DNA of 64,000 nucleotides from positions 496,001 through 560,000 of the forward strand of contig CAMUMG010000001.1 in assembly GCA_947089905.1 (NCBI GenBank), in the 5' to 3' direction. The position numbers and the translations under genes were made by a program. Shown here in pieces: positions 1 through 64,000 of the stretch. Each line of letters opens with the position of its first letter. Positions within the stretch are counted from its first letter, which is position 1. A model generated the notes under the pieces. It was not told the DNA's origin, did not search any database, and saw only the letters and a program-made list of their open reading frames with translations. Origin of the DNA: an uncultured Lachnospiraceae bacterium. Its GTDB lineage: Bacteria; Bacillota; Clostridia; Lachnospirales; Lachnospiraceae.

Positions 1-1799
1 TAATTATTAATATATACTGTATAATTACTTTTTTCAGACAGATTTTTGGGTGTAATTTTCGTATAACCATATGGAATATATAAATCTGCTTTTTCTTTAT
101 TTAAAGTGACATAATATTTTACTCCTGCAAGAGTATTTAATATAGCTCTTTCATCTAGTTCTTTATAGTTAAAGGTGGTATTTTCCAGTAAACTAAAGGT
201 ATTAAAAAAGTCTGTTATAGTCCCATTTGAAAGACTCCAGTAATATTGTGTACTTGATAATCCATTTATAAGTGTTGCATTTCTTGTAATTTTACTTCCA
301 GAATAACGATAGAAATCCGTATTTTTTTCGGCAATAGAGGCAAGAATAGTTCCTTCCGTATTTTTAAGTTTAGAGTCTATTTTGTCTATATCAACAAATT
401 CAGAAGTATAATTTTCATATTTTGGTGAATAGGCATAATAAGCATTTGCAGCTATACTTAACAACACAGACATCAACAAAAGAATCTCTTTATATTTCTT
501 TAACCGTTTCTCTGATAAAATGATTACAAAAAGAGTTACTATTATAATGAAAAGAGAGGTATTAAAGTTATTAGAATGTGTACCATAAAAGAATCTGCTT
601 GCAATCGCATAAATGCCAGTCAAAGAAATTAAAATAACAGCCTCTTTTTTGGAAATAGAAATTAATTCTTTCCACATAATTATAATAATATATCCTATCA
701 TCATCGAATATGCCCATATCCATCGATTTGTAACATAGGAAAATCCATTGAATATATGTCCTGCTAAGGGAAGTAAGGTAAATATAGTTAAGATTATAAA
801 AGCGATTTTTAAAGTCGTGTTTTTTCTTTGTTTTATAAACAACATAAATATAGCTGGAAGTGAAATAGCACCATAGCCAAATCTTGTCCAAAAGCCAGGT
901 GTTGAATAGGTTATAAAACTACTTAAAAACTTCTCATAATATTCTCTTGGATATAAAAAATCATATATATAACTGCTTTTGGATCTTGCATCACTAAAAA
1001 AGAAAAGTATTACAGGTAGTAAGATCACTGCACTTAAAAGAATTCCAATACCAGAATATAGACCTATTATACATATATTTTTAAGTATCTTTTTAATATT
1101 TTTTTTATATATACTTATCAATCTTAAAATGACATACATTATAGTAAGAAGAACCAGTGTATATAAAAAATAAAAATTGCTAATTGCGGATACAAATACT
1201 GAAACAATAAAAAGTTTTGGCTTTTTTTCATTTAATATTTTCTCAATACCTGTAAATAATAAGGGCAGATAGATCATCGGATTTATAAAATAAGGGTGTC
1301 TTATGGCAGCAAATAGTGTAAAGGAACAAAATATATAAATAAAAGTTCCTGCAAGGAATGAACTATTTGTACCTTTCTTTCTATATCTACAATAATATAA
1401 AAAACTTCCTCCTGCGAGATAAAGACGTATTAGAATAAGTATACTATAAAAATATGGCATACTAGAAGTTGAAAAAAATACTGAAAATAAATTAAGTGGA
1501 TCCCCAATTACATAATAATGTAAGGTTGATAAAATATCAGAACCATAACCTATACTGAAACTATAACTAGGTATAGCAAAAGAATGATTTATAAATATAT
1601 TAGAAAAAATATCTTTGAGCCATGCTGAATAGTATAAAAGGGCTTTATAATGTTGATCCCATCCATCCATTCTCCATATAAAGGATTTTCCCCTCATAAA
1701 AAAATATTGGTATACTAAAAAAATCATACTAATGAATAATATACTATATAAAATAAAAATGTTTTGAAAGTATTTCTTCATTAATTTATTATTTAACAT
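1..1799 (-). CDS. yfhO: YfhO-family multi-pass membrane protein (partial, runs off left edge)
   Basis: The frame opens with ATG at 1799 and stays open to base 1, giving about 599 residues with no stop, so the 3' end is missing. The product has an N-terminal membrane anchor, then a luminal-type loop with WRMDGWDQHY, followed by many hydrophobic segments and, near the truncated end, LAGVKYYVTL and IPYGYTKI, which resemble the extracytoplasmic part of YfhO proteins. YfhO proteins are GT-C-like polytopic glycosyltransferases that, with a CsbB-type enzyme, transfer a sugar from polyprenyl phosphate to lipoteichoic acid or another surface polymer (established for Bacillus and Listeria relatives). 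The start overlaps the upstream csbB-like gene by 11 nt, so the two are translationally coupled. The family call rests on motif recognition; the substrate is unknown. Confidence 0.8.
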   Translation of the reverse strand, partial: MLNNKLMKKYFQNIFILYSILFISMIFLVYQYFFMRGKSFIWRMDGWDQHYKALLYYSAWLKDIFSNIFINHSFAIPSYSFSIGYGSDILSTLHYYVIGDPLNLFSVFFSTSSMPYFYSILILIRLYLAGGSFLYYCRYRKKGTNSSFLAGTFIYIFCSFTLFAAIRHPYFINPMIYLPLLFTGIEKILNEKKPKLFIVSVFVSAISNFYFLYTLVLLTIMYVILRLISIYKKNIKKILKNICIIGLYSGIGILLSAVILLPVILFFFSDARSKSSYIYDFLYPREYYEKFLSSFITYSTPGFWTRFGYGAISLPAIFMLFIKQRKNTTLKIAFIILTIFTLLPLAGHIFNGFSYVTNRWIWAYSMMIGYIIIIMWKELISISKKEAVILISLTGIYAIASRFFYGTHSNNFNTSLFIIIVTLFVIILSEKRLKKYKEILLLMSVLLSIAANAYYAYSPKYENYTSEFVDIDKIDSKLKNTEGTILASIAEKNTDFYRYSGSKITRNATLINGLSSTQYYWSLSNGTITDFFNTFSLLENTTFNYKELDERAILNTLAGVKYYVTLNKEKADLYIPYGYTKITPKNLSEKSNYTVYINN

Positions 1800-2763
1800 C
1801 TTTTCCCACCTCTTTAGATAACTCTTTATCTTCCAATTTTGCTTCTTCCACAAGATAGATAGGTCTTTTTTTTGTTTCCAGATAGGTTTTTGAAAGATAT
1901 TGTCCAAGTATTCCTATACAAAAAAGTTGTACTCCAGAAACAAGCATAATAATACATACTAAAGAAGGCCACCCAGAAGTAGGATCTCCAAAAATCAATG
2001 TTTTTGTAATAATAAGAAGAATCATAACAAATGCAATAATACAAAATAGGATTCCTAAAAAAGATGATAATACAAGTGGCATAGTTGAAAATGCAACAAT
2101 CCCATCAACTGCATATAAAAACAATTTCCAAAATGACCATTTTGTTTCTCCTGCTGCCCTTTCAATATTTTCATACTCAATCCATTTTTTCCGAAATCCA
2201 ACCCAGCCAAAGATTCCTTTAGAAAAGCGATTATATTCGCTCATAGAAAGAATCGCTTTTACTACCTTTTTATTCATAAGCTGAAAATCTCTTGCTCCGT
2301 CTACTATCTCTGTCTTTGATATTTTATTAATTAACTTATAAAAAATTCTAGCAAAAAAAGAACGAATTGGAGGTTCTCCTTTGCGATTCACGCGTCTTGT
2401 TCCTATACAATCATATCCCTCCTCTATAACTGACTGAAGCATTTCAGGAATAAGTGAGGGGGGATCTTGCAAATCAGCATCTAGTATTGTAATATAATCT
2501 CCTGCTGCGTTTTTAAGACCAGCGTAAATAGCAGCTTCCTTTCCAAAATTTCTGGAAAAGGATACATAATGTATTCTTTCGTCCTTATCTGCAAGTTTGT
2601 GTATTATATTTAAAGAATTGTCTTTTGACCCATCGTCTATAAAAAGATACTCTATCATAATATCTATATCTTTTAGAACACGTTCTGTCTCATTATAAAA
2701 TAAATCCAGTGTCTCCTGCTCATTATAGACAGGTACAATCAATGTAAGTTTTTCATTTTTCAT
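1789..2763 (-). CDS. CsbB/GtrB-like polyprenyl-phosphate glycosyltransferase (GT2)
   Basis: 324 residues. An N-terminal GT-A domain carries VPVYNE near the start, DDGSKDNS, the metal-binding DAD (about residues 95-97) and LQDPP. Two C-terminal hydrophobic hairpin segments (about residues 230-295) match the DPM1/GtrB/CsbB class, which loads a sugar from a nucleotide donor onto a polyprenyl phosphate at the cytoplasmic membrane face. The start at 2763 was chosen because GGGGAG lies 6 nt upstream; a longer frame starting 7 codons earlier has no ribosome site. It forms an operon with the overlapping yfhO-like gene, its expected partner. Which sugar it loads cannot be read from the sequence. Confidence 0.9.
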   Translation of the reverse strand: MKNEKLTLIVPVYNEQETLDLFYNETERVLKDIDIMIEYLFIDDGSKDNSLNIIHKLADKDERIHYVSFSRNFGKEAAIYAGLKNAAGDYITILDADLQDPPSLIPEMLQSVIEEGYDCIGTRRVNRKGEPPIRSFFARIFYKLINKISKTEIVDGARDFQLMNKKVVKAILSMSEYNRFSKGIFGWVGFRKKWIEYENIERAAGETKWSFWKLFLYAVDGIVAFSTMPLVLSSFLGILFCIIAFVMILLIITKTLIFGDPTSGWPSLVCIIMLVSGVQLFCIGILGQYLSKTYLETKKRPIYLVEEAKLEDKELSKEVGKDVK

Positions 2764-2870
2764 AGGAATCTCCCCTGTTGTCATCTAATCTAAATTATTC
2801 TCTTCAAACTGACTCTATAAACAAAATGAAAAAATTCGTAGATATACAATTATGCGAACTTTCGTATATG

Positions 2871-2899
2871 ACTATAACACAACCTTATATACGATACAA
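2871..2899 (-). promoter_or_regulatory. Candidate promoter of the csbB-yfhO operon
   Basis: Reading leftwards there is TTGTAT (2894-2899), a 17-nt spacer and TATAGT (2871-2876), preceded by TG one base upstream (an extended -10). Just downstream, 2852-2867 holds an imperfect dyad ATACGAA-AG-TTCGCAT at the predicted start of transcription, which could be an operator. The -35 box is poor, so this is a moderate call. Confidence 0.4.
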
Positions 2900-2965
2900 G
2901 GATGAACTCTTTAAGAAATCTTAAATTTTGTTTAATAAAGATACTACTTATTAGTATATTTATCT

Positions 2966-3007
2966 ATAAAAAAATACATCTTCAGCAAATAGCCTCTGAA
3001 GATGTAT
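2966..3007 (-). terminator. Rho-independent terminator after the Na/Pi transporter
   Basis: A perfect 12-bp stem (2974-2985 with 2996-3007, 10-nt loop) is followed on the minus strand by seven T residues. It lies about 70 nt past the transporter stop codon and would end the long rimP-to-transporter operon. Confidence 0.85.
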
Positions 3008-3078
3008 ACAGTCTTTTGTATAATAACTCATAAATTGTAACTTAATTTTCACTATAAATATAAATAGTAAATTAAATA

Positions 3079-4725
3079 TTACTCCTCTTTTCCCTCTGGA
3101 TTTTTTTCTAAAATTGCAAAGGCAATATTTGTTCCATGATCTGCTACACGTTCTAAGTTCGATAAAAGATCGGAAAAAATCATTCCTGTTTCTGGGTCAC
3201 AAATGTTTTCCGTCAGTCGTAGTACGTGATTGTGTTGAAATTTTCGTTCCATTTCATCTACTCGATCTTCCATAGTAAGAATTTCATCAAGATGTTCCTT
3301 TGTCTTTTTCTCAAACATTTCAATAGAATAATTTAATAACTTTTCTACTGTTGTTCCCATTTCCTGAATTTCTGCTAATGCACTCTGACTAAAACTTAAA
3401 CCATCATCCTTACACTGTCTTGTAAAATCTGCCACATTTTCAGCATGGTCCCCAATTCGTTCAATATCATTTACAACATGAAACAGACTTCCTAATAACA
3501 TACGATCGGACACAGGAAGAGAAAGCTGATTTGCCTGAACAAGATATCTAGTAATTGCCTTGTTTAAATGATTAATTGCTTTTTCTGTTTCATAGACCTT
3601 TTCTAATTCATCTGTATTTTGTTTTTCAAAACATTGTAGGGCATGATGAAGATTTCGAAATGCCATCTCTGCCATTCTTACAATTTCATTAATCGCATTT
3701 GGAACAGCTCCTGTAGTAGAAAAAACAGAATGTTCCCCAATATACTCTAGTTCAATACTTGCAGTCTTTTTATCTTTACCTGGAACAATCAATTCTGCGA
3801 ATTTTACAATCCATTTTGTCAATGGGAAACAAACTGCAACCTGAACTAATTTAAACAATAGATGGGCATTTGCAACACACCGTTTTATTGTTTCTGTTTC
3901 ATTAGAACTTGTAGAAATTTTTTCAACAAAATTTCTAGTTCCATCCATAAAGAACCAAAGGAAAATAAAAATTACTACGGTTCCTATAATATTTACAATG
4001 AAATGAACCCACGCCGCTCTCTTTGCTGTCTTTTTGCTTCCTATACTTGCTAAAAGGGCAGAAACACAAGAACCCATATTACAGCCTAAAATAATATAAA
4101 AGCACATTTCTAATGCAATTAATCCTTGGGAAGCCATGACCAGTACAATTCCCACTGTTGCCGAAGAACTCTGAATGACGGCGGTAATTAAAAATCCCAT
4201 CAATACAGCAAAAAACGGATTATTTAAAGAGGACAACTGTTCAACAACTTTAGGAGATTCTTTTAATGTTGCCATACCATCTGACATATAACTCATACCG
4301 AAAAATAAAATACCAAATCCAAGTATAACTTCTCCGATCCGCTTTATCAAAGGTTTTTTAAAAAACATTACCATGATTACGCCAACTAAAATAAAAACTG
4401 GAGCAGCGGCTGATAAATTAATGGTCATTAATTGAGCAGTAACTGTTGTACCAATATTCGCACCTAAAATAACTCCTGCTGCCTGCATCAAATTTAGTAG
4501 TCCAGCATTGACAAAGCTGACTACTAACACAGTCGTTGCGCTTGATGACTGCACAACTGCGGTGAACAAAATTCCCACTAACATTCCCACAAAACGGTTT
4601 CTGGTACACATCTCCAGAATAGTACGAAGTCTTGCTCCTGCTACCTTTTCCAGACCCTCACTCATCAATTTCATGCCGTATAAAAACAAACCCAATCCGG
4701 CAACTAATGCTAAGACTGTTCCCAT
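3079..4725 (-). CDS. Na+/phosphate cotransporter with PhoU-like domain (NptA/YjbB family)
   Basis: 548 residues. The N-terminal half has two repeats of membrane segments, each with the QSSSAT signature (around residues 60 and 180), typical of the PF02690 sodium/phosphate symporters. Residues from about 345 on form a helical PhoU-like domain rich in charged residues. It should import inorganic phosphate with sodium or, as proposed for YjbB, take part in phosphate export and regulation. The start overlaps the upstream MocR regulator gene by 16 nt with AGGAG 8 nt before the ATG, so expression is probably coupled to that regulator. A second paralogue is encoded at 46476-48227 on the other strand. 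Confidence 0.9.
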   Translation of the reverse strand: MGTVLALVAGLGLFLYGMKLMSEGLEKVAGARLRTILEMCTRNRFVGMLVGILFTAVVQSSSATTVLVVSFVNAGLLNLMQAAGVILGANIGTTVTAQLMTINLSAAAPVFILVGVIMVMFFKKPLIKRIGEVILGFGILFFGMSYMSDGMATLKESPKVVEQLSSLNNPFFAVLMGFLITAVIQSSSATVGIVLVMASQGLIALEMCFYIILGCNMGSCVSALLASIGSKKTAKRAAWVHFIVNIIGTVVIFIFLWFFMDGTRNFVEKISTSSNETETIKRCVANAHLLFKLVQVAVCFPLTKWIVKFAELIVPGKDKKTASIELEYIGEHSVFSTTGAVPNAINEIVRMAEMAFRNLHHALQCFEKQNTDELEKVYETEKAINHLNKAITRYLVQANQLSLPVSDRMLLGSLFHVVNDIERIGDHAENVADFTRQCKDDGLSFSQSALAEIQEMGTTVEKLLNYSIEMFEKKTKEHLDEILTMEDRVDEMERKFQHNHVLRLTENICDPETGMIFSDLLSNLERVADHGTNIAFAILEKNPEGKEE

Positions 4726-6173
4726 GCTGATTTCTCCTTTGAATCTTCTATTGATTCTTTTTTTCTGTCTGTTTTGACAAGCATATAAAAAAGCTGTTGT
4801 ATTCCCTTTGTGATCTGTATCTCTGTTAAATTGGCAAATCCTAAGAGAATGATTGCTCGTTTTTGTTTTGATTTTCGTTTTTCTTCATCAATATAATGTC
4901 TTGCAAGACCGTACAGTTGAATTTTTTTTTCTGCTGCTTTTTGTATCAATTCCTGTTCAGTAAGTCCGCAAAAAAACTCTGCAACCAGATATAATCCTGC
5001 ATATTCTCCTGTCACTTGAACTTGGTTTCCAAATATTTTAAGTTCACGTAACATAATATCATGCTTGGCTTTATATCTTTTTCTCATCTTATTTACATGA
5101 CGTTCAAAATATCCTCCTCGAATAAATTCATATAAAATTGCCTGATCAATTCTTGAAACTGTCGAAGTATAATAAGAATAATTTTTTATATAAATATTAT
5201 AGAGTTGTTTTGGCAACACCATATAACCTACTCGAATGGCAGGAGCTATTGCTCTGGAAAATGTTCCTAAATATACTACTCTTTCTGCTGTGTCAATTCC
5301 TTGTAAAGAGGGAATAGGTTTTCCTTTATAACGAAACTCACTATCATGATCATCTTCTATAATATAACGCCCTTCTTTCTCTTCTGCCCATAAAAGTAAT
5401 TCTCTTCTTCGCTTAATTGGCATTACAACACCTAATGGATACTGATGAGAAGGAGTTACATATACAAAATCTATAGGTACAGAATAAAGTTGTTCTACTT
5501 GAATTCCTTCTTTATCTACTGGTATAGGAATTATTTGATATCCATTTCCCTTTAAAATTTGATATGCTCTTAGGTATACTGGATCTTCCATAGCAACAAT
5601 ACATTCTTTTCCTAAAATCTTACTTAGTAATTGTAATAAATAGTCTGCACCCGCACCAATTAAGATTCTTTGAGCCTCACAGTTTACTCCACGAAATTCG
5701 TGTAAATAATTAGAAATTTCCTCTCGAAGTAACAAGTCCCCTTGTGGATCTCCAAGTAAAAATATATTTCGATTCATATCATTCATACATTGATTTGATA
5801 GTTTTCTCCAAGTACTAAATGGAAATCCCGAAATATCTACGGAAAAAGGAGAAAAATCATAATCTGGTACAAAGTTAGATGTTTTTTTATTTGGTTTATC
5901 TTCTTTTTCTTGTTTTGTCATATGCACTAAAGTTCCAATTTGGTTAACATAATAACCACTTTTTGGGTGACTTTCTAAATATCCTTCTGACACTAATTGA
6001 CTATAGGCTGACTCTACTGTATTTCTACTGATCATAAGATCTGCTGCTAATGTTCTAGTCCCGGGAAGCTTAGTATGTACTAAAAGCCGCCCCGATTTAA
6101 TCTCTTCTTTTAAATATTGATAAATCTGTTCATATATCGGAATTTTGGATTTTTGATTTATTGGTATCATCAT
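4710..6173 (-). CDS. MocR/PdxR-type GntR regulator with aminotransferase-like domain lacking the PLP lysine
   Basis: 487 residues. An N-terminal GntR winged helix (about residues 10-75, with IPIYEQIYQYLKEEI and LPGTRTLAADLMISRNTVESAY) is joined to a fold-type I aminotransferase domain. Family motifs visible include GDPQGDLLLREEI, VTPSHQYPLG and IEDDHDSEFRY. The conserved GTFSK motif reads GTFSR (Arg codon AGA at 5253-5255), so the usual Schiff-base lysine is absent, and the usual DDYDSEF Tyr is His. The family normally senses PLP or an amino-acid adduct of it; this one may bind PLP only non-covalently or a different effector (inference). The start at 6173 lies 10 nt after the ribF stop; a longer frame into ribF is unlikely. 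The target is unknown; the overlapping phosphate transporter is the obvious candidate. Confidence 0.88.
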   Translation of the reverse strand: MMIPINQKSKIPIYEQIYQYLKEEIKSGRLLVHTKLPGTRTLAADLMISRNTVESAYSQLVSEGYLESHPKSGYYVNQIGTLVHMTKQEKEDKPNKKTSNFVPDYDFSPFSVDISGFPFSTWRKLSNQCMNDMNRNIFLLGDPQGDLLLREEISNYLHEFRGVNCEAQRILIGAGADYLLQLLSKILGKECIVAMEDPVYLRAYQILKGNGYQIIPIPVDKEGIQVEQLYSVPIDFVYVTPSHQYPLGVVMPIKRRRELLLWAEEKEGRYIIEDDHDSEFRYKGKPIPSLQGIDTAERVVYLGTFSRAIAPAIRVGYMVLPKQLYNIYIKNYSYYTSTVSRIDQAILYEFIRGGYFERHVNKMRKRYKAKHDIMLRELKIFGNQVQVTGEYAGLYLVAEFFCGLTEQELIQKAAEKKIQLYGLARHYIDEEKRKSKQKRAIILLGFANLTEIQITKGIQQLFYMLVKTDRKKESIEDSKEKSAWEQS

Positions 6174-6183
6174 TCTTTGTTTC

Positions 6184-7107
6184 CTACTCTCCTGACTTAA
6201 AAAACATTTTACCAAATTCAACATCTTTTTCAATCTGTAGCTTTAATTCAGATACAGATTGAAACTGATACTCTGGGCGTTCAAAAGAATAAAGTTTTAC
6301 TTCAATCTCTTCTCCATAAACCTGTTCCTGAAAATCAAACAGATAGGTTTCTACTCCACGAACTAATTCAGTAGAAACGGTTGGTTTACAACCGATATTA
6401 GTCACTCCATGATAGCTTTTTTGTTTGACGATGGTACTGGAAGCATACACTCCATTTGGTGGTAGCAGTTTTTGTTTAGAAGGAAGGAGATTTACGGTTG
6501 GCATCCCAAGTGTTCTTCCTAATTCTCTTCCGTGAACTACTGTTCCAAAAATTGTATAGGGATTACCTAAAAGTTTATTTGCCTGTTTTAAATCTCCTTG
6601 TTCTAACGCCTTTCGAATTCTTGTACTACTTACAATTTCTCCATCATTTAAAAGTTTTTCTACTACAACTAACTGATATCCATAGAGTGTTTCGTATTTT
6701 TTTAGCATCTCAACATCACCACGTCTGGCATGTCCAAATCGAAAATCTGATCCAACTACTAAAACTTTAGCATCTAGCTGTTTTATTAAGATATCCTTTA
6801 GAAAATCCTCTGGTTCTATTGTCGCAATTTCTTTGGTAAATGGAAATGAAATCATAACATCTGGATCTAGTTTAGAAATTAAAACCTTTCTTTCTTCTTC
6901 TGTATAGATTAAAGGAATATCCTGTTTGGAAAATAGACAAAATGGATGAGAATCAAATGTAAATACAATGGAACGATATCCTATTTTCTGATACTTTTTT
7001 AACTGTTCTAATAACATTCGATGCCCTAAATGAAGTCCGTCAAACTTTCCCAGTGTTATACAGGTATGTTTTTCATGAAAATTAGTTATCCCCCGAATGT
7101 ATTCCAT
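6184..7107 (-). CDS. ribF: Bifunctional riboflavin kinase/FAD synthetase
   Basis: 307 residues, the usual length. The N-terminal FMN adenylyltransferase domain has the nucleotidyltransferase motifs GKFDGLHLGHR and SSTRIRKAL. The C-terminal riboflavin kinase domain (from about residue 175) has GRELGRTLGMPTVNL and NIGCKPT. It converts riboflavin to FMN and FAD in the cytoplasm. The start at 7107 is supported by GGAGG 8 nt upstream; the GTG five codons earlier overlaps that site. It follows truB in the rimP-infB operon, a very common order in Firmicutes. Confidence 0.95.
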   Translation of the reverse strand: MEYIRGITNFHEKHTCITLGKFDGLHLGHRMLLEQLKKYQKIGYRSIVFTFDSHPFCLFSKQDIPLIYTEEERKVLISKLDPDVMISFPFTKEIATIEPEDFLKDILIKQLDAKVLVVGSDFRFGHARRGDVEMLKKYETLYGYQLVVVEKLLNDGEIVSSTRIRKALEQGDLKQANKLLGNPYTIFGTVVHGRELGRTLGMPTVNLLPSKQKLLPPNGVYASSTIVKQKSYHGVTNIGCKPTVSTELVRGVETYLFDFQEQVYGEEIEVKLYSFERPEYQFQSVSELKLQIEKDVEFGKMFFKSGE

Positions 7108-7129
7108 TCTATTTTCCTCCACATTTGTC

Positions 7130-8032
7130 TTACTTTTGTTCTAAAAACATCTTAACTGGATAATATCTCTCTTTTTCTGGATTCCACTCATAAATTCCTG
7201 CAAATTCTCTATCAGATAAGTACATTCGTACTCTACCAAATTTTTCGTCTTCTTTCTCTACTGCCCTAATTTCTTCTTTTATAAGTGGATTTCCATTTAA
7301 AAGCTTCTTTTTTGCTACTTCTAAAACAATATAGGATGGATAGGACAGCATCTGATCTACTGGAATTAAAATTTCTTCTATTTTTCCCTGTCTATAAAAA
7401 TCTTCGACTTCTTTTAATTTATGGCTTTGTTCTATGGAAAATGTACCACTTTTTATACGTACCAGCTGTTTCATACATCCTCCACATCCAAGTTTTTGTC
7501 CAATATCATGACAGAGAGTGCGGATGTATGTGCCTTTAGAACATACAATCCGCATAGATACTTCTTTTTGTGAAATTTGAATTACCTCTATATTTCGAAT
7601 ATTTACTTTACGTGGAGTACGCTCTATTTCTTTACCCTCTCTGGCAAGTTCATAGAGCTTTTTTCCGCCTACTTTGATCGCAGAATACATAGGAGGAATC
7701 TGTTCATATGTTCCTATAAACTGTTCTAAAACGGATAAAATATTTTCTTGTTTTGGGATTGTGTCACAAATACGCAGCTTTTGTCCTGTAAGATCTTGTG
7801 TATCGGTGGTGGTTCCAAGCAGTAAAATTGTTTCATAAACTTTTTCTTTCTCCATTAACATACTACAAAGTCCTGTAGCTGTACCAATACAAACTGGAAG
7901 AACTCCTTCTGCATCTGGATCTAGTGTTCCAGTATGACCAATCTTTCTCATTTTAAGAATACCACGTAACTTTGCTATAACATCAAAAGAGGTAAATCCC
8001 TTTTCTTTATATATATTAATTACTCCATTCAT
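7130..8032 (-). CDS. truB: tRNA pseudouridine-55 synthase
   Basis: 300 residues. The catalytic motif GHTGTLDPDAEGVLP is near residue 35, followed by YETILLLGTTTDTQD and the later SAIKVGGKKLYELAREG typical of TruB, with a short C-terminal PUA-like part. It isomerises U55 in the T-loop of tRNAs. The ATG overlaps the nrnA stop in an ATGA arrangement, so translation is coupled. Part of the rimP-infB operon. Confidence 0.96.
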   Translation of the reverse strand: MNGVINIYKEKGFTSFDVIAKLRGILKMRKIGHTGTLDPDAEGVLPVCIGTATGLCSMLMEKEKVYETILLLGTTTDTQDLTGQKLRICDTIPKQENILSVLEQFIGTYEQIPPMYSAIKVGGKKLYELAREGKEIERTPRKVNIRNIEVIQISQKEVSMRIVCSKGTYIRTLCHDIGQKLGCGGCMKQLVRIKSGTFSIEQSHKLKEVEDFYRQGKIEEILIPVDQMLSYPSYIVLEVAKKKLLNGNPLIKEEIRAVEKEDEKFGRVRMYLSDREFAGIYEWNPEKERYYPVKMFLEQK

Positions 8033-9006
8033 ACTGCTTTGCCTAATTGATGTTCAATTCCCGCCGTCAGATTATTAATGACATCATAAAATGAACCATA
8101 CATAGTACATCCTGCTGCCTTTATATGTCCTCCCCCTCCAAAAAACATGGCAATCTTACTGACATCTACTACTCCATTCGAACGCATACTTACTTTATAT
8201 TCCTGAACATTTTCTTCTCGTAAAAATATTGCTACTTCCACTCCCTGTGTCACTCTGAGTTGATCGATAACCCCACTTAAATCTTCTGCACCTACTTTAT
8301 AAAACTCCTGTATTCTCTTACTGATAGTAGAAACAATTACTTTGCCGTTCATTACTAAAATACTTTCTAATAGACAACGTCCAAGTATCTGATTTTGTAC
8401 ATAGGTCTTTTGATAAAAAGTTTCATCTATGATTTTTGCAGAATTGACACCTAATGTTAATAAATGTCCAGCTATTACCATTGTTCGTTCTGTTGTACAA
8501 GAGTGTTTAAATACTCCTGTATCATGAATAATTCCTAAATAAATACACTCTGCAACCTCTTTGCTGATCTTTTTTGGATCAAGAAGCTCATATAAAACTT
8601 CACAAGTGGAACTTGCTTTCGGATCGACTACATTTAACTTTGCAAATTCTGTATTACTGATATGATGATCAATAGTAATCGTAGTAATAGCTGTACAAAA
8701 TAATTCCTGAGCTTGCTGCACTAATCTGTCAATATTTCCACTATCTAGGACAATAAAAATATCATATTGAATAGGAGGATCACAGATCTGTTTTAATACG
8801 GTCGCATTTTTTAAAAATAAAAATTCTTTTGGACAGCCCTCCAGATAAACATCAATCTGCTTTTTGCCATCTTCATTAAAATTTTCCTGTAGATAATTAT
8901 ATAGTGCCAGACAAGAACCTACACAATCTCCATCTGGATGGATATGTCCGGCAATTCCAATAGAAGATGCCATTTTAATCTTTTCCCATACTAATTCATG
9001 ATTCAT
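8029..9006 (-). CDS. nrnA: DHH-family oligoribonuclease / pAp phosphatase NrnA
   Basis: 325 residues. DHH domain motifs: GHIHPDGDCVGS near residue 20, VLDSGN, and IDHHISN near residue 118. The C-terminal DHHA1 domain has the glycine-rich FGGGGHIKAAGC. NrnA enzymes degrade nano-RNAs and dephosphorylate 3'-phosphoadenosine 5'-phosphate in the cytoplasm using Mn2+. The gene has a strong GGGGAGGAG ribosome site and lies between rbfA and truB, its classical location in Firmicutes. Confidence 0.93.
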   Translation of the reverse strand: MNHELVWEKIKMASSIGIAGHIHPDGDCVGSCLALYNYLQENFNEDGKKQIDVYLEGCPKEFLFLKNATVLKQICDPPIQYDIFIVLDSGNIDRLVQQAQELFCTAITTITIDHHISNTEFAKLNVVDPKASSTCEVLYELLDPKKISKEVAECIYLGIIHDTGVFKHSCTTERTMVIAGHLLTLGVNSAKIIDETFYQKTYVQNQILGRCLLESILVMNGKVIVSTISKRIQEFYKVGAEDLSGVIDQLRVTQGVEVAIFLREENVQEYKVSMRSNGVVDVSKIAMFFGGGGHIKAAGCTMYGSFYDVINNLTAGIEHQLGKAV

Positions 9007-9029
9007 AAGCTCCTCCCCTTTTTTACTTT

Positions 9030-9398
9030 CTAGTCTTCTTTTTCAGTTGATTGATTTACTTCGTCAATTAACTTTGACATTGCTACACCATATTCAATAG
9101 ACTGATCCATAATAAAATGAAGTTCTGGTGTATTTCTTAAATTTATTGTTTTAGCAAGCTGTCCACGTAAAAATGGAGCAGCACTCTTTAGCCCTTTTAA
9201 AGTTTCTTCCTGAACTTTTTGATCTCCTAAAACACTGATATAAACTTTTGCAGTTTTTAAATCAGGAGCTACTTCTACATTCATAATAGATGTTAAAGGA
9301 TGAATTCGTGGATCTTTTAACTCTCTGATAATCAATGTAGAAAGTTCTCTCTGAACCTCTTGATTAATTCTGGTATTTTTAATACTATTCTTTCTCAT
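9030..9398 (-). CDS. rbfA: Ribosome-binding factor A
   Basis: 122 residues, typical length. It has the RbfA N-terminal pattern RINQEVQRELSTLI and the KH-fold part ending KTINLRNTPELHFIMDQSIEYG. It binds the 30S subunit and aids 16S rRNA 5'-end maturation, especially in the cold. AAGGA lies 7 nt before the ATG, and it sits directly downstream of infB as in most Firmicutes. Confidence 0.95.
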   Translation of the reverse strand: MRKNSIKNTRINQEVQRELSTLIIRELKDPRIHPLTSIMNVEVAPDLKTAKVYISVLGDQKVQEETLKGLKSAAPFLRGQLAKTINLRNTPELHFIMDQSIEYGVAMSKLIDEVNQSTEKED

Positions 9399-9431
9399 TT
9401 CTCTATCCTTCCTGTAAATGTAAAAGACAGA

Positions 9432-12400
9432 TTAACGTGGTACTTCCACCATCATATATAGTTCAACCAAATCCCCTTCACTAAGATCGTTAAACTTTTC
9501 AAATACAAGTCCACATTCATAGCCTGATGCTACTTCTTTTACATCATCTTTAAACCGTTTGAGGGAAGCTAATGCCCCGTCAAAGAGTAAATCTCCATTT
9601 CTTGTAATTCTAGCTGAACAGCCCCGAACGATTTTTCCATCTAAAACATATGATCCGGCAATTACTCCAAGTCCTGATGCCTTAAAAGTCTGTCTAACTT
9701 CTGCATGACCAATCACTTTTTCTTCAAAGGTTGGATCTAAAAGTCCTTTCATAGCAGATTCTACATCTGCTATCGCATCATAAATGACACGATACATTCT
9801 TAAATCGACTTTTTCTCTTTCTGCAATTTCTCTTGCAGTATTATCTGGTCTTACATTAAACCCAATAATAATTGCACTTGATGTAGCTGCTAAAGTAACA
9901 TCTGATTCGTTAATTGCCCCCACACCACCATGAATAATACGAACTGCAACTTCTTCATTGCTCAATTTTAAAAGACTTTGCTTTACTGCTTCTACTGAGC
10001 CTTGAACATCTGCTTTTACTATAATATTTAACTCCTTGATATTTCCTGCTTTAATCTGAGAAAATAGACCATCTAAGGATAATTTTGCTTTGGTATCTGC
10101 CAAAAGTTTTTCTCTTCCTTGCTTAATAAATGCCTCTGAAATCGTTCTTGCCTCTTTTTCATTTTCTGTTGCAATAAAAATTTCGCCTGCATTTGGAACT
10201 TCATTTAATCCCAAAATTTCCACCGGCATGGATGGTCCTGCCTCTTTTACTCTTCTTCCTCTATCATCCATCATTGCACGAACTTTTCCAAAAGAGGCAC
10301 CTACAGCAATATTATCTCCCACATGTAAAATTCCCTTTTGAACAAGAATTGTTGCAACTGTTCCACGTCCTTTATCTAATTCTGCTTCAATTACAATTCC
10401 TCTTGCTCTTCGGTTTGGATTTGCCTTTAATTCAGAAACTTCCGCAGTTAAAAGGATCATCTCTAACAATGTGTCGATTCCCTCTTTGGTATGTGCGGAA
10501 ACTGGAACAAATACAGTATCTCCACCCCAATCTTCTGCAACCAGACCATGTTCTGTTAATTCTTGTTTTACCCGCTCTATATTGGCACTTGGCTTATCAA
10601 TCTTATTAATTGCTACAATAATTTGTACCCCTGCTGCTTTGGCATGACTGATAGCCTCTACTGTCTGTGGCATAACTCCATCGTCTGCTGCTATTACTAA
10701 AATAGCAATATCGGTTGCTTGTGCTCCTCTCATTCGCATGGAAGTAAATGCTTCATGTCCTGGTGTATCTAAGAATGTAATTTTTTCTCCGTTGATCTCT
10801 ACTACATAAGCACCAATATGTTGAGTTATTCCTCCTGCCTCTTTTGCAGTGACATTCGATTCTCTAATAGCATCTAATAAAGATGTTTTTCCATGATCTA
10901 CGTGTCCCATAACACAAACGACTGGAGGACGCTTTTTTAATAGAGATTCTTCTTCTTCCTCTTCCTTTAAAAGTTCTTCTACCAGATTTAATTGTACTTC
11001 TTTCTCAGCAATACAGTTAAACTCTGCTGCGATTTCTTCTGCTTTCTCAAAAGAGATTTCCTGATTAATTGTAACTACCTCGCCAGATAAAAACAGTTTC
11101 TTTACTACAGCCGATGCAGGTTTTTTCATCTTATCTGCTAACTCTTGAATCGTTAGAACCTCTGGAATTATGATAGTTTTAATTTCATCTTCCTTTTGCT
11201 CTTCAACCGGCTTTGGCTTTGGCATAATAAAAGCTCCCTTGCGGTTTGGATCTTTTTTGCCCTTTGCATTTTTTTTGCCATCCTCTAATTCAGAACGCTC
11301 TCTTTCGCGCTCTCTATTTCTATCACGGTTTCGGTCATTAAATGCCGCTGTACGTTGTTCCTTTGTCAATTCTAAATTTGGTAAATCTGATATTAGTGAC
11401 TTATCCGTTCTTTTTGAATCACTCCTAGAGCGACTAAATCCTCTTTCAGAATAAGAAGAATCCTTGTCAAACATATCTTTATCATAGCCACGATTAGATC
11501 CAAAATTGCCTCTTCCTGTGCTATTTTGTCGTCTTTCTCCTTGAGGATATGTCCTTTTGTCATTACCCTGACGATTTTTATCTGAACTATAGCGTTTCTC
11601 ACCGCCCTGACGGTTTGTATCCTGATTATATCTTCTCTCACCACCTTGACGGTTTGTATCCTGATTATATCTTCTTTCGCCGCCTTGACGGTTTGTATCC
11701 TGATTATACTTTCTTTCACCACCCTGACGATTTGTATCCTGATTATACTTTCTCTCGCCGCCCTGACGGTTTGCATCCTGATTATACTTTCTCTCGCCGC
11801 CCTGACGGTTTGTATCCTGATTATATCTTCTCTCACCACCTTGACGGTTTGTATCCTGATTATATCTTCTCTCACCACCTTGACGGTTCGTATCCTGATT
11901 ATATCTTCTCTCACCACCTTGACGGTTTGTGTCCTGATTATATCTTCTCTCACCACCTTGACGGTTTGTGTCCTGATTATATCTTCTCTCACCGCCCTGA
12001 CGATTTCCATCTTGATTAAACTTTCTTTTTTCTCCCTGATTTTGTGGTTTACGTTCTGTATTTTGTACTCTTTTATCTTTCTCTCCCTGACCTTGCAATC
12101 TTTTATCCCCCTCTTGGCTATACACTCTTTTGTCCTTCTGATCTTGTAATCTTTTGTCACCTTCCTGACCTTGCAATCTTTTTTCTCCTCCCTGAGATTT
12201 CCCTGTTTTTATTTCTTTTTCTGATTTTCGATCCAATCTTTTTTCTTCTTTATTCTCTATTTCTTTTGCTTCTATTATTTTATTTGGTGTTTTACTTTGA
12301 TGTTCTAATTTCTTAAAATGTCCACGAACCATTGTTATTTCTGCATCTTCTATATTACTCATATGATTTTTTATATCAGAACCCTTTTCTTTTAAAAAGC

Positions 12401-12464
12401 TAACAATATCCTTACTTTGTATGTCCAGTTCTTTGGCCAGTTCATGAATTTTTATTTTTGCCAT
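9432..12464 (-). CDS. infB: Translation initiation factor IF-2 with expanded N-terminal repeat region
   Basis: 1010 residues, longer than typical for Firmicutes (about 700-900) because of a low-complexity N-terminus. The first ~45 residues form the IF2_N domain, residues 155-297 hold eleven 13-residue repeats rich in Arg/Gln/Gly/Asn, and a second IF2_N-like segment lies at about 435-495. The GTPase domain starts with GHVDHGKT (residues 520-527), then DTPGHEAF and NKID. The C-terminal domains II-IV follow the usual order. IF2 brings initiator tRNA to the 30S subunit. ATG at 12464 was chosen over a TTG two codons earlier because GAGG lies 10 nt upstream. It is in the middle of the rimP operon. 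Confidence 0.97.
11574..12002 (-). repeat. In-frame 39-bp minisatellite inside infB (11 units)
   Basis: Eleven consecutive 39-bp units encode the 13-residue repeat [13 protein letters not shown] with small variations (RK for RR, DAN for DTN; the last unit is EKRYSSDKN). A half unit lies on each side. The length is a multiple of three, so unit gain or loss would keep the frame. Nucleotide identity between units is very high, which suggests recent slippage or unequal recombination. Confidence 0.95.
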
Positions 12465-12505
12465 ACACAATTAACCTCACATTCTTCTGTCAGAAAACAA
12501 AGCGA

Positions 12506-12835
12506 TCAAGTGTTGATAAGTTTTAACTGCTTTTCTATTGCTTTTGCCATACCAGCCTCCTTTACTGCAAGCGACGCCCGAAATTCTTTTCCAATTGCAT
12601 GACCAATTTTTTCCTTGTCACCAAAAAAATAGATTGGAACTTTATAATAGTCACATAGATTCTGAAACATTTTTTTCGTATTTTCTGACGCATCTGTCGC
12701 AACTAAAACTAACGCCGCCGTTTTTTCTTTTACTGCCTTTTCTGTGAGAAATTCACCGCTGCCAACATACCCCGCTTTCTGTGCTAGACCAAGTAAAGAT
12801 AAAAGTCTACTTTCTGTTTTATATTGCAATATCAT
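12506..12835 (-). CDS. L7Ae/L30e-family ribosomal-associated protein YlxQ
   Basis: 109 residues from the ATG at 12835, which follows GGGGGTGA; upstream in-frame codons overlap the preceding gene and have no ribosome site. The fold signature is visible as LLSLLGLAQKAGYVGSGE, then LVLVATDASENTKK and VPIYFFGDKEKIGHAIGK. YlxQ/RplGA proteins bind kink-turn RNA and accompany nusA and infB in Firmicutes operons. It is 16 nt downstream of the ylxR-like gene. Confidence 0.9.
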   Translation of the reverse strand: MILQYKTESRLLSLLGLAQKAGYVGSGEFLTEKAVKEKTAALVLVATDASENTKKMFQNLCDYYKVPIYFFGDKEKIGHAIGKEFRASLAVKEAGMAKAIEKQLKLINT

Positions 12836-12851
12836 TTCACCCCCTATATTA

Positions 12852-13154
12852 CTATTCCATTTTAAGAGGATCGTTTTGCGTATTTGTAAACTGCATGAGT
12901 AAAGAATCATAAATATTCTTTGGAATTTCTATCTTTAGAGAACGTTCTAACCCTTTTTGTCGAATTGCTTTATTCAGACAATCTATAGAATTACAAATAT
13001 ATGCACCCCTGCCATTTTTCTTTCCAGTGGTATCTAACATAATCTCTTCTTGTGGCGTTTTAATGACACGGATCATTTCTTTTTTGTTCTTCATCTCACC
13101 GCAGCCGGTACATTTACGCATTGGTATCTTCCTTACACCGACTGTCTTTTTCAT
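12852..13154 (-). CDS. rnpM: YlxR/RnpM family RNA-binding protein
   Basis: 100 residues with the two family signatures RKIPMRKCTGCGEMK and NGRGAYICNSIDCLNKA, and a basic C-terminus. YlxR (DUF448) proteins bind RNA; in Bacillus subtilis the protein is reported to modulate RNase P. It lies 3 nt after the nusA stop and just before ylxQ. The start at 13154 is followed 11 codons later by another Met in the conserved MRKC motif; the longer form keeps the conserved RKIP lead-in. Confidence 0.92.
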   Translation of the reverse strand: MKKTVGVRKIPMRKCTGCGEMKNKKEMIRVIKTPQEEIMLDTTGKKNGRGAYICNSIDCLNKAIRQKGLERSLKIEIPKNIYDSLLMQFTNTQNDPLKME

Positions 13155-13157
13155 TTT

Positions 13158-14228
13158 TTATATTTCTTCCCCTTCCTCAGATACCTGTAGTTGTTCTTCA
13201 CTTTTGATATCAATTTTGTATCCTGTCAGTTTTGCCGCAAGTCTTGCGTTTTGTCCTTCTCTTCCGATTGCTAAAGAAAGTTGATAGTTTGGCACAATTA
13301 CCTTTGCACTTTTCTCTTCTTCGTTCACTTCAACAGAAAGTACCTTTGCTGGACTTAACGCATTTTCAATTAATTTTGCGGGATCATCGCTCCAATTAAT
13401 AATATCAATTTTTTCTCCACGTAATTCATTTACAATTGCATTGACTCTTGCACCATTAAATCCAACACAGGCTCCAACAGGATCGACATTTGGATCATTT
13501 GTACTGACTGCCATTTTAGTCCTTGCTCCAGCTTCTCTTGCAATACTTCTAATTTCTACAATTCCATCCTTTACTTCTGTTACCTCTGCTTCAAATAATC
13601 GCTTTACCAATTCTGGATGTGTTCTTGATACTGTAATTCTAGGTCCTTTCGTTGTATCTTTTACTTCTAGTACATAAAGTTTAATTCTCTCAGTCGGACG
13701 AAATACTTCTCCCTTAATCTGTTCATTTTCTGTTAATACAGCATCGACTTTTCCTAAATTAATGCTTACATTTCCACCGACATATCGCTGAACAATTCCT
13801 GTTACTACATCTCGCTCTTTTCCACAATATTGATAATAGAGTACCTTTCGTTCTTCCTCTCTAATCTTTTGTACTACTACTTGTTTTGCCTTTTGTGCAG
13901 CAATTCTTCCAAAATTTTTTGGAGTTACCTCTACAGGTGCAATATCACCGATCTCATATTTTTTCTTCGGAAATTTCATACGTGCATCTGCAAGACTAAT
14001 CTGCATAACCGGATCTTCAACAGCTTCAACTACCTCTCTTTCTGCATAAACACTAACTGCTCCTGTCTGTCTATCAATATTTACTTTGATATTATCTGCT
14101 TTGCCATAGTGGTTTTTACAGGCGGCCACCAGAGAATTTTCGATTGCTTCTAAAAGAATATCTTTGCTGATATCCTTTTCCTTTTCAATCTGGTTTAATG
14201 CCTCAATTAACTCTTTATTTCCTTCCAT
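13158..14228 (-). CDS. nusA: Transcription termination/antitermination factor NusA
   Basis: 356 residues. The N-terminal RNA-polymerase-binding domain (about 1-125) is followed by an S1 domain (GIVQRYVGGNVSINLG) and two KH domains with DPNVDPVGACVGFNGARVNAIVNEL and the second KH ending NYQLSLAIGREGQNARLAAKLTG. This is the short Firmicutes form without the acidic repeats of enterobacteria. It acts in pausing, termination and antitermination. GGGGG lies 8 nt before the ATG. Downstream of rimP in the operon. Confidence 0.97.
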   Translation of the reverse strand: MEGNKELIEALNQIEKEKDISKDILLEAIENSLVAACKNHYGKADNIKVNIDRQTGAVSVYAEREVVEAVEDPVMQISLADARMKFPKKKYEIGDIAPVEVTPKNFGRIAAQKAKQVVVQKIREEERKVLYYQYCGKERDVVTGIVQRYVGGNVSINLGKVDAVLTENEQIKGEVFRPTERIKLYVLEVKDTTKGPRITVSRTHPELVKRLFEAEVTEVKDGIVEIRSIAREAGARTKMAVSTNDPNVDPVGACVGFNGARVNAIVNELRGEKIDIINWSDDPAKLIENALSPAKVLSVEVNEEEKSAKVIVPNYQLSLAIGREGQNARLAAKLTGYKIDIKSEEQLQVSEEGEEI

Positions 14229-14280
14229 CTTTCTTTCCCCCTTTTCTTATTTTTGATTCTTTTGCTTCTGTTTTTTACTT

Positions 14281-14748
14281 TTAAAAATCTAATGCAAGTC
14301 TCACCATGGCAATATCTTTGCGTACAAATTCTACTACTGAGCCATCCTCCTGCTCTAAGTATAAAACATTCTCATCAAAATCCTTTAAAATTCCATCAAA
14401 ATCTTTTCTTTTATTGATAGCTTTATATAACTTTATTTCTATTGCCTCTCCAATACTGCGTTTAAAATCTCTTTCTTTCTTTAACTGCCTTCCTAACCCC
14501 GGAGAACTTACTTCTAAAATATATGATTCTGGAATAAAATCTTTTTCATCTAATCTATCACTAAGACATCTACTTACCAGTTCACAGTCATCGATTGTAA
14601 TACCTCCTGGTTTATCAATATAAGCACGTAAAAACCAATTTTCTCCCTCTTTTACATATTCTACGTCTACTAATTCAAATTGATGTTGGTCTAAAATTGG
14701 CAATAACAGTGCTTCTGTTTTTTGTTCATACTCTTCCCGTTTTGTCAT
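14281..14748 (-). CDS. rimP: Ribosome maturation factor RimP
   Basis: 155 residues. Conserved segments include VDVEYVKEGENWFLRAYID, GGITIDDCELVSRCLSDRLD and the LEVSSPGLGRQLK motif. It is needed for 30S assembly. The start at 14748 is preceded by GGGAGGAG with 4 nt spacing; seven codons upstream another ATG exists but lacks a ribosome site. First gene of the nusA-infB operon, behind a strong promoter and a leader hairpin. Confidence 0.95.
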   Translation of the reverse strand: MTKREEYEQKTEALLLPILDQHQFELVDVEYVKEGENWFLRAYIDKPGGITIDDCELVSRCLSDRLDEKDFIPESYILEVSSPGLGRQLKKERDFKRSIGEAIEIKLYKAINKRKDFDGILKDFDENVLYLEQEDGSVVEFVRKDIAMVRLALDF

Positions 14749-14791
14749 TATTCTCCTCCCATTTTGCAAAACTTCTTTTTACAAAAATGAA

Positions 14792-14811
14792 GAGTGGACT
14801 TTCGTCCACTC
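14792..14811 (-). promoter_or_regulatory. 5' leader hairpin of the rimP operon, GAAA tetraloop
   Basis: On the minus strand an 8-bp perfect stem GAGTGGAC/GTCCACTC closes a GAAA tetraloop, followed by TTCATTTTTGT. It lies about 23 nt after the predicted transcription start and 43 nt before the rimP ATG. The T-rich tail makes it a possible weak terminator or attenuator, or an RNA-protein binding site; it could also terminate read-through from birA. Confidence 0.6.
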
Positions 14812-14840
14812 CTTTTCGTTTACTTTGTTAAGTCATATTA

Positions 14841-14869
14841 AGTATACTCTATCAAATGGAAATTGTCAA
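14841..14869 (-). promoter_or_regulatory. Sigma-A-type promoter of the rimP-nusA-infB operon
   Basis: A perfect TTGACA (14864-14869), a 17-nt spacer and TATACT (14841-14846) read towards rimP. The -35 box begins only about 19 nt after the birA stop codon, so birA has no room for its own terminator upstream of it. Confidence 0.88.
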
Positions 14870-14887
14870 GCAATTCAAAGAACTTTT

Positions 14888-15877
14888 TTAACTACATTTA
14901 CGTATAGTAACTTCTCCTGTATGCAAAACCTGCCTTTTCCCGTCCAGATATTCTACCACTAATCCACCCTGTTCATCAATATCCACAGCCTTCGCCCTTT
15001 TTTGGTTTTCTCCATCAATGACATCTATTTCTTTTCCAAGCAAGATGGAATGTGCTTTATATTCTGTAAGAAAAGAATGGGAAGACAGTTCTTTACATAA
15101 TGAAAGCATTTGATTTACTACTTCTGCAATTAATTGATTTCTTGTTATACCTTTACTATCCTCTTTATCTTCTTCATATAACGCAGTTACAATATTCCTT
15201 AATTCTTCTGGAATTGTTTTTGTATCTATACTAAAGTTAATACCAATACCTACAACTACACAATCAATTTGTCCGCTCTCACAATCTGTTACTGCTTCTG
15301 ATAAAATTCCGCATAACTTCTTTTCATTTTTATAGATATCATTTACCCACTTAATTCCTGTTTCTATTCCTGTAAGTTTTTGTATTGCACGCACAACTGC
15401 TACAGAAGCAGCGGTTGTCAAATAAATTACATCGGAGCTTTGTACATCTGGACATAATACTAAACTCATATAGATTCCTTTTCCCTGTAACGTTACAAAA
15501 CTTCTTCCGCGTCTTCCGCGTCCTGCTGTCTGCTGTTCTGCCACAAATAACATTCCATGTACTGGCTTTAATGCTGCTGCCTGTTTTGCTTCGATATTAG
15601 TTGAAGTCATCTCTTTTTTTATTACTATTGGTATTGTCTGATACTCTTTTTTTAGTGCTAACCGAATTCCCTGTTCCGAAATCAGATCACAGTTTTCTTC
15701 TAAAAAATAACCTTTATTTTGTACTGCCTTAATTTCATAGCCTTCTTGTTTTAATTGTCCTACTGCTTTCCATATAGCAGCTCTAGAAACTTGAAACAGT
15801 TGGGCTAATTCTTCTCCTGAACAGTATTTTCCTCTGTTTTTTTCTAATGTTTCTAATAGATCTTCTTTCACCGACAT
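14888..15877 (-). CDS. birA: Biotin operon repressor / biotin-[acetyl-CoA-carboxylase] ligase
   Basis: 329 residues. An N-terminal winged helix (GEELAQLFQVSRAAIWKAV) precedes the ligase domain with the biotinyl-AMP loop GRGRRGRSF, the catalytic WVNDIYKNEKKLCGILSE, and a C-terminal SH3-like domain. Group II BirA both attaches biotin to carrier proteins and represses biotin genes. No biotin synthesis or transport genes are in this window. It is downstream of rubrerythrin with a 67-nt gap and upstream of the rimP promoter. Confidence 0.95.
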   Translation of the reverse strand: MSVKEDLLETLEKNRGKYCSGEELAQLFQVSRAAIWKAVGQLKQEGYEIKAVQNKGYFLEENCDLISEQGIRLALKKEYQTIPIVIKKEMTSTNIEAKQAAALKPVHGMLFVAEQQTAGRGRRGRSFVTLQGKGIYMSLVLCPDVQSSDVIYLTTAASVAVVRAIQKLTGIETGIKWVNDIYKNEKKLCGILSEAVTDCESGQIDCVVVGIGINFSIDTKTIPEELRNIVTALYEEDKEDSKGITRNQLIAEVVNQMLSLCKELSSHSFLTEYKAHSILLGKEIDVIDGENQKRAKAVDIDEQGGLVVEYLDGKRQVLHTGEVTIRKCS

Positions 15878-15944
15878 ACGTTTTTCCTCTCCATGTTACC
15901 ACTTTTTAATAAGTAACTTAATGGCTTGCTTCTGAAAGTATCTA

Positions 15945-16541
15945 TTATTTTGCAAATGGTGCTAAATCAAGTCTTACAAAATAACCTTGCTCTGCTTTAC
16001 ATAGTGGACAGTTTTCCGGAACAGATGTTCCATAATAGATATGTCCACATTTTAAACACATATAAGCAACTTCTGTGGCAGGATGATAAAGTGTGTTCTG
16101 TTCTATCATCTCAGCAAACAGACGAAATCTATCCGCATGTGTCTGTTCTACTGCTGCTGTCATTTGAAATTGAGCAGCAATTTTTTGAAATCCCTCTTCT
16201 CTTGCTTTTTGAGCAAAGTTTATATAAACATCTTGTGCTTCTTCTATTTCATTATGCTGTGCTGCTCGAAGCAATTCAGAAATAGAATTAGAAATATTGA
16301 TTGGATAAGAACCCTCTATTGTAATATTTTCTCCATTAAATTCAGAAAGCAGGCGATAAAATTGTTCTGCATGTTCTCGCTCCTGCCCTGCTGTAAATAA
16401 AAAAACTGCCTCAAGTGCTGGAAGATTCTGTATCCTTGCTGTATTTGCAGCAATCGTATATCGATTTCTAGCTTGACTTTCCCCTGCAAATGCTCTCATT
16501 AAATTTTGTTTTGTTAAAGAATTTTTAAAATCAACAGCCAT
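15945..16541 (-). CDS. Rubrerythrin
   Basis: 198 residues. A four-helix ferritin-like di-iron domain has AGESQARNRYTIAA, AGQEREHAEQFYRLL, the later AAQHNEIEEAQ and AVEQTHADRFR motifs carrying the Glu and His ligands. The C-terminus is a rubredoxin-like Fe(Cys)4 domain with CLKCGHIYYG and CPLCKAEQGYF. It reduces hydrogen peroxide to water in anaerobes. It lies downstream of the histidine cluster and 85 nt after a small membrane peptide gene; no clear promoter of its own was recognised. Confidence 0.96.
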   Translation of the reverse strand: MAVDFKNSLTKQNLMRAFAGESQARNRYTIAANTARIQNLPALEAVFLFTAGQEREHAEQFYRLLSEFNGENITIEGSYPINISNSISELLRAAQHNEIEEAQDVYINFAQKAREEGFQKIAAQFQMTAAVEQTHADRFRLFAEMIEQNTLYHPATEVAYMCLKCGHIYYGTSVPENCPLCKAEQGYFVRLDLAPFAK

Positions 16542-16625
16542 ACTCTTTGTTCCTCTCTTTCACTAGTTTGAAACATCTACTTTTCTTTTATAAGTATGGA
16601 TCTGTTCTTTTAAAATTATTCCAGA

Positions 16626-16748
16626 CTACATATGAGAATTCTTTCGATCTTTTAATGTTTTTCCTGCAAAAATTCCCAGTCCTGCTGCTACTGCTAAAAT
16701 GATAAGCTTTATCAGTGCATTTATAATTCCTCCAAGAAACATCATCAT
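16626..16748 (-). CDS. Small (40-residue) single-span membrane protein
   Basis: The frame starts with three consecutive ATGs (16748, 16745, 16742) behind GGAGGG and ends at TAG 16626. The peptide begins MMMFLGGIINALIKLI, continues with an Ala/Gly-rich hydrophobic stretch of about 20 residues, and ends with a basic tail (KTLKDRKNSHM). That layout suggests one membrane helix with the positive end inside. It lies 24 nt after the HisIE fusion gene on the same strand. I do not recognise a function; the ribosome site and composition argue that it is real. Confidence 0.65.
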   Translation of the reverse strand: MMMFLGGIINALIKLIILAVAAGLGIFAGKTLKDRKNSHM

Positions 16749-16772
16749 ATTCTTATATCCCTCCTTTTTAAT

Positions 16773-18050
16773 TTACCTTCTATGTGCTAATTCCTGTACA
16801 ATATCTTCCCAATCTAATCCTCTCTCCACCATTAAAACCATTAAATGATAGAGAAAATCTGAAATTTCATAATTTAATTCTTCTACTTTTGGATTTTTTG
16901 CTGCAATAATAATTTCTGTAGCTTCCTCTCCACACTTTTTGAGAATCTTATCTATTCCCTTTGTAAACAGATAATTGGTATAAGAACCTTCTTTTGGATG
17001 TTTTTTTCGATCTAAAATAACATCATATACTTTATTAAATACTTCAAAAGGATTAGTTTCTTCATACTCTTTTTTTACTAACTCCCGATAAAAACAAGAC
17101 TTATGACCTGTATGACACGCTGAACCTATCTGTAACACCTTTGCCAAAATCGTATCTGCATCACAGTCAATGGAAAGACTTCTGATAAACTGATAATGCC
17201 CTGATGTTTCCCCTTTTATCCAAAGTGTTTCTCTACTTCTTGAGTAATACGTCATTCTTCCAGTTTCTATAGTCTTATTATAAGCCTCTTCGTTCATATA
17301 AGCAAGCATTAAAACCTGACTTGTTTTATAATCTTGAACAATCACAGGAACTAAACCCGAAGCATCTTTTTTAAATTCTGAAAATGGAATTTTACTTTCA
17401 AATACATTAACAGATACACCAGAATCTTTTAAAACTCGCTTTATTTTTAGGATATCTTTCTTTTCATAATAATTTGTTGCAACTCCTACCACATTTTTTG
17501 TTGTCAAAAGTGTAGTTATATCATTTCGTAAAAGACTATCTCTAATATATACTGGCAATACTTCTTTTGCAATTTTTTCAAGAACAATCTCAGATAAAAA
17601 AACATGTTTTAACAAAATACCAAATGCACCAAGTTCTTTTAACTTTATTACAACTGTTCCATCTTTCAGTTCTTTTTTGATATTTTCAGGACTTGCATCA
17701 AACTCAATAATTAACTTATCTGTTCCAAAGCGTTTTGCTCCTTCCTCAATGAAAGAAAGATCTGAAAGTCCCACATAGGGAATAATAACTTGTTTTGCTC
17801 CTGTATATAATGCTTTTTTAATATCTTCCAGTCTCTCTATTTGATATCCAATCAACACCGGAATTTCTATCTGTTTTACAACCTTTTTAACAGTTAATAA
17901 AAACTCTTCTCGTTCGCTTTCTATTTTTGAATAATTATATACAAATAGAGCATCTGCTCCATTGCGTTCATATTCAACTGCCTTTTTTAAGATACTACTC
18001 TCTAACTCATTTTCTGCATAGATATAGGGAATAATTTCTTTATAATCCAT
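16773..18050 (-). CDS. hisI: HisF-like domain fused to HisIE (phosphoribosyl-AMP cyclohydrolase / phosphoribosyl-ATP pyrophosphatase)
   Basis: 425 residues in three parts. Residues 1 to about 215 look like a degenerate HisF/HisA (beta-alpha)8 half ([23 protein letters not shown] and [12 protein letters not shown] patterns). HisI follows with [14 protein letters not shown] and the zinc/catalytic [13 protein letters not shown]. The last ~95 residues are HisE ([28 protein letters not shown]). HisI and HisE do steps 2 and 3 of histidine synthesis. The HisF-like part lacks the catalytic LDVKDG and IDAKR motifs, so it is probably not a cyclase. The start at 18050 has GAGGAGG 7 nt upstream and overlaps hisA by 11 nt. 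Confidence 0.92.
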
Positions 18051-18804
18051 TATGTTCCTCCTCAAAACAAGGCATATCATTCTTTTTTTGTTCTATTCGT
18101 TTGATTGCTTCTGCTAGATCAAATTTATTTTCATAGAGTGCTTTTCCAACAATAATTCCCTCTAGTGAAAGTTTTGATAAACAAAGTAAATCTGAAATAC
18201 TAGAAACACCACCTGAGGCGATAATTTTCATTCCTGTTTCTGATATCATCTTTTCCATTGCAGCTACATTTGGTCCAGATAACATTCCATCTCTTGCAAT
18301 ATCTGTATATATAATTCGTTCCGCTTTGTACTCTCTCATACGAAGTGCTAATTCTACAGCCGAAATTTTACTTACTTTTTCCCATCCAGAAATTGCTGCC
18401 ATTCCATCTTTCGCATCGATTCCTATAATAATACGATCCGCGCCAAATTCTGAAACTGCTTGCTTTACTAACTCTGGATTTTTTACTGCACCTGTCCCAA
18501 GAATCACTCTGGCAATACCTAATTGAAATCGTTCTTCGATATCCTTTATCGAACGAATTCCTCCTCCTGTTTGTACTGGTATTTGAACTGCTCCAAGAAT
18601 CTCTTGAATTACTTCTTTATTTGCAAATCTTCCTTCTACTGCACCATCGAGATCAACTACATGTAGATAAGTTGCCCCTGCTGCTTCAAAACGAAGTGCA
18701 ACCTCAACCGGATATTCCGAATAAACTTTTGCCTGATGAAACTCTCCTTGACGTAATCTGACACATTGACCATCACGAATATCTACTGCTGGATATAATA
18801 TCAT
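18040..18804 (-). CDS. hisA: Phosphoribosylformimino-5-aminoimidazole carboxamide ribotide isomerase
   Basis: 254 residues. The start [16 protein letters not shown] carries the first catalytic Asp, and [14 protein letters not shown] and [14 protein letters not shown] carry the second half motifs and the second Asp. It isomerises ProFAR to PRFAR in histidine biosynthesis. The ATG overlaps the hisB stop (ATGA) and AAAGGAG lies 10 nt upstream. The C-terminus overlaps the HisIE-fusion start. Confidence 0.96.
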
Positions 18805-19676
18805 AAAGAAATCACTCCTTTCGTACTTAAAACTCCCTCAATTCGCGGATCGATTGTTTTAGCTTCATCAAGTGCTTTAGCAAAACTTTTAAATAAAGCT
18901 TCTGCAATATGATGATTATTTTTTCCATCTAATACTTTTAAATGCAGATTCATTCCAGCATTATAAGAAATAGCATAAAAAAATTCTCTCACCATTTCCG
19001 TTTCCATATAGCCGAGACGTTCAGCTGTAAATTCGGCTGTATAATTCAAATAAGGACGACCACAAAAATCAACTGCACATAAAACCAATGTTTCATCCAT
19101 TGGCAGCAGACAAGAACCATATCGTTTTATTCCTTTTTTTTCTCCTAATGCCTCTTTTAATGCCTGCCCTAATACGATTCCTGTATCTTCTATTGTATGA
19201 TGTCCGTCTACTATTAAATCTCCTTGTACTTTAAGTTTTAAATCTAAAAAACCATGTTTTGCTACTGCATATAGCATATGATCAAAAAATCCAATTCCTG
19301 TATCAATTACTGCTTCTCCTGTACCATCTAAATTTAATTCTAAACAAATCCTTGTTTCTTTTGTCACTCTTTCCACTTTTGCAGTTCGCAAACTCCTATC
19401 AACCCTTTCGTCTGGTTCTTTTAAAATCTCTGATTGTTGTTCTCTCTTTTTTGATAGCTCTTTTTTTTGTTCTGATTCTGATATAGAGTCTTTATTTTGT
19501 GCAAGTCCTAGATCAGAAGCCGCTTCAAATGTACCTAACCAGTCTACTCGGTAAGATTCTTCTTCATCTGCTATTTGTGTAAAATTATTATTCGTTTCTT
19601 GTGGTAGAATCTCTTCTGGTTGCTTTGTTTGGGGAATACTATTTGACTTCCATTTTCTTCTATTTTTAGAACTCAT
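18801..19676 (-). CDS. hisB: Imidazoleglycerol-phosphate dehydratase with ~95-residue N-terminal extension
   Basis: 291 residues, against about 195 for a monofunctional HisB. The normal HisB begins near residue 97 (LRTAKVERVTKETRI) and has FFDHMLYAVAKHGF, DGHHTIEDTGI, and NNHHIAEALFKSFAKAL, carrying the metal-binding His/Glu residues. The preceding ~95 residues are polar and charged (many K, E, Q, S) with a short aromatic patch YRVDWLGTF; I do not recognise it. Translation of the extension is supported by AAGGA 8 nt before the ATG. A TTG within an AGGAG-containing context at the normal start is an alternative. Part of the his operon. Confidence 0.92.
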   Translation of the reverse strand: MSSKNRRKWKSNSIPQTKQPEEILPQETNNNFTQIADEEESYRVDWLGTFEAASDLGLAQNKDSISESEQKKELSKKREQQSEILKEPDERVDRSLRTAKVERVTKETRICLELNLDGTGEAVIDTGIGFFDHMLYAVAKHGFLDLKLKVQGDLIVDGHHTIEDTGIVLGQALKEALGEKKGIKRYGSCLLPMDETLVLCAVDFCGRPYLNYTAEFTAERLGYMETEMVREFFYAISYNAGMNLHLKVLDGKNNHHIAEALFKSFAKALDEAKTIDPRIEGVLSTKGVISL

Positions 19677-19714
19677 CCTCTTTTTCCTTCTTTTTTATGT
19701 ATTTTACTCTTCTT

Positions 19715-21007
19715 TTAATCCTCTAATCGTACTGCAATCGAATTAGCATGTGCCGTTAAACCTTCTGCATTTGCAAAGGTTATAATATCTTTTGCCACTG
19801 GCAATAATGCCTTTTTGGAATAAGAAATGATACTAGACTTTTTTATAAAATCATCCACTCCAAGAGGAGAGAAAAATTTTGCAGTTCCATTTGTTGGAAG
19901 AACGTGATTTGGACCAGCAAAATAATCTCCCAATGGTTCACTAGAATACTCCCCTAAAAAGATTGCCCCTGCATTTTTTATTTTTGTCATTATCTCAAAC
20001 GCATCTTTTGTTATAATTTCTAAATGCTCGGAAGCAATTTCATTGACTGCTTCAACTGCTTCTTCCATAGAATCTGTAATAAATAAGTATCCATATTTGT
20101 CTAATGATTTCATCAAAATTTCTCTTCTGGAAAGTTTTTCTATCATCCTATCAATCTGGTTTGAAACATCCTCTGCTAATTTTTTGCTTGTTGTTATTAA
20201 AATAGCAGATGCTAATTCATCATGTTCTGCTTGAGATAATAAATCGGCTGCTACATAGCAAGGATTCGCTGTTTCATCAGCAAGAACTAAAATCTCACTT
20301 GGTCCTGCAATCGAATCAATACTGGCATAGCCATATACTGCCTTTTTAGCAAGTGCCACATAAATATTTCCCGGTCCTACAATCTTATCTACTTTTGGAA
20401 TTGTTTCTGTTCCAAACGCAAGTGCTGCAACTGCCTGCGCACCACCCACTTTATAAATCTTTGTAACTTTTGCTTCCTTTGCTGCTACTAAAGTTCCCTC
20501 ATACACACTTCCATCTGCTCTTGGAGGTGTTGTCATAATGATCTGTTCTACTCCTGCTACCTTTGCAGGAATCACATTCATTAAAACAGAAGATGGATAG
20601 GCTGCCTTTCCGCCTGGTACATAAACGCCTACTGAGTGAATTGGTGTAATCTTTTGTCCTAAAATACTGCCATCAGGTTTTGAGTCAAACCAGCTATATC
20701 GTCTTTGTTTTTCATGATACTGTTCAATGTTTCTAGCTGCCTTTCGAATGACATCTAATGTATTTGGATCGATCTTTTGATAGGCCTTTTCAAATTCTGC
20801 TTCACTTACTAAAATATTATCAGTCGAAATTTCCGCTTTGTCAAATTGTTTTGTGTACTCAAATAATACCTTATCTCCTTGTTCTTTCACTGCCTCAATA
20901 ATTTCTGTCACTTTTTTTTCATATTCTCCATATTGATTTGGACTACGTTTTAAAAGATCATTTAGTAAATTCTTCTTAGTCGTTTCATTTAATGGCACGA
21001 TCCTCAT
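19715..21007 (-). CDS. hisD: Histidinol dehydrogenase
   Basis: 430 residues. Visible motifs: HSVGVYVPGGKAAYPSSVLMNVIPA, GGAQAVAALAFGTE, KIVGPGNIYVALAK, DSIAGPSEILVLAD and EHLEI, matching zinc-dependent HisD. It oxidises histidinol to histidine in two NAD+-dependent steps. The start at 21007 follows GGGAG by 9 nt and lies 19 nt after the hisG stop; a longer frame reaching into hisG is disfavoured. Confidence 0.96.
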   Translation of the reverse strand: MRIVPLNETTKKNLLNDLLKRSPNQYGEYEKKVTEIIEAVKEQGDKVLFEYTKQFDKAEISTDNILVSEAEFEKAYQKIDPNTLDVIRKAARNIEQYHEKQRRYSWFDSKPDGSILGQKITPIHSVGVYVPGGKAAYPSSVLMNVIPAKVAGVEQIIMTTPPRADGSVYEGTLVAAKEAKVTKIYKVGGAQAVAALAFGTETIPKVDKIVGPGNIYVALAKKAVYGYASIDSIAGPSEILVLADETANPCYVAADLLSQAEHDELASAILITTSKKLAEDVSNQIDRMIEKLSRREILMKSLDKYGYLFITDSMEEAVEAVNEIASEHLEIITKDAFEIMTKIKNAGAIFLGEYSSEPLGDYFAGPNHVLPTNGTAKFFSPLGVDDFIKKSSIISYSKKALLPVAKDIITFANAEGLTAHANSIAVRLED

Positions 21008-21026
21008 TTTATCTATCTCCCTTTTC

Positions 21027-21662
21027 CTATAAAATATCACGAAGTTTATTAATCATTTGATTAATCCGCTCTTGTTCCATTTTCATACTCACTTGGTTGA
21101 CTACCATACGTGCTGACAGTGGACAGATTTCTTCTAAAATTTCCAATCCATTTTCTTTTAATGTTGTTCCAGTCTCTACAATATCTACTATAACTTCAGA
21201 AAGCCCTACAATTGGAGCTAACTCGATGGAACCATTCAATTTAATAATTTCTACTGTTTGATGCTTTTTATTATAAAAATAATCTTTTGTAATATTTGGA
21301 TACTTTGTTGCTACTCGAATCAATTCTCCATGTTGTAACAACTCTTTTGCATTGGCTGGCCCTGCTACACACATCCGACAGTATCCTAATTTTAAATCTA
21401 AGACTTCATAAAGCTTTTTTCCTTCTTCTAAAATCGTATCTTTTCCAACAATTCCAATATCTGCTGCCCCATATTCTACATATGTTGGAACATCATTTGC
21501 TTTTGCTAAGAAAAAATTTATTTTCTGCTCTTCGTTTGAAAAAATCAGCTTTCTGGATTCTGGATCTTTCATCTCTTCACAGGTAATTCCAATCTGTTCT
21601 AATAATTTCATTGCCTTAGCTGCAAGCCGTCCTTTTGCTAATGCAACTGTAATTGTTTTCAT
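21027..21662 (-). CDS. hisG: ATP phosphoribosyltransferase, short form
   Basis: 211 residues, the short HisG class without the C-terminal regulatory domain. Conserved parts are [35 protein letters not shown], and [16 protein letters not shown], the phosphoribosyl-binding loop. It makes phosphoribosyl-ATP, the first committed step, and needs HisZ for activity; hisZ is the gene directly upstream. Confidence 0.95.
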
Positions 21663-21755
21663 AAATAAAATCCTTTCTGTTGTTGTAGGCGGTGGAATGA
21701 GCCTTGTAACTTCTTGTAAAAAACACGATTTCTTGTTATCATCTTAGCATCTTTT

Positions 21756-23021
21756 TTATTGCCTTAAAAAATCTATCAGATTTGCTTTTTGTATTGCTCC
21801 ATCCTTTGTACGAACCAAATGCACCTGTTTGTTATTATCCAAATGTAAAATTCCGCCTAATCCCATTCTGTTTGCATAATCTATATAGTCTTGCAAAGCA
21901 TATTCTTTTTGTTCTACATATAATTCTACTCTCATATTTTCTTTTCGAAATTGTTTTGCTAATTGAATTGCAATCGTTTGTACTTTTATTTGATATACTA
22001 ACAGAGTATCTTCTGATTCTTGATTTACCAAAAGATTTTGGCGAGAAAGTGCTAATAAAAGCTGATCTAAAATAAGAGCTGCTCCAATAGCAGGAGCATC
22101 TTTTCCAAATTGACCAATTAAACTGTCATATCTTCCACCTGTAGCCACAGCATCTCCTGTTTTATAGGTAAACGCCCGAAATATAATTCCTGTATAATAA
22201 TTATAGTTACTAAGCATACCAAGGTCAAATGTAATATAAGATTCAAATTCATAAACTTTTAAAAGTTCATATAATTGTTCTAATCGATTTAGTGCTGCTA
22301 TAGAACGGGAATTATGAACATAGTTTTTGATATCTTTTACCTTTTCTATTGTTCCAAACAATTCTGGAAGCTGATAAAAAAGTTTATTTAATGGCTCTTC
22401 TAATTTTTTTTCTTGTAATAGCTCTTCCATTCCAAATAGATTTTTATTTTCAATTAATTCTCTAAGTTTTACTGCTTCCTCCTCTTGTAGCCCTGCTTCT
22501 TCTACCAATCCCGCAAAAAATTCTACATTTCCAATTTCTACCTGAAATTCCTTTAGTCCTGCAGTCAATAGACAATCTACTGTCATTGCGATCATCTCTG
22601 CATCTGCTTCTACACTAGGATCATTTATTAACTCTGCTCCAAGCTGTGTAACTTCCTTTAGTTTTCCTTGTAAACTGATATTATTTCGATATGTATTACC
22701 ACAATACATCAATCGAATTGGTAATTCCTCTTCTTTAAAATATTTTGCTACACAGCGAGCAATCGGAGGAGTCATATCTGGACGTAATGCAAGTGTATTT
22801 CCCTCTCGATCAAAAAAACGAAACATATTCGTTTGTGCAACTGTTCCCTTCTCGCTACTAAAAACATCAAAAAACTCAAAAGTAGGTGTCTGAATTTCTC
22901 TAAAGCCATAACGATGGATACAGTCAATCAATGCGTTTTGTACGTTTAATTTTTTGATACATTCTGTATTATAAATATCCCTGACTCCTTCAGGAGTATG
23001 TAATAAACGTTCCTTCATCAT
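21756..23021 (-). CDS. hisZ: ATP phosphoribosyltransferase regulatory subunit HisZ
   Basis: 421 residues resembling class II histidyl-tRNA synthetase but shortened. It starts LHTPEGVRDIYNTEC, with FEFFDVFS, FRFFDREGNTLALRPDMTPPIAR and the later YYTGIIFRAFTYKTGDAVATGGRYDSLIGQFG motifs. Pairing with short HisG and its place at the head of the operon favour HisZ over a true HisS. It forms the hetero-octameric transferase with HisG and confers histidine feedback. AGGAC lies 4 nt before the first ATG. Confidence 0.93.
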   Translation of the reverse strand: MMKERLLHTPEGVRDIYNTECIKKLNVQNALIDCIHRYGFREIQTPTFEFFDVFSSEKGTVAQTNMFRFFDREGNTLALRPDMTPPIARCVAKYFKEEELPIRLMYCGNTYRNNISLQGKLKEVTQLGAELINDPSVEADAEMIAMTVDCLLTAGLKEFQVEIGNVEFFAGLVEEAGLQEEEAVKLRELIENKNLFGMEELLQEKKLEEPLNKLFYQLPELFGTIEKVKDIKNYVHNSRSIAALNRLEQLYELLKVYEFESYITFDLGMLSNYNYYTGIIFRAFTYKTGDAVATGGRYDSLIGQFGKDAPAIGAALILDQLLLALSRQNLLVNQESEDTLLVYQIKVQTIAIQLAKQFRKENMRVELYVEQKEYALQDYIDYANRMGLGGILHLDNNKQVHLVRTKDGAIQKANLIDFLRQ

Positions 23022-23050
23022 TTAAGTCCTTTCCTTGATTACTTTATTAA

Positions 23051-23080
23051 GGTAACGTTATAATCTATTACCATAGTAAT
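23051..23080 (-). promoter_or_regulatory. Dyad-symmetric leader element upstream of hisZ
   Basis: Immediately after the predicted transcription start there are three overlapping symmetries: ATTAC-CATA-GTAAT (23067-23080, plus strand), the 8-bp palindrome TAACGTTA (23053-23060), and GGTAA...TTACC (23051-23055 with 23068-23072). This is the position of an operator; the identity of any regulator is unknown. Confidence 0.35.
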
Positions 23081-23086
23081 TTAATA

Positions 23087-23115
23087 ATTATACGATATGT
23101 CTTCTAGCCTGTCAA
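23087..23115 (-). promoter_or_regulatory. Consensus sigma-A promoter of the histidine operon
   Basis: TTGACA (23110-23115), a 17-nt spacer and TATAAT (23087-23092) read towards hisZ, both boxes perfect. It starts about 10 nt past the recU stop codon. Confidence 0.92.
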
Positions 23116-23125
23116 GTATCTGTAT

Positions 23126-23656
23126 TTAATCTCGTTCCTTTAAATCTTTTTGAATAAAATCCAAATAGGGAAGATACATTCCACCTGTTGTATGAAAAAA
23201 ATATTCTTCTGAAAGCTCTTCAAAACGAATACTCTTTCTTCCTCCATTTTTTGCCCGTTGCCAAAATTGTTCTAATTCTAAAAACCGCATATAATAATAT
23301 ACATCCTTCTTAGTAAAAGAAATCAAAAGAAAAGAAATGCCCTCTTGTCTTTCGAAATCTTTCATAAATGCAACTTGATGCTCATGAATATTTTGAAGGG
23401 CAAAAGTATCTACTGCACACTCTTTTGCATCAAAACAGACTGGAATTCCCTGTACTGCACCAATATAGTCTACAGTACTTTTTTGATCAAAATATGCCAA
23501 TGTAATTTGTCTATTTTTTTTATTAATCTCTACTGGAGTAATTGGTGTTGGAACTTTTTGAATAAGTGCAAGATTACGTTCCCGATACTTTTCATTCGTT
23601 AAATTCACCATTTCTTCTAATAAAGAACCTCGTAGTCCTCTCGAATTCCACGACAT
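23126..23656 (-). CDS. recU: Holliday junction resolvase RecU
   Basis: 176 residues, a little shorter than Bacillus RecU. The PD-(D/E)XK nuclease pattern is visible as RGLRGSLLEEMVN (first acidic residue), STVDYIGAVQGIPVCFDAKEC (D, E and K of the core) and the Gln of HEHQVAF. It resolves four-way junctions during recombination and chromosome segregation. GGAGG precedes the ATG. It ends the operon that starts with the RsuA-type synthase at 26687. Confidence 0.92.
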   Translation of the reverse strand: MSWNSRGLRGSLLEEMVNLTNEKYRERNLALIQKVPTPITPVEINKKNRQITLAYFDQKSTVDYIGAVQGIPVCFDAKECAVDTFALQNIHEHQVAFMKDFERQEGISFLLISFTKKDVYYYMRFLELEQFWQRAKNGGRKSIRFEELSEEYFFHTTGGMYLPYLDFIQKDLKERD

Positions 23657-23665
23657 AACTACCTC

Positions 23666-24667
23666 CTAATCTTTCATATTTAAAAGTTCTCTTTGCATTT
23701 TTTCAAATAGTTCTGGAGGTTTACAATATATTTCTCGCTTTGAAAGTCCTTTAAATTCTTGTGAAAGTTCTGGAAATACTAAACGGTACGCATGTAGCAT
23801 CTGAAAAGATATTCCATAATCCTTTTTTAATTGTTTATTCCACTGTGAATTCCCATATTTTTGATCACCTGCAATTGGATATCCAAGAAATGCCAAATGA
23901 GCTCTGATTTGATGTGGTTTTCCTGTAAATAATTGAATTTCTAATAAAGTAACCCCTTTATGACAGCAAAGTGGTCTATACTTCGTCTCAATAGTACAGT
24001 AATTTTCTTGTTCTTCCTTAGATAGCAGTTCATATGTTTCTTTTGAAAGCACTTTTACTTGATTTTTGGATTCCTCTTTATATAAAAAGGCGATTTCTTT
24101 TTTTATGCTTGTAAGTTCTCCTTTGACAATACATAAATAATATTTTTGAATTGTCCGTTTCCGAAACAATTCTGTCATTTTTTGAAGACCTGCAAGTGAT
24201 TTTCCAGCAACTACAATGCCACTTGTATTTCGGTCTAATCGATTACATACACTGGGAGAAAAAACGGTTAAATCATCTTTTGTTAATGCTTTTGTTTTAT
24301 ATAAGTAAAAAGATATCATTTCTACTAAAGAGATATCTTCTTTCTTTGCTTTTTGTGAAAGAACTCCTGTTGGTTTATTTACAATTAAAACATTATCATC
24401 TTCATATAATACTGAGAAATCACAGGCAACTTCTTCTATTTCTAACTCAGGTTGAAATTTTGTAATCGTCTCTTCTGATAGATATAGAGAAATTTTATCA
24501 TCTAAACAAAGTATTTCTTTCCCCTCTGCCCTTTTTTCATTTAATACAATATTTTTTTTTCTTAACATTTTATATAAAAAACTTTTAGGTGCAAGCGACA
24601 AATACTTTATGAGAAACTTATCTAATCGTTGTCCTGCATCTTTTCCTTCTATGGTAATCTGTCGCAT
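23666..24667 (-). CDS. RluA-family 23S rRNA/tRNA pseudouridine synthase
   Basis: 333 residues. An N-terminal S4 RNA-binding domain (GQRLDKFLIKYLSLAPKSFLYKMLRKKNIVLN) precedes the catalytic domain with the signature NRLDRNTSGIVV holding the catalytic Asp, and KPHQIRAHLAFLGYPIAGDQKYG. It isomerises uridine in rRNA; the exact site (RluC- or RluD-type) is not determined. AGGAG lies 6 nt before the ATG, and the stop is 9 nt before recU. Confidence 0.92.
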   Translation of the reverse strand: MRQITIEGKDAGQRLDKFLIKYLSLAPKSFLYKMLRKKNIVLNEKRAEGKEILCLDDKISLYLSEETITKFQPELEIEEVACDFSVLYEDDNVLIVNKPTGVLSQKAKKEDISLVEMISFYLYKTKALTKDDLTVFSPSVCNRLDRNTSGIVVAGKSLAGLQKMTELFRKRTIQKYYLCIVKGELTSIKKEIAFLYKEESKNQVKVLSKETYELLSKEEQENYCTIETKYRPLCCHKGVTLLEIQLFTGKPHQIRAHLAFLGYPIAGDQKYGNSQWNKQLKKDYGISFQMLHAYRLVFPELSQEFKGLSKREIYCKPPELFEKMQRELLNMKD

Positions 24668-24676
24668 TTTAATCTC

Positions 24677-25252
24677 CTATTCTACTAAAAGAGAAGTCAG
24701 ATAATCAAGTAATTCCTGTTTTTCTTCACGAATTAAATTTCGATCCGCTATCTGAAATTTTTTAAAAAACTCTTTTTCTTGTGAAACGATTGTCACTTTA
24801 TATGCCCATCCACGCTTTTTAATCGATTCTTTTAAATACTTCTCTATTATCTTAAGAGAATCTTTCTTTCTTCCTAACAGTCCAATCACCTCATTTCCTG
24901 CAACACAAAGTACAGAAAGAAACATAATCTTTTCTGGCGAGGTAAATACTGCATCATAAAAAATGATGTCCTCTTGTTGTTTCATCGTATCTACTTTGTG
25001 TTTTAGTTGTACTGGAATGGTACGAAATGGAGCAAAAACAATAAAATTGACTAATTTCTTGGCAGCAGGAAGTACAAAAAGAAATGATATAATCGTAAAT
25101 AAATTTGCTTTTTCAAATTTATTTAGTAAAAGTCCAATCCCAAAAATGGCAAGTCCAATCAAAATATAGAACAAAACCATAAAAGGCTGTGTTCTTCGTT
25201 TAAAATCAATATATCCATACTCACCCTTTTTAAGTTTTTGTTTTTGTGCCAT
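24677..25252 (-). CDS. Unknown membrane protein with two transmembrane segments
   Basis: 191 residues. A short basic N-terminus is followed by two hydrophobic segments (about residues 24-45 and 50-72), then a soluble C-terminal domain of about 115 residues with KEFFKKFQIADRNLIREEKQELLDYL at the end split by charged helices. I do not recognise a family. It lies between a HAD phosphatase and an RluA synthase on the same strand, so it is expressed with RNA-modification and recombination genes, but that does not assign a role. The AAAGGAG site is 14 nt from the ATG, a long spacing. Confidence 0.75.
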   Translation of the reverse strand: MAQKQKLKKGEYGYIDFKRRTQPFMVLFYILIGLAIFGIGLLLNKFEKANLFTIISFLFVLPAAKKLVNFIVFAPFRTIPVQLKHKVDTMKQQEDIIFYDAVFTSPEKIMFLSVLCVAGNEVIGLLGRKKDSLKIIEKYLKESIKKRGWAYKVTIVSQEKEFFKKFQIADRNLIREEKQELLDYLTSLLVE

Positions 25253-25284
25253 AATTGATCTTTTTCTCCTTTTTTTCTATTTTA

Positions 25285-25929
25285 TTATAATAATACTGTA
25301 AAATCTGGTATATAAAAATCTGCTAACTGTCGTTTTTGTTGATCTTGTGCTTCGGAATATTTATCATAAACTGCACATGTTTTCATTCCTGCACTCTTTC
25401 CAGCTAAAATTCCTGATATAATATCTTCAAAAACAAGACATTTTTTTGGTGTTACATTTAATTTATCTGCAACAAACAAATAGATATCTGGAGAAGGTTT
25501 TCCCTTTGCTACTTCGCAAGAGGTATGAACTGCATCAAAAAAGGAGCGAACCTTTAATTGCTCCAACACCATTGTGACAAGCGTAACCGAGTTACTTGTT
25601 GCAATTCCCATCTTTATCTTTTTTTCTTTTAATTTATGAAGTAATTCGAATACTCCCTTTTTTAAAGAAACTTCATACTTATACTTTTCATACGCCATCT
25701 CATTCCAATCCTTTTTTATTTTTTCAATTGGATCACAGATATGAAACCGCTCTTTAAAATAAATAGCTGTTTCCGAAAAACTCATTCCCTCAATAGAAGG
25801 CTGTAAGTCTTTCGGACAAGTTAAACCAAATCTTTTAAGATATTCAATATCTATGGATTCCCACATCCACATGGAATCGATTAGAGTTCCATCTAAGTCA
25901 AACAGCACTGCATCAATTTGATCAAACAT
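25285..25929 (-). CDS. HAD-superfamily hydrolase (beta-phosphoglucomutase/phosphatase-like)
   Basis: 214 residues with the HAD motifs I to IV: DAVLFDLDGTLIDSMW (nucleophile Asp), GIATSNS, the Lys of EVAKGKPSPDIYL, and LVFEDIISGILAGKSAG. The cap domain lies between motifs I and II as in subfamily IA. It probably dephosphorylates a small sugar phosphate or nucleotide; the substrate cannot be told. Start supported by AAAGGA 11 nt upstream; it begins 2 nt after the upstream pseudouridine synthase stop. Confidence 0.88.
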   Translation of the reverse strand: MFDQIDAVLFDLDGTLIDSMWMWESIDIEYLKRFGLTCPKDLQPSIEGMSFSETAIYFKERFHICDPIEKIKKDWNEMAYEKYKYEVSLKKGVFELLHKLKEKKIKMGIATSNSVTLVTMVLEQLKVRSFFDAVHTSCEVAKGKPSPDIYLFVADKLNVTPKKCLVFEDIISGILAGKSAGMKTCAVYDKYSEAQDQQKRQLADFYIPDFTVLL

Positions 25930-25931
25930 AT

Positions 25932-26687
25932 CTATTCTTTTCCTTTCTTAGAAACTTCTTCTTTTAATTGTTCTATCTCTTGTTCTGTCAGTGCCCGATA
26001 ACTTCCTAACTTTAATGTTTCTGGCAAACAGATTGATCCCATTGCAATTCGTTTTAAATACAAAACCTCTTTCCCAACTGCCAAAAACATCCTCTTTACC
26101 TGATGAAATTTTCCCTCTCGAATGGTAAGATGAATCTCTGAATAAAAATCATTGTCTTCTTGCCATACTCGCAAGATATCTAGTTTTGCAGGCATAGCAG
26201 TAAATTCTTCATCTACTGTCAATCCCTCTTGAAATTTTTTTTGATCCGTTGTATCGACCTTTCCTTTTATCTTAGCAAAATAGACTTTATCAATATGTTT
26301 TTTAGGTGATAATAGTTGATGTGCTAATGCTCCATCATTTGTAATAAGAAGCAGTCCTTCTGTATCTTTGTCTAATCTTCCTACAGGGAAAAGATCTTCC
26401 CTTTTTCGATCTTGAATAAGATCCACTACTGTTTTTTCTCTTTTATCTCTTGAAGCAGAAACAATTCCCGCTGGTTTATTCAACAGATAATATTCCATTT
26501 TACAATAACAAAGCAAATGCCCATTAAGAGCAATCTGATCCGTTTCTAAATTTATCTTTTGTTCTGGTATATAGATAACTTTCTGATTTACGGTCACTTT
26601 TCCCTCACAGATCAGTGTTTTTGCCTCTTTTCTTGTTCTTTTTGATACTTCAGAAAGATACCTATCTAACCTTAACAGCTCACTCAT
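25932..26687 (-). CDS. RsuA/RluB-family pseudouridine synthase
   Basis: 251 residues. An S4 domain (RLDRYLSEVSKRTRKEAKTLICEGKVTVN) is followed by the catalytic GRLDKDTEGLLLITNDGALAHQL and the family segments YFAKIKGKVD and EGKFHQVKRMF. RsuA/RluB enzymes modify 16S or 23S rRNA. It is the first gene of the five-gene operon ending with recU, with GGAGG 4 nt before the ATG and a good promoter 30 nt upstream. Confidence 0.93.
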   Translation of the reverse strand: MSELLRLDRYLSEVSKRTRKEAKTLICEGKVTVNQKVIYIPEQKINLETDQIALNGHLLCYCKMEYYLLNKPAGIVSASRDKREKTVVDLIQDRKREDLFPVGRLDKDTEGLLLITNDGALAHQLLSPKKHIDKVYFAKIKGKVDTTDQKKFQEGLTVDEEFTAMPAKLDILRVWQEDNDFYSEIHLTIREGKFHQVKRMFLAVGKEVLYLKRIAMGSICLPETLKLGSYRALTEQEIEQLKEEVSKKGKE

Positions 26688-26717
26688 AGAACCTCCAATA
26701 TTTTATTAACTGATTCT

Positions 26718-26746
26718 ATTATACAAAAAACAAAATCACTTTTCAA
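26718..26746 (-). promoter_or_regulatory. Promoter of the RsuA-HAD-RluA-recU operon
   Basis: TTGAAA (26741-26746), 17-nt spacer, TATAAT (26718-26723), reading leftwards; the ATG follows 31 nt after the -10 box. Confidence 0.85.
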
Positions 26747-26777
26747 GTAAACGATTTTTCATATATATTTGAAAATC

Positions 26778-26827
26778 AAAAGCAGAATATCCAAAATAAT
26801 AGAAAAATTTTTGGATATTCTGCTTTT
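26778..26827 (-). terminator. Terminator after the rRNA methyltransferase gene
   Basis: A perfect 19-bp inverted repeat (26778-26796 with 26809-26827, 12-nt loop) starts 5 nt after the stop codon at 26832; the 3' arm ends in TTTT and is followed by GATTTTC. It separates the LCP/SAS operon from the RsuA operon. Confidence 0.85.
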
Positions 26828-26831
26828 AAAA

Positions 26832-28247
26832 TTACATCATTCTCCAGCTTGGAAAATATTTATTTTTAAATTTCCCATTTTTTACTTTTCCCCATCCTAA
26901 AGACCACCCATCTGTTTGTACTAAAACAAAACCATCTCGACAGGTATCTTTTAATTCAATGGATTCACACTTTAAATAACGGTATACATCTTCTTCATTT
27001 GATGCAAGATTATAGCAATTTTTATATTCTTTTGATGTTATAGCACATGCTAGTGCCTGACTTGGCTCGAAACGCCCTTTTTTTTGTTCTCCTAATAATA
27101 ATCCATTGCGTAAAATCCGCAATCCTGTAAGATCAGGCAAATCTTTTGGCAATAAAAATACCCTATCTTGACGAACTACAATTTTAGAATAATCTATCTC
27201 ACATGTCAAAGTTTCTAAAAAGTTTTTAGTTTCTTGTGTAATCTTTGATGTTTCTTTTTGTAGCGTAAAATTAGACTCTTTTTGTACTCCTCCACTTTTT
27301 TGAAAGCAAGCTAAAAAATGTCCCTCTCCTTCTAGTTTATGAGGCCAAAGTCTAATTGTTTTTGTTAGATCCTCTAAGCGTTGTTCTTCTCCTGCCTCTT
27401 TCCAAATTTGACGGATCTCCTCTGGAGTCCAATCTGGTCTTCCAAAAGAAAATCCCTCAAATCTTGGCTCAGATGTGACAGAAATAAGAGAAAGTTCTGG
27501 ATATTTTGATAATAACCATGCTGTTGTTCCTTCATCTTCTTTTGGCGAGAAAGTACATGTTGAATAGAGCAGTCTGCCGCCTGGACGTAGCATAGAAACT
27601 GCAAAGGGAAGGATTTCCTTTTGTAGTTGATAATAATAGTCTACACCATACTGCTCCCAATTTTTTATAATCTGCGGGCTTTTTCGAAACATTCCTTCTC
27701 CAGAGCAAGGAGCATCTACTAAAATACTGTCAAAGTATTCTTTGAACACCTCTGCAAGTCTGGCAGGAGATTCACTGACAACTACTGCATTTTTTACTCC
27801 TGCTATCTCTAAATTTTTTAAAAGTGCCTTTGCTCTGGAACTGCTGATATCATTTGCTACCAAAACTCCTTCTCCGCATAATTTTGCAGCTAATTCTGTA
27901 CTTTTTCCTCCTGGTGCAGCACAAAGATCTAATACACGCTGTCCTGGCTTTACTAAAAGCAGATTAGCTGGTGTCATAGCACTTGGTTCTTGAATATAAT
28001 AAAGTCCAGCATAATAATATGGATATTTTGCAGGTGAAACATTAGAATCGTAATAAAATCCATTGGAAATCCAAGGAATCTGCCGAAGTGAAAAAGGACT
28101 TTTTTTAACAAATTCCTCTGGAGTCGTCTTTAAAGTATTAATTCGAATTCCACTTGTTTCTGGTTTCTCAAAGGCTTTTAAGTATTCTTCATATTCTTCC
28201 TGTAACTGCTTTTTCATTCTATGTTCAAATGTTTCTGGTAACTTCAT
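26832..28247 (-). CDS. 16S rRNA m5C methyltransferase, RsmF/RsmB class
   Basis: 471 residues. The SAM-binding motif VLDLCAAPGGKSTELAAKL, the catalytic DAPCSGEGMFR and the second Cys in LLYSTCTFSPKEDEG identify an NOL1/NOP2/Sun-family RNA cytosine-C5 methyltransferase. The C-terminal ~150 residues match the extra domain of RsmF-type Gram-positive enzymes, ending with the WSLGWGKVKNGKFKNKYFPSW pattern. It follows the small alarmone synthetase gene by 24 nt. Confidence 0.92.
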   Translation of the reverse strand: MKLPETFEHRMKKQLQEEYEEYLKAFEKPETSGIRINTLKTTPEEFVKKSPFSLRQIPWISNGFYYDSNVSPAKYPYYYAGLYYIQEPSAMTPANLLLVKPGQRVLDLCAAPGGKSTELAAKLCGEGVLVANDISSSRAKALLKNLEIAGVKNAVVVSESPARLAEVFKEYFDSILVDAPCSGEGMFRKSPQIIKNWEQYGVDYYYQLQKEILPFAVSMLRPGGRLLYSTCTFSPKEDEGTTAWLLSKYPELSLISVTSEPRFEGFSFGRPDWTPEEIRQIWKEAGEEQRLEDLTKTIRLWPHKLEGEGHFLACFQKSGGVQKESNFTLQKETSKITQETKNFLETLTCEIDYSKIVVRQDRVFLLPKDLPDLTGLRILRNGLLLGEQKKGRFEPSQALACAITSKEYKNCYNLASNEEDVYRYLKCESIELKDTCRDGFVLVQTDGWSLGWGKVKNGKFKNKYFPSWRMM

Positions 28248-28271
28248 TGTTCTTTTTATAGATCCTTTCTT

Positions 28272-29075
28272 TTATTGCAGACTCTGTGCACGATATCCTT
28301 CTGCAATAATATCTAACTCTTTATGAAAACGTTCCAGTGCTTCTAAATCTTCGCTTTCGTAGACTTTAAAAAATTCATCTTGAATTTTTACTACTTCCCT
28401 TTTATTTGCAACTTTATATAAATTCTGGATACTAATTAAAATATCTGCAACGATATTTGCCTTAATATTAAATGAATTTTGAGCATCCATAATTTCATTG
28501 CGGACAGAAGACATCTCTTGATCTAAAATAATAATGGCTTCTGCTGCCGCATGGAGACGATTTGTTAAATTAGATGGCATATTGTGTTTATATTTATATT
28601 GTAGTGAATGTTCAATAGTTGCCCAAAAATTCATTGCTAAAGTACGAATTTGAATTTCTGCATGAATACACTTTGTTCCATTTAGGGTTTCTACTCGATA
28701 CTCTACAATCATATGGTAACTTCGATATCCACTTTCCTTTTGTTTTTTAATATAATCTTTCTCACTAAGTACTTTCATATCACAGCGTCTTCGAATTAAT
28801 TCTGCCACTTTATAAATATCCTCTACAAACTGACAGATAATTCGAATTCCTGCAATATCTTCTAATCTATTTTCAATATCTTCAAATTTAATGTGTTTCT
28901 TTTGTGCCTTTTCTAAAATACTTGAAATTTTTTTCACTCTACCTGTTACTTGCTCAATTGGAGAATATATGCCTGCTTCCCTATATGCTTTGATTACGTG
29001 ATTAAATTTTATTTTCATCTCCTCTACAGCAAGTATATATGGTTCTAAAATCTCCCTCCACATTTGAATTTCCAT
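28272..29075 (-). CDS. Small alarmone synthetase (RelQ/YjbM-type GTP pyrophosphokinase)
   Basis: 267 residues, with only a RelA/SpoT synthetase domain and no HD, TGS or ACT domains. Key segments: PIEQVTGRVKKISSILEK, IEDIAGIRIICQFVEDIY, SGYRSYHMIVEY and EIQIRTLAMNFWATIEHSLQYK. Such enzymes make ppGpp or pppGpp from GTP/GDP and ATP during stress. AGGGGG lies 10 nt before the ATG. Same strand and close spacing with two upstream LCP wall-polymer ligase genes suggests coordinated expression with envelope assembly (inference). Confidence 0.93.
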   Translation of the reverse strand: MEIQMWREILEPYILAVEEMKIKFNHVIKAYREAGIYSPIEQVTGRVKKISSILEKAQKKHIKFEDIENRLEDIAGIRIICQFVEDIYKVAELIRRRCDMKVLSEKDYIKKQKESGYRSYHMIVEYRVETLNGTKCIHAEIQIRTLAMNFWATIEHSLQYKYKHNMPSNLTNRLHAAAEAIIILDQEMSSVRNEIMDAQNSFNIKANIVADILISIQNLYKVANKREVVKIQDEFFKVYESEDLEALERFHKELDIIAEGYRAQSLQ

Positions 29076-29126
29076 TCTCTAAAAACCCCCTGTTATCCTT
29101 CTCTTTCTTTCACTTTCGTATTTTCT

Positions 29127-30809
29127 TTAATCTTCCTCCTTGCCAAAAATAAATTCATGTAAAAGCTCTACATTTTTCGGAATATTTGGAATTAATACTG
29201 CCATTCTTCGTACATAACCTTCTTCATATGTGCCTTCTACTGGTATACGATAATTTTCTACTTCAGTCAACCCAATCTCTAATGCCTGTTCTACATAATC
29301 TGTAATTTGACTGCTTTTCATATCTGTTGTTATAAGTGGCAGACAATCGTTCACTAAGCGAAACATAGCAATATAACTTAAAGATTTCACTTTTTCAAAA
29401 ATTGTATTTAAAACAATCCTGTGTCTTTGTGTTCTTCCAAAATCATTTATTTCTGTTTTTGTACCTACATAGCGAATTCTACAATATCCAAGTGCCTGAT
29501 TTCCGTTCATTTGGTTGATTCCTTCTTTTACATTGCGGTTACTTGGATTAGAAATATAATTTGTTTTTCTTAAATAATTGGCTTCTGCTGAAGTTAAGGA
29601 AATATCAATTCCTCCTAATAGATCGATAATAGATTCAAAATCATCAAATCCAACTAAACAATAACCATCTATTTTTAGATCAAAATTATGTTCAATCGTT
29701 TCATATAATAGAGGAATTCCTCCAATCTGATAAGCAGCATTGAGTTTATTATCTGGATGATTTGGAATTTCCACTAAAAGATCCCGCATTAGTGATGTAA
29801 GCTTAAAACTTTTTTCTTTTGTATTCATAGTGGCAACTATAATTAAATCCGTACGTCCTCTTGCTGAACCAGAGCCAATAGCCTCTTCTCCTAACAAAAG
29901 AATATTAATTACCTCATCTTCTTGTCTGATCTCACCTTCATCAGATCCTAATTGAATTTGATCTTCTGGAATAATTGTAATATCGGGATTTTTTTCCAGT
30001 TCTTCTTCTGTAATATCTACATCATCTTCAACTTTTTGTATTTCATGGTTGCTACCATCGTCATAATTCATACGACTTTCTGCATATTTTGCTGCAAAGG
30101 AGATCATCAGATGCTGCCCTGATTTTGTTCCAAACAAAAAAATACACAGTAACAATATACTACCTGCTACTGCCAAAAGAGGAACTATAAATTTAGGCAA
30201 TTTCTTCTTTGGTGTTGTTTCTTTCTCTGAGGAAGAATCTTTTAGAGGTGGTTCTAATTCAGAGCTTGCTGTTTCAGCTAAAGACTCTGTGATCTCTTGT
30301 AAGATCTCATCTTCTTGTTTATCTTCTTCCTCTTCTTCATTTTCCTCTAAAGGATCAGAATTTATATATTTGATAATAATATTATTTTCCTGTGAAGAAT
30401 TCACATTTGGACGCTTAATAATAATATTATTAAATTCCCTTTGTTTTCGATGTGATTCGGAAACAGACGAAACTTCTTCTGTTTCCGAAAAAGAACTCTC
30501 TTCCTCTAAATCTTCTATTCCTGATAAATCCACTCGAAACTCTTCTTCAACTGGAAATAGCCCATCTCCTGATGGAATTTTTTCTTCCTCTTGTTTTTCT
30601 TTTAATGTATCCTCTTTTGGCTCATCAGAAGGCTCTGATTTTTGCGGTATATCTTCTTTGATCTCAATCCATGCTGTTTTTGGTTCTTCAATTTTAATTC
30701 GATTTGACTCTTCCGATTCCGTTTCAAAAGCTTTTTCTAAATTTTGAAGAAATTCTTCGCTTTGTGATGGATCAAATTCTTCGCTTTCTCTTTGATTTTC
30801 CCGCTCCAT
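29127..30809 (-). CDS. LytR-CpsA-Psr family protein with long acidic cytoplasmic tail
   Basis: 560 residues. Residues 1 to about 200 are extremely acidic (runs of E, with two copies of NNIIIK near 127-146), then one membrane segment (about 204-227), then an extracellular LCP domain with GRTDLIIVATMN, SLMRDLLVEIPNHPDNKLNAAY and YCRIRYVG, which hold the conserved Arg residues that bind pyrophosphate lipids. LCP proteins attach teichoic acids or polysaccharides to peptidoglycan. The acidic 200-residue tail is unusual. It follows the first LCP gene by 22 nt. Confidence 0.9.
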   Translation of the reverse strand: MERENQRESEEFDPSQSEEFLQNLEKAFETESEESNRIKIEEPKTAWIEIKEDIPQKSEPSDEPKEDTLKEKQEEEKIPSGDGLFPVEEEFRVDLSGIEDLEEESSFSETEEVSSVSESHRKQREFNNIIIKRPNVNSSQENNIIIKYINSDPLEENEEEEEDKQEDEILQEITESLAETASSELEPPLKDSSSEKETTPKKKLPKFIVPLLAVAGSILLLCIFLFGTKSGQHLMISFAAKYAESRMNYDDGSNHEIQKVEDDVDITEEELEKNPDITIIPEDQIQLGSDEGEIRQEDEVINILLLGEEAIGSGSARGRTDLIIVATMNTKEKSFKLTSLMRDLLVEIPNHPDNKLNAAYQIGGIPLLYETIEHNFDLKIDGYCLVGFDDFESIIDLLGGIDISLTSAEANYLRKTNYISNPSNRNVKEGINQMNGNQALGYCRIRYVGTKTEINDFGRTQRHRIVLNTIFEKVKSLSYIAMFRLVNDCLPLITTDMKSSQITDYVEQALEIGLTEVENYRIPVEGTYEEGYVRRMAVLIPNIPKNVELLHEFIFGKEED

Positions 30810-30831
30810 ATCCTTCCTCTCTTCTTATTTT

Positions 30832-31932
30832 TTATTTTTGTGATGAAGTTTCTTGTGTTGTTTCTTCTTTTCCGTCTAAATAAATAAATTCATACATTGC
30901 CTGAATATTTTTTTCTAAATCTGGTACTAAAACCCAACCTGCACCTTTATAATTTTTTTGCTCTGTAAACGCACCATTTACTGGAATCCGTTCACTTTCC
31001 ATTGTCATAATTCCATTTTCTATGACATCTTCTAGTGCTTTTCTAATCTGTGCAGAAGTTAAATTGGTATCTACATAACCTAAACACTGATTCATAATGG
31101 ATACTAACTTTACAACATTTTGAGTTTTATATTTTTCAAAGATAGCTTTTAAAACTTTTCTTTGACGTAACGTTCTACCGTAATCTGATGTTGCACCTTC
31201 AAGAGTTTCTACTTTACGAACACGACAATATCCTACCACTTGATTTCCATTTAAAGTCTGTAAACCTTCTTTTACATTACGATATTGTGGCTTTGAAATA
31301 TAATTTGTTTTTCTAAGATAAGCCGCTTCCTTTTTTCCAAGTTCAATTTCTACTCCGCCTAATAAATCCACAATCTTTTCCAACGAATCAAATCCAACCG
31401 AAGCATAGGCATCTATATGAATTTTAAAGTTTTTTTCAATCGTATCCACTAACATCTGCGCTCCCCCTTTGGAATACGCAGCGTTTAGTTTACTTCCTTT
31501 ATATCCGGGAATATCTACATACATATCTCTCATTAAAGAAGTTAATTTTATTGTCTTATCTTTTATATTGATGGATGCAATCATCATAGAATCTGTTCGA
31601 TTTCCTCCATTGATCGATTCAATTCCCATCAATAAAATATTTGTAACATACTCTTCTTTTCTTGCATCTGGATTTACATCATGAGTTAATCCTTCGAAGG
31701 TCATGTCAACAATTCCATCTCCATCGAGATCTTTACCTGTATTTACTGCACCTGAAATATAATTTGCCATCCATCCATAGATCAATCTTCTGCCTGGCTT
31801 ACTGACTAAAAGTCCTATTAAAATGATCAAAAAACTTAAACACAATAATAGCATATTGCGTAATGCTTTACTAAAACGCTTTTTCTTTTTTCTGTTATTT
31901 TGTGGTTGTTGTACTCCATTGTATTTCTTCAT
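30832..31932 (-). CDS. LytR-CpsA-Psr family cell-wall polymer ligase
   Basis: 366 residues. A short basic cytoplasmic tail (NNRKKKKRFSKALRN) and one membrane helix precede the LCP domain with GGNRTDSMMIASIN, SLMRDMYVDIPGYKGSKLNAAY, YCRVRKV and DYGRTLRQRKVLKAIFEK. It should transfer an undecaprenyl-linked glycopolymer to peptidoglycan outside the membrane. It is the first of two LCP genes in tandem. AGAGG lies 7 nt before the ATG. An EETTQETSSQ tail ends the protein. Confidence 0.93.
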   Translation of the reverse strand: MKKYNGVQQPQNNRKKKKRFSKALRNMLLLCLSFLIILIGLLVSKPGRRLIYGWMANYISGAVNTGKDLDGDGIVDMTFEGLTHDVNPDARKEEYVTNILLMGIESINGGNRTDSMMIASINIKDKTIKLTSLMRDMYVDIPGYKGSKLNAAYSKGGAQMLVDTIEKNFKIHIDAYASVGFDSLEKIVDLLGGVEIELGKKEAAYLRKTNYISKPQYRNVKEGLQTLNGNQVVGYCRVRKVETLEGATSDYGRTLRQRKVLKAIFEKYKTQNVVKLVSIMNQCLGYVDTNLTSAQIRKALEDVIENGIMTMESERIPVNGAFTEQKNYKGAGWVLVPDLEKNIQAMYEFIYLDGKEETTQETSSQK

Positions 31933-31963
31933 ACTAAAACCTCTTTCTACCCAAGTTCAGTCT

Positions 31964-32006
31964 ATGGTTCAGGGCATACTCTGTTTCAGACAATGCCTTG
32001 AACCAT
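31964..32006 (-). promoter_or_regulatory. Large inverted repeat at the LCP promoter/leader
   Basis: Fourteen-base arms (31964-31977 and 31993-32006; one G-T mismatch) flank a 15-nt centre. The right arm overlaps the -10 box and the predicted transcription start, so it may be an operator or a leader hairpin. An outer CCCAA/TTGGG pair further encloses it. There is no T-run, so a simple terminator is less likely. Confidence 0.5.
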
Positions 32007-32033
32007 AATACCCTTATTGGGCAGAAATGTAAA
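32005..32033 (-). promoter_or_regulatory. Promoter of the LCP-LCP-SAS-RsmF operon
   Basis: TTTACA (32028-32033), 17-nt spacer, TATTAT (32005-32010), reading leftwards; each box has one mismatch to consensus. Confidence 0.7.
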
Positions 32034-32075
32034 GTTAATTTTCTCTTTCAATTATTAAGAATATTTGAACAGACT

Positions 32076-33542
32076 CTATTTCATAGCTTCTAACAGCTTT
32101 TCTAAGAACTGATATACTCGAAGAAAAGATTGAATTTCTAAGCGTTCTTTTGGAGAGTGAATATCATATAAATTTGGTCCTATAGAAACAATATCCATTT
32201 GAGGAATCTTTTCTGCAATCAGTCCACATTCTAATCCAGCATGAATAGCTGAAAACTTTGGGGCTTTCTTATATATCTGCATATAGACTTGCGAAAACTT
32301 TTCTCTTAAAGGTGAATCTTTTCGGTATTCCCATGCTGGATACTGTGCCCCTATCTCACAGCTTCCTCCAAATAATTCAAACAAATATAAAAGTTTCATT
32401 GCCAAAAATCCTTTCGCACTTCCTATTGAACTGCGAATAGAATAATGAAATTTTGCCTTTGTTTCATCTATTTCAAAAATTCCAAGATTTAGGGAAGTTT
32501 CTACTAATCCTTCGATCTCTGCACTCATCGTCTGAACTCCATTTGGAGCTTGAATAAGTAGAAATAGAACTTTTTCAAAGGATGTTGGATGTAATACTAA
32601 ATATTCCTTTTGTTCTTGTTCTAAAGAAAAATTAAATTCTATTTTTAATTGTGGTTCTGCTGCCTGTAACTCTTTTTGATATGTCTTTTTAAGTACCTCT
32701 ATTAACTGTTTTAGTTTTTCTGCATCTTCTTTAGAAGAAACTACTATTTCAGCCTTACTTATAGAAGGAATCGCATTTTCTTTTTCTCCGCCTGAAAGTT
32801 CTATTAAAGAAAATTCTTCTTGTTTCAGTTCAAAAAGCAGTCTTGCCATTGCTAAAACGGCATTCGTTCGGTTTGAATTAATTTCTGCACCAGAATGCCC
32901 TCCTTTTAAACCAGACAGTACAATAGTTCCCATATATCCCGTCTGTGGCTTTTGCTGTAAATCGATACTTGCTAATACTCTCGATCCTCCTGCACTGCTG
33001 ACTAAAACAATATCCTCTTCTTCTGAATCTACATTGATCATCATTCTGCCCTTTAGACAGGAAGGATCTAATGCAATCGCTCCATCCATACCTGTTTCTT
33101 CATCGGTAGTAATGACAATTTCTAAAGCGGGATGTTTTAATGTGTCATCTGCTAATAAAGCCATACCATAAGCTAGAGCAACTCCATCATCTCCCCCTAA
33201 TGTCGTCTTTCTTGCACGAAGAAATTCTCCATCTGTAAAAAGTTCTAATCCTTCTGTTTTAAAGTCATGGATACAGTCTGGTTCTTTTACACAGACCATA
33301 TCCATATGTCCCTGTAAAATAACGGGGGTATGTGCCTCATATCCTTTAGAAGCTTCTTTATAAATTACTACATTTAAGGCATCGTCTTGTATATATTTAA
33401 GATTTTGATCTTTTGCAAACTGTACTAAAAAGTCACTAATCCCCTGATTATTTCCTGAACCACGAGGAATTTTAGATAGTTCTGTAAAATAATAGAGTAC
33501 CCTTTTATAATCCATTGTCTGAAGCATTTCTTCTATTGTCAT
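32076..33542 (-). CDS. pepD: Aminoacyl-histidine dipeptidase (PepD, M20 family)
   Basis: 488 residues, the usual size. The metal site segments ILQGHMDMVC, GGDDGVALAYGMALL, ITTDEETGMDGA and a distal HAGLECG are all present, with the M20 dimerisation domain between. It hydrolyses Xaa-His and other dipeptides in the cytosol. The start at 33542 was chosen because AGGAAAG lies just upstream; a longer frame would overlap the preceding gene. It is the last gene of the polA-to-pepD run. Confidence 0.92.
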   Translation of the reverse strand: MTIEEMLQTMDYKRVLYYFTELSKIPRGSGNNQGISDFLVQFAKDQNLKYIQDDALNVVIYKEASKGYEAHTPVILQGHMDMVCVKEPDCIHDFKTEGLELFTDGEFLRARKTTLGGDDGVALAYGMALLADDTLKHPALEIVITTDEETGMDGAIALDPSCLKGRMMINVDSEEEDIVLVSSAGGSRVLASIDLQQKPQTGYMGTIVLSGLKGGHSGAEINSNRTNAVLAMARLLFELKQEEFSLIELSGGEKENAIPSISKAEIVVSSKEDAEKLKQLIEVLKKTYQKELQAAEPQLKIEFNFSLEQEQKEYLVLHPTSFEKVLFLLIQAPNGVQTMSAEIEGLVETSLNLGIFEIDETKAKFHYSIRSSIGSAKGFLAMKLLYLFELFGGSCEIGAQYPAWEYRKDSPLREKFSQVYMQIYKKAPKFSAIHAGLECGLIAEKIPQMDIVSIGPNLYDIHSPKERLEIQSFLRVYQFLEKLLEAMK

Positions 33543-33573
33543 ATCTTTCCTCATTTCTACATTACATTTTTTC

Positions 33574-34938
33574 CTAATTTTTGAAACTGTGAATTGGAGC
33601 TGGAATTCTTCCTGTTCGGTTGATAAAAGCTTCACAGGAAAAAGAATTGACAGGCATCACAGGTGCATAACCAAGTAGTCCTCCAAATTCTGCCTGATCT
33701 CCAACACTCTTTCCCCAAACTGGAATAAGACGAACGGCTGTTGTTTTTTGATTGATCATTCCAATTGCCATTTCATCCGCAATAATTCCTGATAGGGTAG
33801 AGGCTTTTGTATCTCCTGGTACAGCAATCATATCTAATCCCACAGAACAAACACAAGTCATTGCCTCTAACTTTTCTAATGTTAAACAGCCCGCTTTTAC
33901 TGCATCGATCATACCCTGATCTTCACTTACTGGAATAAATGCTCCACTTAACCCTCCAACATAGGAAGACGCCATCACACCACCTTTTTTCACTTGATCA
34001 TTTAAAAGTGCTAATGCTGCTGTCGTGCCCGGTGCACCGGGATATTCTAACCCTATTTCTTGTAAAATTTCAGCTACACTATCTCCAATAGCTGGTGTAG
34101 GAGCAAGGGATAAGTCTACAATTCCAAAATCAACTCCTAACAGCCTAGAAGCTTCTTTTGCTACAAGCTGACCAACTCTTGTAATTTTAAAAGCAGTTTT
34201 CTTAATCGTTTCACAAAGTGTTTCAAAGTTAGAACCTCTTGCTGCTTTTAGAGCGGTTTTTACTACACCCGGTCCACTTACTCCAACATTAATTACACTA
34301 TCTGCCTCTGTTACCCCATGAAATGCTCCTGCCATAAAAGGATTGTCATCTGGAGCATTACAAAAAACTACTAATTTTGCACATCCAATCGAATCTGCGT
34401 GTTTGGTCTTTTGGGCAGTTTTAAGAATAACCTCTCCTAATAGTCGAACCGCGTCCATATTGATGCCAGATTTTGTTGAACCGACATTAACAGAACTGCA
34501 TATCCGATCCGTTTCGGAAAGTGCCTCTGGAATTGACTCAATTAAATTTTTATCCGCTTTTGTCATTCCTTTAGAAACTAAAGCAGAATATCCGCCAATA
34601 AAATTTACACCAACTGTCTTAGCAGCACGATCTAGCGTTTTTGCTATCTGTACAAAATCCTGTGGACATTTACATACTCCTGCTCCAATTAGGGCTGCAG
34701 GTGTAATAGAAATTCGCTTATTCACTACAGGAATTCCATATTCCCGTTCAATTTGTTCTCCTGTTGAAACTAAATTTTTTGCTACAGTAGTAATCTTGTC
34801 ATAGATCTTTTGATTTAATTTTTCTATTGTTTCATCTGCACAGTCTAACAGGCTGATCCCAAGTGTAATTGTTCGAACGTCTAGGTTTTCCTTTTCGATC
34901 ATTTCGTTGGTTTCCATTACTTCATTTCGATTTATCAT
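33574..34938 (-). CDS. UPF0210 / PFL-family protein
   Basis: 454 residues with the family's long conserved glycine-rich segments: [40 protein letters not shown] and the C-terminal [12 protein letters not shown]. The family (DUF711) is widespread, partnered with a small ACT-domain protein as here; its structure is related to glycyl-radical enzymes, but its biochemical role is unsettled. AGGGGAG lies 8 nt before the ATG, and the ACT gene is 13 nt upstream. Confidence 0.9.
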
Positions 34939-34951
34939 CTAAGTCACTCCC

Positions 34952-35224
34952 CTATATTCTGTGCATTCTGTCAAAGATTTCTTCCTTTTGTGCCTTAATT
35001 ACTACACCAATATCTTTTCCCGTTTCTTCTAACTCTGCTGCTAATACAGAAAAATCTTTATTGGACTGTTCTACGTTGACAATCATAATCATATTAAAAT
35101 AGTCTTGTACAATTGTCTGAGAAATATCCAAAATATTGATTTTATTCTCTGCTAAATAAGTACAAACTCTTGCAATAATTCCTACAGTATCTTTTCCAAC
35201 TACTGTAATAATAACTCTATTCAT
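34952..35224 (-). CDS. ACT-domain protein (UPF0237 family)
   Basis: 90 residues made of one ACT domain (MNRVIITVVGKDTVGIIARVC and the NILDISQTIVQDYF pattern). Such proteins bind amino acids or other small ligands and may regulate the adjacent UPF0210 protein; the pair is conserved. ATG at 35224 follows GGAGG; a GTG four codons upstream would overlap that ribosome site. Confidence 0.9.
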   Translation of the reverse strand: MNRVIITVVGKDTVGIIARVCTYLAENKINILDISQTIVQDYFNMIMIVNVEQSNKDFSVLAAELEETGKDIGVVIKAQKEEIFDRMHRI

Positions 35225-35242
35225 TTTAACCTCCACTTATTT

Positions 35243-36013
35243 TTATAAACTGATAAGTTTAGATGGACAATTTCGATTTGCCACTTCAATATTTGGAATA
35301 ACTTTACTTCTCCAATTTTGTTCTACTTCTACTCGGACAGTTTCATATGCTAATTGTGCATAATTGTTTTCTTTACTTAAATGTGCAAGGATAATCTGCT
35401 TTAATCCATCATATTGTAATTCACAGACAAGTTTTGCTGTACTGTCATTTGAAAGATGTCCCCTATCCCCTAAAATTCTCTGTTTTAAAGGATAGGGATA
35501 TCTTCCGACTAAAAGCATATTCACATCATGATTTGCTTCTATATAAAGTAACTCTGAGCCCTCTAAATGTTGTAATATGTTTGTATCATACATTCCTAAA
35601 TCGGTAACAATTCCTATCTTATGTTCTTTATCTTCTAATGTATAACATATTGGATCAAGTGCGTCATGAGAAACAGAAAAAGAGCGAACCATAATCTGTC
35701 CTATTGTAAAACACTGCTCTGGACAGATAGGACAGTTAGAAACTGTCGGTTGTAATGCGGCATGTAATGTTGCCCTTGTTCCGAAGACTGGAAGTCGATA
35801 TCGTTTTGCTAAAACATTTACTCCTTGAATATGATCACTATGTTCATGGGTTAACAAAATAGCATTTAATCTATTTTTATCTACACCAATACTAGAAAGT
35901 CCTTCCTCTATTCGTTTTCCGCTGATTCCGGCATCAATTAAAAGATGAGTATCTCCACTTCCGACATAGACACAATTTCCACTGCTACCGCTTGCAATAC
36001 TACATACTTCCAT
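35243..36013 (-). CDS. MBL-fold metallo-hydrolase, YycJ/WalJ-like
   Basis: 256 residues. It starts MEVCSIASGSSGNCVYVG and has the metallo-beta-lactamase motif LLTHEHSDHIQG, then VSHDALDP and GHLSNDSTAKL. WalJ (YycJ) proteins are 5'-3' DNA exonuclease-like factors implicated in mismatch repair and coordination of cell division with DNA replication. In Bacillus the gene belongs to the walRK operon; here no two-component genes are near, and it sits after an FtsA-like gene instead. Confidence 0.88.
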   Translation of the reverse strand: MEVCSIASGSSGNCVYVGSGDTHLLIDAGISGKRIEEGLSSIGVDKNRLNAILLTHEHSDHIQGVNVLAKRYRLPVFGTRATLHAALQPTVSNCPICPEQCFTIGQIMVRSFSVSHDALDPICYTLEDKEHKIGIVTDLGMYDTNILQHLEGSELLYIEANHDVNMLLVGRYPYPLKQRILGDRGHLSNDSTAKLVCELQYDGLKQIILAHLSKENNYAQLAYETVRVEVEQNWRSKVIPNIEVANRNCPSKLISL

Positions 36014-36025
36014 TTTCTTTCCCCT

Positions 36026-38059
36026 CTATTTTTCCCAGTACATATCAATCTGATCCCCTTGATTTAACTCTTTTGTAAAATCTGCCTTTTCTTTATTTAC
36101 CTGAATTACTACTTTACTTCCCTGTACACTACTTAAATCGAAGGAATACACATCTAATACATCCACAAGAAGATAATTTGTTTTTCCTTTTAATACAACA
36201 GGCATCCCATTTACAGTAACATTTAATTCTATTGGTATTTCTGTTTTATTTTCTTGTAGTACAAGTACATTCTCTTTCTTTTCTTCTTCATATAAATTAT
36301 CTGTGCGAATTTTACAGGTGACAGAAAAATTTTCATAAATCTTTTCTTCTTCTTGTGCCTGTATATTATTTACTAGAATTTCTCCCTCACATGTAATATC
36401 CATAAATTCTAATAACTGACGTACAGTATAATAATTTAAAATTTTTAGTTCATCCATATCTTTTATACTATAAAATTCAGTCACTAATTGATTATTTGCC
36501 TCAATAAGTTTTGGACATACTACAGGTCTGTTATTTACAATAAACTGGATGGTACGATTAAACTCCGGAAGTTGTCTAATCTCATAATAGGCAGGTGCTC
36601 CTATTGTTGACTCTTTAATTTCGATAATATCATTTTGAGTAATAGGTGCATTGATTCCAGCTGGGCGACCATTTAATCCAATTTCTGCAGCCTCGCCTAC
36701 TTCTCCTCGTACTAAGCGTTTAATTCCATTTACTGTGAAGTTAATAGATGCTCCTCTACGTGGAAAGAGCCGTTCATTTGGAAATCCATATCCTAGTGCA
36801 GCATCGACAATGGTAAGATGTCCATTATCATAAAGTTTTACCTGATCGCCATTTACCTGTACATAGACAAAACTATTTTTCTTCTCATAGTAATTTAGAC
36901 AAATTCCAATAGGTGTAACAAGAAGAGGATCTTTCTTTACTTCTGACTGTAAAAAGTGTACTTGCTTTAATACTTCTTCTCCACGTAGGGCAACACGTTC
37001 TTGTGGAAGTTCTAAATGAAAGGCGAGCTTTTCAATAAAACTTTTGAGTTTTCCCCCTCCTCCTACTACAAATACTGCACTGACACCTCTACCACCATTT
37101 AATTCTTTAATCTTTTCAGAAATTTGAGCAGTAATACTGTCTACAACCTGATCGGTTTCTTCTAATACCTGTTTAGACGTTACCTTGCCGGGCAATCCTA
37201 TAATGTCCTCATACATAATTTCTTCATCATCTAAACTTACAGAAGTTTTTATTGTTTCTGCTGTCGCAAAGTCAACTAGATGTGCCTGAACAATTGCATT
37301 TGTAATTTCATCTCCTGCTCTTGGAATCATTCCATATGCTATAATTGTACCATCTTTTGTAATACATAAATCAGAAGTTCCTGCTCCAACATCGACTAAG
37401 GCAATATTTAACAGCCGAAATTTCTCTGGAATTGCCACATTGATCGCTGCTATTGGTTCTAATGTCAGATTCTCTACTTCTAATCCTGCTTTTTCAACTG
37501 CTACATATAATCCTTCAATTACATCTTCTGGAAGAAAAGTTACTAAAACATCTGCCCCAATACGGTTTCCTTTATGCTCTTCTAAATTAAGCATCATATT
37601 TCCATTCAAATAGTAGTGCACAACCGTATAGCCAACACAATAAAAATGTGCTTCCTCTTCCTCTTTATCCCTTCGTATTGCTTCATATCCCTTTTCTACA
37701 CCCACCAGTTCCAGTGAATGAATATGTTCTTTTGTTATGACTGCATCGCTTCCAAATTCACATTCCGCATAAACAGTCACTGTCTTTAAAACGCGTCCTG
37801 CTGCTGCAATACAGACCTTGCTTAACTTTCTTTCAATTTGGCGTTCTAATTCCCTTTTTACCTCTTTGATGGTCTCTGCTACCTTGCTGATATCATGGAT
37901 TTGACCGTCAAGCATTGCCCTTGTTTCGTGAAATCTTATACTTTGTGCCACGACAATAAATTCCCGTTCATTTTGTTTATATCCCACTGTACCGACAATG
38001 CTTCTTGTTCCAATATCTAATCCAAATACCATATGCTCCGGATATGTTTTACCATCCAT
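36026..38059 (-). CDS. FtsA/PilM-like ATPase with C-terminal beta-grasp-like repeats
   Basis: 677 residues, much longer than FtsA (about 420). Residues 10-390 show the actin-like fold with the FtsA-type inserted subdomain: FGLDIGTRSIVGTVGY, VCIAAAGRVLKTVTV, LVDVGAGTSDLCI and VFVVGGGGKLKSF. Residues 395-677 are an addition with at least two, perhaps three, repeats resembling ThiS/ubiquitin-type beta-grasp domains (FTVNGIKRLV...LNGRPAG...NDIIEI near 441-484; TVNGMPVVL...DQIDMYW at 614-675). No FtsZ or pilus genes are adjacent. A role in division or cell-shape scaffolding is only inference. GGGGG lies 8 nt before the start. Confidence 0.8.
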   Translation of the reverse strand: MDGKTYPEHMVFGLDIGTRSIVGTVGYKQNEREFIVVAQSIRFHETRAMLDGQIHDISKVAETIKEVKRELERQIERKLSKVCIAAAGRVLKTVTVYAECEFGSDAVITKEHIHSLELVGVEKGYEAIRRDKEEEEAHFYCVGYTVVHYYLNGNMMLNLEEHKGNRIGADVLVTFLPEDVIEGLYVAVEKAGLEVENLTLEPIAAINVAIPEKFRLLNIALVDVGAGTSDLCITKDGTIIAYGMIPRAGDEITNAIVQAHLVDFATAETIKTSVSLDDEEIMYEDIIGLPGKVTSKQVLEETDQVVDSITAQISEKIKELNGGRGVSAVFVVGGGGKLKSFIEKLAFHLELPQERVALRGEEVLKQVHFLQSEVKKDPLLVTPIGICLNYYEKKNSFVYVQVNGDQVKLYDNGHLTIVDAALGYGFPNERLFPRRGASINFTVNGIKRLVRGEVGEAAEIGLNGRPAGINAPITQNDIIEIKESTIGAPAYYEIRQLPEFNRTIQFIVNNRPVVCPKLIEANNQLVTEFYSIKDMDELKILNYYTVRQLLEFMDITCEGEILVNNIQAQEEEKIYENFSVTCKIRTDNLYEEEKKENVLVLQENKTEIPIELNVTVNGMPVVLKGKTNYLLVDVLDVYSFDLSSVQGSKVVIQVNKEKADFTKELNQGDQIDMYWEK

Positions 38060-38077
38060 CGAATCTGCCCCCTGTAC

Positions 38078-38689
38078 TTATTTTTCTTCGCTCCATTCCA
38101 AAAAAATCCTCTCTGCCTGCATTAAAATCTCCTTAACATCTGTATCATCTTTATTTGTAATGACATGGTCTGCACAAGAAAAGAAATTCTCTTCACAAGC
38201 TTGAGCATGGATCATTGCTTCAATTCGTTCTTTGGAATATCCTCGAAACTTACTTAATCGGTGTATGCGTTCTTCTTTTGAAGCCCAGACATACCAGACT
38301 TCATCACAAAATCTTTGATATCCAGCTTCAATTAGTAATGCTGTTTCTACAAAGACGGCAAGATACTTTTTTGTTTCTTTTAACTTAGTAATCGTATCTA
38401 AAACTTCCTTTTCTACTATCGGATGAGTTAATTGATTTAATCGTTTTTTTGCCGTTTCATCAGCAAAAATTTTTCTGGATAAATAGCTTCTATCAATTTC
38501 ACCGGAAGGCATTAAAATTTCTTTTCCAAACTCTTTTACTACTGCTTGATAAGATTCTTTCTCTGGCTGCATTTGTCTTTTTGCAATTTCATCTGTATAT
38601 AGTACATAGATTGGAAAATGTTTAGACAAAATATCTGCAACAAAAGATTTTCCACATCCTACTCCGCCTGTCAGTCCAACGACACGCAT
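38078..38689 (-). CDS. coaE: Dephospho-CoA kinase
   Basis: 203 residues from the ATG at 38689, which gives the canonical beginning RVVGLTGGVGCGKSFVAD containing the P-loop. Later CoaE segments: LYTDEIAKRQMQPE, GEIDRSYLSRKIF, LTHPIVEKEV and LAVFVETALLIEAGYQRFCDEVW. It phosphorylates dephospho-CoA in the last step of CoA synthesis. An in-frame ATG at 38722 would add 11 residues and overlap polA by 14 nt; neither start has a strong ribosome site, so the exact start is open. Confidence 0.93.
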   Translation of the reverse strand: MRVVGLTGGVGCGKSFVADILSKHFPIYVLYTDEIAKRQMQPEKESYQAVVKEFGKEILMPSGEIDRSYLSRKIFADETAKKRLNQLTHPIVEKEVLDTITKLKETKKYLAVFVETALLIEAGYQRFCDEVWYVWASKEERIHRLSKFRGYSKERIEAMIHAQACEENFFSCADHVITNKDDTDVKEILMQAERIFLEWSEEK

Positions 38690-38708
38690 TTCTTTCAAAT
38701 TCCAATCT

Positions 38709-41700
38709 CTATTTTGCTTCATACCAATCCGACCCTTGCTTTACTTCTACTTCTAATGGAATCGACAGCTGTGCAGCATACTGCATTTCTTCTTTTAAAA
38801 TTTGTTTTACCGATTCGATTTCCTCCTTTTTTGTTTCTACAAGAAGTTCATCGTGAATCTGCAATAAAAGTTTGGATTGAAAGTTTTCCTTTTTTAATCT
38901 CTCATTCACTCGAATCATTGCAATTTTAATAATATCTGCTGCTGTTCCTTGAATTGGAGAATTCATAGCAATTCGTTCCTGTGCTGAACGTTTTTTAACA
39001 TTTCCATTTGTAAGATCTAAAATTGGACGTTTTCTTCCAAACATCGTAGTAACATACCCATCTTCTCTTGCCTGTTGTACCAATCCTTCTAAAAATGTTT
39101 TTACTTTTGGATATGTTTCAAAATATTGATGAATATAATTTTGTGCCTCTGTTGTTGAAATATTTAGATCCATTCCCAATCCAAAAGAGCTAATTCCATA
39201 TACAATACCAAAGTTGACTGCTTTTGCATTACCCCGCTGTTCTTTTGTCACCTGTTCAAGTGGTACATGAAATACTTCCGATGCTGTAATTTTATGAATA
39301 TCCTCTCCTAAGCGATACGCAGCTTGCAATCGTTCATCTTGAGATAAATGTGCTAAGACACGAAGTTCAATTTGTGAATAATCCGCATCTAAAAACACAT
39401 ATCCTTCCTCTGGAACAAAAACCTTTCGAATTTGTCTGCCAAGTGGAAGGCGGATTGGAATATTTTGCAGATTTGGATCGGTACTAGAAATTCTTCCAGT
39501 CGCTGTAATCGTTTGATGAAATTTTCCATAAATTCGCTCATCCGGCTGAATATATCCTGCTAATCCATCTGCATACGTAGATTTTAATTTTGCGAGTTGT
39601 CTATATTCTAAGATCTTAGGAATAATTTCATGTTCTTTTGCAATCTTCTCTAAAAGATCGGCAGAAGTAGAATATCCTGTTTTTGTCTTTTTTGCATTAG
39701 GAAGCTTTAATTTTTCAAATAAAATTATACCAAGCTGTTTTGGTGAATTTATATTAAATTCCTCTCCTGCTAAAGTATAGATTTCCTTTTCTAATAAGCA
39801 AATCCCTTTTTCGAGTTCCCTTCCGTATTCTTTTAATGCTTCCCGTTTTATACGAACTCCTCTGTGCTGCATATCATATAATGTTTCTATTAAAGGCATT
39901 TCTATCGTTTCAAATAAATTTAACATTCCCTGTGTAGACAACTGTTTTGTAAATAACTCTGCTAATCCTCCAATTATTGCACAGACCATACAGGCTGTCT
40001 TACAACCCTCTTCTTTTTGTAATCCTAAAAGAGCTGTCATTTCCGGTGAATAAGATATGTTAAGTATTTGTGGATACTGCTTTTGTAATTCTTCTAATGG
40101 ATAGGCTCCTTCTAATGGATTTAACAGATAGGCAGCCACTTTAATATCAAACAGCCCTTTCTTTTCATATACGGAAGGCAAAATAGAATAGAGTTCTTTT
40201 AACTGATAACATGCAGTAAATATTTTAGAATCTAATAATTTTGAAAGCTTTTCATTTAGATATTCTTCTGTAATCTCTTTATTGATTACAAAATAAAAAA
40301 ACTCTCCTTTACGAATTGCCACACAAAGCCCATAAAGATGATCTTGTTCTGCGATAGGATAAAGGGCTAATATTGTACCCGCTTGGTTAGGAGTAAAAAA
40401 GGAATCTTCTTCCCATAAAAGTTTTTTACTCTCATCTTCCAACCTTTTACAGCACTCATCTGCCTGCTGTTTTGTTTCTATTAAATAACAATTCTGTTCA
40501 TTATAGAAAAAGGAATTGATTGGTTTTTCTATTTCAACAAAACCATCTATTTGTGGTGGATTCATACATTCTTCAAAAGGTTTTGTCTGCCCTTTTGCTG
40601 GCTCTGAATCATCAAATGGATTTTCAGAAACGCTGCTCCATTCTTCCTCTTCCTCTGGAAACTTTAAAGATCTAAATTCTAATTTATCAAACCATTCTTT
40701 TGCTTTTTCTCTATTAACACATATTTTTAATGATTCTAATGATATATTAGGTAGTGGAATATCTCGTTTAATCGTTGCTAACTCTTTACTTAATTTTGCG
40801 GCAGCTTCTCCGACTAATTCGGTACTGCTTGTTTTTAATAAATAATTCATAGGAGAACGCTTTAAACCTAATTCTTTTTTCCATTCCTCTGACAGTTTCT
40901 TTTTCCCATTTTCGTCCAGATCCCTGATTGTATCATATAATGTTTCCACACTTTTATATTTCCCAATCAAAGCTGCTGCACTTGCTGGCCCTACTCCTGG
41001 CACACCCTTAATATTATCTGAAGCATCTCCTTGTAGTCCTTTTAAAGAATTAATGCTTTCTGGCTCTACTCCAAATTCTTTTTTTACTAACTCTGGAGTA
41101 AATGGAAATGTACGATCAGGTGTATTGACTTTCCTTTGATTGATTGCATATTTTTGATAGAGTTCTTCTGTTTTTTGGGAAGTACCATGAATCATCCAAA
41201 TATTAGTACGTTCTGAAACTAATTGAAGATAATCATTATCTTTTGTCATAATTCGAATTGGTACTTTTTCTTCAAACATAGATGCAAGTGTTCCGCTAAA
41301 ATCATCTGCTTCATACTTTGTATCCATAAATTGTGCAACATCCATTTCTTTTAACATATTTTGGCATATCATAAATTGTTCTTTTAATGGATTGAGCGTT
41401 TCTATACGGTTTGCTTTATAGTCAGAATACATCTCTCTGCGAAATGTATCTCTGCTTAAATCCCATGTCACTGCCAGATATGCCGGATGTTGTTCTTTCA
41501 TCACTTTTAGCAAAACACGCATAAAACCATATACTGCATTTGTATATATTCCGTTTGAAGTCTGCATAATTCGATCAAAATATTGTTCTTTTTCCTCTAA
41601 TGTTTTTGCAAACATAATCTCTTTTGGAAGAGTTCCATAAAACTGTGTTGTGAGAAGACTTGAACCATCAATAATGAGCAGATAATCCTCTTTCGTAATA

Positions 41701-41729
41701 TCCACCATTGCCTGTTGTATATTATCCAT
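38709..41729 (-). CDS. polA: DNA polymerase I
   Basis: 1006 residues, about 120 longer than Bacillus PolA. The N-terminal 5' nuclease (to about residue 340) has the EADDFSGTLA and LQGDASDNIKGVPGVGPASA helix-hairpin-helix motifs. The central 3'-5' exonuclease-like region seems to lack the catalytic DXE and is probably inactive. The polymerase domain has motif A DADYSQIELRVLAHLS, motif B RGNAKAVNFGIVYGIS and motif C QIHDELLVE. It is needed for repair and Okazaki fragment processing. An acidic linker (EEEEEWSSVSENPFDDSEP) joins the nuclease to the rest and accounts for part of the extra length. Confidence 0.95.
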   Translation of the reverse strand: MDNIQQAMVDITKEDYLLIIDGSSLLTTQFYGTLPKEIMFAKTLEEKEQYFDRIMQTSNGIYTNAVYGFMRVLLKVMKEQHPAYLAVTWDLSRDTFRREMYSDYKANRIETLNPLKEQFMICQNMLKEMDVAQFMDTKYEADDFSGTLASMFEEKVPIRIMTKDNDYLQLVSERTNIWMIHGTSQKTEELYQKYAINQRKVNTPDRTFPFTPELVKKEFGVEPESINSLKGLQGDASDNIKGVPGVGPASAAALIGKYKSVETLYDTIRDLDENGKKKLSEEWKKELGLKRSPMNYLLKTSSTELVGEAAAKLSKELATIKRDIPLPNISLESLKICVNREKAKEWFDKLEFRSLKFPEEEEEWSSVSENPFDDSEPAKGQTKPFEECMNPPQIDGFVEIEKPINSFFYNEQNCYLIETKQQADECCKRLEDESKKLLWEEDSFFTPNQAGTILALYPIAEQDHLYGLCVAIRKGEFFYFVINKEITEEYLNEKLSKLLDSKIFTACYQLKELYSILPSVYEKKGLFDIKVAAYLLNPLEGAYPLEELQKQYPQILNISYSPEMTALLGLQKEEGCKTACMVCAIIGGLAELFTKQLSTQGMLNLFETIEMPLIETLYDMQHRGVRIKREALKEYGRELEKGICLLEKEIYTLAGEEFNINSPKQLGIILFEKLKLPNAKKTKTGYSTSADLLEKIAKEHEIIPKILEYRQLAKLKSTYADGLAGYIQPDERIYGKFHQTITATGRISSTDPNLQNIPIRLPLGRQIRKVFVPEEGYVFLDADYSQIELRVLAHLSQDERLQAAYRLGEDIHKITASEVFHVPLEQVTKEQRGNAKAVNFGIVYGISSFGLGMDLNISTTEAQNYIHQYFETYPKVKTFLEGLVQQAREDGYVTTMFGRKRPILDLTNGNVKKRSAQERIAMNSPIQGTAADIIKIAMIRVNERLKKENFQSKLLLQIHDELLVETKKEEIESVKQILKEEMQYAAQLSIPLEVEVKQGSDWYEAK

Positions 41730-41756
41730 GTCCTATTCTTCCTCTCTTATTTATTT

Positions 41757-41860
41757 ATTTCAATCCACTCGCGGCAGTTAAGAGCAAGACAATGATGTGG
41801 ATTGCTTCATGGCAGTAGGTGATACTCGCCCACTACTGCCGTTACAATTGTTCCTAGCAA
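41757..41860 (-). promoter_or_regulatory. Structured intergenic element upstream of polA
   Basis: About 100 nt with three successive hairpins on the minus strand: AATTG/CAATT near 41847-41863, GGCAGTAG/CTACTGCC (41811-41818 with 41833-41840) and CAATCCAC/GTGGATTG (41761-41768 with 41797-41804). A competing pairing exists between 41772-41778 and 41835-41841. The leftmost 12 bases on the minus strand, GTGGATTGAAAT, match the 3' end of type I-C CRISPR repeats, but there is no second copy. It may be a leader RNA or promoter element of polA. Confidence 0.45.
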
Positions 41861-41868
41861 TTTCTCCC

Positions 41869-42444
41869 CTACCTAAGAGGGGAATCCTTGCTGTTAATTG
41901 TTAAAGAATCTCTCATCCATTTTATTCGTTCTTTTTCTAGATCTATACGCATCTTTAAACGCTTCTTTTGCATCTGTTGTACATATCGTTTTGCCTTTGT
42001 ATGTTTTTGTTCTATAAAATTAAGGGTATGATTATAACGTATTGGCAGATCTGGAAGTTTTAATAAAAAGGAATGCGTCTTTGCGGGTACATACTCTGTT
42101 TCCATCTCCAATGCCAGTTCTCCAAGCTGTAAGCTGGAAACTAACGCAAATGCAAAAATAAAAGAAAATAACAGAAAGCGTTTTCTAAGTTTAGAAGTCT
42201 TTTCTTTTCGAATCCGTTCTTCTACTTCCGCAATTTTTCTATCTAAATCCTGTTTATAATTATTACTTAGCTCCCTATCTTCATCTAATTGTTTCATTGC
42301 TGTTAAAAGAGTATATGTCACTTCTAATTCTTCCCTACAGTCAGCACAATTTCGGATATGATCTAAAAATATCTCTGCCTGTTCTAACGTCATTTCATTA
42401 TTAATAAATGGCACAATCTTTTGTTGAACTTCCATACAGGTCAT
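41869..42444 (-). CDS. Orphan anti-sigma-like zinc-finger membrane protein
   Basis: 191 residues. The N-terminus has a ZAS-type zinc site with His29, Cys33 and Cys36 in DHIRNCADCREEL, typical of anti-sigma factors. A coiled, charged stretch leads to one membrane segment (about residues 88-108), then an 80-residue basic extracellular part. Normally such proteins sequester an ECF sigma factor encoded next door; none is present here, the neighbours being tRNA-Leu and polA. GGGGG lies 7 nt before the ATG and a promoter is visible upstream. Confidence 0.75.
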   Translation of the reverse strand: MTCMEVQQKIVPFINNEMTLEQAEIFLDHIRNCADCREELEVTYTLLTAMKQLDEDRELSNNYKQDLDRKIAEVEERIRKEKTSKLRKRFLLFSFIFAFALVSSLQLGELALEMETEYVPAKTHSFLLKLPDLPIRYNHTLNFIEQKHTKAKRYVQQMQKKRLKMRIDLEKERIKWMRDSLTINSKDSPLR

Positions 42445-42469
42445 CTTTTTACCCCCTAACTTACCAGTT

Positions 42470-42498
42470 ATTTTATCACATTCTTTTCTGGCTTACAA
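42470..42498 (-). promoter_or_regulatory. Promoter of the anti-sigma-like gene
   Basis: TTGTAA (42493-42498), 17-nt spacer, TAAAAT (42470-42475) with the extended TG motif one base upstream; 25 nt before the ATG and just after the tRNA terminator. Confidence 0.75.
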
Positions 42499-42520
42499 GA
42501 TTTGTACCTGTACGCTTAAC

Positions 42521-42561
42521 AAAAAAATTCCGGCTTCTCCCCATCACTGGAAAGAAGCCGG
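42521..42561 (-). terminator. Terminator of tRNA-Leu
   Basis: A 9-bp GC-rich stem (42530-42538 with 42553-42561, 14-nt loop) followed on the minus strand by AATTTTTTT, 15 nt beyond the tRNA 3' end. Confidence 0.9.
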
Positions 42562-42575
42562 ATCACAATTCAGGA

Positions 42576-42658
42576 TGCGGATGGCGGGACTTGAACCCGC
42601 ACGAAGTCGCCCTCGTCAGATTTTGAGTCTGATGCGTCTGCCATTCCGCCACATCCGC
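42576..42658 (-). tRNA. tRNA-Leu (anticodon CAA)
   Basis: An 83-nt class II tRNA. The 7-bp acceptor stem GCGGATG/CATCCGC with discriminator A is visible, together with D-loop GGCGGAATGGCAGACGC, anticodon loop CTCAAAA (anticodon CAA), a long variable arm and T-arm GCGGGTTCAAGTCCCGC. CCA is not encoded (TCC follows). It reads UUG leucine codons. Confidence 0.95.
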
Positions 42659-42689
42659 ATATACAGTTTTATCAACCGCCGACTTTATT

Positions 42690-42718
42690 ATTATACCTTA
42701 TTCGCTTTTATTTTGCAA
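42690..42718 (-). promoter_or_regulatory. Promoter of tRNA-Leu
   Basis: TTGCAA (42713-42718), 17-nt spacer, perfect TATAAT (42690-42695), about 32 nt before the tRNA 5' end. Confidence 0.85.
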
Positions 42719-42735
42719 GCCCTAAATTAAAAATT

Positions 42736-43542
42736 TTAATTTTTACAATTTTTTTGGTCTAATCTTTTCTTTTTTATACCAGCTATTACTTCTTCTCTTG
42801 CTGCTAATGCTTCCTTTTTTTCTAGTGCAGGCACACCCTTTAGTGGATAATCAATCCCCATTTTTTGATATTTTACTTCTCCCATAGTATGGTAGGGAAG
42901 AATATCAAGTCCTCTTAGATTTTTTAGATCTCCTAAAAACAATCCCAGTCTGTATAGCAATTCTTTTTGATCTGTAATTTTTGGAACAACTACATGGCGT
43001 ATCCACATTTTCACATCTGCATCATCTAAAAATTTTGCAAATGCTAAAATTGCCTTATTACTAAATCCAGTCAGTTGTCTATGCCCTTGCTCATCAATAT
43101 GTTTGATATCTAACATTACCAGATCTGTCACAGTAACAAGCTTTTGATACTTTTTAAAAAGTTCTATTTCAGATGCTGAAATATTTTCTTTTTTACTCCA
43201 TACACCAACAGGAAATAAAATACCAGAAGTATCTAAACAAGTATGAATATTTCTTCGTTTTGCCTCTTCAAAGAGTGAAATTACAAAATCAATCTGTAAT
43301 AGAGGTTCACCTCCTGTTACTGTTAAACCTCCTCCTTTTAAAAATTCTTTATATTTTGCGTATTCTTCTAAAATATCTTGTACACTTTTAGAAATACCTC
43401 CATTGATTTCCCATGTATCCGGATTATGACAATATTGGCATCTCATAGGACATCCCTGCATAAATACAACAAAGCGTATCCCCGGTCCATCTACTGTTCC
43501 AAACGATTCTGTGGAATGAATCTTTCCTATCATTTCTTCCAT
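42736..43542 (-). CDS. pflA: Pyruvate formate-lyase-activating enzyme
   Basis: 268 residues. A radical-SAM enzyme with CPMRCQYCHNPDTW (the CxxxCxxC [4Fe-4S] site) near residue 31, preceded by SFGTVDGPGIRFVVFMQG, and GGGLTVTGGEPLLQ downstream. It abstracts hydrogen from the glycine of pyruvate formate-lyase. The substrate here should be the separate glycyl-radical protein encoded upstream at 43638-43874. A long hairpin separates the two genes. AAAGGAG lies 8 nt before the ATG. Confidence 0.95.
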   Translation of the reverse strand: MEEMIGKIHSTESFGTVDGPGIRFVVFMQGCPMRCQYCHNPDTWEINGGISKSVQDILEEYAKYKEFLKGGGLTVTGGEPLLQIDFVISLFEEAKRRNIHTCLDTSGILFPVGVWSKKENISASEIELFKKYQKLVTVTDLVMLDIKHIDEQGHRQLTGFSNKAILAFAKFLDDADVKMWIRHVVVPKITDQKELLYRLGLFLGDLKNLRGLDILPYHTMGEVKYQKMGIDYPLKGVPALEKKEALAAREEVIAGIKKKRLDQKNCKN

Positions 43543-43573
43543 TTATATCACTCCTTTCCTATCCTTATGATGT

Positions 43574-43633
43574 ATATAAGGAGCTATCACTTTAAGAAAA
43601 TCATTCAGTTCCTAGTGTGATAGCTCCTTATAT
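43574..43633 (-). terminator. Long hairpin between the glycyl-radical gene and pflA
   Basis: A perfect 17-bp inverted repeat (43574-43590 with 43617-43633, 26-nt loop) begins 5 nt after the stop codon at 43638. It is not followed by a T-run, so it may be a partial terminator or a stabilising hairpin that sets a lower level of pflA relative to the upstream subunits. Its base shares sequence with hairpins at 48239 and 63238. Confidence 0.55.
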
Positions 43634-43637
43634 TTAT

Positions 43638-43874
43638 TTAGATTGCTTGATGGAAAGTACGAGAAATTACATCATCTTGTTGTTCTTTAGTCAACTTATT
43701 AAAATTAACTGCATAACCTGATACACGAACTGTTAATTGTGGATATTTCTCTGGATGTGCCTGTGCATCTAAAAGAGTTTCTTTCGTAAAAACATTGACA
43801 TTCAAATGATGTCCACCTTTCTCTACATATCCATCTAATAATGTAACTAAATTTTCAACTTGTTGTGTTGCCAT
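43638..43874 (-). CDS. Stand-alone glycyl-radical subunit of pyruvate formate-lyase (GrcA-like)
   Basis: 78 residues that correspond to the C-terminal domain of pyruvate formate-lyase: [18 protein letters not shown], then [31 protein letters not shown] (radical Gly at residue 53) and the end [12 protein letters not shown]. In most bacteria this is part of PflB; a free copy (YfiD/GrcA) can repair an oxygen-cleaved enzyme. Here the main PflB gene lacks this domain, so this small protein must supply the radical. It has its own GGGAGGA site and lies in the same operon. Confidence 0.9.
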
Positions 43875-43895
43875 ACTTATTCCTCCCTCTTTTTT

Positions 43896-44117
43896 CTACT
43901 CTTTCTTTGTTATTTTTTCTTCGTCGATTCCTTGATGTAGGGTTGGAATGGCACACGCCATTGGATTTTTAGAACAATCTAAACTTCTATAAATATCCAT
44001 CTGAGGAATCAAATCTTCACAAGATTGTTCTACTGTGACATTCATGTGTCCCCCTCCGCCTTCCATAAAAGAATCCAGCATTTCCACTAATTGTTCCACC
44101 TGATCTTTTTGTGTCAT
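43896..44117 (-). CDS. Diverged paralogue of the glycyl-radical subunit (no radical glycine)
   Basis: 73 residues. The first ~30 residues (QVEQLVEMLDSFMEGGGGHMNVTV) closely parallel the glycyl-radical subunit encoded next to it ([24 protein letters not shown]). After that it diverges: the RVSGYAV motif is absent, and Cys33, Cys48 and Cys55 appear in SCEDLIPQMD and SLDCSKNPMACAIPT. It has a clean AAAGGAAGAG ribosome site and lies between the PflB-like gene and the glycyl-radical gene, 21 nt from each. It could be an accessory or spare subunit; the function is unknown. Confidence 0.8.
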   Translation of the reverse strand: MTQKDQVEQLVEMLDSFMEGGGGHMNVTVEQSCEDLIPQMDIYRSLDCSKNPMACAIPTLHQGIDEEKITKKE

Positions 44118-44138
44118 TTTCAGCTCTTCCTTTACCTT

Positions 44139-46193
44139 TTACTGATCTGTCAGACGATCTAGATCTAACTCTCCCATAAAAATTTCATCGTCTTTTCCAA
44201 GCGCACCAGGTACAATGGAAAAAGTGTTGGAAATTCCATCTTGGGCATGACGAAATGGAAGTTTTGCTACAGAAGCAAGAGAAGCTGCTGCTCCATGTGT
44301 ATCTCTACGGTGCATTGGATTTGCTCCTGGTGCTAATGGTTCTCCCATCTTCCTTCCATCTGGTGTATTTCCTGTCTTTTTACCATAGACTACATTTGAT
44401 GTAATTGTTAAAATAGACATAGTTGGAAAACTATCCCGATAGGTGTGATGTTTGCGTATCTTATCCATAAAGGTACGTACCAGATTGACTGCAATCGCAT
44501 CTACTCTGTCATCGTTATTTCCATACTTAGGGAAATCTCCTTCTACCTCATAATCTACTACAATTCCATCTTCATCTCGAATTGTTTTTACTTTTGCATA
44601 TTTAATAGCACTTAAAGAATCAGCAACTACAGATAATCCTGCAATTCCTGTAGCAAAATATCGTTTAACATCTCTATCATGAAGTGCCATCTGAAGTTTT
44701 TCATAAGAATATTTATCGTGCATATAGTGGATGATATTTAATGTATTGACATAAAGTCCTGCTAACCACTCCATCATATCATCAAATTTTTGCATTACAT
44801 CGTCATACTCTAAATATTCTCCTGTAACTGGACGGTATCTTGGCCCTACCTGAACCTTTAACTTCTCATCTATTCCACCATTAATTGCATAGAGTAGACA
44901 TTTTGCAAGATTAGCTCGTGCTCCAAAAAACTGCATTTCCTTTCCAACTCTCATGGAAGATACACAACATGCAATCGCATAATCATCTCCATGAGTTGCA
45001 CGCATTAAATCATCATTTTCATATTGAATAGACGATGATTTAATAGACATTTTTGCACAATATTCCTTAAATTTTCTCGGAAGTTTTGTAGACCAAAGTA
45101 CAGTTAAATTTGGTTCTGGAGCAGGTCCTAAATTATCTAAAGTGTGTAAATACCGGAAAGATGTTTTTGTAACAAGAGCTCTTCCATCGATTCCAACACC
45201 ACCAATCGATTCTGTTACCCAAGTGGGATCACCAGAAAATAGTGCATTATATTCAGGGGTTCTTGCAAATTTTATCAATCGCAGTTTCATAATAAAATGA
45301 TCAATATATTCTTGTGCCTGTTGTTCTGTAATGAATCCATTTTTTAAATCTCTTTCTATATAAATATCTAAAAATGTGGAAGTTCTTCCAAGACTCATTG
45401 CTGCACCATTTTGTTCTTTTACTGCTGCTAAATATCCAAAATATAGCCACTGAATTGCTTCCTTTGCATTTTTTGCTGGTTTTGAAATATCAAATCCATA
45501 AATCTCTCCTAATTGTTTTAACTCTCCTAATGCCTTAATCTGTTCTGCTAACTCTTCTCGAAGTCTAATATTTTTTGAAGTCATACGCACGAGAGAGGTT
45601 TCTAATTGCTGCTTTTTATCCTCAATTAACCAATCTGTTCCATATAGTGCTACTCTACGATAATCACCAATAATTCTTCCACGTCCATAAGCGTCTGGAA
45701 GTCCTGTAATAATTGCTGATTTTCTTGCCAAACGCATCTCTGGGGTATAGGCATCAAATACCCCTTGATTGTGAGTTTTTCTATAAGTTGTAAAAATTTT
45801 TACAACCTCAGGATCTACTTCATAGCCATTTTCATGACAAGCACTTTGTGCCATTCGAATTCCTCCAAATGGTTGGAGAGAACGTTTAAATGGCTTATCT
45901 GTCTGAAAACCTACAATCTGTTCTAAATCTTTATTTAAATAGCCTGGCCCATGAGAAGTGATAGTAGAAACAATCTTTGTATCCATGTCCAAAACGCCGC
46001 CTGCTTCTTGTTCTTGTTTGGAAAGTTCCATTACCTGATCCCAGAGTTTTTTTGTTGCCTCTGTAGATGGGGAAAGAAATTCCTCATCTCCTTCATAAAG
46101 CATATAATTTTGTTGGATAAAATCTCTGACATTGACGGAATTACTCCATCTGCCTGCCTCAAATCCATCCCATTCTTTCTGCCATTGTGCCAT
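44139..46193 (-). CDS. pflB: Pyruvate formate-lyase catalytic subunit lacking the glycyl-radical domain
   Basis: 684 residues against about 740-760 for standard PflB. The catalytic adjacent cysteines are present (Cys409-Cys410 in [12 protein letters not shown]), followed by [15 protein letters not shown] and [17 protein letters not shown]. The chain stops at [19 protein letters not shown], just before the usual LLDGY glycyl domain, with a normal TAA stop. With acetyl-CoA/CoA it cleaves pyruvate to acetyl-CoA and formate, but it should need the separate subunit at 43638-43874. AGGAGGAG precedes the ATG. Confidence 0.93.
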
Positions 46194-46236
46194 GATTCTC
46201 CTCCTGTTCCTATGACAAACCGTAAGTTATAAAGCA

Positions 46237-46283
46237 ATACTTGCTGTTATATTATAATGGAAAAAAGTCTAGTTAGCAAGTAT
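46237..46283 (-). promoter_or_regulatory. pflB promoter with flanking inverted repeat (candidate operator)
   Basis: TTGCTA (46274-46279), 17-nt spacer, perfect TATAAT (46251-46256) reading towards pflB. Nine-base arms ATACTTGCT (46237-46245) and AGCAAGTAT (46275-46283) flank the -10 box; the right arm covers the -35 and the left arm the predicted start site. Confidence 0.75.
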
Positions 46284-46475
46284 GTAACTTTTAGAAAAGT
46301 AGTACTATTTTTATCAAAAACGATATTTTATACATATCTGGCATATTTACCCTTTTTCCTCCTTTCCTTTTTTAATAATTTTATATAAATCATACATAAG
46401 AATCTTATTTTTTAATTACACTAAACACTAAACAAAATTTTTATGATTACCGTAAAAATAAGGAGAGAAAAAAGT

Positions 46476-48227
46476 ATGAGTATTTTTTCAGTATTTACTT
46501 TGTTTGAAGGACTTGCTTTTTTTCTATATGGCATGAATTTAATGGGATCAGGACTAGATAAAGTTGCTGGAGGACGATTAGAACGAATCTTGGAAAAATT
46601 TACCTCAAATCCATTGAAAGCTGTTTTATTTGGAGCAGGTGTAACTGCTATCATTCAATCTTCTTCTGCTGCTACTGTTATGGTAGTTGGTTTTGTCAAT
46701 GCAGGAATTATGAAACTTTCTCAAGGAATTGGAATTATTATGGGAGCTAATCTTGGGACAACAATTACTGCTTGGATTTTAAGTCTTTCTGGTCTAAGCG
46801 GCGATAATCTTTTAGTACAGTTATGTAAACCTTCTACTTTTTCTCCAATTTTAGCATTTATCGGTGTCTTATTATATATGTTTTTTAAATCTGGGAAAAA
46901 AAGAGAAATAGGATCGATTTTTTTAGGATTTGCATTGTTAATGACTGGTATGGAATTTATGAGTGAAGCTGTCAAACCATTGGCAGATATTCCTGAGTTT
47001 TCTAATATTTTGATTATGTTTCACAATCCAATCTTAGGAGTTTTTACAGGTGCTCTTTTAACCGCAATCATTCAAAGTTCTTCCGCATCTGTTGGTATTT
47101 TACAGGCATTATCTGCAACAGGTAAAGTTTCTTTTGCTACTGCGATCCCCATTATTACAGGACAAAATATTGGTACATGTGTTACTGCACTGGTCTCTAG
47201 TGTTGGTACATCCAAAAATGCAAGACGTGCTGCTATTGTCCATCTATATTTTAATGTAATAGGAACATTTTTATTTTTAGGTCTATTTTATATAATTGAA
47301 TATACTATTGGTTTTTCATTTATTAATCATTCTGTAAATCAGGTTTCTATTGCAGCCGTGCATACGTTATTTAATGTATTTTCTACTATTGCACTTCTTC
47401 CATTTTCTAAAGCACTTGAAAGACTTGCATGTCGTACTATCAAAGATCAACCATCTGATACTATTTTTGAACGCCCTTTATTGGATGAACGATTTTTAAA
47501 TAAACCTGGTTTTGCTATTGAGCAGTGTAAAAGCTTAAATCATAAAATGGCAGATCTTGCAAAAAACAACTTTCTTAACTCAGTAAAATTATTAAATGAA
47601 TATCAAGAAAGAGAAGCTGACAAATTAAATACACAAGAAGAAATGATCGATCACTATGAAGATGTTCTTGGAACTTTTCTAGTAAAATTAAGTAGTCGTA
47701 GTCTTTCTAAAGAAGATAGTAAAGCAGTTTCTATGATGTTACATTCTATTGGAGATTTTGAACGAATTTCTGATCATGCAGTAAATATTGTGGATGTTGC
47801 TAAAGAAATTCATGAAAAAAAGCTTAACTTTTCTTTTAAAGCACATGAAGAACTCGCTGTTATTACAAAAGCAGTCAGCGAAATTTTAATTAACACTATC
47901 ACTGCCTTTGAAAAAGAAGATTTAGAACTGGCAAAACAGATAGAACCTTTAGAAGAAGTAATTGATCTTCTTCGTAGTGAATTAAAAAATCGTCATGTGA
48001 AACGTCTACAAAATGGAGAATGTACGATTGAATTAGGATTTGTCTTTTCTGATATTTTAACCAATTATGAACGAGTGTCGGATCACTGTTCTAATATTGC
48101 AGTTGGCCTACTCCAAATCAGTGAAAACAGCTTTGAAACTCATGAATATTTAAATGAATTAAAACATACAAAAGGAGAATTTCGTAAACGCTTTGAAGCA
48201 AATAAGGCAAAATATATTCTTCCATAA
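46476..48227 (+). CDS. Second Na+/phosphate cotransporter with PhoU-like domain
   Basis: 583 residues, homologous throughout to the product of 3079-4725. Two QSSSA(A/S) membrane repeats (about residues 60 and 200) flank a loop, and the C-terminal third is a PhoU-like helical domain (MLHSIGDFERISDHAVNIVDVAKE). It is divergently transcribed from pflB. The start at 46476 was chosen because AAGGAGAG lies 8 nt upstream; an ATG 11 codons earlier lacks a site. Two copies in one window suggest different regulation or direction of phosphate flux (inference). Confidence 0.92.
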   Translation: MSIFSVFTLFEGLAFFLYGMNLMGSGLDKVAGGRLERILEKFTSNPLKAVLFGAGVTAIIQSSSAATVMVVGFVNAGIMKLSQGIGIIMGANLGTTITAWILSLSGLSGDNLLVQLCKPSTFSPILAFIGVLLYMFFKSGKKREIGSIFLGFALLMTGMEFMSEAVKPLADIPEFSNILIMFHNPILGVFTGALLTAIIQSSSASVGILQALSATGKVSFATAIPIITGQNIGTCVTALVSSVGTSKNARRAAIVHLYFNVIGTFLFLGLFYIIEYTIGFSFINHSVNQVSIAAVHTLFNVFSTIALLPFSKALERLACRTIKDQPSDTIFERPLLDERFLNKPGFAIEQCKSLNHKMADLAKNNFLNSVKLLNEYQEREADKLNTQEEMIDHYEDVLGTFLVKLSSRSLSKEDSKAVSMMLHSIGDFERISDHAVNIVDVAKEIHEKKLNFSFKAHEELAVITKAVSEILINTITAFEKEDLELAKQIEPLEEVIDLLRSELKNRHVKRLQNGECTIELGFVFSDILTNYERVSDHCSNIAVGLLQISENSFETHEYLNELKHTKGEFRKRFEANKAKYILP

Positions 48228-48238
48228 TTTTTTATTAG

Positions 48239-48290
48239 TGGGGCTATTCGTTATATCAAAATTTCTTAGTATGATAGCCCCATTATTTAT
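48239..48290 (+). terminator. Terminator between convergent genes (Na/Pi transporter and unknown)
   Basis: A 9-bp stem TGGGGCTAT/ATAGCCCCA (48239-48247 with 48274-48282) is followed on the plus strand by TTATTTATTAC. It lies 12 nt after the transporter stop. Confidence 0.65.
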
Positions 48291-48292
48291 TA

Positions 48293-48748
48293 CTATTTAG
48301 GAGGACGAAGTGAACTACGTTTTAACTTAATTGTCAGTTGTCCAATTTCCTGATAGACTTTATTGATCTCTGTATTTATTTTATCACAGTCTATTTCTTT
48401 CGTTTTAAAATCTTCCATAATATACTTTACAGCCTCTGAAAAGTTATTCTTATACTGTGTATTTAACTTCTTCCATGGAATTGCTTTAAAATAATCTGCT
48501 ATCTGTTTATCCAAAGATAGTTTATTTTGTAACATTAAAACCGCGATAATAGGATACCCAAGATATCCCTGCCAATAAGACGCATTATCATTAGAAGAGT
48601 AAGTATCATTTTTCCAAGTTACTAAATATTTCTTTGATAAATCGGAAGATGAAACTTCTGCTTCTTCCTCTTTCATCTCAACTCTTTTATCTACTATTGC
48701 ACTATATGCTTCATGAATTTTTTCTATTGGTGGTAACTTTACAGCCAA
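48293..48748 (-). CDS. Conserved hypothetical protein, 151 residues
   Basis: Predicted TTG start at 48748, supported by GGAGGGG 6 nt upstream. The product is soluble, starts AVKLPPIEKIHEAYSAIVD, has a beta-rich middle (KKYLVTWKNDTYSSNDNASYWQGYLGYPIIAVLML) shown here by its key aromatic and Gly/Pro residues, and ends with a charged helix. I recall similar small proteins in Firmicutes but no function. It lies 15 nt downstream of a histidine phosphatase gene on the same strand, so they are probably co-transcribed. Confidence 0.75.
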   Translation of the reverse strand: MAVKLPPIEKIHEAYSAIVDKRVEMKEEEAEVSSSDLSKKYLVTWKNDTYSSNDNASYWQGYLGYPIIAVLMLQNKLSLDKQIADYFKAIPWKKLNTQYKNNFSEAVKYIMEDFKTKEIDCDKINTEINKVYQEIGQLTIKLKRSSLRPPK

Positions 48749-48763
48749 ATCTATCCCCTCCTT

Positions 48764-49474
48764 TTACGATTCATATACTTCTTTAAAAAATCCAGAATTA
48801 GACGGTTCTTCATTTGCTATATACAAGTGTGAAGTATCGCCCAAACATTTACAGCGAAAAAATGCCTCTCCCTTATTTTGCTCTTCTGTACAAAGTATAG
48901 TAACAGAGGTTGGTGCAGTAAACATTCCATGCCATAAAACAGGAGCTGCAATTCCAAGCAAATGAGATAGAATTAACAACTGAACTCCCATATGACAGAA
49001 AAATACAAATATATCCTGATTTGGATTTATAACCTCATAATATCGTTCTTTTCGAGCATATCCATATTCTTTGAGTAGAGTATCTATCCCACTAATTACT
49101 TTTTTTTGTTCTTCTTCTACTGAACCAGCAGCAAGATGAGGTTCTAATGTCCAATGATCTCTGTCATATAATATTTCCTGTTTTGTCCACCAAGATGGGG
49201 GAAAATCCCATGGAATCCATTTTTTCCCTCCCATCGGATTATCAACTAACACGACAAATTCTTTCAGCCAGTCTAATGTTTTAGCCTTTCGACCTATTTT
49301 TTCAAGAGATACTCTAGCTGTATCTTGTGCCCGTCCTAAAGGAGAAACAAAAAATTCTTTTACGTTCCATTCTGCAACACGTTTTGCTAATAGTTCTGCC
49401 TCTCTCCATCCTTTATTTGTTAAAGAGTCCTTCTCGTAATCAGGATCTCCATGTCGTATGAAAATTAATTTCAT
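48764..49474 (-). CDS. Histidine phosphatase family protein
   Basis: 236 residues. The branch-1 histidine phosphatase signature FIRHGDPDY is at residue 6, with LTNKGWREAELLA, SPLGRAQDTA and a late FFCHMGVQLLIL that carries the second catalytic His. Substrates in this family range from phosphoglycerate to nucleotides and sugar phosphates; this one is not assigned. Its neighbour downstream is a small conserved protein of unknown role. Confidence 0.88.
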   Translation of the reverse strand: MKLIFIRHGDPDYEKDSLTNKGWREAELLAKRVAEWNVKEFFVSPLGRAQDTARVSLEKIGRKAKTLDWLKEFVVLVDNPMGGKKWIPWDFPPSWWTKQEILYDRDHWTLEPHLAAGSVEEEQKKVISGIDTLLKEYGYARKERYYEVINPNQDIFVFFCHMGVQLLILSHLLGIAAPVLWHGMFTAPTSVTILCTEEQNKGEAFFRCKCLGDTSHLYIANEEPSNSGFFKEVYES

Positions 49475-49604
49475 AACCGAATTTTACCTCACTTTTTGTT
49501 AGCCTATTTACATTTTTCATGATTATGTATATAGAAATTATACTCTATTATCAAGAACTGCGCAAGCTTTGTAAATTACATTTTTTTAATATTATGTTTT
49601 TTTT

Positions 49605-49645
49605 TTGAATGTCCTATGGTATAATGTTGAAACGAGGACATTCAA
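49605..49645 (+). promoter_or_regulatory. Promoter and 11-bp inverted repeat upstream of the flavodiiron gene
   Basis: Perfect arms TTGAATGTCCT (49605-49615) and AGGACATTCAA (49635-49645) enclose an extended -10 box TGGTATAAT (49617-49625). A second extended -10, TGATATAAT, lies at 49650-49658. This arrangement is what a repressor operator would look like. Confidence 0.65.
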
Positions 49646-49711
49646 CGTTTGATATAATATCCTCTATGATAAAAAATATTTCTTAATAGATAGGAAAGGA
49701 GTATTAAACTT

Positions 49712-50914
49712 ATGTACTGCACTCGAAAAATAACAAACTCTATCCATTGGGTTGGCGGAAATGATCGCCGTTTGGCACTATTTGAGAATTTATTTCCAAT
49801 TCCTAGAGGCGTTTCTTATAACTCTTATTTAATTGAAGATGAAAAGATTGCTCTAATTGATACAGTAGACGCCTCTATTACTCAACAATACTTAGAAAAT
49901 GTTCTTTTTCTTTTAAATGGTCGTACTCTTGACTATTTAATTGTCAACCATATGGAACCTGATCACTGTGCCAATATTGAAGAACTGCTGTTACGTTTTC
50001 CTGATTTAAAGATAGTTGGAAATGCCCAGACATTTTCTTTTATAAAACAGTTTTATAATTTTAATTTAGATGGACATACTATCACTGTAAAAGAAAGTGA
50101 TTCTCTCTCCCTTGGAAATCATACTCTTCGTTTTTATTTTGCTCCAATGGTTCATTGGCCAGAAGTTATGGTAACTTATGAAGAAACGGAAAAGGTTCTT
50201 TTTTCCGCTGATGCTTTTGGATGTTTTGGAGCATTAAATGGAAATCTTTTTAGTGATGAAATAGACTTTGACAGAGACTGGATTTCTGATGCTAGACGCT
50301 ATTATGGAAATATTGTTGGAAAATATGGTCTTCAGGTACAAAAAGCTCTTAAAAAGCTTTCAGGATTAGAATTAAATATTATCTGTCCGCTTCATGGTCC
50401 TATTTGGCGTGATAATTTTGACTATCTGCTTGGAAAATATGATCTTTGGAGTCGCTATGAACCAGAAGAACGCACAGTTGCCATTATGTATGGTTCTATG
50501 TATGGAAATACTGAAAATTCAGTCAACTTCTTAGCTACTGGACTTGCAGACGCAGGAGTTAAAAATATTGCTATCTATGATATTTCCAGTACACATATTT
50601 CTACCTTGATCGCAGAAATATTCCGCTGTAGTCATTTAGTTTTAGCTGCCCCTACTTATAATGGTGGAATCTATCCACCGATGTTAAATCTTTTACATGA
50701 TATGAAAGCTCTTAATCTTAGTAAACGTACCATTGCACTTATTGGAAATGGTACATGGGCTCCTCTTACAGCTCCAATGCAGACTTTGTTAGAAGAAATG
50801 AAGCAGATGCAGATCTTAGAACCAGTTGTCACTTTAAAAACCACTCTAAAAGAAGATTCTATGGAACAATTAAATCAACTAAAACTTCATCTTCTCTCTT
50901 CCTTATCAGAATAA
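49712..50914 (+). CDS. FprA-type flavodiiron protein (A-type flavoprotein)
   Basis: 400 residues. The N-terminal metallo-beta-lactamase-like di-iron domain has HMEPDHCANIEE (HxExDH), the later H of VHWPEVMVTY, SADAFGCFG and LHGPIWR. The C-terminal flavodoxin domain begins at about residue 255 with YGSMYGNTENSVNFLA. Such proteins reduce oxygen to water and/or nitric oxide to nitrous oxide in anaerobes. The AAAGGAG site is 10 nt before the ATG. Monocistronic, with a strong terminator after it. Confidence 0.95.
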   Translation: MYCTRKITNSIHWVGGNDRRLALFENLFPIPRGVSYNSYLIEDEKIALIDTVDASITQQYLENVLFLLNGRTLDYLIVNHMEPDHCANIEELLLRFPDLKIVGNAQTFSFIKQFYNFNLDGHTITVKESDSLSLGNHTLRFYFAPMVHWPEVMVTYEETEKVLFSADAFGCFGALNGNLFSDEIDFDRDWISDARRYYGNIVGKYGLQVQKALKKLSGLELNIICPLHGPIWRDNFDYLLGKYDLWSRYEPEERTVAIMYGSMYGNTENSVNFLATGLADAGVKNIAIYDISSTHISTLIAEIFRCSHLVLAAPTYNGGIYPPMLNLLHDMKALNLSKRTIALIGNGTWAPLTAPMQTLLEEMKQMQILEPVVTLKTTLKEDSMEQLNQLKLHLLSSLSE

Positions 50915-50933
50915 AAATTTATTTGAAATCCAG

Positions 50934-50994
50934 ACTATGCCGAAAACTTATAGCATTATTTATTAGATAGGTTTTCGGCATAGTTCTTTTTTAT
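50934..50994 (+). terminator. Terminator of the flavodiiron gene
   Basis: A perfect 14-bp stem (50934-50947 with 50971-50984) is followed by TCTTTTTTAT on the plus strand, 20 nt after the stop codon. Confidence 0.9.
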
Positions 50995-51096
50995 CTTTTC
51001 TATCATATTCTATCTTAATTCCCTTTTGCATACAAATAGTTAAATTATAAATCATAATATTAAAATTTTCTAAAATCTAAAATTATCATAATTTTG

Positions 51097-51125
51097 TTGA
51101 ACTTATTTATTTTGTGTCGTATAAT
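51097..51125 (+). promoter_or_regulatory. Promoter of the acyl-CoA dehydratase activase gene
   Basis: TTGAAC (51097-51102), 17-nt spacer, perfect TATAAT (51120-51125). This predicts a leader of about 120 nt before the start codon. Confidence 0.85.
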
Positions 51126-51196
51126 AAGAAAACATGGCAGATAACTATGATTTGTTTTTAAATTAAACAGTACTATAATAGATATTTTATCAAGAA

Positions 51197-51245
51197 AGGA
51201 GAACGGCACTCCTCCCACCATCAAAAGGAAGTGGGTTTTCGTGCC
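51197..51245 (+). promoter_or_regulatory. Switch-like structured leader before the dehydratase activase
   Basis: One fold is a long hairpin: GGCAC/GTGCC (51205-51209 with 51241-51245) outside CCCAC/GTGGG (51214-51218 with 51231-51235). A competing fold pairs AGGAG (51197-51201) with CTCCT (51209-51213). The start codon follows within 12 nt and no normal Shine-Dalgarno lies at the usual distance; the nearest GGAAG is in the loop of the hairpin. Confidence 0.55.
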
Positions 51246-51256
51246 TATTGAATTTT

Positions 51257-54200
51257 ATGAAAACATATACACTGGGCATCGACATCGGATCTACTACGGT
51301 GAAAGTTGCTGTTTTAAATAAAGCTAATGAACTTGTATTTTCCGATTATGAACGTCATTTTGCCAATATTCAGTCTACTTTAGCTTCCTTACTTCGTAAA
51401 AGTATAGAAGTTTTAGGAGATAGTTTTGTTTCTCCAGTCATTACAGGATCTGGCGGTCTAACGATATCTAAACATTTAGAAGTACCATTTGTACAGGAAG
51501 TAGTCGCCGTAGCTACTTCTTTGCAGGATTACGCACCTTATACAGATGTTGCTATTGAACTTGGTGGAGAAGATGCCAAAATCATTTATTTTACAGGCGG
51601 AATTGAACAAAGAATGAATGGAATCTGTGCAGGTGGTACTGGTTCTTTTATTGATCAAATGGCTTCTTTACTAAAAACAGATGCTGCTGGTTTAAATGAA
51701 TATGCTAAAACCTATCAAGAAATCTATCCTATTGCTGCCCGTTGTGGTGTTTTTGCAAAATCAGATATTCAGCCGCTTATTAATGAAGGAGCTACGAAAC
51801 CCGATCTGGCAGCTTCTATTTTTCAGGCAGTTGTCAATCAGACAATCAGTGGTTTAGCATGTGGAAAACCAATTCGTGGAAATGTTGCATTTTTAGGAGG
51901 TCCACTCCACTTTCTAACCGAATTAAAAAAGGCATTTATTCGAACCTTAAACTTAAAGTCTGAGCAAGTGATTGCTCCAGAACATTCCCATTTATTTGCA
52001 GCGATTGGTTCAGCGATGAACTCCAAGCCAGAAATTACAATTTCTCTCTCTGAATTGACTTCTAAATTAGAACAGGGAATTACTATGGATTTTGAAGTCA
52101 GTCGTATGGAGCCACTTTTTCATAATGAAGAGGAATATGCTGCATTTCAAAAACGTCATGCAAAACATACTGTAAAAAAAGGCGAACTTTCTTCTTATCA
52201 TGGGAACTGTTTTCTTGGAATTGATGCAGGCTCTACTACAACAAAAGCTGCATTAGTTGGAGAAGACGGAAAGCTCCTTTATTCTTTTTATAGTAATAAT
52301 AATGGAAGTCCGTTAAAAACGACTTTAAAAGCAATCAAAGAAATCTATACTCTACTTCCAAAAGATGCAAAAATTGTCCGTTCATGCTCCACAGGATATG
52401 GAGAAGCATTAATTAAAGCAGCACTGCTACTAGACGAAGGTGAGGTAGAAACGGTTGCACATTATTACGCCGCTGCCTTTTTTGAGCCAGATGTCGATTG
52501 TATTTTAGATATTGGCGGACAGGATATGAAATGTATTAAAATTAAAAATGGTACTGTAGATAGCGTTCAACTGAATGAAGCCTGTTCGTCAGGTTGTGGT
52601 TCTTTTATTGAAACCTTCGCCAAATCCTTAGCATATGATGTTTCTGATTTTGCTGAAGTAGCACTGTTTGCTAAAAATCCAATCGATCTTGGAACACGCT
52701 GTACCGTATTTATGAATTCCAAAGTAAAACAGGCCCAAAAGGAAGGAGCTAGTGTAGCAGATATTTCTGCGGGTCTTGCTTATTCTGTTATTAAAAATGC
52801 CCTTTATAAAGTAATTAAACTTACAGATGCCAAAAGTCTTGGAGAAAAGATAGTTGTACAGGGTGGAACATTTTATAACAATGCTGTTCTTCGAAGCTTT
52901 GAATTTATCTCTGGCTGTGAGGCAGTCCGTCCAGATATTGCAGGAATTATGGGAGCTTTTGGTGCTGCTTTAATTGCTAGAGAACACTATACAGGTAAAG
53001 AAAGCACTATGCTTTCTATTGCTCAGATCAATGAATTAAAATTTGAATCTACGATGGCTCGTTGTAAAGGATGTACTAATAACTGTTTGCTTACTATTAA
53101 TACTTTTAATGGTGGTCGGAAATTTATTTCTGGAAATCGCTGTGAAAGAGGTCTTGGAAAGGAAAAAAATAAAGAACATATTCCAAACCTTTTTGAATAT
53201 AAATTAGATCGACTCTTTTCCTATGAACCACTTGCGGAAAATTTAGCTCCAAGAGGGACAGTAGGAATTCCACGAGTATTAAATATGTATGAAAATTATC
53301 CTTATTGGTATACATTTTTTACGAAGTTAGGGTATCGAGTTGTTCTTTCACCCCTATCTTCTCGTAAAATTTATGAGCTTGGAATTGAATCTATTCCTAG
53401 TGAATCGGAATGTTATCCGGCAAAACTTGCACATGGACATATCATGTGGTTGATACAACAGGGTATTAAGTTTATTTTTTATCCTTGTATTCCTTATGAA
53501 CGCAAGGAAATTGCAGACTCCGGAAATCATTATAACTGTCCGATTGTTACATCCTATGGGGAAAATATTAAAAATAATGTTGAAGAACTAAAAACGATGC
53601 AGATTGACTATATGAATCCTTTTCTCTCTTTTGAAAGTGAGATAATTGCAGAAAAACGTCTGATTTCAATTTTTACTAAGCGAGGAATTTCAGAAACCGA
53701 AATCTCTACTGCTGCCAAAGCTGCTTGGGAAGAATTACAACAGACAAGAAAAGATACCCAAAAAAAGGGAGAGGAAATCATTGATTATTTAGAAAAGACA
53801 GGACGAATGGGAATTGTACTAGCAGGACGTCCTTATCATATTGATCCAGAAATTAATCACGGAATTCCAGAACTGATTACTTCTTATGGAATTGCGGTTT
53901 TAACAGAAGATAGTATCTCACACTTAGGCAAAATAGATCGTCCTATGATCGTAGTAGATCAATGGATGTATCATTCCAGACTTTATGCTGCTGCTTCTTA
54001 TGTCAGAACCAAGCAAAACCTTCAGCTTATTCAGTTAAATTCCTTTGGCTGTGGGTTAGATGCTGTCACTACAGATGGAGTAAGTGACATTTTAACTGCC
54101 TCTGGAAAGATTTATACTGTATTAAAAATTGACGAAGTCAACAATTTAGGTGCTGCTAGAATCCGAATTCGCTCTTTGTTATCTGCAGTTCGAGATCAAC

Positions 54201-55474
54201 ATAAAAAACATGTAGAACCCAATATCGTCTCTTCTGCACATCATCGTGTCATTTTTACGAAAGAGATGAAGAAAAATTATACTTTGATTGCCCCTCAAAT
54301 GTCACCAATCCATTTTGGACTTTTAGAATCCGCTTTACGTTCCTGTGGTTATAATATTGTTGTACTTCCAAATGACAATCGTGCTGCTGTGGATGTAGGA
54401 TTAAAATATGTAAATAATGATGCCTGTTATCCATCTTTAATGGTGGTTGGTCAAATTATGGATGCTCTACTCTCTGGAAAATTTGATCTTGATAAGGTAG
54501 GTATTGTTATTACACAAACTGGTGGAGGATGTCGTGCTACAAATTATATTGGTTTTATAAGACGTGCTTTAAAAAAAGCAGGTTTGGAGCATATCCCTGT
54601 GGTTTCTATCAATACAAATGGTTTAGAAAAAAATCCTGGATTTAAAATTACTCCTTCCTTGTTAATTCGTGCGATGCAGGCTCTTATCTATGGAGATGTT
54701 TTTATAAAAGTTCTCTATCGTACCAGACCATATGAAAAAGAAGTTGGCTCTGCTAATGCCCTTCATCAAAAATGGCAAGCTATCTGTCAAAAATCTGTCC
54801 AAAATGGAAACTGGAAAGAGTATCGTAAAAACTTACGTGGTATTATCCAAGATTTTGATCACTTAGAATTAAACGAAGATTTGAAAAAACCAAGAGTAGG
54901 TGTCGTTGGAGAAATCCTTGTTAAATACCTACCTGCTGCCAATAACCATTTAGTAGAACTGTTAGAGGCGGAAGGTGCAGAAGCTATTGTACCAGAAATG
55001 ATGAATTTCTTTATGTATGGCTGTTATGATGCCATTTATAAAGCAGAGTTTCTTGGAAAAAGTAAAACAGAGTCTAAAATAAACCAATTAGGTATTCGAT
55101 TTTTAGAATATTGCAGGAAAGAAGCTCGTGCAGCATTTTTAGAAAGTAAGCGTTTTTTACCTCCTGCGACGATTGAGGAACTTGCAGATTTTGCAAAGCC
55201 AATTGTTGATATTGGAAATCAAACCGGAGAAGGATGGTTTCTCACCGCAGAAATGGTAGAGTTAATTCATTCTGGAATTACAAATATTGTATGTGCTCAA
55301 CCATTCGCCTGTCTTCCAAATCATATTGTTGGAAAAGGTGTTATCAAGGAACTTCGAAATCGTTATCCAGGTGCAAATATTGTCGCTGTAGACTATGATC
55401 CGGGAGCAAGTGAAGTCAATCAGTTAAATCGAATTAAGCTAATGTTAGCAACTGCAGTTAAAAATATGGACTAA
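51257..55474 (+). CDS. 2-hydroxyacyl-CoA dehydratase activase-related multidomain protein
   Basis: 1405 residues. Two BadF/HgdC-type ASKHA ATPase domains are in tandem: the first starts [16 protein letters not shown] and has the cluster cysteine in [15 protein letters not shown]; the second starts [17 protein letters not shown] with [19 protein letters not shown]2229-like segment with [10 protein letters not shown] follows, then an HgdB/HgdC-like C-terminal half ([20 protein letters not shown]). Such fused proteins are common in Clostridia; HgdC proteins use ATP and a [4Fe-4S] cluster to inject one electron into 2-hydroxyacyl-CoA dehydratase or related enzymes. No dehydratase genes are adjacent. 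ATG at 51257 is preferred; a TTG at 51248 is possible. Confidence 0.92.
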
Positions 55475-55476
55475 GT

Positions 55477-55518
55477 AAAAAAGAGTGCAGAAATATAATA
55501 CCTTCTGCACTCTTTTTT
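55477..55518. terminator. Bidirectional terminator between activase and HD-GYP genes
   Basis: A perfect 16-bp inverted repeat (55477-55492 with 55503-55518) has an A-run at one end and a T-run at the other, so it serves both converging genes. Confidence 0.92.
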
Positions 55519-55522
55519 ACTA

Positions 55523-56620
55523 TTATAAAATAGAATTAATTTTAATACTTCTTTCTTTGGATAAATCAATAAATCGATTTTCTACCTTTACTAATGGTTT
55601 AGACAAAAAATTCTTGTTTAACATTACGATCTCTCCCTCTTCATCGGTACTTAATCGTACAGTATGGCTAATATAAGACTGTGCAATTCGTTCCATGATA
55701 GGAATTAAAATTTCTGGAGCATACAACGTTTTCCCATTCTCTTCAAGCTCCCTAATAACATCAAATGGACAACGACCAGTACGATAAACTCGATCACTGG
55801 TCATAGCATTGTAAACATCTGCAATCGCAGTCAACATAACAAAGGGATCTATTTCGTCTCCTGCCTTTTGGAATGGATAACCTGTACCATTATATCTTTC
55901 ATGATGCAGTAAAATTGTTTGCTTAACCGCATCTTCTAAATCCATATTTTTTACTAAGTTATATCCTCTTACTGTATGTAACTTCATAATTTCATATTCC
56001 TGATCTGTCAGGCGATCTGGCTTATTTACAATACTTTTTGGTATCGTAAGTTTTCCAATATCATGTAATAGACCACATATTGTTGCTGTTTCTTTTCCCT
56101 CTTTTGATATTCCAAGCCAATCTGCAAAAATATTACAAACCATAGCGACATTTACACAATGAACATAAGTTTGGTCATCATAATCAATCATACACTGTAA
56201 CATATAAAAAACATCCGTTTTACTCTTTGCATGATCGATAGTCTGTGTCATTTCCTGAAGTAATGGCTCTACATCTAATTCTTTGTTTTGTTCTATTACA
56301 CTATTCATTGCATTTTGAACCGATACTACACAGGAATCATAATCTTTTTTAAAATTACGAAATTCAATGCTGTTTCGCATCTTCTGCATAAATTGATCGT
56401 TTTCACTTTTTACCTCTGGTTCATATACATAAATACTTTCAATGGCATAAAACATGATTTTAGCAATTTTTGTAGAATCCAATGTTGTTTCCCGATTTAA
56501 AATTAGCTGATCATTTCTGGAATATACATTTTTTGCTGTCACCATTCCAGGAAGGACTTGGCTAATTGCAATCTGACTGACTTTTTGATTTGATCGTTTT
56601 CTTCCGATTTCTCTTTTCAT
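55523..56620 (-). CDS. HD-GYP domain phosphohydrolase
   Basis: 365 residues. A ~130-residue N-terminal part (with QVLPGMVTAKNVYSRNDQLIL, the DUF3391-like start) precedes the HD-GYP domain: HCVNVAMVC, LLHDIGKLTIPKSI, LHTVRGYNLV, LLHHERYNGTGYP and IADVYNAMTSDRVYR. HD-GYP proteins hydrolyse cyclic di-GMP or related cyclic dinucleotides. The start at 56620 follows AAGGAGGAG by 6 nt; an ATG 11 codons upstream lacks a site. Promoter at 56674-56702. Confidence 0.92.
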   Translation of the reverse strand: MKREIGRKRSNQKVSQIAISQVLPGMVTAKNVYSRNDQLILNRETTLDSTKIAKIMFYAIESIYVYEPEVKSENDQFMQKMRNSIEFRNFKKDYDSCVVSVQNAMNSVIEQNKELDVEPLLQEMTQTIDHAKSKTDVFYMLQCMIDYDDQTYVHCVNVAMVCNIFADWLGISKEGKETATICGLLHDIGKLTIPKSIVNKPDRLTDQEYEIMKLHTVRGYNLVKNMDLEDAVKQTILLHHERYNGTGYPFQKAGDEIDPFVMLTAIADVYNAMTSDRVYRTGRCPFDVIRELEENGKTLYAPEILIPIMERIAQSYISHTVRLSTDEEGEIVMLNKNFLSKPLVKVENRFIDLSKERSIKINSIL

Positions 56621-56673
56621 AATATTCTCCTCCTTACCCTTGTCCTCCCTCATTGTTTTATGTTCTTAGTTTT

Positions 56674-56702
56674 AATATAGCATAATTTTGCACTATTGGC
56701 AA
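56674..56702 (-). promoter_or_regulatory. Promoter of the HD-GYP gene
   Basis: TTGCCA (56697-56702), 17-nt spacer, TATATT (56674-56679) with the extended TG upstream of the -10 box, reading leftwards. Confidence 0.8.
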
Positions 56703-56734
56703 CCTCTTAATTGTTAAAATATACGACAATTACA

Positions 56735-56774
56735 ACAAAAAATAGGTAGTTGTTTATAAGAAACCACTACCTAT
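56735..56774 (-). terminator. Terminator of the LD-carboxypeptidase gene
   Basis: A 14-position stem with one mismatch (56742-56755 with 56761-56774) followed on the minus strand by TTTTTTG, 21 nt after the stop codon. Confidence 0.85.
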
Positions 56775-56795
56775 GATTGTATTTCAAAATATATA

Positions 56796-57737
56796 TCAAC
56801 ATATTTTATCAGCAATAGAAACTGGAACAGTTGATAGAGAAGCATTTTCTATCTTCGCTTTCATTCCCATAGGAAGTGTTGTAGTAGGAACACAATGTCC
56901 AAATTGTAATCCTACTAATACTGGCTTATTCCAATGAGAAAAATATTCTCTGAAAAGATCTCTGACAGAAAAGGAAGTGTCCTCTATATTACTACACTCT
57001 GCAAAATCTCCAAATACAACTCCTGAACACTTTTCTAAAATTTTAGAGTGATATAGTTGATCAAGCATCCGATTGATACGTGGAACAGATTCATAAATAT
57101 CCTCAAAAAATAAAATTTTTCCCTCTGGATCTGGCAAATAATCAGTTCCTATTAAACTGGTAAAGAGAGCTAAATTTCCTCCACATAATATTCCTTCTGC
57201 TATTCCCTTGGAAACTTCCTCTATCTTAATATTATCTGGATTTTCAAAAGAAATAGATTCACAATTATAAGAAATAGAGAGTATAGTATCCAACCACTTT
57301 TTTGAATAATTATCTATACCATTTTGCATATTCGATGCTGGCATTGGACCATGATATGTTACAAAATCACAATACTTTTGTAATGCTAGATGAATACAAG
57401 TAATATCACTATATCCTAAAAAAACTTTCGGATGTTTTTGAATCATTTCATAATCTAATAATTTCAACAATCTTGTTGCACCATATCCCCCACGAATACA
57501 AAAAATTCCCTGTATTTCTTCATTGGCAAAGGCAGCATTTAATTCTTTTGCACGAAGGAAATCGTTTCCTGCTAAATATTCATGTAGTTTGCTTGTACAA
57601 CTTTTTCCTATCTGCACTCGAAAACCCATTTCTTCTAATTGTGTCTGACAGTTTTGTGCCTGTTCTTTTGTCACAGGTGAAGAAGGAGCAATTAATACAA
57701 TTTGATCTCCCTTTTTTAGTATTGGTGGAATCCTCAT
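56796..57737 (-). CDS. S66-family LD-carboxypeptidase (LdcA/MccF-like)
   Basis: 313 residues. It starts IPPILKKGDQIVLIAPSSPV and has GIFCIRGGYGATRLL, the nucleophile Ser in FLGYSDITCIHLAL, and the downstream EDIYESVPRINRMLDQL, which carries the conserved Glu. The family removes the terminal D-Ala from murein tetrapeptides in recycling, or inactivates microcin C-type compounds. No signal peptide, so it is cytoplasmic. Separated from the OLD nuclease by 80 nt. Confidence 0.92.
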   Translation of the reverse strand: MRIPPILKKGDQIVLIAPSSPVTKEQAQNCQTQLEEMGFRVQIGKSCTSKLHEYLAGNDFLRAKELNAAFANEEIQGIFCIRGGYGATRLLKLLDYEMIQKHPKVFLGYSDITCIHLALQKYCDFVTYHGPMPASNMQNGIDNYSKKWLDTILSISYNCESISFENPDNIKIEEVSKGIAEGILCGGNLALFTSLIGTDYLPDPEGKILFFEDIYESVPRINRMLDQLYHSKILEKCSGVVFGDFAECSNIEDTSFSVRDLFREYFSHWNKPVLVGLQFGHCVPTTTLPMGMKAKIENASLSTVPVSIADKIC

Positions 57738-57817
57738 ATAGTCATTCCTCTAAATTTGTTATAAAATGATATGAAATTGTCAAATTTTTTATGTGTTTTT
57801 TATAAAAAGACAGAGGA

Positions 57818-59680
57818 TCAACTATTTATCTTTTTACTTTCAAAGAAAACAAACTTATCTACTGCATCCAAAATATCTTCAAATACTTTTCTTGGTGCCT
57901 TTTGGATATAACGAATTAAAATTTCATTTTCCTGTTCTCCTTTATATCTGCCATAAAAAATATCATACAAATTATGTCCACGTACATAGATTTTTATAGT
58001 TTCTAAATTATTTTCTAAATCCTGCTTCGACTTAATTTTAATTCCTGTTTTTTGCTCCATCCATCTAACACTACCTAAACGATATAAATATTCTCGATAT
58101 TTCTTATATAAAATATTAAAAAAATGTTTTCTACTTTTTACTATTCCGATTTCTGTCATTACATCTGGATCCAGAAAATAATTTTCAAAAGAATAATATT
58201 TTAAAATTAATACATTTTTCTCCTGTACCCTTGGCAAATTTCCCGGATCTTCTTTTTCCCTTTGTCTATAATATCCACAGAGTTGTTCTTTTAACTGCTT
58301 TGCATCTTTTCCATCGCTATCTCGAATCATTAAAAATTGATCCTTTAGATAAAGTTGATTAATATATTTTAAATTTGCATATGTTTTAATATTGGTACAG
58401 CTATTTGTAGAAATAATGGCAACTCGTTTTAGATTTCCCTTTTCATCATATAACTCTCCATAATAATGTTTTAACAAAAGTGGCAGTCTAGCTCGATCTT
58501 GTTTTCCTTCTACGATGAAAACAAAACTTACATTCATTAAATCATTTGCAGAATATCCTAAATCATCCATGATTTCACTGATATCAGTAGTTTCTTTAAT
58601 AACTGTATTTGCTTGTTCATCTAACATAATCTGCCGAATCTGTTTGGAATTAAAATTAAAAATTAAGTTTGGAGAATGTGTAGAAAAGATTACTTGGTTT
58701 TTCTTAGAAAGACGATATAAAATTTCACTTGCTACTTTTTGAAGTTGAGGATGCAGATAGATTTCGGGATCCTCTATCATAATAATGCAGGGCAGACTTG
58801 CCCTTTCTTCAATATAGGCTTCTAAAAGGCACAAAATATAAATACTTTTTGTGCCTTCACCCATTGCTTCAATACTTCCTTGCCTTTTTTGTTCTCTATA
58901 ATAAACACAAGTCTTTGGTTCATAAATTTTCTCTGGCAGAAATTCTACTTGATAAAGAATTTCTTGACTTGAACCACTGTTTTTATGAAAATAATAATTA
59001 AGTCTTTTCATAAAAGAATCTATATTGATATGTAAAAGTTTATATTGGAGTAATTTGGATGCTTCTAATATACTTAATTGATCTGGCATCTTTTTTTCAA
59101 TTACCCCAATACATTGAAAACAATTAATACAACTCTTTCCCCTATCAAACATACAGCGATTTTCTCTTAACTCTTTTAATTCTGCTTGTCCCTGCATAAA
59201 AAAGATATCTTCTTCAATAGCTCTTACATCTCTTGTATGATCGATATAATGGATTTTGGGAAGTATCTGTAAAATCCAATTATTATTTTTATGATATCCA
59301 TCATCATAGCGAATCTTACCATTTTCATTTGCAATAAAAGTAAATGTCAATGTTCCATTTTGAAATGATGGTAGCCTTGTTTGAAATTGTTGTTTCCAGA
59401 CTTCAAATCTGCGGTATTTACTTACTATTCCCAACTGATTCATCTGGTGTAGATCCTGCTCCTCTAAAGAAATCGTAAGGGCAATTTCAATATTTCGCTG
59501 TGGATCTCTAAAATCTCTTCTCTGAATGGAATATTTTCCTGCTACTGCTAAAATTGCATCTAAAATTACTGTTTTTCCAGTACTATTTTTCCCTACAATA
59601 ATTAAGGCACTTTCAATCTCTTTTACAGTAAGTTCACGAATGGATTTAAAATTTTTAATTGAAATTTTACTGATTCTCAT
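57818..59680 (-). CDS. OLD-family ATP-dependent nuclease (AAA ATPase + TOPRIM)
   Basis: 620 residues. An ABC-type ATPase domain has Walker A GKNSTGKT (30-37), signature GEGTKS (around 275), Walker B IMIEDPEIYLHP (about 300-311) and a switch His in FSTHSP. The TOPRIM domain follows with FIVEGKQDRARL (388-399) and the DSDGKD acidic pair. Between the ATPase halves, Cys176, Cys184, Cys187 and Cys190 (CMFDRGKSCINCFQC) form a metal-site-like cluster. OLD proteins are DNA nucleases with roles in phage defence; this one stands alone without a GajB partner, so a defence role is only inferred. Confidence 0.88.
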   Translation of the reverse strand: MRISKISIKNFKSIRELTVKEIESALIIVGKNSTGKTVILDAILAVAGKYSIQRRDFRDPQRNIEIALTISLEEQDLHQMNQLGIVSKYRRFEVWKQQFQTRLPSFQNGTLTFTFIANENGKIRYDDGYHKNNNWILQILPKIHYIDHTRDVRAIEEDIFFMQGQAELKELRENRCMFDRGKSCINCFQCIGVIEKKMPDQLSILEASKLLQYKLLHINIDSFMKRLNYYFHKNSGSSQEILYQVEFLPEKIYEPKTCVYYREQKRQGSIEAMGEGTKSIYILCLLEAYIEERASLPCIIMIEDPEIYLHPQLQKVASEILYRLSKKNQVIFSTHSPNLIFNFNSKQIRQIMLDEQANTVIKETTDISEIMDDLGYSANDLMNVSFVFIVEGKQDRARLPLLLKHYYGELYDEKGNLKRVAIISTNSCTNIKTYANLKYINQLYLKDQFLMIRDSDGKDAKQLKEQLCGYYRQREKEDPGNLPRVQEKNVLILKYYSFENYFLDPDVMTEIGIVKSRKHFFNILYKKYREYLYRLGSVRWMEQKTGIKIKSKQDLENNLETIKIYVRGHNLYDIFYGRYKGEQENEILIRYIQKAPRKVFEDILDAVDKFVFFESKKINS

Positions 59681-59710
59681 ATCCCACCCCTTACTTTTTT
59701 CTTTTTATAT

Positions 59711-60940
59711 CTACCATTCTTTTGTCAGGGTTATATTCCAATCCAACTGATAAGGACTTCCTTCTGTTGTCTTTAGCTGCTCGTACATCTGCTTTCTCTC
59801 ATAGCTATCGGAAGAAGTATCTGAAATGTCATCTTCATTCCAATATTGAAATCCATACATATAACTTTCTATCATTTCATCCCATGATGTATAAGTCTTT
59901 TGAAGTAATTGTGCAATCTCTAATGACTGATCCATTGCTTCTTCATAAGTATAATATCCTGCTAAATAATACCACGCTGATAACTGCATTGCTCTACTTA
60001 AATCCCATGCTAAAATTGCCTTATCTCCAAACTTTTTTACTGCGTCATACTCTAAAAGTATTATTACTGCATCCATACCAGTAATCTGTGATTCTTCTAA
60101 TACTTCTATCAACTCTTCTCTTGTATAAGAATCCAATTCATAGTCTGCATAAGATTTTAATAAATCACTGTTATGTCCTTCTTCTAACAGCCACTTTAAA
60201 GTTTCATCAGCAGACGCTTTATCTGTAACATCCCAACTACTTTGTAAGGCAGTGGAAATCATCTGTTTCGTTGTATCATTATTTTCATATCCTCCAACTA
60301 AACTTAGATTTCCCATATTTTTTGTAGTAATTAAAGCATATGTACCATTAAACCATCTTAAAGTATCAGAAAGAGGTGCTGTAATCTTAGCAATTTTTTC
60401 TTCCTTTTCTTGAAATGACGCGATACAGCTTTTAAGAGTTTCTAACTTTTTGTTATAAACATCTTCTAATCCTGTCGCCAATACTACATAATAAGAAGCT
60501 TCTGTTTCCAAATATACTACATATACTTTCTCTTTTAATCCATTTTCTACAATAGAATACTCTTCTGCTTCTAGTAGTGTAGCATTTTTAATAGTTGGAT
60601 TTTCTGTGATTTTTACTGCTTCTCCAAAACTGCTTGTTGTCGTTTGTTTATAAAATTTTACAAAATCTTCTCCGGTTTCAACTATTGTTGTTAACTGTTT
60701 TTTTAAAATCTGTTGTGCAATAATAGATAATTGTTTTTTTTCATCTTCAATCAAAATTGCTCCTTCAATCTCATCCGAAGACTCTTTCCAATCCTTTGGA
60801 GCACTGATTTGAAAACTTTCATTTTTACTGAGAAATTGATTTGTTAATTCCTCTGCCTTTTCCTTGCCTCCACATCCTGTAAGTGCACAAACTCCTATTA
60901 GAAGGCAAATACATGATAGAAAATATTTGATTCTTTTCAT
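59711..60940 (-). CDS. Lipoprotein with DUF1266-like C-terminal domain
   Basis: 409 residues. The signal peptide ends in the lipobox LTGC with the lipidated Cys23. A first extracytoplasmic domain (about 35-180) follows, then a helical domain from about 225 on, with WDLSRAMQLSAWYYLAGY and EAMDQSLEIAQLLQKTYTSW, which resembles DUF1266. The function of that domain is unknown. GGGGG lies before the ATG at a long spacing, and a TTGACA-18-TAAAAT promoter lies upstream. Divergent from the Cys-rich gene. Confidence 0.85.
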   Translation of the reverse strand: MKRIKYFLSCICLLIGVCALTGCGGKEKAEELTNQFLSKNESFQISAPKDWKESSDEIEGAILIEDEKKQLSIIAQQILKKQLTTIVETGEDFVKFYKQTTTSSFGEAVKITENPTIKNATLLEAEEYSIVENGLKEKVYVVYLETEASYYVVLATGLEDVYNKKLETLKSCIASFQEKEEKIAKITAPLSDTLRWFNGTYALITTKNMGNLSLVGGYENNDTTKQMISTALQSSWDVTDKASADETLKWLLEEGHNSDLLKSYADYELDSYTREELIEVLEESQITGMDAVIILLEYDAVKKFGDKAILAWDLSRAMQLSAWYYLAGYYTYEEAMDQSLEIAQLLQKTYTSWDEMIESYMYGFQYWNEDDISDTSSDSYERKQMYEQLKTTEGSPYQLDWNITLTKEW

Positions 60941-60983
60941 AAAATTCTCTTTTCCCCCTCGTTTATTTTGTTAGAATCAAATT

Positions 60984-61013
60984 ATTTTACCATATTATAA
61001 GTCAAAATGTCAA
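60984..61013 (-). promoter_or_regulatory. Promoter of the lipoprotein gene
   Basis: TTGACA (61008-61013), 18-nt spacer, TAAAAT (60984-60989), reading leftwards. Its -35 box abuts that of the divergent promoter at 61014. Confidence 0.8.
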
Positions 61014-61042
61014 TTGATTTTTCTTATCTCACATGATATAAT
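61014..61042 (+). promoter_or_regulatory. Promoter of the Cys-rich protein gene
   Basis: TTGATT (61014-61019), 17-nt spacer, perfect TATAAT (61037-61042), giving a leader of about 180 nt. A second weak extended -10 (TGGTATAAA) lies at 61119-61127. Confidence 0.75.
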
Positions 61043-61145
61043 AGGCAAAAGATAAACGCTGCAAAATTGATTTTAACTACCAGATATAGTAGGTATTCTA
61101 TAAATTTATATCTATATATGGTATAAAAATTTTGTAACCACCTTT

Positions 61146-61214
61146 ACGATTTGTGTCTGTGCGTTGCCTATCACAAAATCGTTATATTTTTTGTATATCA
61201 TAAAAAGCAACGCA
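61146..61214 (+). promoter_or_regulatory. Pseudoknot-like leader before the Cys-rich gene
   Basis: Stem 1 pairs 61146-61155 with 61172-61182 (10 bp, one bulge). Stem 2 pairs TGCGTTGC (61160-61167), which lies inside the stem 1 loop, with GCAACGCA (61207-61214), which ends 5 nt before the GAGG ribosome site. The order A-B-A'-B' is that of an H-type pseudoknot. Confidence 0.55.
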
Positions 61215-61229
61215 GAAATGAGGATTAGT

Positions 61230-61676
61230 ATGGGAATTTTGAATTCTGAATTAAATTATGATCTTGTACTTACGGATCTTGGAAAGTGTTGTATGGGAGA
61301 GGATGTCTGTGGTTCTTGTACAGGAAAACAATGTATTGTTGGCTATGCAAAATCTTGTATTACTAAATGTTTTAAAGAAGGAGTTACCTATATTGAAGAT
61401 GGAATGGAACATATTCCATTTACAGACTTTAAAGTATTTAATGTAGAAAACTTTGAATCTGGAATTGCGCATATTTTAAGGCAATGTAGATCTTGTAAGG
61501 AAAATCATTTTGAAAATTGTATTATTAATATTATCCGCAGTTGTTACGAAATTGGACTTTTTGGAGAAACTCAAAATTACGAGGGAAGTGCATTTCGTTA
61601 TTTAAATCAGATACATAATTCCCATCCTGAAACAGCGGCTGCTATTATTGAACTTTTTCATGCTTTTCAAGAATAA
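61230..61676 (+). CDS. Cysteine-rich conserved protein of unknown function
   Basis: 148 residues with 11 Cys: seven in the first 50 residues (positions 20, 21, 27, 30, 35, 43 and 47 in GKCCMGEDVCGSCTGKQC and YAKSCITKC) and four later (86, 89, 97, 105 in QCRSC, ENC and RSC). The spacing suggests metal or Fe-S binding. The C-terminal part is helical. I do not recognise a named family. ATG at 61230 was chosen because GAGG lies 6 nt upstream. Followed by a strong terminator and a PLD-family gene. Confidence 0.8.
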   Translation: MGILNSELNYDLVLTDLGKCCMGEDVCGSCTGKQCIVGYAKSCITKCFKEGVTYIEDGMEHIPFTDFKVFNVENFESGIAHILRQCRSCKENHFENCIINIIRSCYEIGLFGETQNYEGSAFRYLNQIHNSHPETAAAIIELFHAFQE

Positions 61677-61696
61677 TTTTTCTATAAAGCAATCTG

Positions 61697-61728
61697 AAAA
61701 AAGGCGTAAAAGCACGCCTTTTTTCATT
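61697..61728 (+). terminator. Terminator after the Cys-rich gene
   Basis: An 11-bp perfect stem AAAAAAGGCGT/ACGCCTTTTTT (61697-61707 with 61714-61724, 6-nt loop) ending in a T-run, 20 nt after the stop. Confidence 0.92.
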
Positions 61729-61765
61729 TTATTATAAAAACCCCTTGACAGAAATGAGGATTTTA

Positions 61766-63229
61766 ATGAATCAAAAATCATATCGACTTTTTTTTAAAAA
61801 AGGGCTTCGAATATTGCTTTGCACATTTTTATGTTATCTGCTCTATTTTATCATCTGTGTGACTGTACCATTTTCTAAAATGAAAGAGGTAAGTGAGGAA
61901 TTTCGCTCTAATTTTTCTGTTGAACAGTTTTATTCTGACTCTACTGGTGTCGATCGTGCTATGGTGGTAGAGGATAGTTTAGATGCTCTCAATTTGCGTC
62001 TTAATATGATTGAGCAGGCAAAAGAAACAATTTTATTTTCTACCTTTTCTATGAAGCAAGATGTTATCTGTGAACAGATCTTTTCTGCTGTCTATGCTGC
62101 TGCAGAACGTGGTGTAAAAGTATTGATTTTAGGAGATGGTCTTTCTTGTAGTGTAGATATGGGAAAAAATCCAATGTACTATGCCCTTGGTACACATCCA
62201 AATGTGACCATTCGCTTTTATAATAATTTAGATCTTCTCAAACCTTGGACATTTAATGGCAGAATGCACGATAAATATATTATTATTGATGATCAACTTT
62301 TATTGTTAGGAGGTAGAAATACTTCTGGATATTTTTTAGGCAACTCAGATGGAAAACATTTAAGTTATGATCGTGATATTTTCGTCTATAATACAGCAAC
62401 CAATACAAGTTCTTCTAAAGAAAGTGTTATCACTCAAGTAAGAGATTATTTTTATTCGGTCTGGAATCGTAGAGAATGTACAGATGAATTTAATAATATT
62501 TCTTTTTTAAAAAAAGAAAAAGTAGAACAGGCAAAACAGATGTTTTTCAAAACCTATCAAGAGCTATATGATACACAACCAGAATTATTTAAACCTATAG
62601 ATTATATGGCAATGACCTTGCCAACTAATAAGATCACTTTAATTACAAATCCGACACATATTATGTCAAAAGAGCCCTATATTTTATATGAACTTTTTGA
62701 ACTGATAAAACAGGCAAAAGAAAGGGTATGGATACAATCTCCCTATTTAGTTTTTAATGATACGATGTATAAGAACTTCGAGGCATTTAGTAAGTCTATT
62801 CCTGATTTTCGTGTTCTATTAAATTCTACCGCTGTCGGAGATAATTTTATGGCATCTTCGGATTATACATTTAATCGAGATAAAGTTCTCGCTACTGGTG
62901 CACAGTTTTACGAATTTCAGGGAAACCGTTCTACCCATAATAAATCATTAGTAATTGATGACGAAATCGCTATTATTGGTTCTTTTAATTTTGATATGCG
63001 AAGTGTTTATTTAGACACAGAAGTTATGCTTGTCGTTCATGGAAAAGAATTTACATCTGAACTTGCCTTTTATATCTCAAAAATGCAGAATGAACTTGCC
63101 CTTCCAGTTCTTGCTGATGGCAGTTATGGCAATAATCTTGGTGTAGAGCCTGCTATTATGTCCAAATTCCACCGATTTATCTATCCAATTACATCTGTAA
63201 TCTTTCAATTATTTCGTTATTTACTTTAA
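61766..63229 (+). CDS. Phospholipase D-family protein (cardiolipin synthase-like)
   Basis: 487 residues. One N-terminal membrane segment (about 15-37) anchors an extracytoplasmic enzyme with two HKD motifs: MHDKYIIIDDQLLLLGGRN and THNKSLVIDDEIAIIGSFN. This matches the PLD superfamily, including cardiolipin synthases and phosphatidyltransferases; the length and single anchor differ from typical Cls (two N-terminal helices). The start at 61766 has GAGG 6 nt upstream. The preceding terminator suggests its own weak promoter or read-through. Confidence 0.88.
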   Translation: MNQKSYRLFFKKGLRILLCTFLCYLLYFIICVTVPFSKMKEVSEEFRSNFSVEQFYSDSTGVDRAMVVEDSLDALNLRLNMIEQAKETILFSTFSMKQDVICEQIFSAVYAAAERGVKVLILGDGLSCSVDMGKNPMYYALGTHPNVTIRFYNNLDLLKPWTFNGRMHDKYIIIDDQLLLLGGRNTSGYFLGNSDGKHLSYDRDIFVYNTATNTSSSKESVITQVRDYFYSVWNRRECTDEFNNISFLKKEKVEQAKQMFFKTYQELYDTQPELFKPIDYMAMTLPTNKITLITNPTHIMSKEPYILYELFELIKQAKERVWIQSPYLVFNDTMYKNFEAFSKSIPDFRVLLNSTAVGDNFMASSDYTFNRDKVLATGAQFYEFQGNRSTHNKSLVIDDEIAIIGSFNFDMRSVYLDTEVMLVVHGKEFTSELAFYISKMQNELALPVLADGSYGNNLGVEPAIMSKFHRFIYPITSVIFQLFRYLL

Positions 63230-63230
63230 G

Positions 63231-63293
63231 AAAAAAAGAGCTGTCATATTAAAAGTCAAATATATAAAATATAGTATTTTAATATGACAGCTC
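63231..63293 (-). terminator. Terminator between the PLD-family gene and ung
   Basis: A perfect 17-bp inverted repeat (63238-63254 with 63277-63293, 22-nt loop), with TTTTTTT following it on the minus strand, so mainly a terminator for ung; on the plus strand it also closes the PLD gene. Confidence 0.85.
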
Positions 63294-63299
63294 CTTATA

Positions 63300-63974
63300 T
63301 TATCGATTCTCAATCTGCCAATCGATTGGTTCTATCCCATGTTCAGTAAGAAATTGATTTGTTTTACTAAACGGTTTACTTCCGAAAAATCCCAAAGTCG
63401 CAGAACGAGGACTTGGATGTGGTGCTTCTAAAATAAGATGTTTTGGATTTTTTAACATAGTCTTCTTCTTCTGAGCATTTCTTCCCCATAAAATGAAAAC
63501 AATCGGGCGATCCTGTTTACTTACTGCTTGAATTACTGCATCTGTAAATTGTTCCCATCCCTTTCCTTGATGAGAATTTGGATGATGAGCACGAACGGTC
63601 AATACTGTATTTAATAAAAATACTCCCTGTTCTGTCCATTTTTTTAGATAACCATTATTTGGGATGTAACATCCAAGATCTGTATGTAACTCCTGATAAA
63701 TATTGATCAATGAACCTGGAATTTCAACCTGTGGCTGAACAGAAAAGCATAATCCATGTGCTTGATTTTCTCCTGGATAAGGATCTTGACCTAAAATGAC
63801 AACTTTTACTTTACTAAGTGGAGTAAAATGAAATGCGTTAAACATATCATCTGCTGGAGGGAAAATTTTTTCTTTACTATACTCTTCTTTTACAAACTCA
63901 AATAGTTGTTGATAATAAGGTTTTTTAAACTCTTCTCCAACTGCATCTAGCCAATCATTTGTAATCATTCCCAT
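63300..63974 (-). CDS. ung: Uracil-DNA glycosylase
   Basis: 224 residues, typical size. Family 1 UDG motifs: VVILGQDPYPGENQAHGLCFS (catalytic Asp), LLNTVLTVRAHHPNSHQGKGWE and the leucine-loop region APHPSPRSATLGFFGSKPFS. It removes uracil from DNA. AGGAGG lies 11 nt before the ATG near the right edge; the gene is complete. Confidence 0.96.
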   Translation of the reverse strand: MGMITNDWLDAVGEEFKKPYYQQLFEFVKEEYSKEKIFPPADDMFNAFHFTPLSKVKVVILGQDPYPGENQAHGLCFSVQPQVEIPGSLINIYQELHTDLGCYIPNNGYLKKWTEQGVFLLNTVLTVRAHHPNSHQGKGWEQFTDAVIQAVSKQDRPIVFILWGRNAQKKKTMLKNPKHLILEAPHPSPRSATLGFFGSKPFSKTNQFLTEHGIEPIDWQIENR

Positions 63975-64000
63975 TTTCGTACTTTCCTCCTGATAAATTT

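What the first reader, a model, noticed from the sequence alone, without database searches (positions are those of the whole stretch)
61146..61230. Pseudoknot leader with stem 2 ending at the ribosome site
The A-B-A'-B' order of complementary segments just before the Shine-Dalgarno of a Cys-rich gene is what ligand-binding translational riboswitches look like. The second stem (8 bp) ends 5 nt before the SD.
Basis: partly seen in the sequence, partly recalled or inferred. Interest (0 to 1): 0.55.

Follow-up and report, generated by a model that had tools for sequence, protein, structure and literature searches.

The report
Dispersed pseudoknot repeats at ribosome sites
The knotted RNA leader is real, but it looks like one of many copies of a small repeat that sits right before unrelated genes in some bacteria and supplies their protein-start signal, rather than a sensor belonging to this one gene.

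Summary
The A-B-A'-B' pseudoknot at 61146-61223 is real; stem 2 runs into a long Shine-Dalgarno (SD), AGAAATGAGG. No Rfam family reaches its gathering score.

It is not private to the Cys-rich gene. A model that leaves out the SD finds 17 copies in this 3.06-Mb genome, before purL, clpX, secG, ppk1, pncB, rmlA, a chemotaxis receptor and others. A related model matches 58 of 298 genomes of the family, with 43 and 42 matches in two genomes searched in depth. Of 60 hits in three genomes, 55 lie directly before an ORF of at least 60 aa, in sense. Nine orthologs of the Cys-rich gene from other genera have no copy.

In this genome each copy's two stem-2 arms fit each other far better than swapped arms. 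At groEL, one genome has the element and 20 of 20 congeners read do not; tandem copies and relic SDs point the same way.

Best reading: a new family of dispersed repeats, gained by insertion at the SD, whose 3' end is a pseudoknot-linked SD. The mover, and any control of translation, are inferred. A metal riboswitch of this gene is not supported.

The parts
61146..61155 (+). stem 1, 5' arm (ACGATTTGTG)
   Evidence: core TTTGTG/CACAAA recurs in the copies; a copy in the same genome has CTGGTG/CACCAG instead (L341)
61172..61182 (+). stem 1, 3' arm (CACAAAATCGT, one bulged A)
61160..61167 (+). stem 2, 5' arm B (TGCGTTGC), in the loop of stem 1
61207..61214 (+). stem 2, 3' arm B' (GCAACGCA)
61183..61206 (+). 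A/T-rich loop between stem 1 and B'; this loop is more alike within a genome than between genomes across the family
61214..61223 (+). extended Shine-Dalgarno AGAAATGAGG, the 3' end of the element
   Evidence: 59 of 60 hits of the SD-free model R3 are also hits of the SD-bearing model R2
61230..61676 (+). Cys-rich protein of 148 aa, no Pfam or NCBIfam match; its orthologs lack the leader
61014..61042 (+). promoter-like TTGATT-17-TATAAT with TG before the second hexamer; would start the RNA near 61049
   Evidence: 7 promoter-like sites found, 5.6 expected by chance, so weak
61748..61761 (+). ACAGAAATGAGGAT before the phospholipase-D-like gene: SD end of the element without the pseudoknot
   Evidence: searches (E 3.5; E 0.077): weak

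Best explanation
The leader is one copy of a short (about 60-110 nt) dispersed repeat of some Lachnospiraceae-type bacteria. The element reads 5' to 3': optional hairpin P0, stem-1 hairpin whose loop holds B, A-rich loop, B', and the SD AGAAATGAGG, then 5-7 nt and the start codon. Copies are gained by insertion at or just after the SD of unrelated genes, in sense, so that the element's own SD replaces the gene's. After insertion the pseudoknot is kept by compensating changes, which suggests that it matters at each site; the simplest role is setting or buffering translation initiation, since stem 2 abuts, and in most copies overlaps, the first bases of the SD. Shown: structure, copy number, position, unrelated targets, an empty site. 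Inferred: insertion as the general route, selection at each site, any effect on translation. Unknown: what moves it.
For: 17 hits in G000, 17 in G132, 26 in G188 at E<=0.001 with a model without the SD; 55 of these 60 lie directly before a sense ORF of >=60 aa (41 of 44; 14 of the other 16). Stem 2 in this genome, n=17: pairing score 24.29, arms swapped between copies 15.61 (sd 1.12, highest of 2000 shuffles 19.94). Class with 13-nt B, 64 unique: position B8:B'8 pairs in 64 of 64, shuffled mean 31.6, max 44, with 29 cells changed on both sides. Unrelated genes named by family models. Empty site: groEL of G188 has it (E 4.2e-13), 20 of 20 congeners read do not. Hairpin P0 is preceded by an SD-like word in 58 of 102 elements; control windows 6, 13, 12, 20 of 102. 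Tandem copies begin right after the SD of the previous one (L171, L095, L309). Loop L3 is more alike within genomes (0.478) than with shuffled genome labels (0.343, sd 0.0226, max 0.435). Downstream genes shared across genera: 4 pairs among 172 elements by my reading.
Against: No mobilising enzyme found: Y1 transposase (PF01797) is absent from G188, G252 and G206, three of eight genomes searched, all rich in copies. Only one empty site was examined. No clean target-site duplication seen. For the window's own class (16-nt B, 36 unique) the swap test is marginal: 0.885 against 0.870, the best of 1000 swaps equalling the real value; in G132 (12 parsed of 17) and G188 (23 of 26) it is not significant. 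Three close-species pairs and four cross-genus pairs do share the leader at the same gene, so some sites are kept for long. No expression or probing data.
Confidence: 0.72

Rival explanations
1. A common regulon element: one trans-acting protein, sRNA or alarmone binds the conserved stem 1 and loop in all copies and sets translation of a scattered gene set.
For: Stem-1 core TTTGTG/CACAAA is almost invariant (six inner pairs), more than base pairing needs; stem 2 can hide the start of the SD.
Against: Target genes are not shared between genera beyond a few pairs; copies in this genome with quite different stem 1 keep the fold (L341, L050, L058), arguing against strict sequence recognition; presence is patchy (58 of 298 genomes).
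Confidence: 0.17
2. Selfish element only: the hairpins and pseudoknot serve the mover (as folded DNA or RNA), and the SD at the 3' end just makes insertion harmless.
For: Genome-specific copies, tandem arrays, insertion at SDs.
Against: In this genome copies whose loops have diverged still have matched stem-2 arms, which decaying copies of a purely selfish element would lose; however, separate source copies could also explain this.
Confidence: 0.25
3. Ligand-binding translational riboswitch for the Cys-rich gene.
For: H-type pseudoknot abutting the SD, as in known small translational riboswitches (recalled; also the abstracts listed).
Against: Unrelated genes carry it; nine orthologs of the gene lack it; no Rfam riboswitch matches at gathering score.
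Confidence: 0.04
4. An upstream ORF / leader peptide started in hairpin P0 controls the main gene.
For: P0 often begins with GTG or TTG after an SD-like word.
Against: The reading frame varies between copies, stops fall at different places and some frames run into the main gene; the window's copy has no P0.
Confidence: 0.05

Closest known systems
Small dispersed repeats of bacteria (REP/BIME, ERIC, BOX, RUP, SPRITE, MITEs)
   Same: Short, non-coding, many copies per genome, genome-specific consensus, hairpins, empty sites in relatives; passages read in PMC2229807 and PMC3049150.
   Different: Pneumococcal repeats are over-represented between convergent genes, i.e. away from gene starts (passage, PMC3049150); this element sits at the start codon, always in sense in the hits examined, and its end is the SD. 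No terminal inverted repeats or mover identified.
Translational pseudoknot riboswitches (SAM-II, SAM-V, preQ1 classes)
   Same: H-type pseudoknot in the 5' leader next to the SD (recalled; abstracts).
   Different: Dozens of copies per genome before unrelated genes; no Rfam match.
Ribosomal-protein leaders and other protein-bound leaders
   Same: Structured leader over the ribosome site.
   Different: These precede the gene of the binding protein; here genes are unrelated.

Membership tests
Small dispersed repeat (REP/BOX/MITE-like) | many short near-alike copies per genome | tested here: met
   43 and 42 hits in two genomes; 17-25 in this one
Small dispersed repeat (REP/BOX/MITE-like) | copies gained by insertion (empty site) | tested here: met
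   one locus, groEL: 1 with, 20 of 20 congeners without
Small dispersed repeat (REP/BOX/MITE-like) | terminal inverted repeats and target duplication (MITE) or linked Y1/RAYT transposase (REP) | tested here: inconclusive
   PF01797 in 5 of 8 element-bearing genomes, absent from 3; ends of those transposons were not compared with the element; no clean duplication seen by eye
Metabolite or metal riboswitch | conserved association with genes of one pathway | tested here: not met
Metabolite or metal riboswitch | ligand binding | not testable with these tools
   needs probing
Known Rfam family (any of 4227) | score at or above the family's gathering score | tested here: not met
   whole window: only a tRNA; low-threshold scans of the leader and four copies: best is below gathering in every row
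Structured cis-acting RNA | covariation of both stems | tested here: met
   stem 2; stem 1: three outer pairs with changes on both sides (7, 3 and 7 sequences), and replaced stems in L341, L050, L058

The most novel reading that the evidence does not exclude
A self-spreading element homes into Shine-Dalgarno sequences and replaces each with its own pseudoknot-caged SD, so that dozens of unrelated genes, groEL and purL among them, come under one shared, structure-based control of translation initiation.
Probability: 0.3. Interest if true: 0.88.

Novelty: new variant of a known kind. Interest (0 to 1): 0.68.

Why it matters
Mobile or dispersed repeats are expected to avoid ribosome sites. A family that lands on them and supplies a working, folded ribosome site would be a direct route for repeats to rewire translation of essential genes genome-wide. 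It also warns against reading a pseudoknot before one gene as that gene's riboswitch, and it gives an undescribed RNA family in gut-associated Lachnospiraceae that can be tested by reporter assays.

Tried and rejected
Rfam at low threshold: only below-gathering rows, rejected as chance. Leader-peptide idea: frames vary. Target-site duplication by eye: not convincing. Y1 transposase as mover: absent from three copy-rich genomes; the ends of those found were not compared. Empty sites in the genus of G313: congeners too distant. Orthology enrichment: 4 cross-genus pairs of 172 elements; my expectation of a few is a rough estimate, not computed. Sigma-70 -10 words upstream of the element: no clear peak. 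Phage carriage: 1 match in the viral collection. Plasmids: no homolog of the Cys-rich protein. Literature: eight searches gave no paper on this element in the listings shown (one search listed 25 of 49 papers); passages only were read of PMC5171806, PMC8040213, PMC2229807, PMC3049150. PMC8040213 reports thousands of candidates whose tables I could not see, so the motif may be among them.

Errors made and mended: stem-2 columns off by one (its helix-2 rows are void) and; four rows of the own-genome swap test misparsed; shuffle controls for the more distant windows were cut short.

Full report
Observation. The core GAGG starts five bases after stem 2. The SD in fact extends to AGAAATGAGG (61214-61223). 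None of 60 dinucleotide shuffles gave an equal pseudoknot. The nested fold alone is unremarkable.

The leader is repeated. BLASTN of the leader in the window's own genome (3,060,996 bases, 23 contigs) found seven matches: itself, four other leaders, and two copies of a different repeat upstream (see noticed). The four leaders precede purL, a chemotaxis receptor, clpX and a lipoprotein-like gene (purL, clpX and the receptor confirmed by families). A covariance model from five leaders (R1) gave 25 matches at E<=0.1 in this genome and matches in 12 of 40 relatives. A model from 60 sequences (R2) matched 58 of 298 genomes of the family at E<=0.01; only 17 candidates per genome were scored, so copy numbers there are lower bounds. 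In the order, 12 of 196 genomes matched: nine of the family and three outside, one of them strong (G031, E 2.7e-13). Searched in depth, G188 has 43 and G132 42 matches.

Position. To avoid bias I built a model without the SD (R3). At E<=0.001 it found 60 hits in three genomes (17 G000, 17 G132, 26 G188); 59 of the 60 are also hits of the SD-bearing model. Of 44 fetched hits, 41 have an ORF of at least 60 aa starting within 40 nt downstream in sense; of the three others one has a 59-aa ORF and two (L322, L340) look decayed. Of the other 16, all in G000, 14 do; the two misses have 57 and 18 aa. So 55 of 60. In the wider set 153 of 172 elements are followed by an ORF of at least 60 aa, several misses being at contig ends; that set was picked with the SD in the pattern. 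Of 146 elements with enough upstream sequence, 79 have a same-strand ORF end within 150 nt upstream, so many are inside operons.

Genes. Family models name ClpX, PurL, nicotinate phosphoribosyltransferase, SecG, polyphosphate kinase, RmlA, a type II topoisomerase A subunit, prolyl-tRNA synthetase and a copper-chaperone-like protein in this genome and GroEL in G188; an MCP, a short-chain dehydrogenase, a glycerophosphotransferase and a PPIC protein by Pfam. Other names in my notes (rnc, dapA, serA and so on) were read by eye from translations. Only four pairs of orthologous downstream genes from clearly different genera occur among 172 elements, plus three from close species (my sorting). The Cys-rich gene has orthologs in nine other genomes of 298 others searched; none of these nine loci has a match to R2 upstream (one E 0.85 match lies elsewhere in L265). 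One of them, G016, carries the element before other genes.

Structure. Elements fall into classes by the length of the B loop. In the 13-nt class (64 unique sequences) pairing over eight positions is 0.936, against 0.834 with B' swapped (max 0.861 of 1000). In the 15-nt class 0.915 against 0.861 (max 0.909). In the window's 16-nt class it is 0.885 against 0.870 (max 0.885): that class alone gives only marginal support, its sequences being alike. Within the window's genome, however, 17 copies score 24.29 against 15.61 when arms are swapped (sd 1.12, max 19.94 of 2000). In G132 and G188 the test as parsed was not significant; G188 copies are nearly identical, so it has little power there. Stem 1 is nearly invariant in its core, but L341 has AAGCTGGTG/CACCAGCTT, and L050 and L058 have other stem-1 sequences with a matching stem 2 (0 of 60 shuffles each). 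Thirteen further weak hits in this genome share only the SD end; twelve gave no pseudoknot and one a chance-level one.

Dispersal. groEL of G188 has the element between ATTGGA and GGAGAATCATGG, where 20 congeners read have a plain RBS such as ATTGGAGGATGATTGAATCATGG; R2 matches only G188 among these 21 loci (its other row there is a weak antisense match in the same place). Three further congeners gave no groEL match. Many elements carry a hairpin P0 just 5' of stem 1; 58 of 102 of these have an SD-like word in the 15 nt before P0, against 6, 13, 12 and 20 of 102 in control windows, as expected if an older SD was left upstream. In tandem arrays (L171, 93-bp unit, 3.1 copies; L095, L166; L309) each unit starts right after the SD of the one before. 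The loop L3 is more alike within than between genomes (0.478 against 0.343 with shuffled labels, max 0.435; genome labels set by hand for 22 genomes, 92 segments). The mover is unknown; Y1 transposases are missing from three of eight copy-rich genomes.

Mechanism. Shown: a covarying pseudoknot that ends in the SD. Inferred: stem 2 and the ribosome compete for the first bases of the SD, so the element sets initiation. In the 13-nt class stem 2 reaches AGA of the SD; in the window it stops at its first base. Whether a ligand, protein or nothing shifts the balance is open.

Novelty. No Rfam match and no paper in eight searches of an open-access library; preprints and most subscription journals were not covered, and one large candidate survey could not be checked in its tables.

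Noticed in passing
about 61058-61142: An AT-rich palindromic repeat between the promoter-like site and the pseudoknot; related copies at G000:C7 (L004) and G000:C1:234072 (L006), with ends like AGCTGTTGCAAAATA; looks like a separate MITE-like family.
   Followed up: partly
61748-61761: ACAGAAATGAGGAT before the phospholipase-D-like gene: the SD end without a pseudoknot, as at other weak hits in this genome (L046-L060, most of them).
   Followed up: partly
61695-61726: Strong terminator-like hairpin between the Cys-rich gene and the phospholipase-D-like gene.
   Followed up: no
61230-61676: The Cys-rich 148-aa protein has no Pfam or NCBIfam match but orthologs (28-64% identity) in nine other genomes of the family.
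   Followed up: partly
L166 124-257: Tandem array of 37-bp units made of a P0-like hairpin and the SD only, without the pseudoknot.
   Followed up: no
L307, L313, L320 (G188): Repeated GTTGGTTCTGCAAC-type hairpins stacked just upstream of stem 1 in some G188 copies; three G188 copies (L316, L318, L320) have an extra hairpin inside the B loop.
   Followed up: no
L297 7803-7861: The only match in the viral collection, before a cation-ATPase-like gene by eye.
   Followed up: no
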